Source: Thermotoga sp. Ku-13t
Lineage (GTDB): Bacteria; Thermotogota; Thermotogae; Thermotogales; DSM-5069
DNA length: 64,000 bases
Direction of reading: 5' to 3'
Assembly (NCBI RefSeq): GCF_011057685.1
Contig: NZ_LNFY01000001.1
Coordinates: 558,001 to 622,000 of the forward strand
Shown: positions 1 to 64,000 of the stretch, piece after piece
Layout of the letters: each line of letters starts with the position of its first letter
Position numbering within the stretch: position 1 is the stretch's first letter
The notes under the pieces: model-generated
Told to the model about the DNA's origin: nothing
The model's input: the letters and a program-made list of their open reading frames with translations, nothing else
Databases searched by the model: none
Program-made: the position numbers and the translations under genes

Positions 1-1729
1 CGATGTGCTGGTAGTGGTCTTTAAGGTCGGTGAGGAGCGCCGGGTTAGACATGAGTTCCAGCAACTTTCTGACATCGTACGTCGGGTTGCTGTGTTCTTC
101 GTCGGTGAACAGGAGTGTCCTACCTTTCTGAGCCAGCAACGAGGCCAGTCGCTGAGAAACGAAAGATTTACCTGCCCCAGCCTCGAGGCTCGTCACGAGG
201 ATGGTCTTCCCCGCTCTGACTGCCGCGATAGCTAAAGATTTCTCCACGGCGCGTCGATCTCTGGATATGGGAACTCTTGCGATGATTCTGTCTGCACCCA
301 GCAAGTATTCGGCTTCGCTCTCGAGCTTCACAGTTTTATCGAGGGCTTCCAGCAGGAAGACGAACAGAACTCCCAGAAACAGTCCAAGCACTCCCCCGAT
401 CGCGAGCGTAAGCTTCTTGTTCGGTTTCGAAGGTGAAAGAGGAACAACGGCGCGGTCCACAACGCTGAACGTGCCAGCCATAGAAACCTCGGTGATCAGG
501 TTCTGATATTTTCCCTGCAGGAGAGTCGTGTATATGGTCTCTTTCACCCTGTAGTCTCTTTCAAGGTTGATGAGCTCCTGTTCGAGGGCGGGCAGTTTCG
601 AAAGCTCAGCCTGCGCTTGTTCGTATAGCTTCCTGTACGCCTCGTACTGAACCTGATGGACCAGCAGATCGGCCTGAGTTTGAACGTAACTGGAAATCAC
701 CTGCTGATACACCGGGCTCAGCGACTTTCTGAGGCGGGAGTTCAAAAGATTTTTGATCTCCTGCTCCAGCTGTTTTTTGACTTCTTCCAGTTCCGCCTTC
801 CTCTGCCTGAGCTCGGCGCTCCCGGCAGGGTACTTCTCTGAAACTCCCGCCATCTCTATCTGGAGTGAAACGAACTTGCTTTTCAGCTGAGTAACTACAG
901 GATCGAAAGTCACGCTCTCGCCGATGCGCTGAATCTCTGCATCGTACTGCTCGAGTTGCTTTGAAAGAAAAGAAAGCTGTGACGAGAGTTCTTCCAGTGC
1001 TATTCTTTCTTCTTCGATGCGCTTCGCCAGCTCAAAAAATCTTTGAACCATTACTTCGCTCTGGGCACTCAGCTGGTAAATCTTGTTCTGCTCCTTGAAA
1101 GCTCTGAGCCTCATCTGGGCTTCCTGAAGCTCTTTCTCGAGCTTGGGGATCTGTTCCTCTATGTACGCTCGTTTGACGGCGGTTTGATCCTTGATGATCT
1201 GCTCTCTCACTTCCGCGTAATGATCAATGAACGCGTTCACGACGTCTGCTGCGAGCTTCGGATCGGTCCAGCTGAATTTCACTTCCAGTATGTTTGTGTT
1301 CTTGATAGGATTAATGGAGATGAGATTCTTGCCGACCAGATAGTTGTACAGCGAGAGCTTCAACTGATCGATGGTCAGACCTCTCTTCAGCGCTTTTTCT
1401 ATGTCTTCTTTTTTCATCATTCTGTTCACCAGATCGAGCTTTTCTATGACAGGCAGCAAGCTGGTCTTCGAGAGCATGACCTCGATTTCTTCCTGAGCAC
1501 CACCCGAAGTGCCGGTACCGAGCAAGGAACTTATGGCGGAGGAACTGGAGTTGCTCACACTTGTGGCAGGTTGAATTCTCACCTTTGCGACCGCTTCGTA
1601 CTGTGGCTTCGCGATGAACAGGTAAGCTCCGGTGGCGAACAACGTTAGAACGAAGACGAACCAGAAGATTTTCTGTCTCCGTTTGAACATCAAAAGCAGA
1701 TCGCTCAACGTCAGTTCTCTTTCTTCCAC
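1..1729 (-). CDS. Wzz/GNVR polysaccharide chain-length protein fused to a BY-kinase-like ATPase (3' end cut)
   Basis: About 576 residues are visible and the C-terminus runs off the left edge. The start is a GTG at 1729 with GGAGGG seven bases upstream. A membrane segment lies near residues 20-40 (IFWFVFVLTLFATGAYLFI). A long coiled-coil periplasmic part follows, then a second membrane helix (LTLAIGGVLGLFLGVLFVF) and a cytoplasmic P-loop domain with SLEAGAGKS. This is the layout of exopolysaccharide co-polymerases that set polymer chain length, fused to a tyrosine autokinase. The expected Walker A' Asp-x-Asp-x-Arg is replaced by TDEEHSNP, so kinase activity is doubtful. The gene is 41 bp downstream of the formamidase gene and may be co-transcribed. 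The family call is secure; the kinase function is not. Confidence 0.82.
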   Translation of the reverse strand, partial: MEERELTLSDLLLMFKRRQKIFWFVFVLTLFATGAYLFIAKPQYEAVAKVRIQPATSVSNSSSSAISSLLGTGTSGGAQEEIEVMLSKTSLLPVIEKLDLVNRMMKKEDIEKALKRGLTIDQLKLSLYNYLVGKNLISINPIKNTNILEVKFSWTDPKLAADVVNAFIDHYAEVREQIIKDQTAVKRAYIEEQIPKLEKELQEAQMRLRAFKEQNKIYQLSAQSEVMVQRFFELAKRIEEERIALEELSSQLSFLSKQLEQYDAEIQRIGESVTFDPVVTQLKSKFVSLQIEMAGVSEKYPAGSAELRQRKAELEEVKKQLEQEIKNLLNSRLRKSLSPVYQQVISSYVQTQADLLVHQVQYEAYRKLYEQAQAELSKLPALEQELINLERDYRVKETIYTTLLQGKYQNLITEVSMAGTFSVVDRAVVPLSPSKPNKKLTLAIGGVLGLFLGVLFVFLLEALDKTVKLESEAEYLLGADRIIARVPISRDRRAVEKSLAIAAVRAGKTILVTSLEAGAGKSFVSQRLASLLAQKGRTLLFTDEEHSNPTYDVRKLLELMSNPALLTDLKDHYQHI

Positions 1730-1769
1730 GCACGTTCCCTCCCGGTGGATGAATGACCATCAACGTATT

Positions 1770-2642
1770 TTACAACAGAAAACTCTTTGGAATCCTCGCC
1801 TTCGCTGTCAGGTTCGGATCGACGAGCTGGCTGATGCCCACATCGACGATCAGGCTAGCAAGCATGTAAGCATCCTCGAAGGAAAGTTTCCTCGCCTCGC
1901 TGAGCATTTTCACTGCTACACGCGTGGCTTCCTCGCATGCTTTTTCCAGACCCGGTAGAGAAACGAGCACGTAGAAATCTCGATCCGTTTCCACCATGGG
2001 CCATTCGATGGTTCTAACCAGAACGTCCACTTTCACTGTCACGATCGCGGGAACTTCGCATGCAGACACGCACACCTCACCATCGCCCATAACGGCATGC
2101 ACATCCCCGAGCGCAAGCAGGGCTCCTTCCTGAAAGATTGGAAGATAGACCTTGCTTCCAATCGTGATCTCCTTAGTGTCCATGTTGCCGCCGTGTCTGT
2201 GCGCGGTACCGGTGGGAAACTCTTCTTCCTGAGGAGCGACGCCGATCACACCGATCATGGGTCTGACAGGAATCGAGAGATCGTTGAAAAGAACGTTTCC
2301 ATCTCGAATCGGGAGAATCTTTGCCCTGAAGCCTTTCACGATGTCCCTGAGCACTCCGAAACCTTCTTCAGCGACGATCACGCCACGGTTGGAGGAGATT
2401 CTTATATCGTTGATCTCCACAACGAGCGTCTTTCCAGCTTCTGCACCCTCCACGAAGACAGGACCTGTGGCGGGATTGACCTTAGAAAAATCCAGATTCA
2501 TCACGTCTTTTTCGTTCTGAATCTGTCCACCAAGCGCGTCGAGCGTTTCGAACTGAACAGTCTCACCTGGCCGAACGCTCAGAACTGGCTTCATGTGAGG
2601 GCTGAAGGCGTAGATTACATCACTTTTCGGCACGATCTTCAT
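1770..2642 (-). CDS. Acetamidase/formamidase family protein
   Basis: 290 residues, full length for the family. It would hydrolyse a short amide (formamide or acetamide) to the acid and ammonia in the cytoplasm. Family marks seen are [10 protein letters not shown] in the middle and [13 protein letters not shown] after it, with a Cys-containing stretch ([12 protein letters not shown]) just downstream. The start ATG overlaps the end of rarA by 23 bp, so the two genes are translationally coupled. True substrates in thermophiles are largely untested, so the amide is an inference. Confidence 0.85.
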
Positions 2643-3927
2643 TCCGATCTTCCCCCCTGTTTCCCCAGAGCTGTTCTAATTTCTTTTTTATCATGGATTC
2701 TCTGCCGACATCCTTCGGTATGTACAGCTTCACGTGCTCGAGGCCTTCGGGCATGTAGCTTCTTCGCGCAAAACCCCCGACATCGTGTGGATACACGTAA
2801 CCTTTCCCATAACCCATGTTCTTCATCAACCTGGTCACGGGGTTTCTCAAAAAGAGTGGCACCTCAACATCTTTCGTCTTCTCCACCAGCTCTTTCGCCC
2901 TGCTGAGAGCTTCGTAAACAGAATTGCTCTTCGGAGCCGTGGCGAGATAGATCGCCGCCTCGGCAAGATTCAGCGCGCATTCTGGCATACCGACGTACTC
3001 GACCGCCTGCGCGGCACTGACGGCCATCACTAAGGCGAAGGGATCTGCCAAGCCAATGTCTTCGCTCGCGAGGATGATCATTCTCCTTGCGATGAACATG
3101 GGATCTTCTCCTGATTCGAGCATCCTTACCATGTAATAGAGGGCCGCATCTGGATCGCTTCCCCTCAGGCTCTTGATGAAGGCGGATGCCAGATCGTAGT
3201 GACTTTCTTCGGTGTAGGCGAGACTTTTCGGTGAAAGCATCGTTAGATCTTCCAGACGTATCTTTCTCACACCCCTGGACAGAGCTGATTCTACGAGCGT
3301 TTCGAGCGTGTTCAGCGCGTACCTCGCATCACCGTTCGCCTCTTTGGCGATGTGAACAAGCACATCTTCATCGATCTCGACGCCGTTCTCTGTGAAGAGA
3401 CTGTCCTTTTCGATCGCGCGCTTCATGATCTTCAAAAGGTCCTCCGGCGTGAGGGGTTTGAGCTGTATCACCCTGCACCTTGAAAGCAACGGTGCGATGA
3501 TTTCGAAGGAAGGATTTTCAGTGGTGGCACCGACGAGCACAATAGTTCCATCCTCCACACGTGAAAGGAGGATGTCCTGCTGCGCCTTGTTGAGTCTGTG
3601 GATCTCATCTATGAACAGGATCGTTCGTCTGCCGTATTTCTTCAGCTCCTGGGCCCTGCTCAGGACCTGTTTTATTTCGGTCGCACCGTGGAGTGAACCA
3701 CTCAGGGAATAAAATTCTGCATCGACGTACTTTTTGATCAGCTCGGCGATCGAGCTCTTACCGCATCCGGGAGGACCATAGAGGATGCACGAGAAAATGG
3801 AACCGGACTCGAGGGCACGTCGGAGAACACCGTTTCGACCGAGGACGTGATCCTGACCCACGAGTTCGTCCAGATCTTTTGGTCTCATTCTCTCCGCGAG
3901 GGGTTTCGCTCTCTGCGTGGGGATCAC
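2620..3927 (-). CDS. rarA: Replication-associated recombination protein A (RarA/MgsA), AAA+ ATPase
   Basis: 435 residues. The clamp-loader-like AAA+ ATPase acts at stalled replication forks. Walker A is GPPGCGKSS near residue 52, Walker B is FIDEIH, and sensor 1 lies in [10 protein letters not shown]. The C-terminal tetramerisation part carries the family pattern [20 protein letters not shown]. The gene overlaps the upstream epimerase gene by 4 bp and the downstream amidase gene by 23 bp, placing it inside a long minus-strand operon with mutS and udg. DNA-repair neighbours fit the role. Confidence 0.93.
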
Positions 3928-4850
3928 CCTCCGGATTTGAAGAACTCCACCGTGAGGGCCAGGCCGGTTTTGAGATCGATCTTCGGTTTCCAGCCGAGTA
4001 TTCTTTCAGCCTTCGAACAATCCAGAACGCTCTTTCTCAAATCCCCTTTCCTCGGCTCGGCGTACACGGGTTGTTTTGAATAGTTCGTAAGCTCGGCGAG
4101 CATCCTGAAAAGCTGGTTCACCGTTGTGCCGACGCCCGTGGCGATGTTGAACACCCCGCTCACCTCAGGTTTCAAGCACAGAAGGTTGGCTTCCACCACG
4201 TCACCGACGTACACGTAATCCCGCACGTACTCACCGTCACCAAAGATGTAGACGTCTTCGCCCTTCAGCATCCTCGAGGTGAATATCGCGACGACACCGG
4301 CCTCACCGTTGGGATCCTGCCTCGGACCGTACACGTTGCCGTAGCGCAGGGCAACGTAATCCAGACCTTTTTCTTTCTTGTAGAATTCCAGGTACATCTC
4401 CACGCTCCTCTTCGCGATTCCGTAAGGAGAGATGGGCTTAGGGAAGACGTCTTCGCTCGTTGGAGTCGGCACATCGTCCCCGTAGATCGCGCCACCTGTT
4501 GAGGAAAAAATGAACTTCTTTATGTTGTATTTGACGCTCTTTTCGAGCAACACCAGACTGCCGATGATGTTGCTCATCGCGTCTCTGACAGGGTCTTTCA
4601 CCGACACGCTCACGCTCGCCTGCGCGGCGAGGTGAAAGACGTAATCGAAACGGTGGAGCATGAAAATACGTTCCATCATCTCTTCGTCCTCTACGCTCTG
4701 CTGGTAGAAAAGCGCCTGTCTGTTCAGGTTGTCTATCTTTCCACTGCTCAGATTGTCGACGACGACCACCCTGTGACCAGCGCGTAACAACGCGTCGACG
4801 AGGTGCGAACCTATGAATCCAGCCCCTCCAGTTACAAGAACGTTCGCCAC
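3924..4850 (-). CDS. NAD-dependent epimerase/dehydratase, UDP-glucose 4-epimerase-like
   Basis: 308 residues, an extended short-chain dehydrogenase. The N-terminal NAD-binding motif is TGGAGFIGSH at about residue 7, the catalytic Ser lies in SSTGGAIYGD, and the Tyr/Lys pair is in SPYGIAKRS. FHLAAQASV and LRYGNVYGPRQDP are typical of nucleotide-sugar epimerases such as GalE. It probably supplies UDP-galactose or a related sugar for surface polysaccharide, which would fit the chain-length gene further down the same strand. The exact sugar cannot be told from sequence. Confidence 0.87.
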   Translation of the reverse strand: MANVLVTGGAGFIGSHLVDALLRAGHRVVVVDNLSSGKIDNLNRQALFYQQSVEDEEMMERIFMLHRFDYVFHLAAQASVSVSVKDPVRDAMSNIIGSLVLLEKSVKYNIKKFIFSSTGGAIYGDDVPTPTSEDVFPKPISPYGIAKRSVEMYLEFYKKEKGLDYVALRYGNVYGPRQDPNGEAGVVAIFTSRMLKGEDVYIFGDGEYVRDYVYVGDVVEANLLCLKPEVSGVFNIATGVGTTVNQLFRMLAELTNYSKQPVYAEPRKGDLRKSVLDCSKAERILGWKPKIDLKTGLALTVEFFKSGG

Positions 4851-4852
4851 AC

Positions 4853-5386
4853 TCAGTCACCCTCTTCTTCTTCCTCGGGTTCCCTCTCGAGCGCCTTAAG
4901 ATCTTCGAGCACGTCCTCCGGCAGCTCGGTGATGTTGACGAGTTTCCGGCTCTCCTCGATGAATTTTCTCAGCTCCTTCGCCTGGTCCTCTTTGAAATCG
5001 ATGACGAGTTTGTAGAACTCTTTTATTCTTTCGCGAGTTCTCGCTGTGAGATAGTGAGACAAATGCCTCGCGAGTTTCTCGGATATGTCCACAGAGATGC
5101 CGAGCACATAATGGAAGAAGTTCTTGATGCGCTTTTGCATCGTGAACAGGCTCTGAGCTTTTCTCTTACCGCGTGGAGTCAACACGATCAGACCGTACTT
5201 TTCGTACTCCACGTAGCCAAGATCCGCCAGGCGTCTGACAGCATTCGTGACACTCGGAAGACTCACACCAACCTTTCTCGCGATCGTGCTGATCCTCGCC
5301 GCTGGTTGTTTTTGCTGGATTTCGTAGATCACGGTCAGGTAATCCTCAAGAGCGGGTGTCAGAATCTTCTTCCTACCCCTGGGCAT
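4853..5386 (-). CDS. DtxR/MntR-like winged-helix transcriptional regulator
   Basis: 177 residues. The N-terminus (LEDYLTVIYEIQQ, then ISTIARKVGVSLPSVTNAV, then LADLGYVEYEKYG) is the winged-helix DNA-binding domain of DtxR/MntR metal-dependent repressors. The middle should hold the dimerisation and metal region; LARHLSHYLTAR resembles it, but the usual metal-binding Glu/His pattern is incomplete. The tail is very acidic (EREPEEEEEGD). It lies 2 bp from the epimerase start and overlaps udg by 14 bp. It may sense iron or manganese; no target operator was identified. Confidence 0.78.
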   Translation of the reverse strand: MPRGRKKILTPALEDYLTVIYEIQQKQPAARISTIARKVGVSLPSVTNAVRRLADLGYVEYEKYGLIVLTPRGKRKAQSLFTMQKRIKNFFHYVLGISVDISEKLARHLSHYLTARTRERIKEFYKLVIDFKEDQAKELRKFIEESRKLVNITELPEDVLEDLKALEREPEEEEEGD

Positions 5387-5978
5387 TGCGATACCTCCCT
5401 TTCAATTCGTCATAGAATTTGCGTACCCTTTTGATGTCCTGCCACGTCAGATCCTTCGGCGAACCTTTCTCCTTCGATGGATTCCTCAGAAGGTAACTCG
5501 GATGGAACATCGGGAAGAGTTTCTTTCCGCCTTTCCACTCGATCTCCTTGCCTCGATAGTCCGTGATCGAAACGTTCTGGTTCAAAAAGAACGAGAGCGC
5601 CGTGCTTCCAAGCGGGACGATGATCGCTGGATCAACGATCATGATCTGCGCGTACAGAAAATGTCCGCACGCCTTCTGCTCCTGGACTGTGGGGACCCTG
5701 TTGTTGGGCGGTCTGCACTTGACGACGTTGCATATGTAGACCTCTTCGCGGCTCAGCTGAACCGATTCGAGAATCTTCGTGAGGAGCTGACCGGCCTTGC
5801 CGACGAAGGGACGGCCCGTTTTGTCCTCTTCTTCACCCGGCCCTTCACCCACGAACATGATCGGTGCGTAGAGGCTACCTTCACCGACGACGACGTTCGT
5901 CCTGCCCTGAGCGAGCTGGCACGCCGTACATTTTTGTACACGCTCCGTCAAAATCTGCATGAGTTCTTCCCTCGTCAA
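5373..5978 (-). CDS. udg: Type 4 uracil-DNA glycosylase with [4Fe-4S] cluster
   Basis: 201 residues from a TTG start preceded by GGAGGG about 6 nt upstream; an earlier in-frame ATG at 6047 has no ribosome-binding site. The protein removes uracil from DNA at high temperature. Seen are the active-site loop GEGPGEEEDKTGRPFVGKAG, cluster cysteines in CTACQLAQGR and in CNVVKCRPPNNR, and the C-terminal motif MFHPSYLLRN. Length is close to the T. maritima enzyme. It sits between the DtxR-like regulator and the DHH phosphoesterase in the repair-rich operon. Confidence 0.94.
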   Translation of the reverse strand: MTREELMQILTERVQKCTACQLAQGRTNVVVGEGSLYAPIMFVGEGPGEEEDKTGRPFVGKAGQLLTKILESVQLSREEVYICNVVKCRPPNNRVPTVQEQKACGHFLYAQIMIVDPAIIVPLGSTALSFFLNQNVSITDYRGKEIEWKGGKKLFPMFHPSYLLRNPSKEKGSPKDLTWQDIKRVRKFYDELKGRYRNAQG

Positions 5979-6108
5979 GATGGACCCTCCAAGGTGTGCG
6001 GACTCAAAAACTATGTTATAGGCATCGAGCATGCTTCCAAAACACATTGTACCACAAACAGTCCTTCACTTGCTTGGACTGAGGAAGAATTGGAAAAGTT
6101 TCCCAGTG

Positions 6109-6951
6109 TTAACTGTTCTTAAACTTTTCGAGAATTGCCCTTAATACTGTCTCGACGTCTTTCGTTTCGTATATTCTTCCCGCTTTTCGTTTTTTGAACT
6201 GCCCGAGCGCGGAGTAGACCTTTTGAACGAGCTTTTTCTTGCAGTACACCCACACCCCCCAGGGCATCCTGCCGATGAGAACGGACAGAGACAGCGGATA
6301 CATCGCCACGTCTGCGGCGCACAAAAATTCATCGTCGTCCGCGCACTCGACGATCCCTATTCGCACACCGTTGTCCACGATCTGTATCTTCGAAAGCCTC
6401 CTGAGAAAACCTTCCTGATCTTTCACTCTGCCTTCGAGGATCAGTTCGAAGATGTCCTCGAGCACATGACCTTTGAGGAACTTGGAGAGGTATACCAGGT
6501 CCTCGGAACATGCGGTTCTTAAAAATGCCGTTTCACTCACCAGTGCGACTGCGAAGCAAAAGAGTACATCATCTGGAAGTTCGTCCACAAGATCGTACAG
6601 ATTGAGCACGTTGACGCTCCTTGGCCTGATGTGTGAATAGAACGCGTCCCTGACGAACTTTTCAGAAGAGTTGACGTGGTGATCGAAGACACAGTAGTGA
6701 TGTATAGGGAATGGAAGCTGATCGGGTTCTGAGGTGTCGTAGACGAAGAACAAATGTATCTGGGGCGGAAAACGGTTCTTAACAGAGAAAAGGTTCATCA
6801 GTTTCTGGACCGTCAGGTCCGGTTCGTCGACATAGATACCTCCACCGAAGAGTACGTAGCCCCAGTAGGCGCTCGCGAAGCTGTCCGCATCTGCCCTCCT
6901 GTGGGTGAGGTGGAGGAACGGAAAATCACCACAACGTGGATTGATCTGGAT
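6109..6951 (-). CDS. DHH-family phosphoesterase (NrnA/RecJ-like), start codon non-canonical or frameshifted
   Basis: About 280 residues if read from ATC at 6951; the first in-frame ATG is at 6798. The essential motif I, THRRADADSFAS, lies upstream of that ATG, and CVFDHHV (the DHH motif) follows downstream, so the ATG form would lack a catalytic motif. No ATG, GTG or TTG exists in frame between the preceding stop and motif I. AGGAGG lies 7 nt before the ATC. Alternatively the GTGGTGA overlapping the mutS stop would be the start if one more T were present at 6922-6925. Likely role is cleavage of short oligonucleotides or cyclic dinucleotide products; substrate unknown. Confidence 0.75.
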   Translation of the reverse strand: MQINPRCGDFPFLHLTHRRADADSFASAYWGYVLFGGGIYVDEPDLTVQKLMNLFSVKNRFPPQIHLFFVYDTSEPDQLPFPIHHYCVFDHHVNSSEKFVRDAFYSHIRPRSVNVLNLYDLVDELPDDVLFCFAVALVSETAFLRTACSEDLVYLSKFLKGHVLEDIFELILEGRVKDQEGFLRRLSKIQIVDNGVRIGIVECADDDEFLCAADVAMYPLSLSVLIGRMPWGVWVYCKKKLVQKVYSALGQFKKRKAGRIYETKDVETVLRAILEKFKNS

Positions 6952-9373
6952 GGATCTTCCTCCTTTTGATCTTTCTCAACCTCTCACTCGAAACGACACG
7001 GAGCCTGCTTTCGAGTTCACTCTTTTCCGATATGGTTTCCAGGACCTCACGGGCCCTGTCGACGATCTCCTGAGGAAGGCCGGCTATGTGCGCAACTTCG
7101 ATACCGTAGATTTTGTCTGCCACCCCGTCGATTACCCTGTGCAAAAACACAATCGAACCGTTTTCTTCCATCACCTGGATGGTCTTGTTCAGTATGCCTT
7201 CGTAGAGGTTCGCCAGCTCCGTCAGTTCAGTGAAGTGCGTTGCGAAAATGCACTTGCATCCGATCTTGTTGTGTATGTACTCGCTCACCGCCCACGCGAT
7301 GCTGATTCCGTCGAAGGTGCTCGTGCCCCTGCCCACCTCGTCGAGCAGAACCAGACTGTCTTTCGTTGCGTGGTAGATGATCTTCGCTACCTCGTTCATC
7401 TCCGTCAGGAACGTGCTCCTTCCAGCCACGACATCATCGCGCACGCCCATCTTCGCGAAGATCCTGTCGAAGATTGGCAGCACCGCTTCCTTCGCGGGCA
7501 CGAAACTGCCAACTTGAGCCATGACTGCGATCAGACCTATCTGCCTGATGAAGGTTGACTTTCCGCTCATGTTCGGTCCAGTCAGAATTACGAAGGAATT
7601 TTTGTCGTCTAGCCGCAGATCGTTGGGAACGAAATTCTCCACCTTCCTCTCGACGACGGGGTGTCTTGACTCTCTGAGGATCAGTTCGCCGTCGGAAAAA
7701 ACGGGCCTAACGTAGCTGTACCGAACGGCCGCCATGGCAAGCGAGCAGAGCACGTCGAGCGTGGCGAGAACATCGGCGAGGTGCGCAAGGCGTGGAGAAC
7801 TCTCTTTGACTTTCAAACAGAGCCCTTCGAACAGTTCCTTTTCTCTCTTTTCCAGTTTCTCCTTCGCGGAGAGTATCTTTTCTTCAAGCTGCTTTAATTC
7901 CTCGGTGACGAACCGCTCGCAATTGACGAGCGTCTGTTTCCTCACGTAGTCTTTCGGCACCCTCGACAGGTTCGACTTGGTGACCTCTATGTAATATCCG
8001 AACACCTCGTTGTAGCCGATGCGCAGATTGCTTATGCCTGTTCGAATCCTCTCTCTCTGTTCTATCTGTCTCAGAAAGTCTTCGACGTTGAAAACCAGAT
8101 TCTTCAGCTCGTCGAGCTCCCGATCGTAACCTGTTCTGATGACCTTTCCCTCTCCAACGCTGATTGATGGTTCCTCTTCGAGTGCCCTGTCCAGTTCGTC
8201 GTGGAGATCTTCCAGACAGTCCATGCCCCACATCGGTTCGAACGCTTCGTTCGTCCGCAGCGCGTCCCTGATCGATGGAACCACGGCTAAGGTTGATCTG
8301 ACGTGCAGCAAGTCTTTCACACCGGTCTTGCTGTACTCGAGCCGGCTCAGAATCCTCTGAAGGTCCTTCACGGAGGCGAGGTATTCCCTCAACTCGTTGA
8401 GCAAGAGCTGATCCTTCACCAGCGCTTCGACTCTGTCCAGCCTCCACTCTATCTTCTGTCTGTCTCTGAGAGGATGGAGCAACCACTGTTTCAAGAGTCG
8501 AGCCCCCATGGAGGTTTTCGTGAAGTTCAGCACGTCGTACAGGCTCATCTGGCCGTTCTTCGCAACGAGTCCAAGCTGTTCTACCGTCGTGGCGTCGAGG
8601 AAGACGTATTCGTTCGACCTCAGAGCCTTCGGAGGTTTGAGAAAAATCCGCTCGGACATGAGGGTGTAACGGATGTACCTGACCAGCGCGGCGAAGGCGA
8701 GTTTCCCTTCCGAAAGCTCCAGATGATCGACTATGGCGACCGAGAACGTCTGTGCTATATCCTGGTCCGCGTTCGAAGGGTTCAGGTGCCAGTCCTGTAA
8801 AGGTTCGAGCACGACGTTCTCCGTGAACTTTCCTTCGAGTTCTTTCCTCAGCGATGGTTCGTAGAGCACCTGGCTCGTGCCTATCGATCTCAAAAGATCG
8901 CACAGTTCGTCCAGATCCTCAGTGGAGGTCCAGAAGGTCTCAGCGGTCGAGACGTCCGCACCCGCGGCGATGTAGGACCCGTTCTGCTTGCAAATGACGA
9001 CGAGGTAATTGTTCGAACTTCCTTCGAGGAGTTCTTCTTCGAGCAAAGTTCCCGGTGTGACGATCCTGGTGACCTCTCTGCGCACCAGGCCCTTCGCGGT
9101 TGCGGGATCTTCCATCTGGTCACATATGGCGACCTTGTAGCCGAGCTGAACGAGCCTCTTCAAATACGAGTTCAACGCGTGGTAAGGAACGCCCGCCATG
9201 GGCGCTCCCTGTCGCTGTGTGAGGACGATGTCGAGTTTTTCGGAGACGATCTTCGCATCTTCGAAGAAGGCTTCGTAGAAATCGCCCAGACGGAACAGGA
9301 GGATCGCGTCTTTGTACCTGGACTTTATCTCCATGTACTGCCGCATCATCGGGGTGAGTTTCAAAGAACTCAC
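6926..9373 (-). CDS. mutS: DNA mismatch repair ATPase MutS
   Basis: 815 residues, normal size. The N-terminal mismatch-recognition Phe-x-Glu motif is in [12 protein letters not shown], followed by [12 protein letters not shown]. The C-terminal ABC-type ATPase has GPNMSGKST, the Walker B region [16 protein letters not shown], and the conserved FATHFTEL. It acts with MutL, which is not in the window. The start overlaps the clpP end by 4 bp and the stop lies inside the possible DHH start region. Confidence 0.97.
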
Positions 9374-9975
9374 CTTCTCTTCGGCTCGATCACCTTGTCT
9401 ATGAGTCCATACTGGAGAGCTTCGTACGCGTCCATGAAGAAGTCGCGGTCGGTGTCCTTCTCAATACGCTCTATGGGCTGGCCGGTCTTCTCACTCAGGA
9501 TCTTGTTGATGAGGTTCTTTATCCTGAGCAGTTCCTTCGTGATGATCTCCACGTCCTTAACCGGTCCTTCTGCTCCACCCAGGGGCTGGTGAAGCATGAT
9601 CCTGGCGTTCGGAAGCGCGAAACGCTTTCCTTTCGTGCCGCTCGCCAGCAGAACGGCCGCCATGGACGCCGCCTGACCGACACATATGGTCACGACGTCG
9701 CACTTGACGTACTGCATCGTATCGTAGATCGCGAGTCCCGCCGTGACCGAGCCTCCGGGGCTGTTGATGTACAGATGGATGTCTTTGTCAGGGTCTTCAG
9801 CTTCAAGGAAAAGCAGCTGCGCGACCACTAAGTTTGCGGTGTGGTCGTCTATAGGATAACCGAGGAAGACGATCCTGTCCTTCAGGAGTCGAGAATATAT
9901 GTCGTAGGCACGCTCGTAACGTCCTGTCGATTCAATCACCATCGGTATGAGCTGGGCTGTTGGATCCAGACTCAT
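9370..9975 (-). CDS. clpP: ATP-dependent Clp protease proteolytic subunit ClpP
   Basis: 201 residues. This serine peptidase forms the double heptamer that works with ClpX or ClpC/A. The catalytic Ser is in [14 protein letters not shown], the His in [10 protein letters not shown], and the Asp in the C-terminal helix region (KDTDRDFFM). [12 protein letters not shown] is conserved. It overlaps the end of tig by 44 bp, the classic tig-clpP arrangement, and mutS follows directly. Confidence 0.97.
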
Positions 9976-11236
9976 TCGCGTTCACCTCCTCGGGTTTAAC
10001 ATCCACGATCCTGCATTTCTCCAAGATTTTGTCCGCGAGTTTCTCCTTGACGAGTTCGTAGTGAACCTCTTCGTAGACGTCCTTTCTGTTTCTAAGAAGC
10101 GCCTTCGCGCGTTCCACCGAGATGCCCCAGGCGGGCGCGAGTTTTTCTGCCTGTGCCATGATTTCTTCGTCGCTGACTTCGATGCTGTTCTGAGCGACGG
10201 CCTCTGCAATGGCATATTCAGCCCTCAGCTCGCTCAGATAGTAACGCTTCAAGGCGTCGAGGACTTTCTGTTCGTCGTTGTCGTAGTCCTTCAAGAGTCT
10301 TTCGTACTCTTCTTGGTTGGATTTGATGTTTTCGAGCGCGCGCTTCGCGAGTCGTTCGAGGGTTTTGTCTGAGATTTTGAGCTCACTCGTTCTGATCAGA
10401 GTGTCTATGGCCTGGTCGCGGAGGAACCTCTTTATGTCCCTTTCGTAGATTTCGCTTCCCTCTTTTTCGAGCGCCTCTTTGAGTTGCTGGAGCGTTTCGT
10501 ACTGTGAGCTCACCGTTCTGGCGAACTCATCGGAAATGTCCGGCAGAGTCCTGCTGTTTACCTGAAGGAGTTCTATTCTGTAGTGGTAGGTCTTGCCATC
10601 TTCGAAGGTCTTGTCGAACTCGACCACATCGCCGGCCTTCTTACCTATGAGCTCCGTCACAACAGGACGATCGTCATCCTCGTGCAGTACGTACTCGGTC
10701 TCTTTCCCGTCCACGAGCACCTTGCCGTCGGTTGAGATCGTCAGTTTCACGCGAACGAGGTCCGTGTACTCCGCGGGGCCATCTTTGGGTTGAACAATCG
10801 CGTGTTCCTGCTGGAGTTCTTTGAGCCTTTCTTCAACGTACCTCGCCAGCACTGAAGGTTTATCGATCCTCTTCAGCTCGAACTCCTCAAAAGGTTTCAG
10901 CTCAACGGCGGGTCTTCTGTGAACGTCTATGACGAACTTCGCACTGTTTTCGTCCAGCTGGATGTCCACAGGATAGATGGGGAGAATGAGGTCTTCATTC
11001 TTCAGATCTTCTGCGATACGGTTCATGAGCTCTTCGAGCGTTTCGGACTTCAGAGTCTCAGGAAACCTCGCCCGAACGATGAACTCGGGTACTTTCCCTT
11101 TCCTGAAACCCGGCACCTCGACGTCACGCGCGATCTTCCTCAACGCGACAGACTCCGCCGCACGTTTTTCTTCTTCGTTGAACACGTATTCGTACGTCAC
11201 AACGTTTTGATCAACGCTCACGGTGTTCTTCTCCAT
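9932..11236 (-). CDS. tig: Trigger factor, ribosome-associated chaperone and peptidyl-prolyl isomerase
   Basis: 434 residues from the ATG at 11236 ([10 protein letters not shown]), which has AGGAGG seven bases upstream; an in-frame ATG at 11269 lies too close to the -10. The N-terminal ribosome-binding part carries the conserved [11 protein letters not shown] near residue 40. A PPIase-like middle and a helical C-terminal arm follow. It is the first gene of the long minus-strand operon; clpP follows with an overlap. Confidence 0.95.
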
Positions 11237-11260
11237 CGGTCTGCCTCCTCCACACGCCAC

Positions 11261-11266
11261 ATTATA
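11261..11266 (-). promoter_or_regulatory. Probable -10 box for the tig operon
   Basis: TATAAT on the minus strand, 25 bp before the tig ATG and just after the tRNA-Gln terminator. No good -35 is seen; that position falls inside the terminator stem. The assignment rests on the perfect -10 and its place. Confidence 0.4.
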
Positions 11267-11276
11267 CAACGATCAC

Positions 11277-11302
11277 AAAAAAGGCGGGAACAGCGTCCCG
11301 CC
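11277..11302 (-). terminator. Intrinsic terminator after tRNA-Gln
   Basis: On the minus strand, GGCGGGA and TCCCGCC pair around a 6-nt loop and are followed by six T. It sits 13 bp beyond the tRNA 3' end and separates the tRNA from tig. Confidence 0.85.
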
Positions 11303-11315
11303 CCGCATTGTTTTC

Positions 11316-11389
11316 TGGCTGGGAGGGGAGGACTCGAACCTCCACCGGCGGATCCAGAGTCCGCTGTCCTACCGTTAGACGACCTCCCA
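11316..11389 (-). tRNA. tRNA-Gln (anticodon CTG)
   Basis: The acceptor arms TGGGAGG and CCTCCCA pair, with discriminator G and an encoded CCA. The anticodon stem GCGGA/TCCGC encloses the loop CTCTGGA, giving anticodon CTG. The T arm GGAGG-TTCGAGT-CCTCC is intact. Length is 74 nt. Confidence 0.95.
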
Positions 11390-11400
11390 CTGCCGTTGTT

Positions 11401-11429
11401 ATTGTACCATCATTTTTGACTCCTTTCAA
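11401..11429 (-). promoter_or_regulatory. Promoter of tRNA-Gln
   Basis: TTGAAA (11424-11429) and TACAAT (11401-11406) on the minus strand, separated by 17 bp. The -10 lies 11 bp before the tRNA 5' end. Confidence 0.65.
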
Positions 11430-11454
11430 GATGCGAGATCGATTTCCAAGGCGG

Positions 11455-11460
11455 TATAAT
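11455..11460 (+). promoter_or_regulatory. -10 box for the secreted-protein gene at 11490
   Basis: A perfect TATAAT 29 bp before the ATG, followed by a GGGAGG ribosome-binding site. No clear -35 is visible at the expected spacing, so it may need an activator or be an extended -10 promoter. Confidence 0.45.
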
Positions 11461-11489
11461 GGAACTAACCCAGAGGGGAGGCGAAAGGC

Positions 11490-12191
11490 ATGAAAAGGTT
11501 CATCCTCTTCTTTCTGGTTCTTTCTATTGCAATGTTCGCGAGTGACTACGCGTTCTACTACGACTGCTCGCCCGACAGAGAGACCGCGATCATGGTGACC
11601 AACCTGAGCGATGAGAACGCGAACCTGAGGCTCCTGCTCTTCGACAGTTACGGAAAAAGGTTGTTTCAGCAAATTCAAACTCTCGCGCCGTACCAGACGT
11701 GGTTCCTGGATCTGACGAGCGTTGTCACGCCGAGCACGACATCCTGGGGCCTCGCGATGCTGCAGTCGGACCAGCTTCTGTACGTTCTGGCCCTGTACAC
11801 GGGCAGTGAAAAACTCACCTCCATCGATCACGTGATAGAACCGATCACGATTAACAGTGACGCAAAGTACTACTGGTACGCGGTGAACTACGTGAATTTC
11901 GACACCTGGAAAACGTGGGTTGCGATCATGAACCCGAACAAGGTGCAAGCAGACGTGGAGGTTTACGTTTACGATGGAAAACAGGGTGGACAGGTGGACG
12001 TACTTTCCGGTACCCTGGAACCCTACGCAGTGGATTACGTAGACCTCACAGAGATCGCGGAGGCTGGCAATTTTGGAGTGATCGATGTGAGATCGAACGT
12101 GCCGCTGGTCCTGGCAGTCGAATATTGGCGGGAAGATGAGCTCGCCGACGTCGACAACGTTGTGGACTGGTACGCCACGACTGAATGGTGA
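11490..12191 (+). CDS. Secreted protein of unknown function with an internal tandem duplication
   Basis: 233 residues. A signal peptide (KRFILFFLVLSIAMFAS) is followed by two similar beta-rich units, roughly residues 19-110 and 124-226. Shared landmarks are an aromatic start (YAFYYDC and YWYAVNYV), LLLFDSYGK against VYVYDGKQG, APYQTWFLDLTSVV against EPYAVDYVDLTEIA, and an ending IDHV against VDNV. No catalytic motif is recognised. It has a GGGAGG ribosome-binding site and its own -10. It is exported, perhaps to the periplasm or toga space, and followed by a PEGA-type anchored protein; no function is claimed. Confidence 0.75.
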   Translation: MKRFILFFLVLSIAMFASDYAFYYDCSPDRETAIMVTNLSDENANLRLLLFDSYGKRLFQQIQTLAPYQTWFLDLTSVVTPSTTSWGLAMLQSDQLLYVLALYTGSEKLTSIDHVIEPITINSDAKYYWYAVNYVNFDTWKTWVAIMNPNKVQADVEVYVYDGKQGGQVDVLSGTLEPYAVDYVDLTEIAEAGNFGVIDVRSNVPLVLAVEYWREDELADVDNVVDWYATTEW

Positions 12192-12277
12192 GCAAACAGA
12201 CGGGCAAGGTTCATAGTAGAATTCAATTGAGAAGACACGCTTCTCGCCAGTCCATAGAGGAACGCTTCTGAAAGGGT

Positions 12278-13159
12278 GTGAAAATCGTGAGGCGAGTCTG
12301 GATTCTGTTGCTTGCGCTCGTTTGTGTTGCTGTGTTTGCGAATTACGTCGTGGTGGTCAAGGCGGAACCGCTCAGCTGGGTGTACGTCGACGGGATCTAC
12401 AGAGGCATGACGAACCTGGAAGGAGTCCTCGTGCTCACGTTCCAGAGTGCTGGTCAGTACAGGATCACGGTGACCAAGGCGTTCTATCTGCCTTTTGAAA
12501 CCGTTCTGGTGGTAACACAGCCCGGTCAAACTTTCGTGCAAATACCGCTGAGGCGCGCTGGACAGCTGAGGATTTTTTCGAACGTGTATCCGGTCGAAGT
12601 CTACGCGGAAGATCTGTACCTCGGAACGGTCAGGAGCGTGAGGGACACCATCCTGGTTCCGGAAGGTAGTCAGTATTTGACGTTCAAGGCGAGCGGTTAT
12701 CAACCGCAGACGTTGCTCGTGAACGTTGCTTACACGAGAGAATCCACGGTGAACCTGACACTGATCGAAGAAGCACTCGTCGTGAACCTGAAGGTGGAAC
12801 CGAGAACTTTCTCACCTAACGACGATTGGTATCAGGACACGACGACGTTCTACGTGTATCTCTCAAAGCCTGCTGACCTTGAAGTCCGTGTTCTGGATCA
12901 GTCTGGCAGAGCCGTATGGACAAGATCGCTCAAAGCTAAGGCGGGCACGAACACCTTGGTCTGGTACGGTACGGGTGTCGAAGATGGTGAATACGTTGTG
13001 GAGGCGGTGGCGAGGACGGCTGGGGAAACCTACACCGCGAGAGAAACAGTGCTGGTGGATAGGAGCGTTTACACTTACACAAAGGAAAAGATCTTGACGA
13101 TATCTGCTATTGGCTTGGGAGCGGTTTTCCTGATGTTCTTGATCTCAGCTTCTCGATGA
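12278..13159 (+). CDS. PEGA-like and FlgD-Ig-like protein with C-terminal membrane anchor
   Basis: 293 residues from a GTG. A signal peptide or anchor lies at residues 6-22. Two PEGA-like units follow (WVYVDGIYRGMTNLEG, then VEVYAEDLYLGTV with SQYLTFKASGYQPQ). An Ig-like module then begins VEPRTFSPNDDWYQDTTTF and includes LVWYGTGVEDGEYVV, a pattern typical of FlgD_ig/gliding-type C-terminal domains. A hydrophobic helix ends the protein (ISAIGLGAVFLMFLIS). It may bind the envelope or peptidoglycan. Its last 53 bp overlap tail to tail with the radical SAM gene. Confidence 0.75.
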   Translation: MKIVRRVWILLLALVCVAVFANYVVVVKAEPLSWVYVDGIYRGMTNLEGVLVLTFQSAGQYRITVTKAFYLPFETVLVVTQPGQTFVQIPLRRAGQLRIFSNVYPVEVYAEDLYLGTVRSVRDTILVPEGSQYLTFKASGYQPQTLLVNVAYTRESTVNLTLIEEALVVNLKVEPRTFSPNDDWYQDTTTFYVYLSKPADLEVRVLDQSGRAVWTRSLKAKAGTNTLVWYGTGVEDGEYVVEAVARTAGETYTARETVLVDRSVYTYTKEKILTISAIGLGAVFLMFLISASR

Positions 13160-14057
13160 CTCTGTAGGTGGACGCGACGGGTCTGACGGTGACCCTCTTC
13201 TTCTCTTCCGTCTGCATCCAACCGTCCAAGCCAAGCTCGAGTGCGTAATCTATGACGCGCTCGTATTCTTCTTTCGTGATCCTTCTTCCTATGACAGGAT
13301 CGTTCCTCGCCCCGAAGACGGGGTTGTACTGCGACATGATCGCCACCGGAACGGATGGAGATAGACAGAAGTAGACGAAATCCAGCACGTCTCGAGATCT
13401 CACCACATCGTTGGGCAATACCAGATGACGCACGATCAGACCCTTCATCTTTTTTTCATCGAAAGAACCGACCTGCCGGTGCATCTCGATCAGAGCTTTG
13501 CTGGCGACGGAGAAGTAATCGGGAACTTTCGAGTACCTCATACCGGTTCCATCGTCGGCGTACCTCAGATCGGCAAGGTATATGTCCACGATCCCCTCGA
13601 GCATTCTGAGCGTTTCCAGCTTCTCGTAACTGCTCGTGTTGTAAACGACCGGCAGGTTGAATCCCCTCTGCCTTGCGATCCACAGCGCTTCGACTATGAA
13701 GATCAGGTTCGGTGTCGGTGTGACAAGGTTCAGAGTCCTCGCCCCACTTTGTTGAAGGTCCAGAAAGAAATCGGCGAGTTCCTCAACCTCCACTTCGACG
13801 CCCAGACCCTTCTGGCTGAAATTCATGTTCTGACAGTAGATGCAATGCATGTTGCAACCTGTGAAGAAGACCGTGCCCGCTCCAGTTTCACCGCTGATGG
13901 GGGGTTCCTCGCCGAAATGGAGAACAACGCTGCTCAGCTTTGCAGCGTCACCAACACCGCACCGACCAAGCTGGCTTCGACGATCGACGCCACATTCAAC
14001 TGGACACAGTCTGCAGTTAGAGAGATGGCTCCTGAACCATTCGATTCTTTCAATCAT
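13107..14057 (-). CDS. Radical SAM protein, pyruvate formate-lyase-activating-enzyme-like
   Basis: 316 residues from the ATG at 14057, which overlaps the murA stop by 8 bp. The radical SAM cluster motif is GCNMHCIYCQN (Cys-x3-Cys-x2-Cys). The N-terminus holds further cysteines (CRLCPVECGVDR and GRCGVG) as in the TM1552-like group, often annotated as PflA-related. FFTGCNM and TPTPNLIFIVEAL are family-like. No glycyl radical enzyme is nearby, so its target is unknown. The 3' end overlaps the convergent PEGA gene by 53 bp. Confidence 0.85.
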   Translation of the reverse strand: MIERIEWFRSHLSNCRLCPVECGVDRRSQLGRCGVGDAAKLSSVVLHFGEEPPISGETGAGTVFFTGCNMHCIYCQNMNFSQKGLGVEVEVEELADFFLDLQQSGARTLNLVTPTPNLIFIVEALWIARQRGFNLPVVYNTSSYEKLETLRMLEGIVDIYLADLRYADDGTGMRYSKVPDYFSVASKALIEMHRQVGSFDEKKMKGLIVRHLVLPNDVVRSRDVLDFVYFCLSPSVPVAIMSQYNPVFGARNDPVIGRRITKEEYERVIDYALELGLDGWMQTEEKKRVTVRPVASTYRVIEKLRSRTSGKPLPSQ

Positions 14058-15309
14058 TTTGGTACTCCACAACTGCACCGAGCTTTGAGAGTTTTTCCAT
14101 CAGGTTTTCGTATCCTCTGAAGATGTGATCGACTTCCTCCACCGTTGTCGTACCTTCGGCCATCAAACCAGCGATGACCAGGGCAGCCGCGGCCCTGAGG
14201 TCTGTGGCGGTTACGATCGTTCCCTGGAGCTTCTCCACGCCGTAAATGATGGCGGTCCCGTCCGTCAATTCTATCTGTGCGCCGAGCCTGCGGAGCTCAT
14301 CAACGTGCTGAAATCGTGACTTGAACACGGTCTCAACGATCACGGACGTACCTTCCGCCACGCTCAGGTAAGCGATCATCTGCGGTTGAAGGTCTGTCGG
14401 AAAACCTGGATAAGGTGTGACTTGAAGCCTGAGTGGTTTCGGGCGCTTGTTCATCCGCACCAGGATACTTTCTCTCTCAACGTTCACTTCCGTACCGGAT
14501 TGCCTCAACGCATCTATGGCAGTCATCATGTGGTCGGGTCGAACGTCCTCCAGGAGCACCTCACCACGTGTTGCTGCAGCGGCGATCGCATAGGTGCCCG
14601 CTTCGATGCGATCAGGGATGATCGCATGATCGCACGAACTCAATTTCCTCACGCCTTCGACTTCTATCCTGCGGCTTCCAGCGCCGGAAACTTTTGCACC
14701 ACACTTGATGAGAAAATCCGCGAGATCGACGATCTCCGGCTCCATCGCAGCGTTATCGATGATCGTTCTGGTTCCCTCGAGCAAAACGGCGGTCGTCATT
14801 ATGTGTTCAGTCGCTCCGACGCTCGGAAAAGGGAAAGAGATGTAGCATTCCTGCAATTTCTTTTCTCTCCGAGCCCTGACCACTCCATGCTCTATCTCTA
14901 TGGAGAAACCGAGCTTTTGAAGGCCCTCCAGGTGGAAATCGACAGGCCTGACTCCGATGGAACAACCACCGGGCAGAGAAACGCAAGCTTCTCCACACTT
15001 CACAGCCAGTGGCCCGAGGACGTTGAAGGAGGCTCGCATCTTCCTGACGAGCTCGTAAGGCACTTCTCCCTTCAGATTCATCGAAGGCTCCACGAGCACC
15101 ACGTTGTTTTCGAACCGCACTATGTAACCTACGGATTGAAGGATCTCGATCATCGTCCGCACGTCCATCAGGTCGGGGACATTGCGAACAAAAACAGGTT
15201 CGTCGAGCAAAATTGTGGCCGCGAGGATTGGCAATGCCGCATTCTTTGCGCCCGAAATCTTCACCGACCCCTCGAGTCTCACTCCTCCATGAACGATGAT
15301 TTTACCCAT
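14050..15309 (-). CDS. murA: UDP-N-acetylglucosamine 1-carboxyvinyltransferase MurA
   Basis: 419 residues. First committed step of peptidoglycan synthesis: enolpyruvyl transfer from PEP to UDP-GlcNAc. The substrate Lys-Asn pair lies in KISGAKNAALPILAA and the PEP/fosfomycin Cys is residue 116 in GGCSIGVRPVDFHL. The family C-terminal region (VDHIFRGYENLMEKL) is complete. The start follows the degenerate GGDEF gene by a single base, implying one transcript. Confidence 0.96.
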   Translation of the reverse strand: MGKIIVHGGVRLEGSVKISGAKNAALPILAATILLDEPVFVRNVPDLMDVRTMIEILQSVGYIVRFENNVVLVEPSMNLKGEVPYELVRKMRASFNVLGPLAVKCGEACVSLPGGCSIGVRPVDFHLEGLQKLGFSIEIEHGVVRARREKKLQECYISFPFPSVGATEHIMTTAVLLEGTRTIIDNAAMEPEIVDLADFLIKCGAKVSGAGSRRIEVEGVRKLSSCDHAIIPDRIEAGTYAIAAAATRGEVLLEDVRPDHMMTAIDALRQSGTEVNVERESILVRMNKRPKPLRLQVTPYPGFPTDLQPQMIAYLSVAEGTSVIVETVFKSRFQHVDELRRLGAQIELTDGTAIIYGVEKLQGTIVTATDLRAAAALVIAGLMAEGTTTVEEVDHIFRGYENLMEKLSKLGAVVEYQND

Positions 15310-15882
15310 TCAGCTGACCTCCTCGTACATTTCTTTCATCATCTCTTCAAGGTTCGAAGTGTCCTCCGGATAGCATCTGAAGGAGATTTTGACTGGAATT
15401 GCCAGTTGCTGATCGATGAAAGATTTCATCCTCTCGATAACCTTACGCGTGTTCTCCTTGTTGATCTCTGTGAGAAGAACGGCGAAGGTGTCTTCGCTGA
15501 GCCTTCCAATGCTGTCCATGGGTACGCGGACGGTGTTCTTTAAAAGCTTCGCCAGGGCCAGCAGGTTTGCTTCGAAGTTCTCATCTTTTTCCGTTAGGCG
15601 GACGAGTATCAAACCATAACTGCGGTTCTCTTCGAACGCGCGCTGGTGGTAGTAGGCTATCAGCTTGCTGATGTGGTCCGCTGAATACACCCGCGTGTAA
15701 GGATCGATGATCCTGCTCGTGCCGATGTCACGAACGAACTGGTCGTAGAGATCGAACTGTCTTCGAATCAACTCGTTGTACTCCTGGATGAGCTGTTCCA
15801 TCTGCGCTTCGCGTGATCTGTAGTACTCGAGCTGGTCTTCCAGCATTTTGATCCTCTTGAGAAGTTCTTCTTTTTCCTGCAC
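15310..15882 (-). CDS. Coiled-coil protein with degenerate GGDEF-like domain
   Basis: 190 residues. The first 60 residues are a coiled coil rich in Glu, Lys, Gln and Arg. After DPYTRVYSADHI (compare the DPLTGLYNR motif of GGDEF proteins) a diguanylate-cyclase-like fold follows. The active-site loop reads GRLSEDTFAVLL where GGDEF proteins have RYGGDEFAVLL, so it should not make c-di-GMP; it may bind a nucleotide or a partner. It leads the operon with murA, suggesting a link to cell-wall synthesis, which is inference only. Confidence 0.7.
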   Translation of the reverse strand: MQEKEELLKRIKMLEDQLEYYRSREAQMEQLIQEYNELIRRQFDLYDQFVRDIGTSRIIDPYTRVYSADHISKLIAYYHQRAFEENRSYGLILVRLTEKDENFEANLLALAKLLKNTVRVPMDSIGRLSEDTFAVLLTEINKENTRKVIERMKSFIDQQLAIPVKISFRCYPEDTSNLEEMMKEMYEEVS

Positions 15883-15973
15883 GAACGTTCCCTCCTCGCT
15901 CCTGTACTATTATAGTATCATTGAAGAACCAAAAATTTGTCGGGAAAGCCACGAATTTGTCCGAAGAAAAATG

Positions 15974-16001
15974 TTGACGAGAAGATTTGCTGTGGTATCA
16001 T
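15974..16001 (+). promoter_or_regulatory. Promoter of rpmE
   Basis: TTGACG (15974-15979) and TATCAT (15996-16001), spaced 16 bp. The transcript would start about 30 bp before the rpmE ATG and include GGGAGAGG. Confidence 0.65.
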
Positions 16002-16037
16002 CTATAGGGTAAAAAGTTCTGGGAGAGGTGAGTCGCG

Positions 16038-16253
16038 ATGAAGAAAGGCATTCATCCGGAGATGAAGTTGTTGACAGTTAGGTGTGCGTGTGGCGCGGAG
16101 CACAAATTCTACAGCACGAAGGACACGGTCAGGATAGATGTGTGCTCCAACTGTCACCCCCTCTACAAGGGACAGGGAGCCACGGGCCTCGTGATAGACA
16201 CTGAAGGTCGCATCGAGAAGTTCAAACGCAGGTACGAAGGCGTTGAGTATTGA
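16038..16253 (+). CDS. rpmE: 50S ribosomal protein L31, zinc-binding form
   Basis: 71 residues, usual length. MKKGIHPEM is the standard start. The Cys ligands of the zinc-containing form are present: CAC near residue 16 and CSNCHP near residue 37. The presence of the Cys form shows this copy depends on zinc. It is followed 31 bp later by the S1-domain gene. Confidence 0.97.
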
Positions 16254-16284
16254 TGTTCCATAAATCCTCAGGGAGGGTCAGTTT

Positions 16285-16641
16285 GTGGTAAAGGTTGGCG
16301 ACGTCGTGAAGAGCAAGGTCACACAGATAACAAAATTCGGAGCAGTGGTCACGCTCGAGAACGGAGAAACCGGGTTCATTCACATCTCCAAAATCGCGAA
16401 TCAGTACGTGAAGAACGTCGAAGACTTCCTCAAGCAGGGTCAGGAAGTCACCGCGAGGATCATAGGCAAAACGCGCGACGGGAAATGGGAACTGTCACTG
16501 AAGGAAGAGAAGAGTCAGGAAGAGCAGAAGGACGCCAAGAAGGCTGAGTTCGAAAAGAAGCTGGCGAAGTTTCTGAAAGACAGCGAGCGGAAGTTCGCGG
16601 AGTACAAGAAGAGAGCGGAGAAAAAGGGTGGGAGGTTCTGA
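16285..16641 (+). CDS. S1 RNA-binding domain protein (YabR/GSP13-like)
   Basis: 118 residues from GTG with GGGAGGG seven bases upstream. The single S1 OB-fold spans residues 1-72 (VGDVVKSKVTQITKFGAVV, TGFIHISKIA, WELSLKEE). A basic, Lys/Glu-rich tail follows and ends KKGGRF. Such proteins bind ribosomes or RNA. Transcribed with rpmE and ends exactly where the convergent transpeptidase gene begins its stop. Confidence 0.87.
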   Translation: MVKVGDVVKSKVTQITKFGAVVTLENGETGFIHISKIANQYVKNVEDFLKQGQEVTARIIGKTRDGKWELSLKEEKSQEEQKDAKKAEFEKKLAKFLKDSERKFAEYKKRAEKKGGRF

Positions 16642-17835
16642 TCAGAAGTTCCATCTGGTTGGGAACTCTTCCGTATTTCTGACGACCACCATTTTCGTTC
16701 CGACATCAATGAATGCATCGATGGTTTCGATATCCTGATTGAACATGCGGATACAACCGTGGGAGATCCTTTTTCCGATTTCCCACGGTTTTGTTGTTCC
16801 ATGTATGCCGTAGGTGGGGTTAGAGAGCTGGAAGAACCTCGTGCCGAGGCCGTTTATCGGTGAACGCGGCGGAATGTATTCTCCGAACCAGTAAAGGGCT
16901 GGATCGACTTCCTTCTTCGTGATCCAGTACGTTCCTGGTGGAGTCATGTCGCTGCGACCAACGGCCACGGGGAAAACCTTGACCAGGACTCCATTGTAGT
17001 ACAGGGCGAGCCTGCCGGTTGACGTGTTTATGACTATGGTGGTGAGCGAGGAATCGAAACGCACCTTCGCCAGTTTCAGCACGGTACCGGAGACGATGCG
17101 GTTTCCATCTGCGATGCCGTTCGCGAGTTCCAGATCCGGCACGGTCAAGCCGTACATGTTGGCGATGGACCACAGCGTCTCACCGGGTTTGACAGTGTGG
17201 ATGTAAGGCGGTATTGATTCAACGCGCATGGGGGCTGTGGAACCTCTGAGCAAATTCACTAAGCCGTGAAAGACGAACACATCGAGTTTTGTTTCTTTCA
17301 ACAAACCGTGGGGTAGCTGGAAAGACAATTTGAGCGTGTGGATTCCATCTTTCGGTCTGTCGGAGGTGTAGAAATACCAGAAACCGTTTAGGAAAAATTT
17401 TTGAAAGTTGAGGTTTTGAAACTCGCAACCCAGTGGTTTCCATTCCTCCGGTACTTTCAGAGTGATGTAAAATCTCTGCTTTTCCAGATCTGTGAAGAGG
17501 AAAATCCGGGGTTCCTGTCTGTAGGTCGAAAGCTTCAACATCACTGGTTCAGAACCATGCATGAGATAGCCCATGACGCTTTTTCCGAAACTTTCAACGA
17601 TGATCCAGTCTGTGCCAGACACATTGAACACGACGGAGTCGTCCTTCACACCCTTGGCCGTTCTGTGACCTGTCTGGGTGAAAAGGTACATTTTTGGTTT
17701 TTCTTCCGGTGTATAGATCGGTCTGATAGAGAGTTCTATCACGTTCTTTTCGAAAGATCTGACAAACACCTCATGCACGGCCGCAGAGGTGAGCGAGCTC
17801 ATCAAGAATAGCCAGAGCAACACGATCTTTCGCAT
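16642..17835 (-). CDS. LysM-domain L,D-transpeptidase (YkuD family)
   Basis: 397 residues. A signal peptide (KIVLLWLFLMSSLTSA) starts the protein, then an all-beta N-terminal region, a LysM module at about residues 213-255 (HTVKPGETLWSIANMYGLT), and a YkuD catalytic domain. The catalytic motif is SHGCIRM with the upstream YGIHGT. It would cross-link or modify peptidoglycan in the periplasm. The start lies 65 bp inside coaBC; the signal peptide supports this start even though the ribosome-binding site is weak. Confidence 0.9.
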   Translation of the reverse strand: MRKIVLLWLFLMSSLTSAAVHEVFVRSFEKNVIELSIRPIYTPEEKPKMYLFTQTGHRTAKGVKDDSVVFNVSGTDWIIVESFGKSVMGYLMHGSEPVMLKLSTYRQEPRIFLFTDLEKQRFYITLKVPEEWKPLGCEFQNLNFQKFFLNGFWYFYTSDRPKDGIHTLKLSFQLPHGLLKETKLDVFVFHGLVNLLRGSTAPMRVESIPPYIHTVKPGETLWSIANMYGLTVPDLELANGIADGNRIVSGTVLKLAKVRFDSSLTTIVINTSTGRLALYYNGVLVKVFPVAVGRSDMTPPGTYWITKKEVDPALYWFGEYIPPRSPINGLGTRFFQLSNPTYGIHGTTKPWEIGKRISHGCIRMFNQDIETIDAFIDVGTKMVVVRNTEEFPTRWNF

Positions 17836-18952
17836 CCGGACCCACCCGTTTTTTCGTGCCGTCTCTTTTTATGATCGTCACCTGGTTCTGATCGCTCCCC
17901 ATGGCCTGCACACTGTTGGCGACGATCATGTCCAGGTTCTTCTTCTTCAACTTCTGCTCCGCGTAACTTTCGAGTTCTTCAGTCTCCACGGCGAACCCAA
18001 CGAGGATCTGTCTGGCCTTCCTTCGACCCAGCTCTTCGAGGATGTCTTTAGTTTTCACAAACTCTATGTAGAGCTTCTCATCAACCTTTTTCAGCTTGGA
18101 CGCACTCTTCACCGCCGGAGTGTAATCGGCCACGGCGGCGGACATGATCACGGCATCGATGGAATCGAACCGCCGGACCACTTCTTCGAACATCTCCTGG
18201 GCACTCTCTACTCTCACGTACTCTTCAACAAAGAACGGGGGGTTCAAACACGTTGGACCGCTGATCAGCGTGACCTTCGCACCGAGCCTGACCGCCATTC
18301 TGGCGATCTCGAAGCCCATCTTTCCGCTCGAGCGGTTCGTCACCACACGAACGGGATCGATGCTCTCCCAGGTTGGACCCGCCGTGACGAGCAGACGGAG
18401 GTTTTTCAGGGGTTTTTCACTCGCCAGGATGTAGATGGCTTCCTGAACGATCTCATTCTCCGGGTATCTCCCGCGGCCCACCTCGCCGCACGCCAGGTGG
18501 CCCTCGGCGGGTTCCAGGACCCACCATCCCATCCGGCGCAGTTTCTCGATGTTTTCCTGCGTAATGGGATTGTCGAACATACGCACGTTCATGGCGGGCA
18601 CCAAAAGCTTCTTTTCCTTTGCGTAGGCAAGACAGATCATCGTGAGCAAATTGTCCGCGATACCGTGTGCGATCTTCGCGATGGTGTTTGCAGTGGCAGG
18701 TGCGACGACCAAAACATCAGCCCATCTCGACAGATCGGTGTGCGGTATGAAACCGTCTTTTATGTCGAAGGCATCCTTGTCCGTGTACACCGGACAACTT
18801 CCTACGGCGGAAAAAAGATCTTTCGAAACGAGTTTTTCCGCGCTCTGCGTCATGACGATCCTCAGTTCGTGCCCGTCCTTGCGCAGACTGCTGACGAGTC
18901 CAACAACCTTGTACAACGCTATGCAACCGGTGACACCAACGAGGATTTTCAT
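17771..18952 (-). CDS. coaBC: Bifunctional phosphopantothenoylcysteine decarboxylase/phosphopantothenate-cysteine ligase
   Basis: 393 residues. It carries out two successive steps of coenzyme A synthesis. The N-terminal flavoprotein CoaC half has VGVTGCIALYK, the FIPHTDLSRWADVLVVAPA region with the active His, and PAMNVRMFDNP. The C-terminal CoaB half begins LLVTAGPTWESIDPVRVV and carries SSGKMG and a late GFAVETE. It follows rpoZ by 4 bp in the conserved yicC-remA-gmk-rpoZ-coaBC order. Confidence 0.95.
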   Translation of the reverse strand: MKILVGVTGCIALYKVVGLVSSLRKDGHELRIVMTQSAEKLVSKDLFSAVGSCPVYTDKDAFDIKDGFIPHTDLSRWADVLVVAPATANTIAKIAHGIADNLLTMICLAYAKEKKLLVPAMNVRMFDNPITQENIEKLRRMGWWVLEPAEGHLACGEVGRGRYPENEIVQEAIYILASEKPLKNLRLLVTAGPTWESIDPVRVVTNRSSGKMGFEIARMAVRLGAKVTLISGPTCLNPPFFVEEYVRVESAQEMFEEVVRRFDSIDAVIMSAAVADYTPAVKSASKLKKVDEKLYIEFVKTKDILEELGRRKARQILVGFAVETEELESYAEQKLKKKNLDMIVANSVQAMGSDQNQVTIIKRDGTKKRVGPDAKDRVALAILDELAHLCGRA

Positions 18953-18956
18953 AAGA

Positions 18957-19187
18957 TCACTTCACGTTGGGAAGCAGTATGCGCAGGATCTCTTCGTTCT
19001 TTATCCTCACGTAGCCCGCCTGGAGTTCCTGGAACGCGATAGAGACGGGGTTGTTGTCCTGAGTTGTGATGTAAGGTTTCGCGTATTCTTTGAGTGCCTC
19101 GGCCCTCTTCGCCACCGCTATGGGAATCGCGTACTTGTATGGGATCTTGCTCGACAGTCTGTCGTAATGCAAGATTTGCTTGCTCAT
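18957..19187 (-). CDS. rpoZ: DNA-directed RNA polymerase omega subunit
   Basis: 76 residues, normal for the small omega subunit that helps assemble RNA polymerase. The helical core reads [19 protein letters not shown], comparable with the conserved VAKRAREL region. It overlaps the gmk stop by 4 bp and is followed 4 bp later by coaBC. The conserved gene order strongly supports the call. Confidence 0.93.
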
Positions 19188-19807
19188 TGAGAGTCACCTC
19201 CGTCCGAAAAGATTTTGTGCGATCCGAGTCGCTCGATAACCCTTTCAACCTTCAGCTGTTCCGCAACGATTATAGACGTGAGCTGGTCGATCGATTCCTG
19301 CAGGTCCACGTTGACTATGAGGTACTGGAACTTCGGGATCTGTTCCAGTTCCTTCTTGGCGTCTTCGAGCCGTTTCATCATATCCTCCTGCCGTTCCGTA
19401 CCACGCCTCATTAAACGGCGCTTGAGTTCTTCGAAAGAAGGTGGAGCGATGAAAATGAACACCGCATCCTTCACCTTCTTCATCACCGTCATGGCACCCT
19501 GCACGTCGATGTCCAGTATGACGTTGACATTGTTCTTCAACTGTTCCTCGACGAACTTGCGCGGTGTGCCGTAGTAATAACCGTGCACCACGGCCCATTC
19601 CAAGAATTCATCCTGCTCCATCATGCACTTGAAGGTCCGTTCATCAACGAAAAAATAATCACGCCCATCGACCTCGTTGGGTCTCTTGGGCCTGGTCGTG
19701 CACGAAACGGAGAACACCACGTTTTTGACTTTTTTCATAACGCCGTCGATGATCGAAGTCTTGCCCACGCCTGAAGGGCCACTTATCACGTAGAGTACTC
19801 CCGCCAC
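19184..19807 (-). CDS. gmk: Guanylate kinase
   Basis: 207 residues. Phosphorylates GMP to GDP with ATP. P-loop is [11 protein letters not shown], the GMP-binding region has [19 protein letters not shown], and the lid and adenine regions follow ([28 protein letters not shown]). The start is GTG, 4 bp after the remA stop. Confidence 0.96.
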
Positions 19808-19811
19808 AGAT

Positions 19812-20087
19812 CTACCTCACTTTGCTCAAAGTTTCTTCGATCTCTATCATAGACTGTTTGAACCTCTGGGCGATCGTCTCCGGCTGGATCGCGCTGAGTA
19901 TGATGTGGTTGCTGTCGGTGATGATGATCGCGCGCGTCTTGCGCCCGTACGTGGCGTCGATGAGTTTTCCTTCGTCCTTCGCTTCCTCCTTCAGCCTTTT
20001 CAGGGGTGCAGATTCCGGGTTCACTATCGCGATCACACGGTCACCCGAAATGACGTTCCCGAAACCTATGTTGATCAGGCCGTACAC
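19812..20087 (-). CDS. remA: RemA/DUF370 family regulator
   Basis: 91 residues. Start [13 protein letters not shown] and the [18 protein letters not shown] stretch are hallmarks of the RemA (YlzA) family. In Bacillus the oligomeric DNA-binding protein controls matrix genes. It lies between yicC and gmk, the usual place for this family across phyla. What it regulates in Thermotogales is not known; neighbouring nucleotide and coenzyme genes do not reveal it. Confidence 0.9.
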
Positions 20088-20110
20088 ACTCTATACCTCC
20101 CCGGAATATT

Positions 20111-20989
20111 TCATTCCAAGTTCTGAACCTGCTCTCTGAACTGAGAAACGAGCAGTTTCCCTCTCAATGCAAGCTCTATCAGCTGCATGTCTTCAGACTT
20201 AGAAAGGATCGTGTTCAGCTCTCGAAGCATCTCCTGGGCGAGAAAGTCCAGATGGTTTCCAACCGCTTCGTCACTCCTGAGCAAATCTTTCGCACGCTTC
20301 AGATGGGACTCGAGCCTGTCGATCTCCTCGCGCACATCCAGTTTCTGCAGGTTCACCGCCACCAGATTTTCCAGAAGGTTCACGTCAATCTGAGCACCAC
20401 CCAGCAACTGCTGGATCTGTTCACGGATCTTCTCCCTCACCGATGGCATCGAATTGATGGCGATCTCTCTCAATCTGCGTGTCACCTGGTCCAGCTCGTC
20501 CAGAATGGCTCCAAGATGTTTCGAAATCTCTTCGCCCTCCCTGGCCCGTTCAACATCCAACTTTTCGAGGGCTTCTTTTACAACCGTCTCACAGAGTCGC
20601 CAGATCTCTTCTTGCTGGGACGGTGGAAGCTCAAACCTCACCAGTTCACGAAATCTGAGCAGATGGTCGAGATTCACGGGCTCCGGAATGCCGAGCCTGG
20701 TCACCAGTTCTTCGAAACCGTCGTAGTACACCTTGGCGAGTCCAAAGTCGATCCGCAGTGCCTGCACGGGTGGCGTGAGGAACTCAACGTACAACTTCAA
20801 CGACACCTTACCTCGCCTGATGCATCCTTGAACGAGCTTAGTCAGCTCAATCTCACGGGAAGAAAAGAACGAAGGAACGCTGACTTCGATGTTGAGATAG
20901 CGTGAATTGAAAGTCTTCAGCTCACAATCGATCCTGTATTCGTTGAGTACTTTTTCTACCTTCGCATAGCCTGTCATACTTTTCGGCAA
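20111..20989 (-). CDS. yicC: YicC family endoribonuclease/stress protein
   Basis: About 292 residues from TTG at 20989, giving the usual N-terminus PKSMTGYAK. The longer ATG form at 21010 is unlikely because that ATG forms part of a TATAAT -10 box. The N-terminal YicC-like domain includes FNSRYLNIEV and the C-terminal DUF1732 domain ends EMLRELNTILSKSED with GKLLVSQFREQVQNLE. E. coli YicC is reported to be an RNase. It leads the conserved operon to coaBC. Confidence 0.88.
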   Translation of the reverse strand: MPKSMTGYAKVEKVLNEYRIDCELKTFNSRYLNIEVSVPSFFSSREIELTKLVQGCIRRGKVSLKLYVEFLTPPVQALRIDFGLAKVYYDGFEELVTRLGIPEPVNLDHLLRFRELVRFELPPSQQEEIWRLCETVVKEALEKLDVERAREGEEISKHLGAILDELDQVTRRLREIAINSMPSVREKIREQIQQLLGGAQIDVNLLENLVAVNLQKLDVREEIDRLESHLKRAKDLLRSDEAVGNHLDFLAQEMLRELNTILSKSEDMQLIELALRGKLLVSQFREQVQNLE

Positions 20990-21008
20990 AGGTACCACTT
21001 CCTTAAAC

Positions 21009-21014
21009 ATTATA
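21009..21014 (-). promoter_or_regulatory. -10 box for the yicC-coaBC operon
   Basis: TATAAT on the minus strand 20 bp before the TTG start of yicC. A TTGACC lies only 9 bp upstream of it, too close to serve, so the -35 is unclear. Its overlap with the upstream ATG argues for the shorter yicC reading frame. Confidence 0.45.
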
Positions 21015-21076
21015 GCATTTCTCGGTCAAATAATAACTTGATTCGACCGTTTTTCTTTTCGAATCTCGTTGTTTCT

Positions 21077-23251
21077 TCAAAAAGCTGCTCCAAATCTAAA
21101 GAACGGCTTGAAGTTCTCCCAGGTCCATTGACCGTTGAAATCGTAGGCGACGCCGAACCCCATCACGCCGAGCATCGGAACCGCGATGTCCAGTTCCGGT
21201 CCAGCTGTGAGCCTCAGCGTGGGTTGAGCGAGCGTTTCACCCGTTCCTCCAGCATCCACGAACGCCAGCATGTACATGGGCAAGGTCTGAGATTTCAGAT
21301 CGTACCTCAACTCTCCAGAAGCCAGAATGCCTGCTTTGGCCTTGGTACCATCAACGCCACGTACAGAGTCGATTCCGTAGAAGAGGATCGTTTCCTCGGT
21401 CGAACCCGGATTGGTGTACTTATCCAGGAGAACTGCACTCGTGAAGAATCTGAATGCGGCGACGAGCTGTTCGTTCCAGACGGGCATGAACATGCGCACA
21501 TCGAGCCGGAACTTCCAGTAATCTCTGTCTGCCAGGTCGAACAGACCGGCTTTGTCCAGACCGAAGTAGAGGTACCGACCCTGCGTTGGGAAGATCGGAT
21601 CACTCCTGGTGTCGTAAGAATAGTTGCCCGAAAGGATGAGCGTGTTCTCCGAGAAATCGGTGTAGGTTCTGTTCTCGTAAGTCACGCCTCCACCGAACGC
21701 ATGTCCGGCGAACCTGAGCGTGGAAGCGTTGCCTCCAACTTTGAAAATTTGCGTGGAATTCGTCCATTCGTAGCTGAAGAGTGCACCAAGCGTTGCCGGC
21801 AATTTGAACGGTTTTCTGATGGAGTAATCGAACTGTATCAACCTGCTCTCAAAACCGAGCTTCAGGGTGGTCGCGAACGTCTGACCATAACCGAAGGGGT
21901 TGATCGTCGAGAAAAACAGTTCACCTAAGAACCCTTCGTACCAAGGCCTGTCTTTCACGGGGCTCCAGGAAATTCCACCACTGAGGCTGAACTTCTTGTC
22001 TTTCTCTTTGACCTCGACCACGACGTTCACGTCGCGGTTTTCGGGCTTACCCACAGGATAAACCTTCACGGCTTCGAAGAACTGCGTCCTGTTCAATGCT
22101 GAGACAGTATCGTAGAAGTCTTTCTGACTGAGCGGTTGACCGGGTTTGAAGGTGACGAGGTCATCGATGACATACGTCTTGGTCCCCTCAAAACCTTTGA
22201 ACTCGACGTTCACTACGTACTTCTCGATGATTCTGAACTGCAAGGTTTTGTCCTGCTCCTGGACCACAACGTGACACAGAGGATATCCTTTCTCTTTGTA
22301 AAGATCTATTATCGCCTGCATCGATCTCAGAACGTCCGAGTTTCTCACCAGCCTGTACTCTCCAACGGACACCACCTTGCGCAATTGCTCAGAGCTTATC
22401 AGCTCGTTCCCGGAAAATTCGATCTTTTCGTACACCTTACCTTCGTCCGGTACGTACCTGGGCTGGACCACCTTCACCTTCATGGCCACAGCTTTCTCAG
22501 GAACGTTCGGAATTTCGATCTTCTCGAAGTCTATGGAAGTTTCCGGGCCAAAGTAGATGTAGTTCGCGAGCGTGAACAGCACAGAAGAGATGTCGTTCAC
22601 CGTCGGATAACAGCGCTTTATGTCCTTGATCAGTATTCTCAACAACGAGGGCGTTGTGTAGTAATCCTTAAGCGTGTCGATCTTTATCTGTTTTCTCACC
22701 TGAGCGATGTCCAGCCCTTCGGTCTCACCGACGAAATACACGTCCCAGAGAGCGTACGGAACGATGCTGAAAAAGTACGTGTTGTCTTTGAAATCGCCGC
22801 TTATTTCAACGAGGAAATAACCAGCCTCGTCAAACTTCTGTTTGATCGCGTTGAGGCTTTCTCTCACCTTTGACATGTTGAGGGCTTTACCTTTTTCGAG
22901 CGTAACGACACTGGCAAGGTCTGTCAACTTCACCAGCTCCGGACCTTCCAGGTTCAGCTTCCAGTCTCTGACGATGGGATTCTCCTGGACAACGAACTGG
23001 AGGACGAAGCGCCCCTCCGATGCGACCAGTTTCGGTTCCAGGGATGAGAAATAACCCACATCGAAGATCTTCTTTGCGATCTCCGCAATGGCTTCGTCTT
23101 TCAACTCCACCTCAAGGTAGTCCTTCACAAGAGGCATCAGCTCTTTCTCCGATACCGTCACCAAGCCGACGAACTTCACGTCCGATATGACGATTGCGTA
23201 GATTGTCAATCCGAGGATCAACGAAAGTAGCGAAACGAGGACCCTCTTCAT
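21077..23251 (-). CDS. bamA: Outer membrane protein assembly factor BamA/Omp85
   Basis: 724 residues. A signal peptide (RVLVSLLSLILGLTIYA) precedes several POTRA domains, each with a VKFVGL-like or IEFSGNELISSEQLRK-like start, to about residue 430. The C-terminal 16-strand barrel includes LSGGISWSPVKDRPWYEGF, YSYDTRSDPIFPTQGRYL and the lid-type VRGVDG. The last residue is Phe (FFRFGAAF), the outer-membrane beta-signal. It inserts proteins into the toga outer membrane. It overlaps the downstream HATPase stop-start by one base. Confidence 0.93.
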   Translation of the reverse strand: MKRVLVSLLSLILGLTIYAIVISDVKFVGLVTVSEKELMPLVKDYLEVELKDEAIAEIAKKIFDVGYFSSLEPKLVASEGRFVLQFVVQENPIVRDWKLNLEGPELVKLTDLASVVTLEKGKALNMSKVRESLNAIKQKFDEAGYFLVEISGDFKDNTYFFSIVPYALWDVYFVGETEGLDIAQVRKQIKIDTLKDYYTTPSLLRILIKDIKRCYPTVNDISSVLFTLANYIYFGPETSIDFEKIEIPNVPEKAVAMKVKVVQPRYVPDEGKVYEKIEFSGNELISSEQLRKVVSVGEYRLVRNSDVLRSMQAIIDLYKEKGYPLCHVVVQEQDKTLQFRIIEKYVVNVEFKGFEGTKTYVIDDLVTFKPGQPLSQKDFYDTVSALNRTQFFEAVKVYPVGKPENRDVNVVVEVKEKDKKFSLSGGISWSPVKDRPWYEGFLGELFFSTINPFGYGQTFATTLKLGFESRLIQFDYSIRKPFKLPATLGALFSYEWTNSTQIFKVGGNASTLRFAGHAFGGGVTYENRTYTDFSENTLILSGNYSYDTRSDPIFPTQGRYLYFGLDKAGLFDLADRDYWKFRLDVRMFMPVWNEQLVAAFRFFTSAVLLDKYTNPGSTEETILFYGIDSVRGVDGTKAKAGILASGELRYDLKSQTLPMYMLAFVDAGGTGETLAQPTLRLTAGPELDIAVPMLGVMGFGVAYDFNGQWTWENFKPFFRFGAAF

Positions 23252-23808
23252 TATGATACCTCCTTCTCAAACAAGTCCTTCTCGAGTTCCTCGAGGACCT
23301 CGTAAAGGGACTTGATCACCACCGGCGAAGAAAGATCGCCGAGAACTTCCATCAATTGGGTTGTCGTCAGCGCGTAGCAATCGTCTTTGTAGCATCTTTC
23401 TACGCACAATTCTACACCTTCAGGAGTCCCTGTCAGCAAGGTCACCAGACAGCCCACCACGTCGCCGATTTCCTGGCAGTCGATGTGGTCCGTGTTGAAG
23501 CACGCTGTCACTCTCGTTCCTTTTCCCTTCTCGCTCTCCAGCTTCACGTATCCCCCCGTGGCCTCCGCCGCCTGTTTCAAAAATGGAAGTCCAAGGCCAA
23601 CCCTGCGAACCTTTGGATCACGCGTGGTGTAGAAGGGATCGAACACCCTTAAAATTTCTTCCTGTGTCATCCCCACCCCATCGTCTTCGACGGTGAAACA
23701 GAATCTGCTGTCGTTCTGGACGATCCTCAGCCTGATCTTTTTGGCTTGTGCCTTGAAGGAGTTCTGAACGATGTCCATCACATGGTCTACGATGGTTCTC
23801 AATCCCAT
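23251..23808 (-). CDS. Histidine-kinase-like ATPase without phosphoacceptor domain
   Basis: 185 residues. The ATP-binding fold has the N box VDHVMDIVQNSFKA, G1 VEDDGVGM, F box FDPFYTT and G2 VGLGLPFLKQ. It begins directly with the N box, so there is no dimerisation/His domain. The C-terminal third is cysteine-bearing (DCQEIGDVVGC, LCVERCYKDDC), a possible redox or metal site. It follows the PHP gene with overlapping stop and start and belongs to the five-gene module described in the findings. Known relatives sit by [FeFe]-hydrogenase genes; a kinase or anti-sigma role is inference. Confidence 0.8.
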   Translation of the reverse strand: MGLRTIVDHVMDIVQNSFKAQAKKIRLRIVQNDSRFCFTVEDDGVGMTQEEILRVFDPFYTTRDPKVRRVGLGLPFLKQAAEATGGYVKLESEKGKGTRVTACFNTDHIDCQEIGDVVGCLVTLLTGTPEGVELCVERCYKDDCYALTTTQLMEVLGDLSSPVVIKSLYEVLEELEKDLFEKEVS

Positions 23809-24512
23809 ATCGTCAGCACCCTGCTTTCGTCAGGGTCGCGTAAGAAATTGAAGAACTGTTCTGCATTTTTCACATCGAGATCGAAGCGCGTGAACCTGCA
23901 ACCGATCTCGTCGATCCTGTGCGCATCCGAACTGGTCAGCGGGATGTAACCCGCTCTCAGCACTTTCTGCCAGCCGTCCTTCGTCCTGACCTCCGCGAAC
24001 CTTACCCCATCGTTCGGTGGAAACATTCCAAGCTGGTAAAGCAAACCGAACTGTCTGTCCACATGCGCGTACGCGGGTACACCACCGAAATCGAGGATCA
24101 GCTGTACGATCTCTCCGACACTGAGATCAGCAGCGACCAGAAGATACTCTTCCTTGATCGAGAGGAATTCGTCTCTCTCGTTCACTAAAAGCTGATAACC
24201 CAGCACTTCAGGATCCAGATGCACCTTTGGAAGATAAGCGTTCAGAACTTCACAGAACTTTCTGGCCTTCCCAACGCTGGAAAAATACGCCAGTACGTGG
24301 ACTTCCTCTCTCGACGTCACTTCGACACCTGGCAAGAAGATCGTACCACACGTTTTCTCGAAAGCCTCCAGATTTTCACAGCTGTTGTGGTCACATATGG
24401 ACAGAACGTCGATCTTCTCCTGCTTCGCTTTTGAACAAACTGCACCGGGGACCATCGTTATGTCCGCACACGGTGAAAGACACGAGTGAACGTGTAAATC
24501 AGCCCTGATCAC
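23799..24512 (-). CDS. PHP-domain metal-dependent phosphoesterase
   Basis: 237 residues. Metal-binding motifs of PHP proteins are present: RADLHVHSCLSPCAD at the start, ICDHNSCEN, VEVTSREEVHVLAYF, YAHVDRQFG and TSSDAHRIDEIG. Such enzymes hydrolyse phosphate esters or nucleotides using a trinuclear centre. It overlaps the DRTGG gene by 4 bp and the ATPase gene by 10 bp, so the module is made as a unit. It may remove a signal molecule or phosphate made by the partners; that is inference. Confidence 0.85.
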   Translation of the reverse strand: MIRADLHVHSCLSPCADITMVPGAVCSKAKQEKIDVLSICDHNSCENLEAFEKTCGTIFLPGVEVTSREEVHVLAYFSSVGKARKFCEVLNAYLPKVHLDPEVLGYQLLVNERDEFLSIKEEYLLVAADLSVGEIVQLILDFGGVPAYAHVDRQFGLLYQLGMFPPNDGVRFAEVRTKDGWQKVLRAGYIPLTSSDAHRIDEIGCRFTRFDLDVKNAEQFFNFLRDPDESRVLTIWD

Positions 24513-24841
24513 GGTTCTATGCCCATCCCATACAACTTTCCAGCGATCTCAAAAGGGCTCTTCTCTGTTCTCAAAAGGCACAGGCCCTCCACCTTCGCCT
24601 TTTCAACGGTCTCGTTCGAGAAGTTGTGGCCGTTACAGAGCACGATGGCGCGGATTCCCGTTATGACAGAGACCGCCACAATGTTCACGTGAGATTGCAC
24701 CGTCACCCATATTGAATCGGGCTTGGCGTGCGCCATCACCTCGCTCAAAAGGTCCCCAACACACCCATGCTTCACTTCGACGTCACAGTTTCCACAGCAG
24801 ACCTCAAGGCCCAGCGCTTCGACGATGCTCGACACCCTCAT
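24509..24841 (-). CDS. Small DRTGG-domain protein (first copy)
   Basis: 110 residues, a single DRTGG-like ligand-binding domain. Typical features are the N-terminal VSSIVEALGLEVCCG, a central AHAKPDSIWVTVQSHVNIVAV, and the end FEIAGKLYGMGIEP. It has five cysteines. The equivalent C-terminal pattern in the second copy is [14 protein letters not shown], so the two are paralogues within one operon. DRTGG domains occur with CBS domains and are thought to bind nucleotides; function here is unknown. Confidence 0.75.
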   Translation of the reverse strand: MRVSSIVEALGLEVCCGNCDVEVKHGCVGDLLSEVMAHAKPDSIWVTVQSHVNIVAVSVITGIRAIVLCNGHNFSNETVEKAKVEGLCLLRTEKSPFEIAGKLYGMGIEP

Positions 24842-25785
24842 TTGTTCCCCTCCCTGTCCCTGCGGAACTCCATCTCGACCACCACCCCCGCACCGACTTT
24901 GGAAACAACCATCAGGTTGTCAGAACAACGTTTCATGTTCGTGAAACCCATGCCAGCGCCAAAGCCGAGCTCTCGAACGTAATCCGGTGCGGTAGAATAA
25001 CCCTCCTTCATCGCCAGTTCGACGTTGTCGATGCCCTTCCCAGTGTCTTCCACGCGTACGAAGATCCGATCGGGCTTAACGAAACAGTATATAACCCCGG
25101 TGCTTCCACTGTGTATCACTACGTTGGTTTCGGCTTCGTAAGTGGCGATGGCCACCCTCCTGGCGGTCTCCGGATCGACCCCCTTGGAGAGGAGGAACTG
25201 TCTCAGTTTGGAAGCCCCTATGCCGGCGAGATTGATGTCGTAATAATCTATCGGGAAGAAGAAATCGGCTCCGGATTTGTCCAGGCTTTCTCCAGTGATC
25301 AAAGACCGTTCGAAGTAATCGGGACTTTCAAGCACTTCTTTCCGCCGCTCGTCATGCAGATACACCAAGCCGAGCCTTGCGAGCAGCGCCATCATCACAT
25401 CGTTCTTGGTCACTATCCCCACCAGTCTGTTGTTCTCATCCACGACCGGAAAACGACCATAAGAATAACGCTCAAATGTTTCTATGATGTCCTTCAGCGT
25501 GTCGGTGACCTTCAGACACACGACTTTCTTCGTCATGTGATCCTGAACCTTCTCGTCTATGTAGCCTCCTTCGAGTGCCTTGATGATGTCTTCGATGCTC
25601 ACGATGCCAACGACCTTCCTCTCCGAATCCACCACGGGAACACCGGAGATGCGCTTTATTCTCAATATTTCCTTGACCTGTCTGAGCGTTCTGTCCGGAT
25701 GCACGGAGATGACGTTGGGGTTCATCACTTCAACCACAGGCATGTCGAGGAAAAAACTCTGAACACGATCGAGGACCTTTTCCAT
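24838..25785 (-). CDS. CBS-domain pair fused to anti-sigma-type HATPase
   Basis: 315 residues. Two CBS units span about residues 14-140 (MNPNVISVHPDRTLRQV, then MTKKVVCLKVTDTL). An RsbW/SpoIIAB-like ATPase follows: N box ATYEAETNVVIHS, G1 VEDTGKGID, G2 LGFGAGMGFTNMKRC. CBS pairs sense adenine nucleotides, so this could couple energy state to a Ser/Thr kinase or anti-sigma activity. No sigma factor or antagonist is in the window. It overlaps the DRTGG gene by 4 bp. Confidence 0.85.
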   Translation of the reverse strand: MEKVLDRVQSFFLDMPVVEVMNPNVISVHPDRTLRQVKEILRIKRISGVPVVDSERKVVGIVSIEDIIKALEGGYIDEKVQDHMTKKVVCLKVTDTLKDIIETFERYSYGRFPVVDENNRLVGIVTKNDVMMALLARLGLVYLHDERRKEVLESPDYFERSLITGESLDKSGADFFFPIDYYDINLAGIGASKLRQFLLSKGVDPETARRVAIATYEAETNVVIHSGSTGVIYCFVKPDRIFVRVEDTGKGIDNVELAMKEGYSTAPDYVRELGFGAGMGFTNMKRCSDNLMVVSKVGAGVVVEMEFRRDREGNK

Positions 25786-25788
25786 CTT

Positions 25789-26151
25789 TCACACTTCCCA
25801 GATGGGTTTGATACCTTTGGCGTAGAGCCTGCCACACGCTTCGAACATGGACATCCTGGTCACAGCCAGCACGATCCCGCTGGACTCAGCCATCTCGATG
25901 GTCTCGGCAGGGATAGTTTCCCTCCTGACGATCACCACCGCGGGTATACCTACCACTTCGGCGGTTCTGATGACCTGGGGCGTGCACAGACCGGTGATCA
26001 AAATCGCGTCCGGCTTCGCTATTGCGAGGACTTCACTCATCAAATCCGAGGCGGCTGCGCGTTCGAACTGCAGTTGATCAGCCTTTTGAGCGTTGGCCAC
26101 AACCTTTGCCCTGAGCTCAGACAGAATCTCCGTCAGTTTCATTGAAATCAC
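25789..26151 (-). CDS. Small DRTGG-domain protein (second copy)
   Basis: 120 residues, paralogue of the 24509 gene. Seen are [37 protein letters not shown], and [18 protein letters not shown]. It is first of the five-gene module and overlaps the thyX stop by 4 bp, so the module may be transcribed from the zinc-transporter/pterin operon upstream. Confidence 0.75.
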
Positions 26152-26777
26152 CCCTTCAACAGATCGCCCCTGTAAGAATGCTTGACGAACGCCTCATAAC
26201 TCTTCGGACAGATCGCTTTGAAGATCTGCGCGACGGCGAGCGCGTACTGCTGCATCTCCCACTGCGCGTGCGAATCGGCACGAAGCGAGAGAAAATTCAT
26301 CAAACTCCTGGCGTTGACCGTCCAGATGAACTGGGTGTACAGCGCCGTCGGCAGTACCATGCGCGCGATTTCTTTACGCACACCAGAGTCGACCAGCTCC
26401 TGGTAAGTTTTGTAGGAGAATTCGTAAACCTCCTTCATCTTCTCTATGAACCTCTCATCGAGCCTCTCCTTGCTCGGGATGTAAAACTCGTCTTCGTACT
26501 CGGTGTAACGGCCGCTGAGTTCGTTGTAGGAAGCGATCCTGTGCCTCATCCACTGCCTGGCAACGAAGATGGGACACTTGACGTGGAACGTGAAGGTGAC
26601 GTGCTCAAAGGGGGTCTCGTGGTGATTCTTCATCAAGAATTCGATCAGGCGCCTGTCCTGTTCTTCATCGCCCGGCTGTGAAGCGTGGCAGATCCTAGCG
26701 GCCCTGACCACCGATGTATCGTCCCCCATGTGATCGATCAGCTCGACGAAACCCTTGTCGAGAACCTTGATGCGCAT
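26148..26777 (-). CDS. thyX: Flavin-dependent thymidylate synthase ThyX
   Basis: 209 residues from the ATG at 26777, with GGAGG seven bases upstream; a preceding ATG at 26780 overlaps the folE2 stop. Makes dTMP using FAD, NADPH and methylene-tetrahydrofolate. The signature is [16 protein letters not shown], and the start [18 protein letters not shown] resembles the T. maritima protein. It lies after folE2, which supplies the folate pathway. Confidence 0.96.
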
Positions 26778-26779
26778 CA

Positions 26780-27556
26780 TTATTCCTCCTTGTACTTCGT
26801 CACGCACGCATAGGCGTTGTGCGCGTGGATGGATTCGAAACTCTCAACCTCGACTTTGTACCAATAGATCCTCTCGTCGGCGTTCAGTTTCAGGGCGATC
26901 TCCCTGGCCACGTCCTCCACGAACCTTGGATTGTCGTAAGCCTTCTCTGTGATGAATTTCTCGTCCGGCCTCTTGAGTATAGTATAAATCGGGGCACTCG
27001 CCGCCTGTTCTGCGTACTCTATGAGTTCTTCAAACCAGACCAGTTTCTTCGATCTTATGTGGATCCAGACAATCGCCCTCTGGTTGTGCGCGCCTCGCTC
27101 GCTTATCTCCTTCGAGCATGGACACAGCGTGAGCACAGGCACACCAACGCTGACGATGAAGTCGTACTTTTCGTGCGTCTTCTGACCCTCGATCCTGCAC
27201 GTGTAGCTGAGGAAACTCTTCTGGTTTGAAACGGGAGCCTTCTTCAACATGAAATAAGGGAACTCTATCTCAACCCTGGCGGTGGAAGCCTTCAGTTTGC
27301 CCCTCAACTCCTCGAGCATCTGTCTGATCAGTTTTGGGTCGATCCCGAGCCTGTATCTGTTCAGAACCTCGACAAACCTGCTCATGTGCGTGCCACGGAA
27401 ATGCTCGGGAAGATCGACGTACATGTTTATTCTGGCGACAGTGTCCTGATAACCGTTAGTTCTGTCCATTACCGTGATGGGATAGGAAAGATTTCTTATG
27501 CCGACTCTCTGCAGATAAACGTTCCTATCATCCCTCTGACTCTGCACGTCCTTCAT
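26780..27556 (-). CDS. folE2: GTP cyclohydrolase FolE2 (type IB)
   Basis: 258 residues. Converts GTP to dihydroneopterin triphosphate, the first step to folate and to queuosine precursors. Family marks are [35 protein letters not shown] with the metal Cys, and [12 protein letters not shown]. Unlike FolE1 it can use metals other than zinc. It overlaps queD by 29 bp and abuts thyX, and the zinc-type ABC transporter is in the same operon. Confidence 0.94.
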
Positions 27557-27926
27557 CGTTCACTCCCCTGTAAGTGACGAAGGATTCTGGCGTTTCCCAG
27601 ACGGTCACTTCGTACAGCCTCCTCCTTTCGTTCTTCAGCAAAGGTTCGAGCCTGTTCCACACCCACCTGGCTATGTTCTCCGCTGTGGGCTGCGGGATGA
27701 TCCTGTTCAGATAGCTGTGGTCCAGCAGGGAAAGAACGTGCTGCGCCACGATCTGCTTGAGTTCGACGAAATCGATGATCATGCCCTCTTCGTCGGGTTC
27801 TCCGATCAGCGTCACGCGCAGCCTGTAGGTGTGACCGTGCAGACTCTCGCACTTTCCTCTGTATCGCTCCAAATTGTGTGCGGCATCGAACACGAAATCC
27901 TTCGAAAGCAGATACACACCTATCAC
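27528..27926 (-). CDS. queD: 6-carboxytetrahydropterin synthase QueD-like (PTPS family)
   Basis: 132 residues. The zinc His residues are in FDAAHNL and SLHGHTYRL, and the catalytic Cys is in RGKCESLHGH. GMIIDFVELKQ, LDHSYLN, PTAENIARWVWNRL and VTVWETPES are typical. It acts after a GTP cyclohydrolase, here encoded next. The Cys-x3-His spacing fits the QueD/PTPS-III split, so a role in folate synthesis cannot be excluded. Confidence 0.88.
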   Translation of the reverse strand: MIGVYLLSKDFVFDAAHNLERYRGKCESLHGHTYRLRVTLIGEPDEEGMIIDFVELKQIVAQHVLSLLDHSYLNRIIPQPTAENIARWVWNRLEPLLKNERRRLYEVTVWETPESFVTYRGVNDEGRAESEG

Positions 27927-28705
27927 CTTCTCAAAAACAGCGTCGTGAAGAACACTGCTCCCTGCACCAGCACGATGAGAGCGCCGGGGGGGACATCGAT
28001 CTGGAGGGACAAAAGAAGCCCTGCGACAACGCTGGCTGAAGAAAGCACTGGAGCCAGCAAAAACGCCCTCCTGTAGTCGCTGAGGAGTATCGTTGCGGTT
28101 GCAGCCGGGATGATCAGAAACGCCGAGACGAGTATCACACCGACGGTTTGGACGGCAACAACAACGGTGACTGCGAGGATCGCGAGGAAAAGTCTGTACA
28201 CAAGATCCACTTTTGGATGCATGAGTCTGGCGAAGTCTTCGTCGAACGTGAACTGAACCAGGATGTCCCTGAACAGAAGGTCAAAAATGATGACCGATCC
28301 TGTGACGAGCAAAAGGTACAGAAGATCTTGGTTCGTGATGGCCAGAACGTCACCAAAGAGATAAGATATCAAACTCCTCTGCTTCTTCGAGACCGAGAAG
28401 AGCACGATTCCAACGGCCATCGTGAGTGAAAAGAGTACCCCGATCGCTGTATCCTCGCCGATATTCTTTTTAGAAACACTACCCAGGACGAGCGAAACGA
28501 CCACCGACAGAACCAGAGCGCTGAGAAAGCTCGATGTTCCCAGCGTCACACCTATGGCAGCCGCAGCGAAAGCCACGTGTGCGATCGCGTCGCTGTAGAA
28601 AGCCATCCTGCGGAACACCACGTGGATCCCCATGATCGCAGTCACGATCGCGGTCAACACGCCAGCCAGAAGGGATTTCTGATAAAGGCTCAAAAAGCTC
28701 GTCAT
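27923..28705 (-). CDS. Metal ABC transporter permease, ZnuB/MntB type
   Basis: 260 residues with about eight hydrophobic helices. The family pattern GIHVVFRRMAFYSDAIAHVAFAAAAIG is present in part near residue 27, as are FSVSKKQRSLISYLFGD and VLVSAFLIIPAATA. It would move zinc or manganese across the inner membrane with the ATPase encoded just before it. No substrate-binding lipoprotein gene is beside it. Metal identity is inferred from the linked FolE2. Confidence 0.88.
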   Translation of the reverse strand: MTSFLSLYQKSLLAGVLTAIVTAIMGIHVVFRRMAFYSDAIAHVAFAAAAIGVTLGTSSFLSALVLSVVVSLVLGSVSKKNIGEDTAIGVLFSLTMAVGIVLFSVSKKQRSLISYLFGDVLAITNQDLLYLLLVTGSVIIFDLLFRDILVQFTFDEDFARLMHPKVDLVYRLFLAILAVTVVVAVQTVGVILVSAFLIIPAATATILLSDYRRAFLLAPVLSSASVVAGLLLSLQIDVPPGALIVLVQGAVFFTTLFLRR

Positions 28706-29430
28706 TCTTCTTCACCGTGCCTGTGCGTCAGCGGCTTCACGCTGTAGCCGTAGAGTTTGAGCAAGAAATAGTCCATCGGGAGCTTTTCCTCTGGCGAAAC
28801 GTGGCAAACGAGCTTTCCGTTTATGCAGAATATCTGATCGCTGAAATCCATCGCAAAACCAACATCGTGCGTCACCATCAACACGGTTGTGCCTTCCTCG
28901 ACGAAAGATTTGAGCAGAGAATAGAACTCGTTCTGACTCTGATAGTCCAGACCTGTGACAGGTTCATCGAGCACGAGCAGTTTCGGACGTGAAACGATAG
29001 CTCTGGCGATGAGAATTCTTTGTTGCTGTCCCCCGCTGAGGGTGGAAAAGTTGGCGTGAACGAACTCCTGCATACCGATCTTTTTCAGTGCCCACATGAT
29101 CAGCTCTTTTTCGTTTTTCTTTTCACGAAGGCCTATCCTCACCACATCGTACACCCGTATGGGGAAAAACCTTCTGAAATTCGCTTTCTGCGGCAGATAC
29201 CCCACAACGTTTTCTCGAAGGTATTCGTAGTTGGGCTTGCCGAAGATGTAAACACTTCCACGCGTCGGGCTGAGAAGGTTCATGATCGTCTTCACGAGGG
29301 TGGTCTTGCCCCCACCGTTGGGTCCCACGATCACGTACAGGCCTTCTTTCTTTATAGAGAAGCTGACGTCTTTGAGGATCTCCTGTCCGTTGAGAACAAC
29401 CGTCAGGTTCTCCACCCTCAAAGGTTCCAA
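28702..29430 (-). CDS. Metal ABC transporter ATP-binding protein, ZnuC/MntA type
   Basis: 242 residues from TTG with GGGAGG nine bases upstream. Walker A is VGPNGGGKTTL, the signature is LSGGQQQRILIARA, and Walker B is LLVLDEPVTGLD, followed by VTHDVGFAMDFSD. LPQKANFRRFFPIRVYDVV is typical of the zinc/manganese branch. First gene of the minus-strand operon running through queD-folE2-thyX; divergent from mrp, with a 63-bp gap that holds AT-rich -10-like boxes on both strands. Confidence 0.88.
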   Translation of the reverse strand: MEPLRVENLTVVLNGQEILKDVSFSIKKEGLYVIVGPNGGGKTTLVKTIMNLLSPTRGSVYIFGKPNYEYLRENVVGYLPQKANFRRFFPIRVYDVVRIGLREKKNEKELIMWALKKIGMQEFVHANFSTLSGGQQQRILIARAIVSRPKLLVLDEPVTGLDYQSQNEFYSLLKSFVEEGTTVLMVTHDVGFAMDFSDQIFCINGKLVCHVSPEEKLPMDYFLLKLYGYSVKPLTHRHGEEE

Positions 29431-29493
29431 AATCCCTTTCCTCCCAATTCATTTTATCATCAGGGCTGTGTAAAATAGAGAAGAGGTGATAAC

Positions 29494-30321
29494 GTGGAAA
29501 CGAACAAACGTTTTGAGCAGATCAAGGAAAGGCAAAAGAGGTTGCAGGAAAACATGGCACGAATAAGGCACAAAATAGCGATCCTGAGCGGTAAAGGTGG
29601 TGTCGGAAAGACCACCGTGGCCGTGAACGTTGCGGTCGCGCTGGCTGAGGAAGGCTTCAGAGTGGCGCTGTTGGATCTGGACCTGCATGGACCGAACATA
29701 CCGAGGATGCTCGGCATCGAAGAAGGTCCATCGGTTCAGGAAGGCATGATCGTGCCCGCTAAGTACGGACCGAACATGGTCGTGCTTTCGATCGGGATGC
29801 TGGTCGATCAGGATCAGGCAGTCGCATGGAGGGGACCTTTGAAACACTCCGCGATTCAGCAGTTCCTGTCCGACACGGCATGGGGAGAGCAGGACTTCAT
29901 GATCTTCGACCTTCCACCCGGGACTGGAGATGAGGCTTTGAGTTTGATGCAGCTCGTCAAGCTCGACGGGGTCGTTCTCGTCACGACTCCACAAAGAGTG
30001 GCGCTGGACGACGTAATGCGTGCCGTTCATTTCACCGAAGAGATGGGTCAACAAGTGCTTGGTTTTGTCAACAACATGGCTTACACGATCTGCCCGCACT
30101 GTGGGGGCAGGATAGACATCTTTGGCAAAGACTCTTCGAACGTGCTTTCAGAACTCCTCGGCCTGGAATGCCTGGCCACGATACCGCTTGAACCGAAGCT
30201 TGCAGAGTTCCTCGATACAGGAAAGAACGCGATAATGCACATGAGAGGCAGTGAGGTAGAGAAAGCGTTCAGACAACTTGTGGCCAGCTTGATCTCGAGG
30301 CTTGGAGGTGAAGGAAAATAA
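29494..30321 (+). CDS. mrp: Mrp/NBP35 family iron-sulfur cluster carrier ATPase
   Basis: 275 residues from GTG with GAGGTGA upstream. The deviant P-loop is LSGKGGVGKTTVAVNVA and the switch region DLDLHGPNIPRMLG. The C-terminal CPHCGG carries the bridging Cys pair. FDLPPGTGDEAL is conserved. It assembles or delivers Fe-S clusters in the cytosol. The end overlaps the likely ribosome-binding site of the MFS gene. Confidence 0.93.
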   Translation: METNKRFEQIKERQKRLQENMARIRHKIAILSGKGGVGKTTVAVNVAVALAEEGFRVALLDLDLHGPNIPRMLGIEEGPSVQEGMIVPAKYGPNMVVLSIGMLVDQDQAVAWRGPLKHSAIQQFLSDTAWGEQDFMIFDLPPGTGDEALSLMQLVKLDGVVLVTTPQRVALDDVMRAVHFTEEMGQQVLGFVNNMAYTICPHCGGRIDIFGKDSSNVLSELLGLECLATIPLEPKLAEFLDTGKNAIMHMRGSEVEKAFRQLVASLISRLGGEGK

Positions 30322-30323
30322 AC

Positions 30324-31457
30324 CTGCTCGCAGTCGTTTCCCATTTCGCAACCGACTTTTTCGTCTCGTTTCTGAATCCGCTGGCTCCGTATTTCATGCA
30401 GAGGTTCAATGTTGGCGTGAAGGAAATAGCTTTGTTGATAACTTCTGTGAGTTTTTTCTCGTCGATATTCCAGATAGTCTTCGGAATGATCGCTTCGAAG
30501 CTCGAAAGCTTGAAGCGTGGATTACTGGTCAGCATGCTCTTAACGATCGGTGCGATGGCGTTCGTGGGATTTTCACCGAGCATCAGTGCGTTACTTCTGC
30601 TGTTCTTAGCAGCGTTCTTTGGAAATTCTGCCTTTCATCCCATCGGTGCGGTCATGGCGAGAGGAAGCAGTCCGTATTTTCTTTCGATCTTTGTGGCGGC
30701 AGGAACTCTGGGAACAGCGCTCGGGCCAATCTTCGTGACGCAGTATGTCTCACGGTACAGCTTCGAAAAGATGTGGATCGTGTCGCTGATTGCAGCGATT
30801 GTTTTCCTGTTTCTGTACCTCAGAGAGCCGGACAGAGGGAACACGAGCAGGGTGAACGATGGTGTAAGTTTCAGAGAGAGCTTGCGAGGCTTGAGCAAGA
30901 TAAGCGTTCTTTGGTTCATCGTCACGGTCAGGACTCTGATAATCTCACTCTCGAACACTTACGGTCCCATCATAGCCAGTAAGAGGAACCTTCCACTCGT
31001 GTTCGGAGGACTGTTGCTCAGCCTGGGAGTCGGGCTCGGTGTCGCGACGACGCTACTCGGTACATGGATGAGCGAAAGGTTCGGCAACCACATCACGAAC
31101 GTGGTGAGTTTCGGCGGTATGGCGATAGGCGTTCTGATACTCTCGTTTCCCACTCCTCCTATCGGTCTGATCCTCGGTTATTTGCTCGTGAACGGCTGTG
31201 GTTATCTCACGATGTCAACGAACGTCGCACACGCTCAGCAGTTGATGCCCGAAAATGCAGCGCTCGCATCTTCAACGGTGATGGGATTCGCCTGGGCCTG
31301 CGGCGTGGCGCTCAGGTATCTGCTGATACTCCCACTTGGTGAAAACATAACCGCACAGCTGATTGCGCTTTTCGTGATTTCGACGTTCATGGTACCGATC
31401 TCATTGCTCAAGGTTCAAAACGGCAAGGTGTCTCTGGTTGGGAGGCGAACGGTCTGA
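30324..31457 (+). CDS. Major facilitator superfamily transporter with non-canonical start
   Basis: About 377 residues if begun at CTG 30324; ATA at 30318 is the other option. The first ATG, 30396, would delete most of helix 1. The upstream in-frame region reads VVSHFATDFFVSFLNPLAPY, the normal first helix of this MFS group (with the Asp of the first motif). A stop precedes at 30309 and no ATG, GTG or TTG lies between. GGAGGTGAAGGA provides a ribosome-binding site. Twelve helices are expected; the substrate is unknown, possibly a drug-type export role. Confidence 0.8.
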   Translation: MLAVVSHFATDFFVSFLNPLAPYFMQRFNVGVKEIALLITSVSFFSSIFQIVFGMIASKLESLKRGLLVSMLLTIGAMAFVGFSPSISALLLLFLAAFFGNSAFHPIGAVMARGSSPYFLSIFVAAGTLGTALGPIFVTQYVSRYSFEKMWIVSLIAAIVFLFLYLREPDRGNTSRVNDGVSFRESLRGLSKISVLWFIVTVRTLIISLSNTYGPIIASKRNLPLVFGGLLLSLGVGLGVATTLLGTWMSERFGNHITNVVSFGGMAIGVLILSFPTPPIGLILGYLLVNGCGYLTMSTNVAHAQQLMPENAALASSTVMGFAWACGVALRYLLILPLGENITAQLIALFVISTFMVPISLLKVQNGKVSLVGRRTV

Positions 31458-31474
31458 GAGAGAGGAACATTGCT

Positions 31475-32464
31475 TTGTACTACACGCTCTTTTACACCGC
31501 GATAGTGATGTTTCTGTGGATTGTTTTCAGATCCTTCTTCCAGATCTGCCTGTTCAGCTTCATGCTCTTGATAGTGGTCGACGCCATAGCGAGCGTGTTC
31601 AGAAAGGTTCTCAGACTGTCACACAAGAAACTCGCCACGATCCTCGCGCTAGTTCTGTTCTTCTCCCTGTTCGGCTGGGCACTGGTCGAGGTCTTGCCAA
31701 GAGCTTTCACACAGTTTGCGGATTTTTACAGCCTGGTGGCAAAGGTGATACGAGAGAAAGCGTGGGAACAGTACTTTGAGACGAAACAGGGCCTCGCAGA
31801 ACTGCTCAGCGATCTGGCAGACTATTTGCTCCCGTATCTGGATAAACTGGTGGAATTCGTGCTCAAGTGGTTCGCACAGAGAGCCCCAGAATTCATCGTC
31901 GTTACCTTTTTCACCATCCTCCTCGGCATTTACGCTTCTTTCTACGCCAGTAGCATAGCGCAGTTCGTTCCAAAGCTGTACCCTCTGAAATGCAGGACCG
32001 TGGTGAACGAGTTCTGGGACGACTTCAAGGTCAGCATGAGAAAGTTCATCGCCGTGCTGACTTTCAATGCGCTGATAGTTGGTCTGGGCCTCGGTATGAC
32101 TTTCTTTTTCATCAGCCCGTCATATGCGCCCCTTATCGGACTGTGGGGGTTCATAACGAACTTCATTCCCATAGTCGGCGTACCTCTCGAGCTGATACCC
32201 ATCCTTTTGTTCTCGCTCACGTTCGGCTTGAAAACGTTTCTGTTGGTACTCGTGCTCGCGAGCGGACTGCATCTTTTTGTCTTCATTCTGTTCTTCGAGC
32301 TGACGAAAAGCTCGATGAGAGTCAATCCTGTCCTGATGATCGTTTCAATCGTGCTCGGCGGAATGATCTTCGGATTTGCGGGCGTTTTCGTTGGAGCACC
32401 CATGGCCGCGTTCTTCACGCTCCTCTACAAACATTTCTTGAGGGCACGGTTTGAAGACACATGA
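31475..32464 (+). CDS. AI-2E family (PerM-like) permease
   Basis: 329 residues from TTG. Long N-terminal helices, a soluble helical middle (residues 80-150), and a C-terminal half with IGLWGFITNFIPIVGVPLELIP and VGAPMAAFFTLLYKHFL are the pattern of PF01594. Members export small molecules or ions; a role in AI-2 transport should not be assumed. An in-frame CTG at 31454, overlapping the MFS stop, has GGAGG eight bases upstream and could be the real start, adding seven residues. Confidence 0.85.
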   Translation: MYYTLFYTAIVMFLWIVFRSFFQICLFSFMLLIVVDAIASVFRKVLRLSHKKLATILALVLFFSLFGWALVEVLPRAFTQFADFYSLVAKVIREKAWEQYFETKQGLAELLSDLADYLLPYLDKLVEFVLKWFAQRAPEFIVVTFFTILLGIYASFYASSIAQFVPKLYPLKCRTVVNEFWDDFKVSMRKFIAVLTFNALIVGLGLGMTFFFISPSYAPLIGLWGFITNFIPIVGVPLELIPILLFSLTFGLKTFLLVLVLASGLHLFVFILFFELTKSSMRVNPVLMIVSIVLGGMIFGFAGVFVGAPMAAFFTLLYKHFLRARFEDT

Positions 32465-33573
32465 AAGTGAAGAGACTGTTCCTTGCGATAGTTTTGCTCG
32501 CGGCGAGCGTGTTAGCAACTACGATGGAAGATCTTGAAAGAAGCTGGTCGGATCTGATCCAAAGGATCGTTCGAGAACCAGATTCGGACCAGCTGATAGA
32601 GATTGGAAGGAAACTTTCTGCTCAGAAAAGGCTCGCCGAATTTGATCCTGTCAGGGAAGCGGTACTCCGTGAAGATCTAGAAGGATTCGTCCGCGAGCTT
32701 TCAGAAACAGAAGAGGTTCGGGAAGATCTTCTGGACGAGTGCTTCGTGCTGTTTCCAAAGTTGAGGGAAGATGTGATGAACTTTGAACGTGGAGACTTTT
32801 CGAAGCTGCCGATCGTCTCCGCGCTATGGAAACTCGGTTACAAGCCGAACGTGCACAGAGATTTCGCGAGCTGGCTAGTGCGTTCGTTCCTGAACGATCC
32901 GTTCTTGCTCGAATGGAACCTGGTGTTCTTGCTGAGGAATTCTGCCAACAAGCAGGAGATCGCCAGCGCCATCAGGCAGGAATGCGAGAGAATGAAAGAC
33001 AGAGAAGAGTATTATCCTGCGCTCTACAGGTTGATGGTGCTCGCTGAACAGCTCGACGGGGTCCGCTCACAGTTCCAGAACGAATTGAGCAGGTACATCG
33101 AACTCATGACAAGCCTTGAAAGGTTTTCAGCATCGCAGATTCCGGAAGAAGATTACAGAAGGTTCTCACAACTCTTCAACGAGCTGAACCTGAAGAAGGA
33201 CAATCTCAAGGTGCTGCTCGATCAGATCGCCAGAAGATCCAACATCGACGTCACGGTTAAGCGTTCGGTTCGGTGGTTCGAAAAGATCCAGCCGCGTTCG
33301 ATCCTGTTGTTGATCTGCCTGTGTGTCTCAGCGTTGTTTTTCATGCCGAGGAGGTTGAAGATAAAACTGTTTGCGTTTCTTAGAGCGTACGGGCTCGCAA
33401 TAAAACTGTGCCGAAAAGAACTGGAAAAGAATCCAACAGACGTGAACCTGAGGACACAGCTCGCCATGCTCTACGAACGCGTCGGAGAGAACGAAAAAGC
33501 CCTTGAGGAGTATAGACTCATCCGCGATCTATCACGAATGATCAGGAAAGATCGGACCCTTCCACGCGCCTGA
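32461..33573 (+). CDS. Membrane-anchored helical protein with TPR-like C-terminus
   Basis: 370 residues. A signal peptide or anchor (RLFLAIVLLAASVLA) starts the protein. A helical, charged domain of about 250 residues follows with no recognised motif. One transmembrane helix (ILLLICLCVSALFFM) then leads to a cytoplasmic tail with a TPR-like unit (NLRTQLAMLYERVGENEKALEEY). The ATG overlaps the permease stop. Probably a periplasm-to-cytoplasm scaffold; function unknown. Its last 32 bp overlap the convergent MATE gene. Confidence 0.65.
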   Translation: MKVKRLFLAIVLLAASVLATTMEDLERSWSDLIQRIVREPDSDQLIEIGRKLSAQKRLAEFDPVREAVLREDLEGFVRELSETEEVREDLLDECFVLFPKLREDVMNFERGDFSKLPIVSALWKLGYKPNVHRDFASWLVRSFLNDPFLLEWNLVFLLRNSANKQEIASAIRQECERMKDREEYYPALYRLMVLAEQLDGVRSQFQNELSRYIELMTSLERFSASQIPEEDYRRFSQLFNELNLKKDNLKVLLDQIARRSNIDVTVKRSVRWFEKIQPRSILLLICLCVSALFFMPRRLKIKLFAFLRAYGLAIKLCRKELEKNPTDVNLRTQLAMLYERVGENEKALEEYRLIRDLSRMIRKDRTLPRA

Positions 33574-34975
33574 CACTGGAGGACACTTTCTGCGCGGTCC
33601 TCTCCCAGGCACCGGACATGTAAAAGAGCAGTTTCATAACACTCCGAAAGCTCATATCACTCATCATACCCATCCAGGCTCCGAGCAGACCCAGCCCTAA
33701 CTTCACGGAGAAAAGGTAAGCCAAGGGTAATCTCACTGCCCACATCGCAATCGCAGAAACGATCATGCTGAAGGTTGTGTTCCCCGTGGCTCTGAGCACA
33801 CCGTTCATGCTCGATTCGAGTGCGAGAAAGATCTGAAACAGTCCCACTAGCCGGACGGGAATCTTCGCGATCTCGACGATTTCAACCTGGTTCGTGAAAA
33901 GTCTTATCATGATCTCTGGAAACAGGAATATGAACGCCCCGGCAGAAACCTGTATGAGTGCTGCGAGCAAGAAACCCTGTCTGGCCACCGTGGAAACCTT
34001 CTCGAGCTCGCGCCTGCCGTTGTACTGACCGGCAAGCGTTGTTACGGCCACGGAGATACCCCATCCTGGCATGAAGGAGAGAGATTCGATGTTTATTCCA
34101 ATCCTGTGGCCCGCATAGGCCATCGGACCGGAGACCAGCAGTATGCTTGCGAAGACCAGCAGACCACAAGAGAACATGAAGTTCTCACCCGCAGCAGGCA
34201 ATCCCACACGAACGATGTCTCGAAGATCCTCAAGACTCGGCTTTATAGCTTTTCTGATCCTTTCGCTCAGATACGGATTCTTCGAAACCGCCACGAACAG
34301 CACCAGCACGCCGACGAACCTTGAGACAACGGTGGCGAACGCCGCTCCAAAGACTTCCATCCTCGGAAAACCGAACTTTCCAAAGATCATGGCATAATCG
34401 AGAAAGATGTTCAATAGATTCGCAAGACCAGTTGCAAACATGGGAGTTTTTGTGTCACCGGACCCCCTCAGTGCGGCGCCCAGCACCGCCATGAGCGACA
34501 TGCTACTCATACCGAGTAGAATGGTCTTCAGATACGTGACAGCGTGCTGGAGAACCGTTTCGTCAACATGACCGAAGATCTTCAGAAAGTTGCGAGAGAA
34601 AGGTGCAAGGATTGCAAGTACCGCAGACCAGAGCAGGCAGAGAAGAACTCCGTTCCACAACGAACGGCTGGCCTTGCGCCTGTTGTTCACACCTGTAGCG
34701 TTCGAAACGATCACGTTGACACCTACAGACGCCGCAACGATAACGACTTGAAAGACGAAGATCAGCTGGTTCGCCAGACCTGCCCCGCTCATGGCCTGCC
34801 AGGAGAGATGACCCAGGAAGGCCGTGTCGGCCATTCCGAATAGCATCTGCAGAGAATTTTCTGCCATCGATGGCAGCGCCAGTTTCAGAAGGTTTCCTGA
34901 GATCTTCTTGAGCTCAATTTTGCTCACGGAGTGTTTCAAAAGCGAGTACTTCAAGGTCTTCACCGAACAAGTCAT
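33542..34975 (-). CDS. MATE family efflux transporter
   Basis: 477 residues with about 12 helices. Typical are LALPSMAENSLQMLFGMADTA at the start, LGAALRGSGDTKTP in the middle and NGVLRATGNTTFSM in the second half, the duplicated motif of MATE proteins. Na+- or H+-coupled drug/metabolite export. The initial 25 residues before KISGNLLKL are basic and polar, so the true start could be somewhat later. A repeat-rich 78-bp spacer separates it from the divergent methyltransferase-like gene. Confidence 0.9.
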   Translation of the reverse strand: MTCSVKTLKYSLLKHSVSKIELKKISGNLLKLALPSMAENSLQMLFGMADTAFLGHLSWQAMSGAGLANQLIFVFQVVIVAASVGVNVIVSNATGVNNRRKASRSLWNGVLLCLLWSAVLAILAPFSRNFLKIFGHVDETVLQHAVTYLKTILLGMSSMSLMAVLGAALRGSGDTKTPMFATGLANLLNIFLDYAMIFGKFGFPRMEVFGAAFATVVSRFVGVLVLFVAVSKNPYLSERIRKAIKPSLEDLRDIVRVGLPAAGENFMFSCGLLVFASILLVSGPMAYAGHRIGINIESLSFMPGWGISVAVTTLAGQYNGRRELEKVSTVARQGFLLAALIQVSAGAFIFLFPEIMIRLFTNQVEIVEIAKIPVRLVGLFQIFLALESSMNGVLRATGNTTFSMIVSAIAMWAVRLPLAYLFSVKLGLGLLGAWMGMMSDMSFRSVMKLLFYMSGAWERTAQKVSSSVRRVEGSDLS

Positions 34976-35036
34976 ACCAGAATTGGTTTGCCAAAAATTG
35001 GTTCGTACAGTTAACTTTTTGCGACACGGATTCTGT

Positions 35037-35042
35037 TATACT
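35037..35042 (+). promoter_or_regulatory. -10 box for the methyltransferase-like gene
   Basis: TATACT ends 11 bp before the ATG at 35054, so the mRNA leader would be about 5 nt. No convincing -35 is seen. Low confidence. Confidence 0.35.
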
Positions 35043-35053
35043 GGATTGATGCC

Positions 35054-35629
35054 ATGGGAGGCTATTACAGCGTAAGGGACCAGACTTTGAAGTTGAACTG
35101 TGAAATAGACGGTCAGCGTGTGCTGATCATCAACAGCGGGGCGGAGGACGTGTTCACGAAGTTTCTCTTAGACCGCGCCGTCTTCGTGACGACCGACGAA
35201 GAATTCTTGAAACTTGCTGACCCGAGGTCGATCAGGCTGGTGATGAGCCCAACGAAGCTTTCCTTTGCCCCGGAAACCTTCGACACCGTGATTCTCTTTT
35301 TCACGTTCTTTTATCTGCCAAAACACGAAGCGATCATCGAGAACGTGAACCGCGTTTTGAAAAAGTGGGGGAAACTCTACATATGGGATGTGGCGATACC
35401 AAAAAAGATGGCGCACAAGAGTTTCTTCGTAGTCCCGCTGCTGATAGACACCGGTCACGAACTGATCAGAACGGTTCACGTGACCAAATGGCGAAGGGAA
35501 CAGCCAAGCGGATTGGTCAAAAAGATCGCCAGAGAGAGAGGCTTCAAGGTGATGAAAGAAGAAACCTACGACCAAACCTTCTACCTCGAACTCGTGAAGA
35601 TCGCCCCGCTGAGACCACAAACCTCCTGA
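35054..35629 (+). CDS. Class I methyltransferase-like protein with degenerate SAM motif
   Basis: 191 residues. The fold is suggested by VLIINSGAEDVF in the place of motif I, a middle SFAPETFDTVILFFTFFYLP, and NVNRVLKKWGKLYIWDVAI, matching the region after motif III of SAM methyltransferases. The usual glycine-rich Gly-x-Gly-x-Gly is absent, so SAM binding is uncertain. It has almost no leader and no ribosome-binding site. Converges on fliI with a 2-bp gap. Confidence 0.6.
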   Translation: MGGYYSVRDQTLKLNCEIDGQRVLIINSGAEDVFTKFLLDRAVFVTTDEEFLKLADPRSIRLVMSPTKLSFAPETFDTVILFFTFFYLPKHEAIIENVNRVLKKWGKLYIWDVAIPKKMAHKSFFVVPLLIDTGHELIRTVHVTKWRREQPSGLVKKIARERGFKVMKEETYDQTFYLELVKIAPLRPQTS

Positions 35630-35631
35630 TC

Positions 35632-36942
35632 TCACATCGAAGCGAGCTTTATGAGCCTTTCGATCGTTTCCTCGAAAGTTGGTTTCTCGTCGATGTCCTG
35701 CCTGAGAAACGCGTCGATCTGGCCCTTCATCTTTATGGCCTTGTCTATCAGCTCGTTCGAGCCGGGCCTGTACGCACCGACGTCGATCAGATCTTTGGCT
35801 TCCTGATAGGCAGCCATCAAACTTCTCAACGTCCTGCTGGCGTTCAGATGCTCTTCACTCACGATGTCTATCATGAGCCTGCTTATGCTCGCCAGCACGT
35901 CGATCGCCGGATAATGGTTCAGCTCGGCGAGCCTCCTGGACAGCACGATGTGACCATCCACGATGCTCCTCACCGTGTCGGAGATGGGCTCGTTGAAATC
36001 GTCAGCTTCCACCAAGACGGTGTATATGCCGGTGATGCTTCCCTTGTCCGAATTCCCCGCCCTTTCCAGAATGCTGGGAAGTCCTGCGAACACACTCGGT
36101 GTGTAGCCTCTGGTGGTGGGAGGCTCTCCAATGGCCAGGCCGATCTCTCGTTGTGCCATCGCCCAGCGGGTGAGTGAATCGACCATGAGAAGAACGTTGT
36201 AGCCTAAGTCCCTGAAGAATTCTGCGATGCTGGTCGCTGTGTAGAGCGCCTTGACCCTCATCAACGCCGGTTGATCTGAGGTTGAAACCACGACAACGGA
36301 ACGTTTGAGCCCGTCCCTGAGGTCCTTTTCTATGAATTCCCTCACTTCTCTTCCACGCTCACCTATCAGGGCTATGACGTTGACATCGGCAACCGTGTTT
36401 CTCGCGATCATACCAAGCAGCGTGCTTTTTCCAACACCGCTACCGGCGAAGATGCCTATCCTCTGGCCCTTCCCGATCGTTATGAAACCGTCGATCGCCC
36501 GAACCCCGACGGGAATGGGCTCTGTGATGCGCATTCTTTTGAGTGGATGTGGGGCCGTTCTGACGAGAGGATACCTTTTCGAGGTAAGCAAGAGTTTACC
36601 ATCGATCGGACGGCCGAGACCGTCCAGGACCCTACCGAGCATGTCCTCCCCTACGGCAACATCGAGCTGTCTTCCTGTTCCGAAGACCAGCGTGCCGTGC
36701 TTTGCACCAGAGATGTCCTCGAGCGGCATCAAAAGCACACGGCCGTCTTTGAACCCGACGACTTCACAGAGAGCCCTTTTCGAATCGAGGTTCACCTCGC
36801 AAACTTCTCCAAGGGACGCGTCCGGTCCGATGGATTCGACCGTCAACCCCACGATCCTGGTGATCTTGCCGTTGTACTTCGGGAATTCAAGATCGTTCAG
36901 TTTCTCCCTGAACCGTTTGAGAAACTCCTTCGGTTCCGCCAG
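35632..36942 (-). CDS. fliI: Flagellum-specific ATPase FliI, likely CTG start
   Basis: 436 residues from CTG at 36942, 406 from GTG at 36852. The extra N-terminus (FLKRFREKL, then YNGKITRIVGLTVES) completes the first beta-barrel strand normally present in FliI, and AGGAGG lies nine bases before the CTG. No ATG, GTG or TTG is available earlier in frame. Walker A is GIFAGSGVGKST and Walker B LLMVDSLTRWAMAQRE. Powers substrate entry into the flagellar export gate with FliH, whose gene overlaps by 56 bp. Confidence 0.93.
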   Translation of the reverse strand: MAEPKEFLKRFREKLNDLEFPKYNGKITRIVGLTVESIGPDASLGEVCEVNLDSKRALCEVVGFKDGRVLLMPLEDISGAKHGTLVFGTGRQLDVAVGEDMLGRVLDGLGRPIDGKLLLTSKRYPLVRTAPHPLKRMRITEPIPVGVRAIDGFITIGKGQRIGIFAGSGVGKSTLLGMIARNTVADVNVIALIGERGREVREFIEKDLRDGLKRSVVVVSTSDQPALMRVKALYTATSIAEFFRDLGYNVLLMVDSLTRWAMAQREIGLAIGEPPTTRGYTPSVFAGLPSILERAGNSDKGSITGIYTVLVEADDFNEPISDTVRSIVDGHIVLSRRLAELNHYPAIDVLASISRLMIDIVSEEHLNASRTLRSLMAAYQEAKDLIDVGAYRPGSNELIDKAIKMKGQIDAFLRQDIDEKPTFEETIERLIKLASM

Positions 36943-37597
36943 GGCCGAAGACCTCCTCTATCAGCTTCTCGATCAGGCTGGTGGCAGTCCTCGCGGTTCC
37001 GTCGAGCACACCTATGTCGGTCTCGACGAGCACCTCTCCCGGTTTCAGAGAAGAAGATTTCACCACGTCGAAACCCAGAGCCTTGCACTGTTCGACGATC
37101 TCTGGGAAGTCCTTCATATCCTGCTCGCTGAGCATCACCCTCGCGTTTTTGACCTCAGACAGTTTCGCAAAGACCTTTCTCATCTTCTCGCGAAAATCCG
37201 TCTCATCGATCACCCTGAAGGCGATCTTCTCTATGAGAACTCTCAGTACACCCAGCATCTCTTCGAAGATCTCATCTTTTTTCTGTTCGAACTGCTTTTG
37301 GAAGTTCGACACAAGAACTGCGAGGCGCTGTGAGTTCTCCGAAACGCGCTTTTTGAATTGCTGTCTTTCGAGCTCGATCTCCTGAAGCATTTTTTGCTGT
37401 TTCTCTTTCGCCTCGTTCAAAATCTTTGAAGCTTCTGCCTGCGCCTGTCGCAAGATTTCGCTGGCCCTCGCTTCAGCCTCTCCAACGATCTTCTTTGCGA
37501 CGCTGGGATCGAAACGTGGATCGTCACTCTTCTGCTTTTCCTTCTTCCCCACGATGCAGGGTGCATCTATGAGGAGCTGCTTTTTCTTGATGATCAT
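36887..37597 (-). CDS. fliH: Flagellar assembly protein FliH
   Basis: 236 residues. A long Ala/Glu/Gln/Lys-rich coiled coil (residues 30-130, for example EAEARASEILRQAQAEAS) leads to a C-terminal domain with PGEVLVETDIGVLDGTARTA, a pattern shared with V-type ATPase E and FliH proteins. It regulates FliI. It sits between fliG (4-bp overlap) and fliI. Confidence 0.93.
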   Translation of the reverse strand: MIIKKKQLLIDAPCIVGKKEKQKSDDPRFDPSVAKKIVGEAEARASEILRQAQAEASKILNEAKEKQQKMLQEIELERQQFKKRVSENSQRLAVLVSNFQKQFEQKKDEIFEEMLGVLRVLIEKIAFRVIDETDFREKMRKVFAKLSEVKNARVMLSEQDMKDFPEIVEQCKALGFDVVKSSSLKPGEVLVETDIGVLDGTARTATSLIEKLIEEVFGPGGTEGVSQTVQGETERS

Positions 37598-38604
37598 ACG
37601 ATCAATTCCTCGCCTCCACCGCGTGCGATGATGATCTCGCCGGCCTCTTCGAGCCTTCTGATGACGTTTATGATCTTCTGCTGTGCTTCCTCAACGTCTT
37701 TCAACCTCACAGGGCCCATGTATTCGAGCTCGTCCTGGAGCAACTGTGCGGCGCGCTTGGAGATGTTCTTGAAAATCTTCTGCTTCACTTCTTCGGAAGC
37801 ACCCTTGAGCGCGAGAGCCAGATCGCGCGTTTCGATTTCTCTGAGTACGATCTGGACCGATCTGTCGTCCAGCTTGACGATGTCTTCGAACACAAACATC
37901 CTCCTGCGGATTTCTTCAGCGAGCTCGGGTGAATCGTAGGAAAGCTTTTCCATGATCTTTCGCTCGGAAGATCTGTCTAAGCTGTTCATGATCTCCGCCG
38001 CCGTGTCCACACCACCCACCTGGCTGAACGTCTGCATGACGAATCCAGACAGTTTGCGTTCAAGGTTCTTTTCGATGTCCCTGATCACATCAGGGGAAGT
38101 GCGTTCCAGCAGGGCGATCCTCTTCACCACTTCGACCTGCAGATCTTCCGGGAGAGCCGAGAGGATCCTTCCTGCAAGCTGTGGCTCCAGATAGCTCAGT
38201 ATCACCGCGATGGTTTGCGGATGCTCGTTCTGCAAAAAGTTCACAAGCTGTAACGGATCCGCCTGTCTCAGGAAGTCAAACGGCTTCACCTGAAGGTTCG
38301 AGACGAGCCGCTCGATGATCCTCATAGCCTTCTCCGGTCCGAACGCTTTTTGGAGCACCTCTTTTGCGTACTCTATGCCACCCTGGGAGATCATCTCCCT
38401 CGCACGTGCGAGGTCCTGAAATTCACTCAGTACTTGCTTTTTCTCTTCGTCCGTGATCTTACCGAGGTTCGCTATTTCTATGGTCAACTGCTCCACATCG
38501 GATTCGTCCAGGTGCTTGAGCACCGAGGCTGCCTTTTCTGGCCCGAGCATGACCAGGAGGATCGCGGCCTTCCTCTTACCCGTGAGCTGTTTCTTCTCGG
38601 GCAT
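37594..38604 (-). CDS. fliG: Flagellar motor switch protein FliG
   Basis: 336 residues, normal length. Conserved blocks are LLVMLGPEKAASVLKHL at the N-terminus, EHPQTIAVILSYLEP in the middle (EHPQ motif), and the C-terminal torque helix region VQIVLREIETRDLALALKG with charged residues that meet MotA. Part of the C ring at the inner face of the membrane. Two bases... the start follows fliF closely, so fliF-fliG-fliH-fliI form one operon. Confidence 0.96.
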   Translation of the reverse strand: MPEKKQLTGKRKAAILLVMLGPEKAASVLKHLDESDVEQLTIEIANLGKITDEEKKQVLSEFQDLARAREMISQGGIEYAKEVLQKAFGPEKAMRIIERLVSNLQVKPFDFLRQADPLQLVNFLQNEHPQTIAVILSYLEPQLAGRILSALPEDLQVEVVKRIALLERTSPDVIRDIEKNLERKLSGFVMQTFSQVGGVDTAAEIMNSLDRSSERKIMEKLSYDSPELAEEIRRRMFVFEDIVKLDDRSVQIVLREIETRDLALALKGASEEVKQKIFKNISKRAAQLLQDELEYMGPVRLKDVEEAQQKIINVIRRLEEAGEIIIARGGGEELIV

Positions 38605-38605
38605 C

Positions 38606-40228
38606 TCAGGTCCCTCTCTCAGCCAGCCAGAGCTTTATGATGCTTGCGACCTCTGCAGGATCCTGTTTGAACACCTTTTCCAGATTCTCACGCAGTTCCA
38701 GCATGGCTTTCTCCTCTGGAGAAACTGCCACTTCTTTCACCTTCTCTTCTTCGAACATCCGTTTCAGCTCTTCTTCCATTCTCACCTTTCTCGCCTCAAG
38801 AACCTTCCTCGCCTTGATACGCCTGACCTGCAGGATGATCAAATACACCAGCATAAACGACAAACCCGCGAGCAGGACGAGACCCACCATCATCGTCGTG
38901 TACCTTCTGCGTCGCTCCATTTCCAGCTGGCTCTTCCTGAGCTCCTCTTCCACGCTCCTGTCGAACGGAAGGAACGCCACGGACACCGATAAACTCTGGT
39001 CCGTAGCGCTGGCACCTATACCTTTCTCGATCAGGTCCGAAACGATCTTGGCCCACCTGTTCATTTCAGCCTCGTTGAAACCGTTGAAAATCGTCGATGA
39101 AGCATCGATGATCACCGAAAGGGATATGGAGCGTATCTCGCCTTCCCTGTTCTGCACAAGGTTTTCGACTATCGAGCTCAACTCGTAATTCGTGATCGTC
39201 CTGCTCCTCTCGTACGTGGACGTTCCCTGCTGGGTGAGGCTTGGGTAGGTGGGAGGAATGTTCGATTCTGTACCCACCGGGCCACCCGCCGGTGGCATGT
39301 TCACGCTCTTTTCAGTCTCCTGCTCCTGACTCCTGATCAAACCACCCTGTCTGCCAATCGGCTCGTACCTTGTGACCTGTCGCTCGATCTTCTCCCAGTC
39401 CAGTTTTACGTTCGGAATCACTTCGACTCTGCCAACCCCGAACACGGCTTCCAGCGTCTGCTTGACTTTTCTCGCGTAATAGCTTTCAAGGTTCATTTTC
39501 AATTCAGCCCTGTCTGCGGCGACGAGCATCTCCGCCGAGGTCGTAACTCTATCGCTCAGCACGCGGGAGTACTGATCGATCACGCGCACATTTTCGAGCT
39601 TGAGCCCTTCGACCGCGCCCGCGACCAGCTGCATGATTCCCTTGATCTGCTGCTGGGTCAGGTCCTTCCCCGGTTCCAGAACCACGAGCACCGACGCCCT
39701 TGGTTCTGTCATCTCCCCGCGCACGTAGTAGGTGTACTTCGGAAGCGTCAAATGGACACGTGCGCTCTTCACCCCGGAGATCGTCATGATGCTCCTTTCC
39801 AGTTCTCCCTGCAGGGCTATCTGGTAACGAACCTGTCTGTCGAAGCTGGTCGCACCGAGGCTCTGCTGGTCCAGAATCTCAAAACCTCTCGTCGCCGGTC
39901 CCAGGATGCCCGCTGAGGCGAGTCTCATGCGAAGTTCATACACGTTGTACTTCTTGGAAACCAAAATCCTGCCAGGCTCGACCCTGTACTTGATGCCCAT
40001 GGCGTCAAGCTGCTGGACTATGTAACCTGCCTGTTCTTCGGACAGGCCACTCACCAGTGGTACATAACCAGGAGCGGCGAGAAGAACTGTCATGATCACG
40101 ATGACGACGAGGATAGAAACGATGATGCCTCCGAACAGAACCTTGCTCGCCGTCGGCAGGGCCTTCCACTTTTCGAGGAGCCTATTGATGAACTCCCTGA
40201 CCCTCTTGAAAAATTCCAGAAGGCTCAC
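38606..40228 (-). CDS. fliF: Flagellar MS-ring protein FliF
   Basis: 540 residues. Transmembrane helix 1 is near residues 33-53 (GGIIVSILVVIVIMTVLLAA) and helix 2 near residue 445 (MMVGLVLLAGLSFMLVYLII). Between them is the YscJ/FliF ring domain (EEQAGYIVQQLDAMGIKYRV, GVKSARVHLTLP). The cytoplasmic C-terminus binds FliG, encoded next. First gene of the flagellar operon in the window. Confidence 0.95.
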   Translation of the reverse strand: MSLLEFFKRVREFINRLLEKWKALPTASKVLFGGIIVSILVVIVIMTVLLAAPGYVPLVSGLSEEQAGYIVQQLDAMGIKYRVEPGRILVSKKYNVYELRMRLASAGILGPATRGFEILDQQSLGATSFDRQVRYQIALQGELERSIMTISGVKSARVHLTLPKYTYYVRGEMTEPRASVLVVLEPGKDLTQQQIKGIMQLVAGAVEGLKLENVRVIDQYSRVLSDRVTTSAEMLVAADRAELKMNLESYYARKVKQTLEAVFGVGRVEVIPNVKLDWEKIERQVTRYEPIGRQGGLIRSQEQETEKSVNMPPAGGPVGTESNIPPTYPSLTQQGTSTYERSRTITNYELSSIVENLVQNREGEIRSISLSVIIDASSTIFNGFNEAEMNRWAKIVSDLIEKGIGASATDQSLSVSVAFLPFDRSVEEELRKSQLEMERRRRYTTMMVGLVLLAGLSFMLVYLIILQVRRIKARKVLEARKVRMEEELKRMFEEEKVKEVAVSPEEKAMLELRENLEKVFKQDPAEVASIIKLWLAERGT

Positions 40229-40243
40229 TCCTTCGTCTTACTT

Positions 40244-40274
40244 ATTTTACCATCACGCGATCACCGAGGTTCAA
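40244..40274 (-). promoter_or_regulatory. Possible promoter of the fliF operon
   Basis: TTGAAC (40269-40274) and TAAAAT (40244-40249) on the minus strand, 19 bp apart, with GAAGGAG just before the start. The spacing is long, so this is tentative. Confidence 0.35.
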
Positions 40275-40335
40275 AACCGCCACCCATGGTTCTGAAACAC
40301 GTTCGTAATGATTTACACCTCAAAAGCCTTTACAA

Positions 40336-40364
40336 TTGATGGGAGATCTTCAAGGGTGTAAAAT
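40336..40364 (+). promoter_or_regulatory. Promoter of the yceD-rpmF operon
   Basis: TTGATG (40336-40341) and TAAAAT (40359-40364) with a 17-bp spacer. Transcription would begin near 40371, only a few bases before the GTG at 40374, leaving little or no leader. Confidence 0.55.
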
Positions 40365-40373
40365 GGAACTGGA

Positions 40374-40925
40374 GTGAGTGCGTTGGACTGGACGATAAGC
40401 GTTGAAGACGTTCTGCTCAAAAGAAGGCTGATCCTGAACGGCATCTTCGAAGCAGAGTACATAGACGCACCGAACGCGCGCTGCAGAATCGTCGAACCGA
40501 TTCAGGTGAAGATCGTCGTGGTCGCCGCCCGTGACGGTATAGCGGTCGGTGGCTATGTGAGGACGGTCATTGAGCATCCGTGCGACAGGTGTTTGAAACC
40601 CGTGCTTCTTCCGATCAACGGCACCATTGAAGCGCTGTACAAGCCAATCTCGGAGATGCCAACGAGCGAAGAAGAGGAGTTGAACTCGCTCAGGAACGTG
40701 CTATACTACGATTCGGACCAGATAGATCTGACGGACAGAATCGTCGAAGCGATCGTGGTCGATATACCGATGAAGGTGCTCTGCAGCGAGAACTGTAAAG
40801 GACTCTGTCCTTATTGCGGTGTCGATCTGAACGAAGAGGAAAACCACAGATGTGTTGAGAAGGATTTCGATCCGAGATGGAAAAAACTCTTCCTCGTGAA
40901 GCAGAACCTGACGAAGGAGGGCTGA
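40374..40925 (+). CDS. yceD: YceD/DUF177 family protein
   Basis: 183 residues from GTG; a TTG at 40383 has GGAG eight bases upstream and is a good alternative. The family motif HPCDRCLKPV is at about residue 67 and LCPYCGVDLNEEE near residue 145, four cysteines in two pairs. Always found just before rpmF; plant and bacterial members are needed for 23S rRNA accumulation. Followed by rpmF after 3 bp. Confidence 0.9.
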   Translation: MSALDWTISVEDVLLKRRLILNGIFEAEYIDAPNARCRIVEPIQVKIVVVAARDGIAVGGYVRTVIEHPCDRCLKPVLLPINGTIEALYKPISEMPTSEEEELNSLRNVLYYDSDQIDLTDRIVEAIVVDIPMKVLCSENCKGLCPYCGVDLNEEENHRCVEKDFDPRWKKLFLVKQNLTKEG

Positions 40926-40928
40926 ACC

Positions 40929-41111
40929 GTGGCGAACCCAAAACAGAAGAGATCGAGATCGAGGACTCACATGAAGAGAGCAAAGATCTACAGAGCAATA
41001 CGCGTTCCGATGGCCGTATGCCCGAACTGTGGACAGCCCAAGTTGCCCCACAGGGTTTGCCTGCACTGTGGTTACTACAACGGCAGACAGATCCTCGAGA
41101 TAGCGGAGTGA
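40929..41111 (+). CDS. rpmF: 50S ribosomal protein L32, zinc-binding form
   Basis: 60 residues from GTG with AAGGAGG upstream. The start ANPKQKRSRSRTHMKRA is standard; zinc ligands are CPNC and CLHC. Its place between yceD and plsX is widely conserved. Confidence 0.97.
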   Translation: MANPKQKRSRSRTHMKRAKIYRAIRVPMAVCPNCGQPKLPHRVCLHCGYYNGRQILEIAE

Positions 41112-41114
41112 GGC

Positions 41115-42104
41115 ATGCCGAGGATAGGTCTTGACGTCATGGGAGGCGACAGGGCGCCCGTCGAAATCGTTGAGGGCGCCAGGTTGTTCCTTGCAGACAA
41201 AAAATGCGAGCTCGTCCTGATCGGAACGAAGGAAGCGTTGAGTGGCATAGATGAAGTAGAAAAGGTTGAAGTGAGCGATTTTCTTCCCATGGGCGTCAAG
41301 CCGACCGAAGTTGTCCGCCGGAAAAGTTCTTCCATGTACGTGGGGCTCCAGCTTTTGAAGGAAAAGAGGATCGATGCCTTCGTCAGCGCCGGAAACACCG
41401 GCGCTTTGCTTGCTGGTGCGACACTCATAGTTGGTAGGCTCGAGGCCGTCGACAGGCCCGCACTCGCGATTCCCGTTCCCTCACTCAACGGTTTCACCGT
41501 CCTCATAGACGCAGGCGCGAACGTCAGAGTGAGGCCTGAGCACATCCTGGATTTTGCGATCATGGGCGTCGCGTACGCGAGGGTGCTGGGAAAGGAGAAT
41601 CCGAAGGTCGGGCTGCTCAACGTCGGTGAGGAAGAAACTAAGGGTGATGAAACAACGAAAGAAGCGTTCCAGCTTTTAAAGGATCACCTTCCTGAGAATT
41701 TCTCTGGTAACGTTGAGGGGCACGACATAAACACTGGAAAAGTTGACGTGGTCGTGTGCGACGGCTTTTCCGGAAACGTGGCCATGAAAACGATGGAAGG
41801 CACCGCGAAATTGATCGTCACGACGCTGAAGAACGAGATAAAAAAAGCAGGTCTGTTTGAAAAACTCGGTGCACTGATGCTCTCAAAGACTCTGCGAAAG
41901 ATGATGGAAAGACTCGATCCGAGAACTTACGGTGGGGGGTTCATTCTCGGTGTGAAAGGTCTGGTAGTGAAAGCGCACGGTTCTTCGGACAGAAAAGCGA
42001 TAAGAAACGCTCTGGAGGTCGCGCTGAAAGGAGTGCAGATGGACCTGGTTGAGAAGATCGCCGGAGGGGTCGCACGTGTGCGGAATAGTAGGGCTGGTGG
42101 GTGA
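41115..42104 (+). CDS. plsX: Phosphate acyltransferase PlsX
   Basis: 329 residues. Makes acyl-phosphate from acyl-ACP for phospholipid synthesis. Conserved parts are IGLDVMGGDRAPVEIV at the start, SAGNTGALLAGA, and DGFSGNVAMKTMEG with GGGFILGVKGLVVKAHGSSD near the end. It starts 3 bp after rpmF and overlaps glmS by 29 bp. Confidence 0.96.
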   Translation: MPRIGLDVMGGDRAPVEIVEGARLFLADKKCELVLIGTKEALSGIDEVEKVEVSDFLPMGVKPTEVVRRKSSSMYVGLQLLKEKRIDAFVSAGNTGALLAGATLIVGRLEAVDRPALAIPVPSLNGFTVLIDAGANVRVRPEHILDFAIMGVAYARVLGKENPKVGLLNVGEEETKGDETTKEAFQLLKDHLPENFSGNVEGHDINTGKVDVVVCDGFSGNVAMKTMEGTAKLIVTTLKNEIKKAGLFEKLGALMLSKTLRKMMERLDPRTYGGGFILGVKGLVVKAHGSSDRKAIRNALEVALKGVQMDLVEKIAGGVARVRNSRAGG

Positions 42105-43896
42105 GGTCACTGTTTCAGATCTTGTGGAAGCTCTTGAGAGGCTCGAATACAGGGGCTACGATTCGGCTGGCGTTGCCTTTCTTCGAAACTCAGACCTTCA
42201 CATAGAGAAGAACAAGGGCAAGGTGGAGGTTCTCAAGGGAAAACTCTCGCAGCTTCTTGGTGAGAGGATCCCGATCGGTATCGCACACACGCGCTGGGCG
42301 ACGCACGGAGAACCGAACGATATCAACGCGCACCCTCACACGGACTGCCATTCTAGACTCTGCGTTGTGCACAACGGAATCATAGAGAACTTCAAAGAGC
42401 TTCGAAGGAGGCTCGAAGAAGTTGGCCACAGATTCGTCTCTGATACCGACACGGAAGTGATTCCGCATTTGATCGAAGAATACTACACGTCGGACCTGGT
42501 TGAGGCAGTCCGAAAGGCGGTGAAACTGCTCGAAGGAAGCTTCGCCATAGCAGTGATGCACGTGGACCATCCAGACCTCATAGTGGGCGCGCGGAAAGGT
42601 TCTCCACTGATCCTGACGGTCGGGGAAAAGGTTGCAGGTGTCGCTTCGGACGTGACACCCCTGTTGAAGTACTCCAGAGACATGGTGTTCTTAGAGGATG
42701 GAGACATCTTCTGGGTGAGCAACCGCGGATTTGAGATCTTCGACGTGATGGGGCGGAAAAAGGATCGAAAAAAGTTGAGGGTGGAGTGGTCCTACGAAAC
42801 GGCACAGAAGTCTGGTTACAAGCATTACATGCTCAAAGAGATCTTCGAGGAACCTTCCGCAGTTGCGGCGACCCTCTCTGGAAGGATCAAGAACAGCAGG
42901 GTGAACCTGCCAGAGATAGAAGAACTACACGAAACGCTAAAGAATTCGAACGTTTTGAAAGTGGTGGCGTGTGGTACCAGCAGTTATGCGTCGCTCTCAT
43001 TCAAATATTTTCTTGAGAATCTGTGCGATATCAGCGTGGATGTGGAAGTCTCTTCGGAGTTCAGATACAAAAGGCCAAACTTCAACGAAGACACGATCCT
43101 GATCGCCGTTTCTCAGTCGGGAGAGACCGCGGACACGCTCGAATCTGTGAGGCTGGCACGTTCCAGAAGAGCGAAGATTCTGGCAATCACGAACGTCGTT
43201 GGCTCAACGTTGATGAGAGAATCCGACTTCACGCTTCTGTTGAACGCTGGGCCAGAAATCAGCGTCGCCGCGACGAAGAGTTATGTGACACAGCTTGTGC
43301 TTTTGTATCTGCTCGGATTGAAGATCGTTGAACTCAAAGGTGAATGGAATGAAAACACTGCAAGGATCCTCGACGGTCTTTTGAGGCTCCCGGAAGTGCT
43401 GGACGCGACGCTCAGCAGGGCCGAGCAGATAAGGGAAGTGGCCCTGAAGTACAAAGATTTTCAACACTTCATGTACATAGGAAGAGGCATTGGTTATCCC
43501 ACGGCACTCGAAGGCGCATTGAAACTGAAAGAGATCAGCTACATCCATGCGACTGCTTATGCTGCTGGCGAACTGAAACACGGACCGATAGCGCTTCTCG
43601 GACCGGATTTTCCGGTTTTCGCGATTTCACCGCGCGATGCTCTGTACAACAAGGTGAAGAACAACATGATAGAGTGCAAGGCGCGAAAAGCAAAACTGAT
43701 CGCACTCACCAGCGACGATTGCGAAGACGTGAGCGAGATCGCCGACGACGTGCTGAGTGTGAACACCTACCATGAACAGCTCTATCCTGTGCTGATGGCT
43801 CCAGTGATCCAGCTGTTCGCCTACTACATAGCGGACAGTCTGGGACACGATCCCGACAAACCAAGGAATCTGGCGAAGAGTGTGACCGTGGAGTGA
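42076..43896 (+). CDS. glmS: Glutamine-fructose-6-phosphate aminotransferase (isomerising) GlmS
   Basis: 606 residues from GTG at 42076, which makes Cys the second residue (CGIVGLVG), as needed for the N-terminal nucleophile of the glutaminase. GGAGGGG lies upstream. Two SIS domains follow (VACGTSSYASL, SQSGETADTLES, and the second from about residue 460). The C-terminal KPRNLAKSVTVE is standard. Provides glucosamine-6-phosphate for cell wall. No glmS ribozyme is present, since it overlaps plsX. Confidence 0.96.
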   Translation: MCGIVGLVGEVTVSDLVEALERLEYRGYDSAGVAFLRNSDLHIEKNKGKVEVLKGKLSQLLGERIPIGIAHTRWATHGEPNDINAHPHTDCHSRLCVVHNGIIENFKELRRRLEEVGHRFVSDTDTEVIPHLIEEYYTSDLVEAVRKAVKLLEGSFAIAVMHVDHPDLIVGARKGSPLILTVGEKVAGVASDVTPLLKYSRDMVFLEDGDIFWVSNRGFEIFDVMGRKKDRKKLRVEWSYETAQKSGYKHYMLKEIFEEPSAVAATLSGRIKNSRVNLPEIEELHETLKNSNVLKVVACGTSSYASLSFKYFLENLCDISVDVEVSSEFRYKRPNFNEDTILIAVSQSGETADTLESVRLARSRRAKILAITNVVGSTLMRESDFTLLLNAGPEISVAATKSYVTQLVLLYLLGLKIVELKGEWNENTARILDGLLRLPEVLDATLSRAEQIREVALKYKDFQHFMYIGRGIGYPTALEGALKLKEISYIHATAYAAGELKHGPIALLGPDFPVFAISPRDALYNKVKNNMIECKARKAKLIALTSDDCEDVSEIADDVLSVNTYHEQLYPVLMAPVIQLFAYYIADSLGHDPDKPRNLAKSVTVE

Positions 43897-43900
43897 TGCC

Positions 43901-44233
43901 ATGGAACTTTTGAAGAAGCTGTTTGACCTGCTGAACGAGAAAGAAGCGATCAACCCCGTGGTGCTCGATATGAGAAAAACTCCGATGCCCACAGATTTCT
44001 TCGTGATCGCCACGGCAAACTCCCAAACGCACATGAACACACTCAGAGATGCCGTGGTCGAGTTTTTTCTGCTCAACAACCACTCGCTGATCTACTATGA
44101 CAAGGGTGAAGGTTACGACTGGCTGCTGATAGATGCGGGAGACATCGTCGTCCACGTGTTCACGGCACGCGGGAGGGAATTTTACGATCTCGAAGGGCTC
44201 TGGAACGATGCGGCCAAGCTCTTTCAAGCTTGA
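43901..44233 (+). CDS. rsfS: Ribosomal silencing factor RsfS
   Basis: 110 residues. Binds L14 and blocks subunit joining when nutrients are low. Conserved parts are PTDFFVIATANSQTHMNTL and WLLIDAGDIVVHVFT, ending REFYDLEGLW. Last gene of the plus-strand operon; its end overlaps the fba stop by 10 bp in convergent orientation. Confidence 0.94.
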   Translation: MELLKKLFDLLNEKEAINPVVLDMRKTPMPTDFFVIATANSQTHMNTLRDAVVEFFLLNNHSLIYYDKGEGYDWLLIDAGDIVVHVFTARGREFYDLEGLWNDAAKLFQA

Positions 44234-45156
44234 CCGCTGCAACCAAGGACGTTCCTCATCTTGTGCTTCACAAGCTGTTTTATTGCCTCACGCGCTGGTC
44301 CCAGATACTTCCTCGGGTCGAACTCCTCAGGATGCTGTGCGAAGACTTCTCTGATCGTCGCGGTCATCGCAAGCCTCAGGTCGGTATCTATGTTCACCTT
44401 GCAGATGCCCATCGTGGTGGCCTTTCGGATCATCTCCTCCGGTACACCTTGGGCACCCTCGATCTTTCCGCCGTACTTGTTCACTTTCTCTACGAACTCC
44501 GGAAGGACGCTGGAAGCCCCGTGGAGCACTAATGGAAAGCCGGGTAATCTGCTGGCGATCTCTCTGAGTCTGTCGAAATCGAGCCTGGGTTCCCCTTTGA
44601 ACTTGTACGCACCATGACTCGTTCCGATCGCTATCGCGAGCGAATCGACGTTCGTCCTTTCAACGAACTCCACCGCCTTGTCTGGATCGGTCATGGAAGC
44701 CTCCCTTTCGCTCACCACGACGTGCTCTTCAACACCGACGAGTCTTCCCAGTTCTCCTTCTACCACGACACCGCGCGCGTGCGCGTAATCGACGACCTGC
44801 TTCGTGAGCTTGACGTTCTCCTCGAAAGGAAGGTGCGAACCATCGATCATGACCGAAGTGAAAAAGCCAGTGTCTATGACGGCCTTGCACAGTTCGAAAG
44901 AATCTCCATGATCCAGATGGACACAGATGGGAATGTCGGGCGCATCTTCTAAAGCGGCCTGGATCAGCTTGATCAGATAAACCTGCTTGGCGTACTTGCG
45001 CGCACCTGCGGAGATCTGAAGTATCACGGGGGCTCTCTCTTCTTTCGCGGCTTCAATGACACCCTGAAGGATTTCCATATTGTTGACGTTGAACGCACCT
45101 ATGGCGTACTTGCCGTAGGCTTTTTGAAACATTTCTTTCGAACTGACGAGCGGCAT
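44224..45156 (-). CDS. fba: Class II fructose-bisphosphate aldolase
   Basis: 310 residues from the ATG at 45156 with GGAGG seven bases upstream; an ORF extension to 45216 runs into the tRNA-Ser gene. Zinc and catalytic parts are VHLDHGDSFELCK, MIDGSHLPFEENV, VEGELGRLVG, GTSHGAYKF and VLHGASSV. Cleaves fructose-1,6-bisphosphate in glycolysis. Probably follows tRNA-Ser on the same strand with 33 bp between. Confidence 0.95.
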   Translation of the reverse strand: MPLVSSKEMFQKAYGKYAIGAFNVNNMEILQGVIEAAKEERAPVILQISAGARKYAKQVYLIKLIQAALEDAPDIPICVHLDHGDSFELCKAVIDTGFFTSVMIDGSHLPFEENVKLTKQVVDYAHARGVVVEGELGRLVGVEEHVVVSEREASMTDPDKAVEFVERTNVDSLAIAIGTSHGAYKFKGEPRLDFDRLREIASRLPGFPLVLHGASSVLPEFVEKVNKYGGKIEGAQGVPEEMIRKATTMGICKVNIDTDLRLAMTATIREVFAQHPEEFDPRKYLGPAREAIKQLVKHKMRNVLGCSGQA

Positions 45157-45188
45157 AGGCAGACCTCCCAGTATTGGTGTATGGGTTC

Positions 45189-45278
45189 TGGCGGAGGCGG
45201 TGGGATTCGAACCCACAAGGGGGCTTCGCCCCCACCGGTTTTCAAGACCGGCTCCTTAGCCAGTTCGGACACGCCTCC
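45189..45278 (-). tRNA. tRNA-Ser (anticodon TGA)
   Basis: Acceptor arms GGAGGCG and CGCCTCC, discriminator G and encoded CCA. The anticodon stem CCGGT/ACCGG encloses CTTGAAA, giving TGA. The long variable arm (GGGGGCGAAGCCCCC) confirms a class II serine tRNA. 90 nt. A TATAAT lies just upstream at 45286-45291 on the minus strand. Confidence 0.96.
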
Positions 45279-45285
45279 AGCTCAT

Positions 45286-45291
45286 ATTATA
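45286..45291 (-). promoter_or_regulatory. -10 box of tRNA-Ser
   Basis: TATAAT on the minus strand 7 bp before the tRNA 5' end. The -35 is weak (TTTTCA at 16 bp). Confidence 0.5.
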
Positions 45292-45325
45292 CTCGCAGTT
45301 GGAACTTTGAAAAGGAGGGAAAAAG

Positions 45326-46180
45326 ATGACAGTCCTCGGGCTGGACGGAGGCGGAACGAGTCTGAAGGCCACGGTCGCGAAGGATGGCCGTGTGATGAAG
45401 AGAAAAAGCTTCGAAAAAGGCGTGAACACATGCGCGGTGAGCGCTGAAGAATTAGAAAAAGTGATCAAGGATGTCAGAGGCTGGTCTGGGCCCGTAGACG
45501 AGATCAGAGCTGGCTTTTCGGGCGCGGGCGATCCTGAAAGAAGGACGGTTCTTGAAAATATTCTGGAGAAAGTCTTTCCGAAGGCCAAGCGCATCGTCAT
45601 GTCGGACGCTGAAGCTGTTCTGGCGTGTTGCTACGATGGTAAGCCGATCGTTGTGGCGATCGCAGGCACCGGTTCGATCGTGGTCGGCGTGGACGAGACG
45701 GGCAGATTCGTGCGTGCCGGTGGCTGGGGACATCTGTTTGACGACGAGGCGAGTGCGTTCAGCATAGTGAAAAGCCTCATCTCAGAAGCGCTGCTCCACG
45801 TGGATGGCCTTGCGGGGCACGATCCGGTCTTCTACGAACTCTTGAACTACTTCAACTTTGACAGACTCGAACAACTCGCCAACCTGCAGAGACTCACCGA
45901 CTTCAAAGAAAAGATCGCTTCGTTCGCCAGAGTGATGCCGAACACACCTCTGGTTAAAAGGATCATCAAGACAGAGCTGAAGCTCTTCACGGACAGAGTC
46001 CGTCAGGTCCTGGCGGTCACGAACGCTTCGAAAGTTTTCGGCTTCGGTGGCATGTTTCAGAACGAAGAATACAGAAAGACCTTCTGTTCACTTTTGAAGG
46101 ACGTGGAATTCGAGCTGTTGAAACTGAACGTCGACGAAGCACTGGCAACGAAAAGCGAGCTCAGAGTGGAGTTCAGATAA
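45326..46180 (+). CDS. BadF/BadG family sugar kinase, N-acetylglucosamine kinase-like
   Basis: 284 residues with AGGAGG upstream. ATPase motifs of the actin-like fold: phosphate 1 LGLDGGGTSLKATV, phosphate 2 AIAGTGSIVVG, and GGWGHLFDDEASA. No radical-enzyme cysteines of the BadF activases are evident, favouring a GlcNAc/glucosamine kinase. Such kinases salvage amino sugars, which would complement glmS nearby. The substrate is an inference. Confidence 0.85.
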   Translation: MTVLGLDGGGTSLKATVAKDGRVMKRKSFEKGVNTCAVSAEELEKVIKDVRGWSGPVDEIRAGFSGAGDPERRTVLENILEKVFPKAKRIVMSDAEAVLACCYDGKPIVVAIAGTGSIVVGVDETGRFVRAGGWGHLFDDEASAFSIVKSLISEALLHVDGLAGHDPVFYELLNYFNFDRLEQLANLQRLTDFKEKIASFARVMPNTPLVKRIIKTELKLFTDRVRQVLAVTNASKVFGFGGMFQNEEYRKTFCSLLKDVEFELLKLNVDEALATKSELRVEFR

Positions 46181-46203
46181 GCAGGGGTTGAAATTCTTTC
46201 ACA

Positions 46204-46380
46204 TCATCGCAATATCTTTCGCATCGCTCTTCCTGCCGCCTTCCAGGCGGCTCTGCGTGCGAGTCGCTTCGCCACGGCCCTGGGACCTCTCCTCACAGCC
46301 TGGACGTCACCGATGAGCCGCGCCAGCGCGTAGAAAAAGCTTCGAAAGCCTGATAAAAAGTTTCTCTGCCGGCGCGCCAT
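46204..46380 (-). CDS. Small, highly basic protein of unknown function
   Basis: 58 residues from the ATG at 46380 with GGGGA eight bases upstream. It has more than a quarter Arg and Lys (ARRQRNFLSGF at the start; RRGPRAVAKRLARR in the middle; GRAMRKILR at the end) and an amphipathic LARLIGDVQAV core. It lies 34 bp downstream of tRNA-Pro, with no terminator in between, so it may be made from the same transcript. The pattern recalls short hypothetical proteins of archaea and thermophiles, which needs a search. Nucleic-acid binding is plausible only. Confidence 0.55.
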   Translation of the reverse strand: MARRQRNFLSGFRSFFYALARLIGDVQAVRRGPRAVAKRLARRAAWKAAGRAMRKILR

Positions 46381-46414
46381 CTTTCCATTCCCCTGAGGTA
46401 ACAATACAAAAAAT

Positions 46415-46491
46415 TGGTCGGGGCGACTGGACTTGAACCAGCGACCTCCTGCTCCCAAGGCAGGCGCGCTAGCCGTCTGCGCTACGCCCCG
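46415..46491 (-). tRNA. tRNA-Pro (anticodon TGG)
   Basis: Acceptor arms CGGGGCG and CGCCCCG, discriminator A and encoded CCA. The anticodon stem CCTGC/GCAGG encloses CTTGGGA, giving TGG. T arm CTGGTTCAAGTCCAG intact. 77 nt. Confidence 0.96.
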
Positions 46492-46503
46492 ACCACGGTA
46501 ACT

Positions 46504-46532
46504 ATGATACCATCAAACGATCTCTCTTTCAA
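46504..46532 (-). promoter_or_regulatory. Promoter of tRNA-Pro
   Basis: TTGAAA (46527-46532) and TATCAT (46504-46509) on the minus strand, 17-bp spacer, ending 12 bp before the tRNA. It lies in the 51-bp gap after the aspA stop. Confidence 0.65.
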
Positions 46533-46542
46533 GACATGAAGT

Positions 46543-47919
46543 TCACAGGGCGTAACCTAGTCCCGTCATTTTCTTCAGGTCTAAATGTTTCAAGATCTGT
46601 TCGATGTTCATGCCGTGTTCCGAGGCGAGGATCTCGAGTGTTTTCACCACGTCCCAGCCTGCTTGTTTCACGGCTCTGGAGACATCCTCGTATCCGAAGA
46701 GCTTTATCAGAGGCGTGAGATTTGAAACTGACTTGAGCAAGTTCTCTTCGCACCGTTTCTGGTTGGCTTCTATCTTCACAACGTACTTTGCAAGGGCACT
46801 ACATGCGTTGCTCAGCAAAGTAAAGGATTTCAGTGTCGTGTGCACGATCAAAGGAGCAAACTGGTTGAGTTCGAGATTCCCCAGGGCGCACGCGTGGTTC
46901 AGAATCGCATCGTGACCGAAGACGATATGACACAACTGCATCACGTACTCTGGCACTACAGGGTTCACCTTGCCTGGCATGATGGAACTGCCCGCTTGAA
47001 CTGCGGGAAGGATGATTTCACCGATCGCCGTGTTCGGCCCGCTGCCGAGTAATCTGATGTCGTTAGAGATCTTGTAGAGGTTCACCGCCAGGGACTTCAG
47101 CAAGCCGTGCACCTCGGCAAAGACGTCCCAGTTCTGTGTGGCATCGATGAGATTCTCCGCTTTCGCTATCTTGACCTGTGTTACTTCGCGCACCTTCTCG
47201 ACGATCTTCAACACGAAGTCTTTTGGTGCGCCGATCCCTGTTCCTATAGCCGTGCCACCTATGTTGACACTTCTGATCCTTTCTTCGACCTTGTGCAGAC
47301 GCCATCTGTCACGGGCGAGCGCGTCTGCGAACGCTCCGAACTCTTGACCCAGCATGATGGGAGGCCCATCCATGAGCTCGGTCCTGCCTGGCTTTCTGAC
47401 CGCGTAGAACTCTTTCTCTTTCTGCTGAATCTTCTCCTGTAGCTCTATCACTGCTTCGATCAGTTTCCTGAGCTTGACGATCACAGCTATCTTCGCACTC
47501 GTTGGGAATGTGTCGTTCGTGGACTGATGCAGATTCACATGGTTCACAGGGTCGACCAGATAATCTCCTTTTCTGCCTCCGAGTAGCTCGCTCGCTCTGT
47601 TCGCTATGACTTCGTTGATGTTCATGTTCAGCGATGTTCCAGCCCCACCACACAGTGGATCCACCACGATGTGTTCTTTCAGCCATTGCCATTCGTTGCA
47701 GGCTTGAACGATAGCGTGTCCGATCCTCTCGTCCAGATAACCAAGTTCCACGTTCAAAAGCGCACACGCCTTTTTCACCATGAAGTAAGCCCAGACAAAA
47801 GTTTCATCGAGTTTTTCATTCGTGGATGGAAAGTTGAGCAACGCGCGCTTGGTGTGCGCACCATAGTAGGCATCATCCTCCACTTCTATCTGTCCGAGGT
47901 AGTCTTTTTCGAGTCTCAC
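46543..47919 (-). CDS. aspA: Aspartate ammonia-lyase/fumarase family protein
   Basis: 458 residues. The family signature [12 protein letters not shown] carries the catalytic Ser. Others are [19 protein letters not shown] and [18 protein letters not shown]. The aspartase assignment rather than class II fumarase is supported by the overall reading and by adjacency to hydF: in Thermotogales and Firmicutes an aspA-like gene often sits among hydrogenase maturation genes. Overlaps hydF by 4 bp. Confidence 0.88.
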
Positions 47920-49130
47920 ACGATCACTTCCCTCAGGAACGGGCGGATGGCCCGTTCAAGTACCCCATGCAAATACGATATTGTCACGCCATAGTTGGTC
48001 ATAGGAATACCGAGCCTTTTTGCCATTCTGACTCTCCTCATCATCGCGGCGCGGTTCAGCACGCACCCACCGCAATGGATGATGAGTTTGGCTCCCTCTA
48101 TTTCCTCCAGCTCGGGGAAATCCTTGCCCGCCACGATTTTGAAGTTGAGCTGTGCTCCCGTGTGATTGACGAGCCAGCGGGGTATCTTCACCCTGCCTAT
48201 GTCTTCCGTCAAGGGTCTGTGCGTGCAGCCCTCCATGATCAGGACAGTATCGCCATCGGAGAGCTGTTCGATCTTTTTAACGCTCTCCACAAAGTACTGA
48301 AGGTCTCCCCTGTAGCGAGATTCCACTATTGAAAAGGTCGTGAGCTCGACATCTTCCGGAACGTCTGAAATAACTTTCATCACGACCTGAGAATCCGTGA
48401 TCACAAGTTTTGGCTTCATACCTATGTTCTCCAAGGTGTATCTGAGCTCCCTCTCTTTCACCACCAGGGCTATGGCCTCCCTGTCGAGAACTTCTCTTAT
48501 CGCGTGCACCTGTGGCATGATCAACCTGCCCTTGGGTGCCCCTAGGTCTATGGGCACGACCAGCACGACCAAGTCTCCACCTTCAATCAGGTCACCGAGA
48601 TAGGGTATTTCGTCATCGCTAGGGATGATCTCGGAGAGAATTTTTCCGATATTCTCAAACCCTTCTTTCCTGATTGACGAAACTGCGACCGTTTTCACCC
48701 CATACCGCTCCTGATAAAACTTCATCAGCTGGGTCGCTTTGTCTTTCAAAAGATCCGTCTTGTTCACCACCACGATGAACGGTATATCCATCTCCCTGAA
48801 CAGATCAGCCACGTCGTCCTCGTAAGGCGTTGGAAAGTCATCACTGATCAGGATACCGCAGTCGGCCCTGTAGAACACCCTTCGGGCTCTCTCGACGCGC
48901 AGTCTGCCAAGCTCACCAACGTCGTCCAGTCCTGGAGTGTCGACGAGTGTGATTGGCCCCAACGGGTGAAGTTCCATCGACCTGTAGACAGGGTCGGTCG
49001 TCGTACCTGCATGCTCACTCACGATGGACACATCCTGTCCCACGAGAGCATTCATGAAAGAAGATTTTCCAACGTTCCTTCTGCCAGCGATGACCACGTA
49101 CCTTCTGAAACCTGAGTCTGGTAACATCAT
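47916..49130 (-). CDS. hydF: [FeFe]-hydrogenase H-cluster maturation GTPase HydF
   Basis: 404 residues. GTPase motifs are [14 protein letters not shown], the [10 protein letters not shown] switch, DTPGLDDVG and NKTDLL. The C-terminal cluster ligands lie in [11 protein letters not shown] and HCGGCVLNR (Cys-x-His and His-Cys-x2-Cys). It is the scaffold that carries the 2Fe precursor to HydA. HydE and HydG are not in the window. Preceded by a structured leader with an intrinsic terminator, so expression may be attenuated. Confidence 0.95.
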
Positions 49131-49142
49131 GCGATCACCTCT

Positions 49143-49223
49143 GAAAAGAAAAACCCCTTCGCAATACCGAAGGGGTTGCGTTCCCCCTCGGTGTCAGCAA
49201 TCCCTCCACCTCAGGTGAACCGC
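49143..49223 (-). promoter_or_regulatory. Attenuator-like leader of hydF-aspA (unclassified)
   Basis: On the minus strand a terminator stem (arms 49152-49161 and 49168-49177, 10 bp, 6-nt loop, then a T tract) lies 22 bp before hydF. Its 5' arm can instead pair with CCGAGGGG at 49184-49191, giving a mutually exclusive antiterminator with one G-U pair. A third pairing, GCGGTTC (49217-49223) with GAACGC (49178-49183), would compete with the antiterminator and favour termination. A small hairpin CACC-TGA-GGTG lies inside. I do not recognise a known riboswitch class. Confidence 0.6.
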
Positions 49224-49250
49224 CACTGTGAATTTTACCATCGATATCGA

Positions 49251-49280
49251 ATGGGCCGTTCCAACAATGGAACGGCCCAT
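49251..49280. terminator. Long perfect hairpin after tldE
   Basis: Twelve-base arms ATGGGCCGTTCC and GGAACGGCCCAT with a 6-nt loop, 5 bp beyond the tldE stop. The T run (TTTTT) follows only on the plus strand; the minus-strand copy is followed by ATTCGATATCG. It may stabilise the tldD-tldE mRNA end or stop antisense transcription. Confidence 0.5.
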
Positions 49281-49285
49281 GTTTT

Positions 49286-50617
49286 TCAAGCCGTCTTCGA
49301 TGTGAAGTTGAACTGTCTGACCTTCATGTACGGTGCGACCTGTGGGAAGTACTCCGACGCGACAGATTCGATCTCTCTCGAGATCGCCTCGATGTTCTGG
49401 GTGAACTCGAAGAACCTCACGTTGAACCTCATATTCTTGACAGCCTTCGTTAGCTGACCGTTCTCCACGATGAACGTTCCATCGCGCGTCATACCCGTGA
49501 ACATGGCCTGCTGCGGATCGACGATGTTCATGTAATGGAACCTGTTCACGTAGATTCCTTTATCGGTACTCTTTATCATGTCTTCAACGGATGCACTTCC
49601 CGCCGCGACGACCAGGTTGGCTGGCATGCTGCTGTCAAGATCGTCCAGGTTCAGGGTGTGACCTGTGGGCTTTTTGTTGAACCTCAGCGCCGCACCGTGT
49701 GAGTAGAAAACGTTTTTGAACACACCATTCTCTATGATGGGCATCTTCTCCCTCTTCTTACCGCACAGATCGTACGCCAGCGGCAATTGCATGGGATGCG
49801 TCGGATCGTCGTAAACGTTCAGCTCGTCCGGGCCAACCTTGTTTCCAAGATACCTCACGGAGGGACTGAGCTTGAGCTCGTGGGTGTAGCCGTTCGTGCA
49901 CAGCCAGGCGAAGTACATGAACAGATCGCTCACGGCTTCCGGTCCCAGAATCACGGTGTAAGTGCCCGGGTCTATCTCAATCGGGTTTTTAGACATCTTC
50001 GCGAACCTCACGGCACGCTCCACTTTCTCGTCCACGTTCAGTTCCTCGTAGCTCCTCGCCACACCCGAGGCATAACCGCTGCCAGAGTCGCACATCGCGA
50101 CGACGTTGAACGACACACCTCCGAAGGACTGGTACAGAAAAGTACCGTTCGAACTCATGATCACGTTCTCCGTCACGTTGTCACTCACGTACCCGAACAA
50201 GAGCACATCTTCACCCGCGATCTTGAGCATGCGATCGAAGATGCTGGCTCTCTGCTCCGCAAAAACTTTTTTGAGCGATTCTGCCACGTTCTCAACCGGA
50301 TAGCCGACGGAGACGTCGGGGAGCTTGAAGTTATAGTCCAGCGGGGTTGCGAACTCCAGCATCTTTTCCAGCCTTTCTCTGAGAGATTTCAATCCGGAAA
50401 CTGTCAGATCGTTGCTCGTTGCCAGTGCCAGCTTGTTATCCTTCGTGACGAGCACAGACAGAGACGCCTTCTTCTCGGCCACGTTCTGGTGAATCCTGCT
50501 GTTTGCAAAGCGCGTGAGCGATTGGTCCTGTTCCCAGACGACCGCGAGAAACTTCATCCCGATGAAGTGTTCGTTCACGAGCCTGAACAAGTTTCTGTAG
50601 AACGTTTCGCCCCTCAT
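49286..50617 (-). CDS. tldE: TldE/PmbA-type metalloprotease partner subunit
   Basis: 443 residues, PmbA/TldD family without the zinc HExxxH motif. Seen are TYTVILGPEAVSDLFMYF, GHTLNLDDLDSSMPANLVV, and NIVDPQQAMFTGMTRDGTFIVENGQ in pieces, typical of the E subunit. It forms a heterodimer with TldD that degrades unfolded or modified peptides. It overlaps tldD by 4 bp. A hairpin follows its stop. Confidence 0.92.
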   Translation of the reverse strand: MRGETFYRNLFRLVNEHFIGMKFLAVVWEQDQSLTRFANSRIHQNVAEKKASLSVLVTKDNKLALATSNDLTVSGLKSLRERLEKMLEFATPLDYNFKLPDVSVGYPVENVAESLKKVFAEQRASIFDRMLKIAGEDVLLFGYVSDNVTENVIMSSNGTFLYQSFGGVSFNVVAMCDSGSGYASGVARSYEELNVDEKVERAVRFAKMSKNPIEIDPGTYTVILGPEAVSDLFMYFAWLCTNGYTHELKLSPSVRYLGNKVGPDELNVYDDPTHPMQLPLAYDLCGKKREKMPIIENGVFKNVFYSHGAALRFNKKPTGHTLNLDDLDSSMPANLVVAAGSASVEDMIKSTDKGIYVNRFHYMNIVDPQQAMFTGMTRDGTFIVENGQLTKAVKNMRFNVRFFEFTQNIEAISREIESVASEYFPQVAPYMKVRQFNFTSKTA

Positions 50618-52059
50618 CTTCTAACACCTACCTTCACTCTTCTGAACCTGGCTGGCGATGCCCCATGACCAACGTGCATCACCTGCATGGGTTGACCCTT
50701 GCCACAGTTCGGTACACCCCACACGTGCCAGTATGACTCGTTCGCAACTCCGTCACACTTGTTCCAGAAGTTCGGCGTGATGTCGTAGTAAACGGGATTC
50801 TTGAAGATCTTTCCTGTGAGTTTGCCAGCCTTTATTTCGTAAGCGATCTCGGTCGCGAACTGGAAGTTGAGCCTCAGATCGTCTATAGACCAGCTCTTGT
50901 TCGTGTCGAGCAGGAAACCGTAGTCCATACCTGCGATCAACTCTTCAAGAGTGTAGTTTCCGGGAAGCAGGTTGATGTTCGTCATCCTTATTATGGGAGG
51001 ATGAGACCAGCTGTCTGCCCGCGCGGCACCGTTGGACCTCAGGTTGAGCTCGGCTGCGGTCTGTCTGTCCATCAGATAGCCCACGAACAGGCCATTGCGC
51101 ACGATGTAGCTTTTCTGTGCCTGTACGCCTTCGTCGTCGAAGCCAAAACTCCCGAGCCCACCCGGAATCGTGGCATCCGCCGTTATACTGACGTGTTCGC
51201 TACCGTACTTGAGCTTTCCAAGCTTATCAAGGGTCAAAAAGCTGCCACCGGCGAAACTGAGCTCAGAACCCATAACCCTATCGAGCTCGCTCGGATGTCC
51301 GCACGACTCGTGTATCTGCAGGGCAAGCTGGTTACCAGAAATGATGATGTCGTACTCGCCAGGCTCTATCTCAGGTGCATCCACAAGTGCCGCAGCTTCG
51401 TCGGCGATCTTTGACGCATGTTCGAGTAGTTTCATTTCCTTCACGAACTCCCAGCCCCTCGTTGCGTGGTCCCCACCGAAACTGGCAGGATAAGACCTCC
51501 TCTGAAAACCGCTCTCTCCAAGCGCGTCGGCTTCTATTCCTGCACCGGAAATGTATATTTCCTGGTTTATGACGGAACCTTCGGTACTCAGAAATAACTT
51601 GTCGATCTTTCGAAAGACCATCGAACCTGTGGCACGAACTATTCTTGGGTTCTCCTTCATTTTCAAAGTTGCCGCTTTGAGCAGTTCGATCTTCTCCGCG
51701 TCGCTCACCAGGAAGGGATCCTTCATCACGGGTGATTTGAACGCCGTTTTGTGTATTGGTTCGGGTGCGAGGTGAACTTCTTTGTTCGATCTTTTGTTCG
51801 ACGCCATCGCTATTTCGAGAGCCCTCAGTGCAGTTTTTTCCAGCGCCGCTTCTCCACGTTCGTCCGTCGCCGCAAACCCCCAGCCGTTTTCGTACAGCAC
51901 CCTTATGCCCGTGCCGATGTCAACGGAATGTGTGAAACTCTTAAGCACGCCATTTTCCACGTACAGTTCCTGTCTGACATGCTCTTCGTAGCGGACATCG
52001 GCGTACCTGGCACCCTTGGACTTCAGAAAATCGAGCAGCTTTTCCAACTTCTCCTGCAT
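50614..52059 (-). CDS. tldD: TldD-type metalloprotease catalytic subunit
   Basis: 481 residues from the ATG at 52059 (QEKLEKLLDF) with GGAGG seven bases upstream; an in-frame start at 52077 lacks a site. The zinc motif is HESCGHPSELD (His-Glu-x3-His). Other marks are GIRVLYENGWGFAATDE and the C-terminal GVPNCGKGQPMQVMHVGHG. Works with the adjacent TldE. Confidence 0.94.
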   Translation of the reverse strand: MQEKLEKLLDFLKSKGARYADVRYEEHVRQELYVENGVLKSFTHSVDIGTGIRVLYENGWGFAATDERGEAALEKTALRALEIAMASNKRSNKEVHLAPEPIHKTAFKSPVMKDPFLVSDAEKIELLKAATLKMKENPRIVRATGSMVFRKIDKLFLSTEGSVINQEIYISGAGIEADALGESGFQRRSYPASFGGDHATRGWEFVKEMKLLEHASKIADEAAALVDAPEIEPGEYDIIISGNQLALQIHESCGHPSELDRVMGSELSFAGGSFLTLDKLGKLKYGSEHVSITADATIPGGLGSFGFDDEGVQAQKSYIVRNGLFVGYLMDRQTAAELNLRSNGAARADSWSHPPIIRMTNINLLPGNYTLEELIAGMDYGFLLDTNKSWSIDDLRLNFQFATEIAYEIKAGKLTGKIFKNPVYYDITPNFWNKCDGVANESYWHVWGVPNCGKGQPMQVMHVGHGASPARFRRVKVGVRR

Positions 52060-52084
52060 CCACCTACCTCCCTTCACAACAACG

Positions 52085-52114
52085 AAGAAAGCAGGGATCA
52101 GCCCCTGCTTTCTT
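52085..52114 (-). terminator. Terminator at the 3' end of the 71-aa-type ORF
   Basis: Minus-strand stem AAGAAAGCAGGG/CCCTGCTTTCTT with a short loop and T-rich 3' side. The stop codon of the small gene lies inside the hairpin. It separates this gene from tldD. Confidence 0.6.
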
Positions 52115-52307
52115 CTTCGTCATCGTTGAGTATCTGCTTGAGAACTTTTTCTATGTTTTCCTCGCTCATCTTCTGTCCGGACTGGAGTAACATGAGAGCC
52201 GCTTTGATGATGATGATACGAGGATAGTGCTTCATGAGTCTCTGGATCGGGTCGACCTTCACGGTCTTGGTTTCCAAGGTGATCACCGTCCTCGTCGCCC
52301 TTGACAT
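52098..52307 (-). CDS. Small conserved-looking protein of unknown function
   Basis: 69 residues from the ATG at 52307 (71 from TTG at 52313). A short N-terminal strand region (TRTVITLETKTVKV) is followed by helices (QRLMKHYPRIIIIKAALMLL, then SEENIEKVLKQIL) and an acidic end. No family recognised and no clear ribosome-binding site. Its start overlaps the -35 of the divergent tRNA-Met promoter and an inverted repeat, so the two could exclude each other. Confidence 0.5.
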   Translation of the reverse strand: MSRATRTVITLETKTVKVDPIQRLMKHYPRIIIIKAALMLLQSGQKMSEENIEKVLKQILNDDEEESRG

Positions 52308-52317
52308 GTTCAAGGGC
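52297..52317. repeat. Perfect inverted repeat over the tRNA-Met promoter
   Basis: Arms GCCCTTGA (52297-52304) and TCAAGGGC (52310-52317), 8 bp each, around CATGT. It covers the -35 box and the start codon of the divergent small gene, and may be an operator. Confidence 0.5.
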
Positions 52318-52329
52318 AGGCTGTATAAT
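52301..52329 (+). promoter_or_regulatory. Consensus promoter of tRNA-Met
   Basis: TTGACA (52301-52306), 17-bp spacer and TATAAT (52324-52329). This is a perfect sigma-70-type promoter, 12 bp before the tRNA. Confidence 0.85.
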
Positions 52330-52341
52330 GAACTGTGGTCC

Positions 52342-52417
52342 GGGCTCGTAGCTCAGTAGGTAGAGCGCCCGGCTCATAACCGGGTGGTCGGGGGTTCGAA
52401 GCCTCCCGAGCCCACCA
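52342..52417 (+). tRNA. tRNA-Met (anticodon CAT), elongator type or Ile2
   Basis: Acceptor arms GGGCTCG and CGAGCCC fully pair with discriminator A and encoded CCA. Anticodon stem CCCGG/CCGGG encloses CTCATAA, giving CAT. The paired G1-C72 rules out an initiator. A lysidine-modified tRNA-Ile(CAT) cannot be excluded without identity-element analysis. 76 nt. Confidence 0.93.
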
Positions 52418-52419
52418 GT

Positions 52420-52446
52420 GCGGGAGATGTGCTCCCGCTTTCTATT
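52420..52446 (+). terminator. Terminator of tRNA-Met
   Basis: GCGGGAG and CTCCCGC pair around a short loop, followed by TTTCTATTTT. Confidence 0.8.
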
Positions 52447-52450
52447 TTAG

Positions 52451-52841
52451 CACCGATTTCAAATTCTGTAAAGATTGACTGAAATTCCCGGAAGGTCAGC
52501 CCCTGTACACTTTCCCAAAAGGCTTGTTCATTCACCAGCGGGGTTCAGAAGATACTTTCAGCTTAATGCTGTGCAACCTCGTTAACTGATCTTCCGCGCC
52601 CCGTTTTCAAAAATTCGGCCGGAAGGAAAGGCGGTATGTGTTTTCGAGTTGCCAATTTCTTAAACTACACTGAACTGATCTGAAGCGGCTCAGAGACTGG
52701 CACAGCAATGTATGAGTGAACGCATTTTCTTTTCTGGAGACGATCAGCGCGATTGTTAGTTTTTGACGGTCCGTATCTTATAAGTGGAAGGGCGCGCCGA
52801 CCAGCATGCTGGTGGAAAACGAATGGGAAAGGGCTGACCAC
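52451..52841. other. About 390 bp with no gene recognised
   Basis: All six frames are closed by frequent stops and no coding similarity was seen. It contains a 14-bp palindrome ACCAGCATGCTGGT (52800-52813) and GGCGCGCC (52791-52798). It borders a pseudogene and is probably decayed or spacer DNA. Confidence 0.5.
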
Positions 52842-53737
52842 TCAGTGGTTCGCCTTGACTGTGCGGTTTTTACCCGATCTTTTGGCTTCGTACAGAGCCT
52901 CATCCGCTTCTTTGATCAGTTGATCGATGTTCTTGGATTCTTGTTCGAGCGCTGTGACTCCAAAACTTGTCATGGCGAATACTTCCAAATTGTCTTCGGT
53001 CTCAAACATGACTGCGACCGGATCGTGGTACGCGGACGCTCAGCCACCTTGAACGATTCTTCGATGTCGCACTCCACCAGGCAAACGATGAGCTCTTCGC
53101 CGCCGTATCTTCCAGCAAAATCGTAGGCTCGAAGGTTCTTCTTGAGGATTCCTGCTAAGTTTTTGAGCACCTCGTCATCCGCTCTGTGCCCATAGGTGTC
53201 GTTGATCTTCTTGAAAAAGTCGATGTCTGTGATCAACAAACCCAGAGGTCTCATGAGTCTGATGCACCTGTTCAGTTCTGCCTCGAGTCGATCCATGAAG
53301 GATCTTCTGTTCAAAAGACCCGTGAGGTGATCCGTCGTCGCGAGCTCGAACAGTTCGTTCTCCATCCTGATGATTCTTTCGCCTATCCTCAGTTTGTAGC
53401 ACAGGATCTCTGGATCGAAGGGTTTAACCATGTAGTCGTCCGCACCCGCTTCAAATCCTTTCAGAATGTTTTCTTTCGAATCCCTTCCTGTGAGCAGGAT
53501 GATGTAGACGTATCCCATCTTTCTCTGCTGTCTCACACGCCTGCAGACCTCTGGACTTTCCAGTTCTGGTATCACCCAGTCGATCACGGCCAGTTGTGGA
53601 CCATCCGGTTGCTCGAGTATCTGAAACGCCTCGTAACCGTCCTCAGCAGTTATCACGTTGTATTCCCATTTTCTCAGTGGGCCTTACAGGATAACTCTGC
53701 AAAGTTCGTCATTGTCAGCAACGAGCATTTTGAACAT
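52842..53737 (-). pseudogene. Response regulator with GGDEF domain, disrupted
   Basis: The reconstructed protein of about 298 residues has a receiver domain followed by a diguanylate cyclase. From ATG 53737 the reading (MFKMLVADNDELCRVIL) meets a TAA at 53684-53686 and then continues in frame (GPLRKWEYNVITAEDGYEAF). The receiver has VIDWVIPELE with the phospho-Asp and VKPFDPE. The GGDEF core is intact (DHLTGLLNRRSF, RYGGEELIV). Near 53015-53024 one base is missing; the next frame resumes with VAVMFETEDNLEVFAMTSFG and ends at the TGA 52842-52844. Two lesions show it is not functional as a full protein. Confidence 0.8.
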
Positions 53738-53770
53738 GAGCACATCTCAAAAAAGGGAACAAAAATGAAA

Positions 53771-53792
53771 GCGGGCAATCGCCCGCTTTTTT
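53771..53792. terminator. Bidirectional terminator
   Basis: GCGGGC-AATC-GCCCGC followed by six T on the plus strand; the minus-strand copy is followed by TTTCATTTTT. It lies between the permease relic and the regulator pseudogene. Confidence 0.65.
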
Positions 53793-53820
53793 ACTCACGA
53801 TCTGGTCTCAGCGGGTCAGT

Positions 53821-53970
53821 TCTCACTGAAAAACTACCGCTTCAACCGCCCTCGCCACTCCCAGTTTACGTTCAAGAATGCGTGTGGCCATGATCATCAA
53901 AAGTACGTTCGTGGCAGGCCACGAAGAGGAACGCGACCGCTGGACCTATCCCCGCTCCCTTCCTGTAATC
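53821..53970 (-). pseudogene. Relic of a predicted permease (ArsP/DUF318-like)
   Basis: Across two frames the minus strand reads GSGIGPAVAFLFVA and then MIMATRILERKLGVARAVEA, the end of the family pattern GAGIGPATAFL...ILGxxLGVARAVGA of permeases in PF03773 (recalled, not searched). A frameshift lies near 53900 and a TGA ends the second piece. The remaining N-terminal part upstream, to about 54200, is not readable. No start or full domain survives. Confidence 0.5.
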
Positions 53971-54202
53971 TTTTTTTCAATTGATTCATCATCAACGTGC
54001 CATGAGAAACGAAATTGGCTACGGCAACGGTTGTGAAGAACGTAGAAACAAGACACGTCAGAGCGTGGAGCCTCGCATTATTCTTGGGGCATGCGGAGCG
54101 ATTCCATCACAGTAGATGTGAACCTGCTGTTCGCGAGTGGTATGAAATGACCGAGCAGAAAAAGTTTGAAGATTGCATGTTCGTCAACACTAATTTGAGA
54201 TG
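53971..54202. other. About 230 bp without an intact gene
   Basis: Probably the decayed 5' part of the permease relic. A 62-codon plus-strand ORF exists but looks non-coding. No other structure was seen. Confidence 0.4.
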
Positions 54203-54229
54203 AAAAAAGCGGGCCGAAGCCCGCTTTTT
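54203..54229 (-). terminator. Terminator of the ato operon
   Basis: GCGGGC-TTCG-GCCCGC then six T on the minus strand, 20 bp after the atoA stop. T residues on both sides allow bidirectional use. Confidence 0.85.
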
Positions 54230-54248
54230 GTGTTTCACCTTAATCCGC

Positions 54249-54923
54249 TCACAGGCTTATCGGCATGGTTGGAACCTTCTCTGGAACGATCAATCTGGCT
54301 TCTGTGAACCTCAGAACTTCTTCGACGGTTGTTTCGGGCGCCACTTCCTTCAAGAGCAATCCTTTTTCCGTGACCTCGATGACCGCCATGTCGGTGACGA
54401 TCAGATCTACCCTGCGCACGGACGTGAGGGGCAAATTGCATTTTTTGACGATCTTTGGAGTTCCACCCTTTTCTGTGTGCGTCATCGCGACGATCACTTT
54501 CTTGGCGCCCGTGACCAAGTCCATCGCGCCACCCATGCCCGGGATCAATTTACCCGGAATCATCCAGTTGGCGAGGTGACCTTCCTCGTCAACCTGAAGT
54601 CCTCCGAGCACGGTGATGTCCACATGGCCTCCACGTATCAATCCGAAAGACACGGCAGAATCGAAAACCGCCGCTCCGGGCAGGAACGTCACAGGATTTC
54701 CACCCGCGTTGTTCAGATTCGGATGTTCGTAGCCTGGTTCCGGTGCCGGACCCATGCCGAGAATACCGTTTTCGGACTGGAAGAAGACCGTAACATTCGA
54801 GGGGATGTAGTTGGCCACCAAGGTGGGAATGCCGATACCCAGATTGACGATGTCACCATCTTTCAGTTCGAGCGCCACTCTCTTCGCTATGACGGTCCTG
54901 CCTATTTTTGGATCTGTGATCAT
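54249..54923 (-). CDS. atoA: Short-chain acyl-CoA transferase subunit B (AtoA/ScoB-like)
   Basis: 224 residues. The catalytic Glu is in FFQSENGILGMG, followed by FDSAVSFGLIRGGHVD and GGLQVDEEGHLANWMIPGK in pieces. Transfers CoA between acetyl-CoA/succinyl-CoA and acetoacetate or butyrate, together with the A subunit encoded 4 bp upstream in overlap. Last gene of the operon before the terminator. Confidence 0.9.
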   Translation of the reverse strand: MITDPKIGRTVIAKRVALELKDGDIVNLGIGIPTLVANYIPSNVTVFFQSENGILGMGPAPEPGYEHPNLNNAGGNPVTFLPGAAVFDSAVSFGLIRGGHVDITVLGGLQVDEEGHLANWMIPGKLIPGMGGAMDLVTGAKKVIVAMTHTEKGGTPKIVKKCNLPLTSVRRVDLIVTDMAVIEVTEKGLLLKEVAPETTVEEVLRFTEARLIVPEKVPTMPISL

Positions 54924-55579
54924 CTTGCATTCCCCCTCACGATGTAATCCACAACTGCGTGCGGTACATGGATCTCGTTCGGATCGAGGCCTCCAACTGG
55001 AACCAGCTCCTCGACTTCAACGATCGTGATGTTGCCAGCGAAGGCCATGAGTGGGTTGAAGTTGCGCGCCGTGTAGTTGAAGACAAGGTTACCCAGAAAG
55101 TCCGCCTTCTTCGCTTTGATAAGCGCGAAGTCCGCTTTCAGCGCCGTCTCAACGAGGTATTCTTTGCCATCTATGACGATCTTCTGCTTGCCATTCTCAA
55201 CGACCGTTCCAACGCCCGTGGGCGTGAGAACGCCACCGAGTCCAAATCCACCGGCTCTGACGCGCTCCGCGAGTGTACCCTGAGGAACGAGTTCAACCTC
55301 GAGGGTGCCTTCGATCATCTGTTTCTGCGTTTCGGGGTTGGTACCGATGTGCGAGACTATGACCTTTTTGACCAGTCTGTTCACGATGAGCTTGCCGATA
55401 CCCCTGTCTGGAAATGCCGTATCGTTGGCGATCACGGTCAGATTCTTTTTTCCAGCCTTTATGAGCCCATCTATGAGCAGTTCGGGTGTACCGTCTCCGA
55501 GGAAACCTCCTATCATCAGCACCGCACCATCTGGAATCATCTCGATCGCTTGCTCGACACTGATCAGCTTGTTTTTCAT
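54920..55579 (-). CDS. atoD: Short-chain acyl-CoA transferase subunit A (AtoD/ScoA-like)
   Basis: 219 residues. Seen are GAVLMIGGFLGDGTPELLID at the start, IVSHIGTNPETQKQMIEG and the glycine-rich GGFGLGGVLTPTGVGT. It pairs with the B subunit in an alpha2beta2 enzyme. It starts 12 bp after the thiolase stop and overlaps atoA by 4 bp. Confidence 0.9.
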   Translation of the reverse strand: MKNKLISVEQAIEMIPDGAVLMIGGFLGDGTPELLIDGLIKAGKKNLTVIANDTAFPDRGIGKLIVNRLVKKVIVSHIGTNPETQKQMIEGTLEVELVPQGTLAERVRAGGFGLGGVLTPTGVGTVVENGKQKIVIDGKEYLVETALKADFALIKAKKADFLGNLVFNYTARNFNPLMAFAGNITIVEVEELVPVGGLDPNEIHVPHAVVDYIVRGNAR

Positions 55580-55591
55580 GCTTCGACCCTC

Positions 55592-56794
55592 CTAAACGTT
55601 TTTGATGACGACGGCCGTACCCATGCCACCACCTATGCACAGACTGGCGAGACCGAACTCAACGTTGCGTTTTTTCATTTCGTAAAGCAACGTTACGACG
55701 ATCCTGTTTCCGCTCGCACCGATTGGATGTCCCAGCGCGATGGCTCCACCGTTGACATTGACACGCTCTTCGAGCCAGTCGTCGCTCACACCATGTTCTC
55801 TCTTGACGTCCCTCAGAACGGCGATGGACTGGGCCGCGAAAGCTTCGTTCAATTCGATCAATCCTATGTCTGTGAGCTTGAGTTTGGCTTTAGCCAGTGC
55901 TTTGGATATCGCACCTACAGGTCCTATACCCATGATCGCAGGATCAACACCGTGCTGAGCGAAGGAAACGATCTCGGCCATGGGCTTGAGACCGTACTTC
56001 TTAACGGCATCTTCAGACGCTATGATCACGGCGGAAGCCCCATCGTTTATTCCAGAAGCGTTTCCGGCTGTGATGGTGCCGTCTGGCTTGAAGGCAGGTC
56101 TCAACTTTGCGAGTGATTCGAGTGTGGTATCAAACCTGGGATGTTCGTCGGTGTCGAAGATCTTTTCACCCTTCTTTTCCTTTATAACGATCGGTACGAT
56201 CTCGTCTTTGAACCTTCCAGACTCGATGGCCTTCTTCGCCTTCATCTGGCTCTTGTAGGCAAAAAGATCCTGTTCTTCTCTGCTTATTCCGTATTTCTGG
56301 ACCAGATTCTCAGCGGTGACACCCATGTGGTACATGTTGAAGACATCGGTGAGTCCATCGTACACCATGTGGTCTACGATCTCACCGTTTCCCAGTCTGT
56401 AGCCGAACCTCGCTCTGGGAAGCAGATAAGGCGCCATGGACATGTTCTCCATACCTGCGGCAAGAACGATTTCTGCTTCATTAAGCATGATGTCCGTCGC
56501 GCCGATCATGATGGCCTTCATACCAGAACCGCAGAGCATGTTCACCGTGTAACCTGGTTTTTCCGCGGGGATGCCCGCGTAGATGCCAACCTGTCTTCCA
56601 GGTCCCATACCCTGTCCTGCCATGAGGATGTTTCCCACGATCGTTTCATCGACCCATTCAGGCTTCACACCGGCCTGTTCCATCGCAGCCTTCGCAGCGG
56701 TGACGGCGAGCTGCACCGCGGGTATGTCTTTGAGACTACCTCCGAACGTTCCTATGGCGGTTCTCTTTGCCCCAACAATGTAAACCTTACGCAT
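55592..56794 (-). CDS. atoB: Acetyl-CoA C-acetyltransferase (thiolase)
   Basis: 400 residues. The acylated Cys is in NMLCGSGMKAI, the catalytic His in GGAIALGHPIGASG and the second Cys in SLCIGGGMG. Full-length thiolase II. Interconverts acetoacetyl-CoA and two acetyl-CoA. With AtoDA and AtoE it would allow uptake and breakdown of acetoacetate or short fatty acids, or run in reverse. Confidence 0.95.
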   Translation of the reverse strand: MRKVYIVGAKRTAIGTFGGSLKDIPAVQLAVTAAKAAMEQAGVKPEWVDETIVGNILMAGQGMGPGRQVGIYAGIPAEKPGYTVNMLCGSGMKAIMIGATDIMLNEAEIVLAAGMENMSMAPYLLPRARFGYRLGNGEIVDHMVYDGLTDVFNMYHMGVTAENLVQKYGISREEQDLFAYKSQMKAKKAIESGRFKDEIVPIVIKEKKGEKIFDTDEHPRFDTTLESLAKLRPAFKPDGTITAGNASGINDGASAVIIASEDAVKKYGLKPMAEIVSFAQHGVDPAIMGIGPVGAISKALAKAKLKLTDIGLIELNEAFAAQSIAVLRDVKREHGVSDDWLEERVNVNGGAIALGHPIGASGNRIVVTLLYEMKKRNVEFGLASLCIGGGMGTAVVIKNV

Positions 56795-56806
56795 TGGTTC
56801 ACCTCC

Positions 56807-58135
56807 TTACAGGATGAGGAACAGTACGCTGGTAACGATACCGCTCCAGACCAACGCCATGACACAGTAACCCATGATGTCTCTGATCTCAAGTTTAGCG
56901 ACAGAAAGCAGCGGTAACGCCCAGAAGGGCTGGATCATGTTCGTCCAGGCGTCTCCCCAGGCAACACCCATGATCACCTTCGGCACGGATGCGCCTATCT
57001 TCATGGCCGCTTCGACCATGATCGGACCCTGAACCGACCACTGCCCACCACCGGATGGAATGAACAGGTTGATCAAGCCGGCGCTCCAGTAGGTGAACAA
57101 AGGAAGCGTCCTGGCGGTGGAGAAGGATGCGAACCAGTTCGCGATCGTCGCCGCGAGACCCGACTTGGTCATCATGCCCATGATGCCGGCATAGAACGGG
57201 AACTGGACAACGATCGCCCAGACGGTCTTACCGGCCTCGATGGCTGCATCGATGAAATTCCTCGGCGTTCCGTGCAGAAGGATGCCGAGCATGAGGAAAA
57301 TGAAGTTCAAAATGTTCAAATCGAGAGAACCTTTCTTGACGAAGAAATAGTAGAAGATGTATATCAAACCGATGATACCGATGATCATGGAAAGAACTGC
57401 GCTGTTTTCCATCTTCTCGGCGGGCGTCATTTTGGAAGGATTCTTTCTGGGTTTTTCCTTTTTCTCACCGAAAACGGATGGATCGACTTCCACCGCTTCT
57501 TCCTTCTTTGGATGCATCGCTGCCATGATGAAAGGCAGTGTCACGAGCAGAACGAGTACCGGTACGTAACCTATGGGTGAAAAGATCGTTTGAGAGACTG
57601 GAATCAGTCCGATCCTGGATTCCAGAAAGTGCCCTTTGGTGTTCACCAGCAACGGTGCTGAAGCGGAAAGGCCGGCGTGCCAGACGAGGAATCCAGAATA
57701 GGCCGATGCAACCAGCAAGGGATAGTGGAGGCCTTTACCCTTCATGTTCCTCGCGATTTCAATGGCGAGCAAAGAGGTGAATATGAGCCCAAAACCCCAG
57801 TTCAGATAGCACGTGACCATCATCACAAAGGAAGCGAGCGCCACGGCTTTGAATGGTGTGTCTGCAGCTCTCGCGATCGTCCTCAGGATCGCCGCCATAG
57901 GCTTCGTCTGGGCAAGGATGTGACCTGTCATCAGCACGAGACACATCTGCATTGCGAACGAGAGTAAATTCCAGAAACCATCACCCATGTACACGATCAT
58001 GTCGATGGGACTTTTCTTCTGGATCACTATTCCGAGAATGAAGGTGATCAGAGTGAGGATCATCGCGAAGATCAAAGCATCCGGCAGGTACTTCTTTGCG
58101 AATTTTGAGAACACGTTTCCAAGAACCCTGAGCAC
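56807..58135 (-). CDS. atoE: Short-chain fatty acid transporter AtoE
   Basis: 442 residues from GTG with GGAGG seven bases upstream. About 11 hydrophobic helices. PSGGGQWSVQGPIMVEAA and WGDAWTNMIQPFWALPLL are marks of the AtoE family, as is GFGLIFTSLLAIEIARN. First gene of the ato operon, divergent from the GntR regulator. A charged loop (residues 205-245) with many Lys and Glu is cytoplasmic. Confidence 0.93.
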   Translation of the reverse strand: MLRVLGNVFSKFAKKYLPDALIFAMILTLITFILGIVIQKKSPIDMIVYMGDGFWNLLSFAMQMCLVLMTGHILAQTKPMAAILRTIARAADTPFKAVALASFVMMVTCYLNWGFGLIFTSLLAIEIARNMKGKGLHYPLLVASAYSGFLVWHAGLSASAPLLVNTKGHFLESRIGLIPVSQTIFSPIGYVPVLVLLVTLPFIMAAMHPKKEEAVEVDPSVFGEKKEKPRKNPSKMTPAEKMENSAVLSMIIGIIGLIYIFYYFFVKKGSLDLNILNFIFLMLGILLHGTPRNFIDAAIEAGKTVWAIVVQFPFYAGIMGMMTKSGLAATIANWFASFSTARTLPLFTYWSAGLINLFIPSGGGQWSVQGPIMVEAAMKIGASVPKVIMGVAWGDAWTNMIQPFWALPLLSVAKLEIRDIMGYCVMALVWSGIVTSVLFLIL

Positions 58136-58162
58136 AACGATCCCTCCTTTGTGAAGTTTTTC

Positions 58163-58191
58163 TTGATAGTTAAGTTAACATTTTCGAGCAA
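58163..58191 (-). promoter_or_regulatory. Possible promoter of the ato operon
   Basis: TTGCTC (58186-58191) and TATCAA (58163-58168) on the minus strand, 17-bp spacer, 27 bp before the atoE start. Both boxes are imperfect. Confidence 0.4.
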
Positions 58192-58218
58192 CAAGAATCA
58201 AGTAGACGCCCGTTTCAT

Positions 58219-58253
58219 TGACAGGTGTACTGTGATACTGTAATATTACAGTG
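58219..58253 (+). promoter_or_regulatory. Promoter and palindromic operator of the GntR gene
   Basis: TTGACA (58219-58224), 17-bp spacer, TAATAT (58242-58247). A perfect 16-bp palindrome ACTGTAATATTACAGT (58238-58253) covers the -10, an ideal place for autoregulation by the dimeric repressor. Confidence 0.75.
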
Positions 58254-58664
58254 GTGAATTGTATGTGGTTCAGGGTTGATTTCTCGTCGCACGTGCCGGT
58301 GTACAAGCAAATAAAGGAAAAATTGAAAATTTTCATACTCAGCGGAGAGCTGAAGCCAGGAGATTTCATTCCTTCGATCAGAACGCTCGCAAATGATCTG
58401 GGTGTGAACGTCAACACCGTCGTGAGGGCTTACAGAGAACTCGTGGCGGAAGGTGTGCTCGAACCTGTCCGGGGCGAAGGATACGTTGTGAAGCAACTGA
58501 ACTTGAACGAACTGGTGAAATCGACGCTCGATAGGTTTCGTATCACCGTCGAAGAATGCAAGAAAGTCGGGATCGAATTCGAACGACTCGTAGTTATGCT
58601 TGAAGAAGTCTACGGGAGGCGGGACGATGGTTCTCAGTGTGAAGGGACTGGTGAAGAGCTATAA
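58254..58664 (+). CDS. GntR-family (YtrA-type) transcriptional repressor
   Basis: About 136 residues from GTG 58254; GTG 58251 and ATG 58263 are other options, none with a ribosome-binding site, so a leaderless mRNA is likely. The winged helix has VPVYKQIKEKLKIFILSGEL, FIPSIRTLANDLGVNVNTV and RGEGYVVK. A short C-terminal helical part follows rather than a large effector domain, as in YtrA regulators, which control adjacent ABC transporters. The next gene, an ABC ATPase, overlaps its end by 38 bp. Confidence 0.9.
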   Translation: MNCMWFRVDFSSHVPVYKQIKEKLKIFILSGELKPGDFIPSIRTLANDLGVNVNTVVRAYRELVAEGVLEPVRGEGYVVKQLNLNELVKSTLDRFRITVEECKKVGIEFERLVVMLEEVYGRRDDGSQCEGTGEEL

Positions 58665-59412
58665 GAAAAAGCGTGCGGTCGATGGCGTTTCCTTCCAGGT
58701 TGGAAAGGGTCAAATCTTTGCCCTGCTCGGGCCGAACGGTGCAGGAAAAACAACGACGATCAAGTGCATTCTCGGGCTCAGAAAACCCGACGCTGGTGAG
58801 ATCTCGATCAACGGCTCCTATTCGTACCTGCCAGAGCAGAAAGAGCTCTACAGATACATGACGGTGGAGAAGATGGTGCGAACCAGTGAAAGCATCAGCC
58901 GCAGTTTCGATGCCAGAAAGGCCTTCGACTTGCTCGAAGAGTTTCAGATACCTCTCAGAGAGAAGATCTCGAACCTCTCGCACGGAATGAACACACTCAT
59001 GTACCTTTCTCTAATCCTCGCAGAAGATGTGGATCTATACCTGATGGACGAACCCACCTGGGGGCTGGATCCGCTGATGCGCAGCAAGGTGCTCGAAATG
59101 ATCAGAAAACTACCTCAGGATGGAAAGTCTGTGCTCTACACGAGCCACATTCTCTCCGAAGTCGAAAAGGTGGCGGACGTGATCGCGATCATGGTGAAGG
59201 GAAAGATCGTGGAAATGGACAGTCTGGACAATTTGAAAGAGAAGTACGTTGCGTGCGTCGTACCCAAAGGTCAGAAGATCGATGGATACCTTTACAAATC
59301 AATAGAGAACGAAGATGTCTACATTGTGCAGAAAGATAAGGCGGCTGGACAGCTTCAACCGGCGGATTTCGAAATGATCTTCGAAGCGCTGGCGAGAGGA
59401 GTGAGAGAATGA
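58627..59412 (+). CDS. ABC transporter ATP-binding protein (YtrB-like)
   Basis: 261 residues from the ATG at 58627 with GGAGG seven bases upstream. Walker A is LGPNGAGKTTT, the signature is the variant NLSHGMNTLMYL, Walker B is LYLMDEPTWGLD, then YTSHILSEVEKVADV. Pairs with the ABC-2 permease next. Under the YtrA-type repressor it likely responds to cell-envelope stress or an antibiotic; substrate unknown. Confidence 0.92.
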   Translation: MVLSVKGLVKSYKKKRAVDGVSFQVGKGQIFALLGPNGAGKTTTIKCILGLRKPDAGEISINGSYSYLPEQKELYRYMTVEKMVRTSESISRSFDARKAFDLLEEFQIPLREKISNLSHGMNTLMYLSLILAEDVDLYLMDEPTWGLDPLMRSKVLEMIRKLPQDGKSVLYTSHILSEVEKVADVIAIMVKGKIVEMDSLDNLKEKYVACVVPKGQKIDGYLYKSIENEDVYIVQKDKAAGQLQPADFEMIFEALARGVRE

Positions 59413-60173
59413 TCCACAAAGAGCTGGCAGACATGAGACTTAGATCGATCGTCATCTTCTGCCTTGGTGTGGGGTTCTTCTTCACGGTGGCACCGCTGCA
59501 CAGATTTACCCTCGAAATGTTGAACGAGTATACACAACTGGAGAACATGCCAAAGTTCCTCGAGAGACTGCTTCCAAAAACCTTTATAGAAAGACTTTCC
59601 GATTGGAGTTTCTTCATCTACACACAATGGTTCGGGAAAAATCTCGGTCAATTTGTGCCCATACTCGCCATGATCATGGCATTCCCCCTGTTCGCCAGAG
59701 AGACCGAGAACGGCACCATGGAGTTCCTCTTGGCCAGAAACAGTAGAGAAAAGGTTTTCTGGTCGAAAACCTCCGTTGCCAGCTTGGTTCTGATCGTTCA
59801 GATGCTTGTGTTCTCGTTGCTGCCGGGTATCTATTCCTGGCTCGCTTCGAAAGATTTCAAATATGAATATCTCACAGCTTACACCGTTCACACGATCGTT
59901 GGCTCGCTCTTCTGGTTCATGCTCACGACGACGTTCTCCGTGGTGTACGATGATCAGGTAAAACCCATTCTGACCACGGTTGGAATCCTCGCGAGCACCA
60001 CCGTGGTTGGGATCTTCAAACCACTCAGGTTCATGAACACTTACGCTTACATACTCGGCGGGAAGATACTCGCCACGGGGCACACGGACGTTCCCTACAC
60101 GCTTGGATTGCTTACCCTGATCGTTGCCCTGCTGATCTGTAGTTATGTGCTGTTTCTGAAAAAAGAATTCTGA
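59409..60173 (+). CDS. ABC-2 type transporter permease
   Basis: 254 residues, about six hydrophobic helices (for example IVIFCLGVGFFFTVAPLH, VPILAMIMAFPLF, SVASLVLIVQMLVFSLLPG, LGLLTLIVALLICSYVLFL). The ETENGTMEFLLARNSREKVFWSK loop, in part, is typical of ABC-2 permeases. Overlaps the ATPase gene by 4 bp. Export of a peptide, lipid or drug is likely. Confidence 0.85.
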   Translation: MIHKELADMRLRSIVIFCLGVGFFFTVAPLHRFTLEMLNEYTQLENMPKFLERLLPKTFIERLSDWSFFIYTQWFGKNLGQFVPILAMIMAFPLFARETENGTMEFLLARNSREKVFWSKTSVASLVLIVQMLVFSLLPGIYSWLASKDFKYEYLTAYTVHTIVGSLFWFMLTTTFSVVYDDQVKPILTTVGILASTTVVGIFKPLRFMNTYAYILGGKILATGHTDVPYTLGLLTLIVALLICSYVLFLKKEF

Positions 60174-60188
60174 AAGGGGGTTGATGAA

Positions 60189-60509
60189 ATGCTGCTGTCC
60201 ACGACGGAAAAACTTGAAGGTTACGAGATCGTCGAAACGCTCGGTATGGTGATGGGCAACGTGGTTTATTCCAAACACCTCGGCAAGGACATCGCCGCCG
60301 CGTTCAAAACGCTGGCCGGTGGAGAGATCAAATCCTACACGGAGTTGCTGACCGAGGCGAGGAACATAGCAATTCAAAGGATGATTGCCGAGGCTGAAAA
60401 GCTCGACGCGGATGCGGTCGTCGGTGTCAGGTTCAGCAGTGCATCGATCATGCAGTCGGCGGCCGAGGTGCTCGCCTACGGAACGGCCGTCAAGCTGAAG
60501 AAAGTCTGA
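60189..60509 (+). CDS. YbjQ family protein (UPF0145)
   Basis: 106 residues. Conserved parts are GYEIVETLGMVMGNVV, GGEIKSYTELLTEARNIA and DADAVVGVRFSSASI. The family forms a pentameric barrel of unknown role. 15 bp after the permease gene and probably co-transcribed. The end overlaps the convergent lysA stop by 20 bp. Confidence 0.92.
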   Translation: MLLSTTEKLEGYEIVETLGMVMGNVVYSKHLGKDIAAAFKTLAGGEIKSYTELLTEARNIAIQRMIAEAEKLDADAVVGVRFSSASIMQSAAEVLAYGTAVKLKKV

Positions 60510-61647
60510 AGCCAGATTCGCTGCAGTACAGGACTTCTGGAGCCCTTCTCAAAAGATTGTAGTGTGAGGACATCACATAACCATACGCACCCACGTCTCT
60601 TATGACCACGTATTCACCCTCTTGTGGCTGTGGGAGTGTGAGACCTTTCGCGAAGGTATCCGCACTCTCACAAACTGGCCCGACGACGTCCGCGACGATA
60701 GTAGCTCTACCGTTCGAGGAATAGAGGGGTTCTATCCTGTGCCTCGCGCCGTAGAGCGCTGGCCTTATCAGGTGTGACATTCCCGCGTCGATCACGATGA
60801 GGGTTTTGTTCTTCGTTTTTTTCACATACTCAACCTTCGAAACCAGATAACCCGCAGGCCCCACTATCCACCTGCCGAGTTCTAAAAGTATTTTGCAGTT
60901 GAAGCTTTCAAGGATAGGAAAAATAGTTTTTCTGTACTCTTCCAGATCGAGCTCTCTTCCGTCACCGTAATTGATACCCCAGCCTCCACCGAGGTTCACA
61001 AGCTCTAGGTCCAGATCCAATTTTGAAGCGAAAGACTTCATCGATTCGAATGCTTCTTTGTAAGGACCAACTTCCACGATCTGAGAACCTATGTGGCAGT
61101 GCAAACCCACGAGCTGGATGAACTTGCTCTTCGAAATTATTCTCACCATCGTTTCCGCGGTTTCGTAATCAACACCGAACTTGTTCTCCTTCAAACCTGT
61201 GGCGATGTGATGGTGCGTCTTCGGATCCACGTCCGGATTGACCCTGATTGCAACCCTCACAGGTCTGTCCACCACAGATTGGAGTCTGAGCAGCTCTTCG
61301 AGACTGTCCAGGTTGATACAGAACACCCCATCCTCAACGTAGTGCTTCAACTCACTTGCGCTCTTGCAATTCCCATTCACAACGATCCGATCCGGTGTGA
61401 AACCCGCCTTTCTGACGCGTCCATACTCACCGAAAGAAACTACATCGACCATGGTGCCGAGTTCGTTGAGCATGGAAAGGATATCGATATTGAAGTTGGC
61501 TTTCACCGCGTAAGCGAGTTGAAAGTCAAACTGACTGAAGAAATCGTAAAGCCTTCTGACTCTGTCGCGGATGAAATCCAGATCGTAAAGATAAAAAGGT
61601 GTGCCGAAAATCTCGGCAGCGGAAAGCAGAATGGAAGGATCAACCAC
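60490..61647 (-). CDS. lysA: Diaminopimelate decarboxylase
   Basis: 385 residues. PLP-dependent last step of lysine synthesis. The PLP Lys is in FQLAYAVKANFN; HCHIGSQIVEVGPY, NLGGGWGINYG and GPVCESADTFAKG follow. Two sites vary from the usual: ELGRWIVGPAG for EPGR, and CESAD for CESGD. Located 18 bp after a three-gene ABC transporter, which suggests transport of lysine or a precursor. Confidence 0.93.
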   Translation of the reverse strand: MVDPSILLSAAEIFGTPFYLYDLDFIRDRVRRLYDFFSQFDFQLAYAVKANFNIDILSMLNELGTMVDVVSFGEYGRVRKAGFTPDRIVVNGNCKSASELKHYVEDGVFCINLDSLEELLRLQSVVDRPVRVAIRVNPDVDPKTHHHIATGLKENKFGVDYETAETMVRIISKSKFIQLVGLHCHIGSQIVEVGPYKEAFESMKSFASKLDLDLELVNLGGGWGINYGDGRELDLEEYRKTIFPILESFNCKILLELGRWIVGPAGYLVSKVEYVKKTKNKTLIVIDAGMSHLIRPALYGARHRIEPLYSSNGRATIVADVVGPVCESADTFAKGLTLPQPQEGEYVVIRDVGAYGYVMSSHYNLLRRAPEVLYCSESGFRLSSA

Positions 61648-61665
61648 GTTCGATCACTCCTTAAT

Positions 61666-62412
61666 TCAGGTTGCCGCTGTTAATCTGGATTTTATCATCG
61701 ATTTGAGCTGGCTCGCCTGGATTTTTTGTTTCGATTTGTCGATACGCGTTATGATCCTCCCATCTTCCATGACGATCACGGTATCACCGTACTGCTCAGC
61801 GATGTTCATGTCGTGCGTGATCATAAGGATCGTGGTGCCCAGGGTTTTGTTTATCCTGTCGGTCAGTTCCATGATTTTTTCGGTGCTCTTTGGATCCAGC
61901 GAAGCCGTGTGTTCATCCAGTAGCAGAAGTTTCGGATTCGAAGAAACCGCCATGACCATTGCGAGAGCTTGCTTCTGTCCACCTGAAAGCTTTGACGCTT
62001 TCTTTTTCAGGTTCTCCTCAAGCCCGAGCTCGCAGGATTTGAGCAGTTCCAACGCTCTGCTATCGACGTGGCCGAAGGTGAGACCTCTGAAACCCTTTTT
62101 CCTTGCGAGCATGAGGTTCTCTTCGATGCTCAGATTTGGAAAGATACCAAGGTTCGGATCTTGACAGACGATGCTGCCACATTTGAAAATCTTCTCTTCT
62201 CTCAACACCCGACCCATGATTCGACAGACTCCGAAAGTCGGTTTTACCTCACCCACGATGACTTTCATCAACGTGCTCTTTCCCGCCCCGTTGGCCCCCA
62301 CTATCACAACGAACTGACCTTCCTCAACGAACAGATCGATGTCCCTCAACGCGACTTTCTCATCGAGTGTGCCCCTGTTGTAAATGACTGTGACTTTCTG
62401 GAGCTCTATCAT
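61666..62412 (-). CDS. ABC transporter ATP-binding protein (TrpZ/COG1101-like)
   Basis: 248 residues. Walker A is VGANGAGKSTL, the signature LSGGQKQALAMVMA, and Walker B LLLLDEHTASLDPK. The Glu-His variant of Walker B (DEHTASLDP) is typical of the COG1101 group of uncharacterised amino-acid transporters. Overlaps the permease gene by 4 bp. Confidence 0.9.
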   Translation of the reverse strand: MIELQKVTVIYNRGTLDEKVALRDIDLFVEEGQFVVIVGANGAGKSTLMKVIVGEVKPTFGVCRIMGRVLREEKIFKCGSIVCQDPNLGIFPNLSIEENLMLARKKGFRGLTFGHVDSRALELLKSCELGLEENLKKKASKLSGGQKQALAMVMAVSSNPKLLLLDEHTASLDPKSTEKIMELTDRINKTLGTTILMITHDMNIAEQYGDTVIVMEDGRIITRIDKSKQKIQASQLKSMIKSRLTAAT

Positions 62413-63371
62413 ACGGTCACCTCGCTCTTTTTGAACCTTCTTGCGGCTATCACGCTGACAACGAACATCGCGGTGAGCAACTTCATATCACTCGGTCTGA
62501 AACCGATGCGATAGCCGTACTTCATCGCGAGCGACAAAAGAATTTGATAGACCACAGCGCCCACAACTGGAAAGAACAGTCCATAAGCGAATTCTCTCGA
62601 GCCAAAGATGATCTCCCCGAGTATTACCGATGCCAGGCACACCACAACCATGCCCGCGCCCATGTTCACATCGGCAAAACCACTGTACATGCTGAACAAT
62701 GCACCAGACAGGCCCACCAAGAAGTTCGCAACCGTGAGGCCCATCAATGCAAAGAAATTTGGATTCACACCCAGTACCTTCACAGCAAACCTGTTGCGAC
62801 CATAACCTCTGAGCATCGTACCGAGCTCGGTACGAAGGAACAACCATAGAAGGAACCCGATGGCCACCACAAACAGGACAATGAGAAACAGGTCATGCCC
62901 ATCAGCTTTGTTGTTGAACGGCACGATCGCAGCCTTCACGCCTTCCTTTTCGTACTGAAAGTTTTCAAGACCTCCAAGAATGTCGTCCAGAGGAGTTTTT
63001 CCCACGATCTGTTCGTAAGAGAGCACCTTCTCGGTACTGAAGCGTGGGATCGGCAGATTCGGCGAGTTCATGATGCGTATGGCAACCGAGTAAAGACCCG
63101 TCATGACCATGATGGATGCGAGGAGCGTGTGGATTTTGAAACGTGTGCTTATCAACGCGGTGATGAATCCGGCTGCGCTGGCGGCAAGCGCAGCCAGAAA
63201 CACCGAACTGACCCACCCATGGCCGGAACGAAGAAGGGCCGCCACGACAGCCCCACCAACGATGTAGGAACCGTCTGGCGTCAGATCGGGAAGATCCACA
63301 AGGCGGAAAGATATGTAAACACCCATGGCGGCCAGAGCCAGCAACAAGCCCTGCTCGAGGATCGCTATCAT
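62409..63371 (-). CDS. ABC transporter permease (COG4120/TrpY-like, BPD_transp_2 type)
   Basis: 320 residues with eight to ten helices. The start LEQGLLLALAAMGVYISFRL and DLTPDGSYIVGGAVVAALL are family-like; GVNPNFFALMGLTVANFLVG is the conserved loop. Overlaps the substrate-binding protein gene by 4 bp. Confidence 0.9.
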   Translation of the reverse strand: MIAILEQGLLLALAAMGVYISFRLVDLPDLTPDGSYIVGGAVVAALLRSGHGWVSSVFLAALAASAAGFITALISTRFKIHTLLASIMVMTGLYSVAIRIMNSPNLPIPRFSTEKVLSYEQIVGKTPLDDILGGLENFQYEKEGVKAAIVPFNNKADGHDLFLIVLFVVAIGFLLWLFLRTELGTMLRGYGRNRFAVKVLGVNPNFFALMGLTVANFLVGLSGALFSMYSGFADVNMGAGMVVVCLASVILGEIIFGSREFAYGLFFPVVGAVVYQILLSLAMKYGYRIGFRPSDMKLLTAMFVVSVIAARRFKKSEVTV

Positions 63372-64000
63372 CTTTTCACCTCTTGACCGTTTTGAACGAT
63401 GATGTTGGCCCTGTCGATGATTTCTTGAGGAATGCTCACGTTCAGTTCCTTCATCAGATCGAGGTTGATGAACAACAGCAGAGATTCAGGACCAATCAGG
63501 TGAGATTCCAGCTCGCTGGGTTTCTTGCCCTTCAGGATTTCTACGACGAGTTTTCCCGTCTCGACACCCACCTGGAAGTAGTCAAAACCGAAACCTATCA
63601 GTCCACCTTGACGTGCGATGTTGATGTCGGCTGCCACGATGGGTTTTTTCAACCTGAGTGCCGCAGCTCCGATCGCCTGCATCGAGGCTGCGGCGGTGTT
63701 GTCCGTACCGATGTAGATCACGTCCACATCTGGTCCGACGCTGTTCACCGCGGCGACCATCTCGCTCGCGTTGGTACCCGTCATGTCCACTATCGTCAAT
63801 CCGAGCGATGGCGCGGCAGCTTTGGCCATGTTTGTCAGCGTAACGGAGTTGGACTCACCAGGATTGTAGAGAACCCCCACCCTCTTTGCGTTGGGAAACA
63901 CCGTCTTGATCAACTTCAAATGTGTCGAAACCGGTACCATATCAGAAACGCCCACAACGTTGGAATCGTTCCTTCCCATCTGTTTGATGAGTCCAGCGCC
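63368..64000 (-). CDS. ABC transporter substrate-binding protein (TrpX/ABC_sub_bind), 5' end cut
   Basis: 211 residues visible; the N-terminus and signal peptide lie beyond the right edge, and the frame is open to base 64000 (GAGLIKQMGRNDSNVVGVSD). A short ATG at 63979 is internal. Family marks are VSDMVPVSTHLKLIKTVFP, VGVLYNPGESNSV and VYIGTDNTAAASMQAIG, with VAADINIARQGGLIGFGF. The relatives bind tryptophan or tyrosine; with lysA downstream, a basic amino acid is also possible. Confidence 0.92.
   Translation of the reverse strand, partial: GAGLIKQMGRNDSNVVGVSDMVPVSTHLKLIKTVFPNAKRVGVLYNPGESNSVTLTNMAKAAAPSLGLTIVDMTGTNASEMVAAVNSVGPDVDVIYIGTDNTAAASMQAIGAAALRLKKPIVAADINIARQGGLIGFGFDYFQVGVETGKLVVEILKGKKPSELESHLIGPESLLLFINLDLMKELNVSIPQEIIDRANIIVQNGQEVKR

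Follow-up and report, generated by a model that had tools for sequence, protein, structure and literature searches.

Five consecutive genes of Thermotoga sp. Ku-13t, a heat-loving member of the Thermotogota, on the minus strand of the 64,000-nucleotide stretch of DNA analysed here (the window), probably constitute an old, vertically inherited regulatory module that is functionally tied to [FeFe]-hydrogenase-based H2, NAD(H) and ferredoxin metabolism. Gene content, cross-phylum conservation, co-inheritance, linkage, fusion pairs and conserved catalytic motifs were all observed. Since in Bacillota the homologues lie within an operon that encodes an NADH-linked hydrogenase together with a HydS-type hydrogenase, its putative hydrogen sensor, the five genes are probably an undescribed ATP-using switch of H2 metabolism. 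No functional description of the module was found in the open-access literature on DRTGG or PHP proteins with hydrogenase topics.

The open reading frames and domain matches confirm the originally proposed run of five overlapping or abutting genes, which extends exactly from 23251 to 26151. In the order of transcription, they encode DRTGG-b (25789..26151, 120 aa), a CBS-CBS-GHKL protein (24838..25785, 315 aa), DRTGG-a (24509..24841, 110 aa), a PHP-family phosphoesterase (23799..24512, 237 aa) and a stand-alone GHKL ATPase, HATP (23251..23808, 185 aa). A gap of 3 nt separates the DRTGG-b and CBS-CBS-GHKL genes; DRTGG-a overlaps the genes on either side by 4 nt each, and PHP and HATP overlap by 10 nt. 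Upstream, ThyX overlaps the cluster by 4 nt, and downstream a BamA-like gene overlaps it by 1 nt; the tight same-strand run around the cluster also includes FolE2. A promoter and terminator scan of the cluster gave no signal above chance. The surroundings of the cluster contain no identified hydrogenase subunit, and hydF at 47916-49130, whose product has the dimerisation and tetramerisation domains of HydF, lies 21.8 kb away; both points agree with the original prediction, which had placed hydF at 22 kb.

The CBS-CBS-GHKL protein has two CBS domains (Pfam, 5e-33) at residues about 19-135 (25381..25731, minus strand) and an ATPase domain matched by HATPase_c and HATPase_c_2 (1.5e-8 and 1e-7). 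The second of these models, the SpoIIAB/RsbW-like PF13581, is above its cut-off and covers residues 194-305 (24871..25206, minus strand). Conserved positions are E217, E219, N221, D247 and GFGAGMG, with E217, N221, D247, G249, G251 and I252 each found in at least 93% of 90 family sequences. With HATPase_c_2, E-x-x-x-N and D-x-G-x-G(I), the protein has the fold and catalytic features of the SpoIIAB/RsbW type, and its ATPase domain is nearest to SpoIIAB (PDB 1th8); the NCBIfam SpoIIAB model TIGR01925 matches it at 57.6 bits (1.2e-15), below the curated cut-off of 135 bits. Whereas SpoIIAB/RsbW systems have STAS partners (SpoIIAA/RsbV) and a PP2C, the cluster has no STAS anti-anti-sigma partner, sigma factor or PP2C gene; the DRTGG proteins adjoin CBS-GHKL instead, and DRTGG and PHP fill those positions by analogy only. 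Both CBS units keep an S/T-x-x-D ribose-binding-type motif (S63..D66 and T126..D129). CBS domains are present in only six of 60 Bacillota loci, so they are accessory or optional, and adenylate sensing by CBS is rejected as a core feature of the module.

The two DRTGG proteins of the window match PF07085 below the Pfam cut-off (E 1.7e-4 and 0.018), and their relatives in Bacillota fusion proteins exceed it, with 39.6 bits for DRTGG-b in one fusion and 25.7 bits for DRTGG-a in another. Because the DRTGG-a profile matches the DRTGG-b domains of the fusions at 51-65 bits, the two are paralogous, as had been supposed. DRTGG-b residues D36 (26044-26046), S39 (26035-26037) and C106 are kept in both phyla, and DRTGG-a has the conserved motifs DLLS (D30-S33; S33 at 24743-24745) and W-x-T-x-Q-x-H-x-N. 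The predicted model of DRTGG-b is poor (pLDDT 60) and its comparison with the PDB gave no significant match. When the PDB was searched with profiles of both DRTGG families, CBS-PPase, family II PPase and HPr kinase came up, each only weakly (E about 0.2-0.5). In the CBS-pyrophosphatases (PDB 3l2b/3l31), adenine nucleotides act through DRTGG and CBS domains to control a phosphoesterase; in the window, by contrast, the domains are on separate proteins, DRTGG has no attached pyrophosphatase domain and the similarity to 3l2b is of that same weak order.

The PHP protein matches PHP_C above the Pfam cut-off (5e-6) and PHP just below it (1.4e-4; 22.7 against 26.4). It keeps the full His/Asp/Glu metal-ligand set of a PHP phosphoesterase; the candidate ligands H7, H9, H42, E64, H72, H150, D196 and H198 each occur in at least 93% of 84 sequences from both phyla. 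The only PHP-domain entry of the Rex paper, Tsac_1856, could not be placed in this family. HATP is a catalytic ATPase (CA) domain (PF02518 HATPase_c, 4.8e-20) with an N-box (D12..N16), a G1 box (D42-x-G-x-G) and a C-terminal alpha/beta extension that carries the conserved D110 and G115. Its predicted model (pLDDT 82.7) has structural matches to MutL, HK853, WalK and BCKD kinase. Pfam and the model agree with the original prediction that HATP has no DHp or His-acceptor domain, since the 185-residue protein begins at the N-box helix. The cysteine pairs noted in the same protein fared differently: C111 is found in 32% of 77 family members and the remaining cysteines of the window protein in 3-12%, so redox sensing by cysteine pairs is rejected. 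The main idea of the original prediction stands, but its cysteine chemistry falls and its CBS input becomes accessory.

All five families are detected in Bacillota with the Thermotogota profiles. Among 60 Bacillota loci, chosen by the presence of the PHP gene and with neighbours counted within about 9.5 kb, the module genes flank hydC-[2Fe-2S]-hydB-hydA and the HydS gene or are interspersed with them. HydS lies near PHP in 56 of these loci, HydB in 50 (46 of them on the same strand as PHP), HydC in 49 and HydA in 47; the module partners DRTGG-a, DRTGG-b and GHKL are found in 56 each and HATP in 54. This neighbourhood survey had been suggested as a check, in which a lack of co-occurrence with HydA would count against the prediction, and the HydA frequency does not refute it. 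At the genome level, PF02906 is present in 156 of 157 PHP-positive and in 165 of 241 PHP-negative Bacillota genomes (Fisher 6e-18, uncorrected for kinship and with HydS itself carrying PF02906). A scan of named genomes with CBS-GHKL as a single-sequence query reached only four loci, and an alignment was judged the better query. Three kinds of fusion are seen: DRTGG-b with GHKL in 11 Bacillota loci, PHP with HATP in two (L156 and L161) and HydS with DRTGG-a in two (L155 and L157). The Rex gene shares 4 nt with the fused DRTGG-b-GHKL gene at 10 loci and directly adjoins it at an eleventh, which also speaks for the regulatory reading.

In Thermotogota, the module is mostly found beside thyX and the bamA-like gene with no adjoining hydrogenase; among genus-level loci, only family f8 has hydC-[2Fe-2S]-hydB next to it, with no hydA in the run. 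The statement that similar sets lie next to [FeFe]-hydrogenase genes is right for Clostridia-type loci and does not hold for most Thermotogota. CBS-GHKL, PHP and HATP are all present in 80 of 103 Thermotogota genomes, all absent from 19 and mixed in four, each of which is 60-87% complete. This all-or-none pattern persists even though families f2, f3, f7 and f11 carry the set at more than one locus, and supports the view that the module genes behave as a single inherited unit. The PHP tree separates Bacillota from Thermotogota and recovers the Thermotogota families, and is thus consistent with vertical descent. All 41 HydS-positive Thermotogota genomes have the module, and HydS is absent from about half of the module-positive genomes (41/82). 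The HydS tally omits five weak partial matches (E 1e-31 to 1e-53), but the result is independent of them since all five are in module-positive genomes. [FeFe] hydrogenase is kept by 16 of the 19 module-negative genomes (13 of 16 among those at least 90% complete), so the module is dispensable for hydrogenase function.

A genome-wide search of Thermotoga sp. Ku-13t, whose genome is Pseudothermotoga-like, finds three [FeFe]-hydrogenase genes, two on contig C9 and one on C10, and none on C1, where the module is located. The hydS-hydABC genes are on C9 and HydA1 is on C10, while C1 carries a second HydB set (the HydB2 cluster) at a distance of about 165 kb from the module; physical linkage of the module to hydS or hydABC is absent from this genome. 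The hydrogenase that accompanies the module in other genomes resembles the second HydB set and the stand-alone HydA1, not the T. maritima-type HydABC on C9. Since the branch of the genome's own HydB1 is very long in the HydB tree, the comparison draws only on bit scores and on the grouping of HydB2. The small [2Fe-2S] protein thought to be missing is encoded beside HydS on C9, and again within the HydB2 cluster of C1. HydS itself has two [4Fe-4S] domains, an H domain, an FeS domain and a weak PAS match (group C-like); it keeps the H-cluster cysteines and has lost the proton-relay Cys of TSCCP (TTACP), as have all 54 of the 54 Bacillota HydS-like proteins, which also keep the H-cluster-ligand cysteines.

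Parts of this arrangement have been reported. For TamHydS, the Group D/M2e HydS of Thermoanaerobacter mathranii, a sensory role has been proposed (Land et al. 2020, PMC8163306; 2026 follow-up, PMC13104023); the accessible text of both papers names a kinase-like ATPase neighbour and an AraC regulator, and does not mention PHP, the two DRTGG proteins or the second GHKL. In Ku-13t, unlike that locus, the module is unlinked from HydS, which has the PAS match. The putative operon Halsa_1862-1871 of Halanaerobium hydrogeniformans, as listed in the accessible part of a 2014 paper (PMC4237134), comprises a hydrogenase, NADH dehydrogenase, a ferredoxin-like protein, a histidine kinase, NuoE, PHP, an iron-sulfur hydrogenase, an anti-sigma/serine-threonine kinase and two further ORFs. 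It is the linked form of the module; that text gives it as a gene list, does not recognise DRTGG and suggests no function. The module in the window differs in being separated from the hydrogenase genes and in containing CBS domains. In T. maritima, the accessible text on the hydrogenase operon (PMC10055695) describes TmHydS, which has the same domain set as the C9 HydS, beside a small [2Fe-2S] gene and HydABC, and does not mention the five-gene module, which in Ku-13t is on a different contig from HydS.

We infer the chemical steps, signalling direction and output of the module as follows. HydS would report the H2 or redox state, and its natural contact would be DRTGG-a, its fusion partner in some Bacillota. 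The SpoIIAB-like GHKL, with its fused or neighbouring DRTGG-b, may be an ATP-dependent Ser/Thr kinase and sequestering partner of the DRTGG protein or proteins, with the Ser that is invariant in D-x-(L/M)-S as the probable phospho-site, even though an invariant Ser is no proof of phosphorylation. In this lineage, the two CBS domains may bring in the energy state as an adenylate signal, and PHP, with its partner GHKL ATPase, would reset the system by removing the phosphate or hydrolysing a nucleotide ligand. The output would be the activity, assembly or expression of a NAD/ferredoxin-linked HydABC-type enzyme, in some lineages together with Rex or Rnf; no module member has a DNA-binding domain. 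Since the module can be found apart from a catalytic [FeFe] hydrogenase, and even in genomes that have none, this output is a proposal. The C-terminal cluster of TamHydS is not reduced by H2, according to the accessible text (PMC13104023), which counts against the proposed HydS input. It is only tentatively, then, that we suggest a new type of relay, kept in two phyla and functional in Thermotogota despite genomic scatter, with DRTGG Ser residues as phospho-acceptors of GHKL kinases, PHP as a protein phosphatase, HydS as the H2 input and the NAD/ferredoxin-linked hydrogenase as the enzyme that is set. Putative sensory [FeFe] hydrogenases have been studied by spectroscopy for years; the idea that they signal through the C-terminal cluster did not survive the 2026 work, and the accessible text of these papers establishes no partner (PMC8163306, PMC13104023). 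Fusions and co-inheritance name candidate partners (HydS/DRTGG-a, SpoIIAB-like GHKL/DRTGG-b and second GHKL/PHP), so the route of the signal becomes directly testable with a few small proteins. It also bears on how H2 and ethanol yields are controlled in hosts of the Thermoanaerobacterium type.

A role in assembly or quality control, with the GHKL ATPases as Hsp90/MutL-like chaperones that build or repair the NAD/ferredoxin-linked hydrogenase and PHP and DRTGG as accessories, is unlikely. It would suit the position of the Bacillota HATP gene between hydC and the small [2Fe-2S] gene, within the structural operon, the match of the HATP model to MutL besides kinases, and the 41 Thermotogota that keep the module without HydS. 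However, HydS accompanies the module in nearly all Bacillota loci, PHP is predicted to be an active enzyme, and the CBS or Rex partners point to sensing; the 16 hydrogenase-bearing Thermotogota without the module mostly have HydB, and six Bacillota genomes with module PHP (among them those of loci L137 and L138) match PF02906 only at HydS grade and lack a catalytic [FeFe] hydrogenase. There is a rather slimmer chance that PHP hydrolyses a pAp- or ApnA-like adenine nucleotide messenger, with CBS and DRTGG binding nucleotides and the GHKL proteins being ATP sensors, not kinases. PHP is weakly similar to 3',5'-nucleoside bisphosphate phosphatase (9.3e-7) and resembles other PHP enzymes acting on nucleotides or nucleic acids, and the CBS-pyrophosphatases and the conserved CBS motifs point the same way; yet CBS is missing from 54 of the 60 Bacillota loci, and DRTGG-b is fused to a GHKL domain with the SpoIIAB-type catalytic pattern.

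It is improbable that the main client is the general NADH/ferredoxin balance (Rnf, the Rex regulon or a HydBC-type diaphorase), with HydABC linkage as one outcome. Some Bacillota modules do abut rnfCDGEAB without hydABC (L123, verified by Pfam; L111, L120 and L129, by gene order), the f8 run lacks hydA, and Rex overlaps or adjoins the GHKL gene at the 11 loci named above. Nevertheless, HydA is linked in most Bacillota loci, and RnfC is near-universal in Thermotogota (97/103), most module-negative genomes included, so that Rnf does not track the module and is rejected as its main client; a length-based automatic RnfC tally was discarded because it was contaminated by HydS-sized proteins. A chance cluster of unrelated housekeeping genes, as a long same-strand run with ThyX, FolE2 and the BamA-like gene might suggest, is scarcely credible: both phyla have the same five families, and the idea is refuted by the all-or-none co-inheritance when the set is split and by the three kinds of fusion.

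The five genes predicted to overlap or abut are found consecutively on the minus strand of the window: DRTGG-b (25789-26151), a CBS-CBS-GHKL protein whose ATPase domain is SpoIIAB-like (24838-25785), DRTGG-a (24509-24841), PHP (23799-24512) and HATP, a stand-alone GHKL ATPase (23251-23808). They are separated by at most 3 nt or overlap by 4-10 nt, and the module belongs to an extended series of genes on this strand, in which ThyX, FolE2 and PTPS genes precede it and a BamA-like gene follows it. The CBS-CBS-GHKL, PHP and HATP proteins have Pfam support and the two DRTGG proteins fall below the Pfam cut-off here; Bacillota relatives of both DRTGG families score above it. The nearest named relatives found of the source genome, a member of the Thermotogota, are Pseudothermotoga assemblies.

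Thermotogota and Bacillota share conserved motifs: candidate metal ligands in PHP, E-x-x-x-N and D-x-G-x-G boxes in the SpoIIAB-like domain, D12/N16 and D42-x-G-x-G in HATP, and D-L-L-S and D-x-x-S in the DRTGG proteins. The HATP model (pLDDT 83) has a GHKL fold that matches MutL, HK853 and BCKD kinase. Since HATP starts at the N-box helix, it has no His-acceptor domain, as the original prediction held; the cysteine pairs also ascribed to it are not borne out as a feature, as the HATP Cys residues are not conserved.

In raw counts uncorrected for phylogeny, full-length CBS-GHKL, PHP and HATP occur together in 80 of 103 Thermotogota genomes and are jointly missing from 19; the four with mixed presence are 60-87% complete. 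This all-or-none pattern also holds in families with a dispersed set. In f2, f7 and f11, DRTGG-a, PHP and HATP occupy one site and CBS-GHKL another, with DRTGG-b staying beside CBS-GHKL in f7 and f11; in f3, HATP is on its own. Fusions occur among Bacillota loci, joining DRTGG-b to GHKL (11 loci), PHP to HATP (two) and HydS, a putative sensory [FeFe] hydrogenase, to DRTGG-a (two). Together, the fusions and split patterns define two sub-modules, DRTGG-b/CBS-GHKL and DRTGG-a/PHP/HATP. HydS would connect to the module via DRTGG-a, that is, to the sub-module with PHP and HATP. In the PHP tree the split between Thermotogota and Bacillota is strongly supported and the Thermotogota families are recovered; the module is therefore old and vertically inherited within Thermotogota. 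With the same families, the same partners, co-inheritance, fusions and conserved catalytic residues, the module is a genetic unit.

Of 398 Bacillota genomes searched with a PHP profile built from Thermotogota, 157 have a match, and the score is strong in nearly every case. The [FeFe]-hydrogenase domain PF02906, which HydS also carries, is present in 156 of these 157 versus 165 of the 241 PHP-negative genomes (not phylogeny-corrected). Among 60 Bacillota loci picked non-randomly across the PHP-match ranking, PHP lies within about 9.5 kb in 59, DRTGG-a, DRTGG-b and GHKL in 56 each, HATP in 54 and CBS in six. HydS is found within the same distance in 56, HydB in 50, HydC in 49 and HydA in 47; by a rough estimate, chance would put a hydrogenase locus within 19.5 kb in only a few per cent of cases for genomes of 2-4 Mb. 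The adjacency to [FeFe]-hydrogenase genes that the original prediction gave for Clostridia is borne out, and the refuting outcome that it named, no co-occurrence with HydA, was not observed. The most frequent order is DRTGG-b, GHKL, HydS-like, DRTGG-a, PHP, HydC, HATP, [2Fe-2S], HydB, HydA. In 11 loci (L113, L122, L124-L128, L130, L131, L136 and L149), the hydrogenase operon is headed by a fused DRTGG-b-GHKL gene with which the Rex gene either shares 4 nt or directly adjoins. A few loci have rnf genes next to the module and no hydABC; for L123, RnfC was verified. The Bacillota HydS-like proteins are about 445 aa long, with Fer4, Fe_hyd_lg_C and FeS domains. All 54 of 54 retain the cysteines matching H-cluster ligands, and the second Cys of TSCCP is lost, as expected of putative sensory enzymes.

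In Thermotogota, the supposed adjacency to hydrogenase holds for f8, where the module continues straight into hydC-[2Fe-2S]-hydB (at L052 a HydA1 gene is adjacent too), but the usual surroundings in unsplit families are thyX upstream and a bamA-like gene downstream. The thyX gene (26148-26807, minus strand; flavin-dependent thymidylate synthase) adjoins DRTGG-b/CBS-GHKL in f1, f7, f9, f10 and f11, as seen in the window and loci L037-L070, and was not found beside the module in the Bacillota loci.

The source genome has three PF02906 proteins. Contig C9 carries, in a single run, a 75-aa [2Fe-2S] protein, a 527-aa HydS-type protein (two 4Fe-4S, an H domain, an FeS domain and a weak PAS), HydC, HydB, HydA and Rex. 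Another set that lacks HydA, HydC-[2Fe-2S]-HydB-HydC-HydB, lies on C1 at a distance of about 165 kb from the module (L164 6985-11789, equivalent to G000:C1 about 411985-416790); HydA1, which stands alone on C10, may be the subunit that this set lacks. The small [2Fe-2S] protein reported missing is therefore present, both beside HydS on C9 and in the C1 set. Bacillota HydB scores higher with HydB2, from the C1 set, than with the T. maritima-type HydB1 of C9 in 45 of 45 cases, and HydB adjoining the module in f8 likewise favours HydB2. From these sequence scores, the ancestral hydrogenase partner of the module may therefore have been of the HydB2/HydA1 type, in which case its unlinked state in the source genome is probably derived.

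The somewhat favoured reading is that the module has a part in signalling linked to [FeFe] hydrogenase. A specific kinase-DRTGG-PHP relay is less likely than not; in it, the GHKL proteins would phosphorylate the DRTGG proteins, PHP would undo this, HydS would provide the H2 input and the hydrogenase would be the output. The main rivals of the signalling reading are a nucleotide-messenger circuit and a function in assembly or as a chaperone. Two observations weigh most heavily against a pure HydABC regulator. First, six Bacillota genomes (G129, G201, G243, G260, G308 and G330) keep the PHP gene; their sole PF02906 match is weak and HydS-grade, and the PF02906 search found no catalytic [FeFe] hydrogenase in them. 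The module loci read in these six, L137 (G308) and L138 (G260), retain a HydS-like protein or further genes of the module, and the L138 HydS-like protein keeps its H-cluster cysteines. Second, among Thermotogota, HydS occurs in 41 genomes, all 41 with the module, and a further 41 module-positive genomes are without HydS. [FeFe] hydrogenase is retained in 16 of the 19 Thermotogota without CBS-GHKL, PHP and HATP, and RnfC is near-universal in the phylum and does not follow the module. In the relevant passages, the linked gene order is listed for Halanaerobium hydrogeniformans with no function given (PMC4237134), and a study from 2026 contests the idea that the signal is carried by the C-terminal cluster (PMC13104023). 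The portions of the open-access literature covered yielded no description of the DRTGG proteins, PHP and two GHKL proteins as one system; an earlier description may exist elsewhere.

In two module-negative f10 genomes (L168 8376-9833; L175 9075-10532), HydB has only 485 aa, without the N-terminal [2Fe-2S] thioredoxin-like part that is present in the 596-aa HydB of a module-positive member of f10 (L167). In the window, hydF (47916-49130, minus strand) is 21.8 kb from the module, in agreement with the predicted 22 kb. This hydrogenase maturase gene has a 4-nt overlap with a Lyase_1-family gene (46543-47919, minus strand; fumarase/aspartase-type lyase), and the pairing may be functional.
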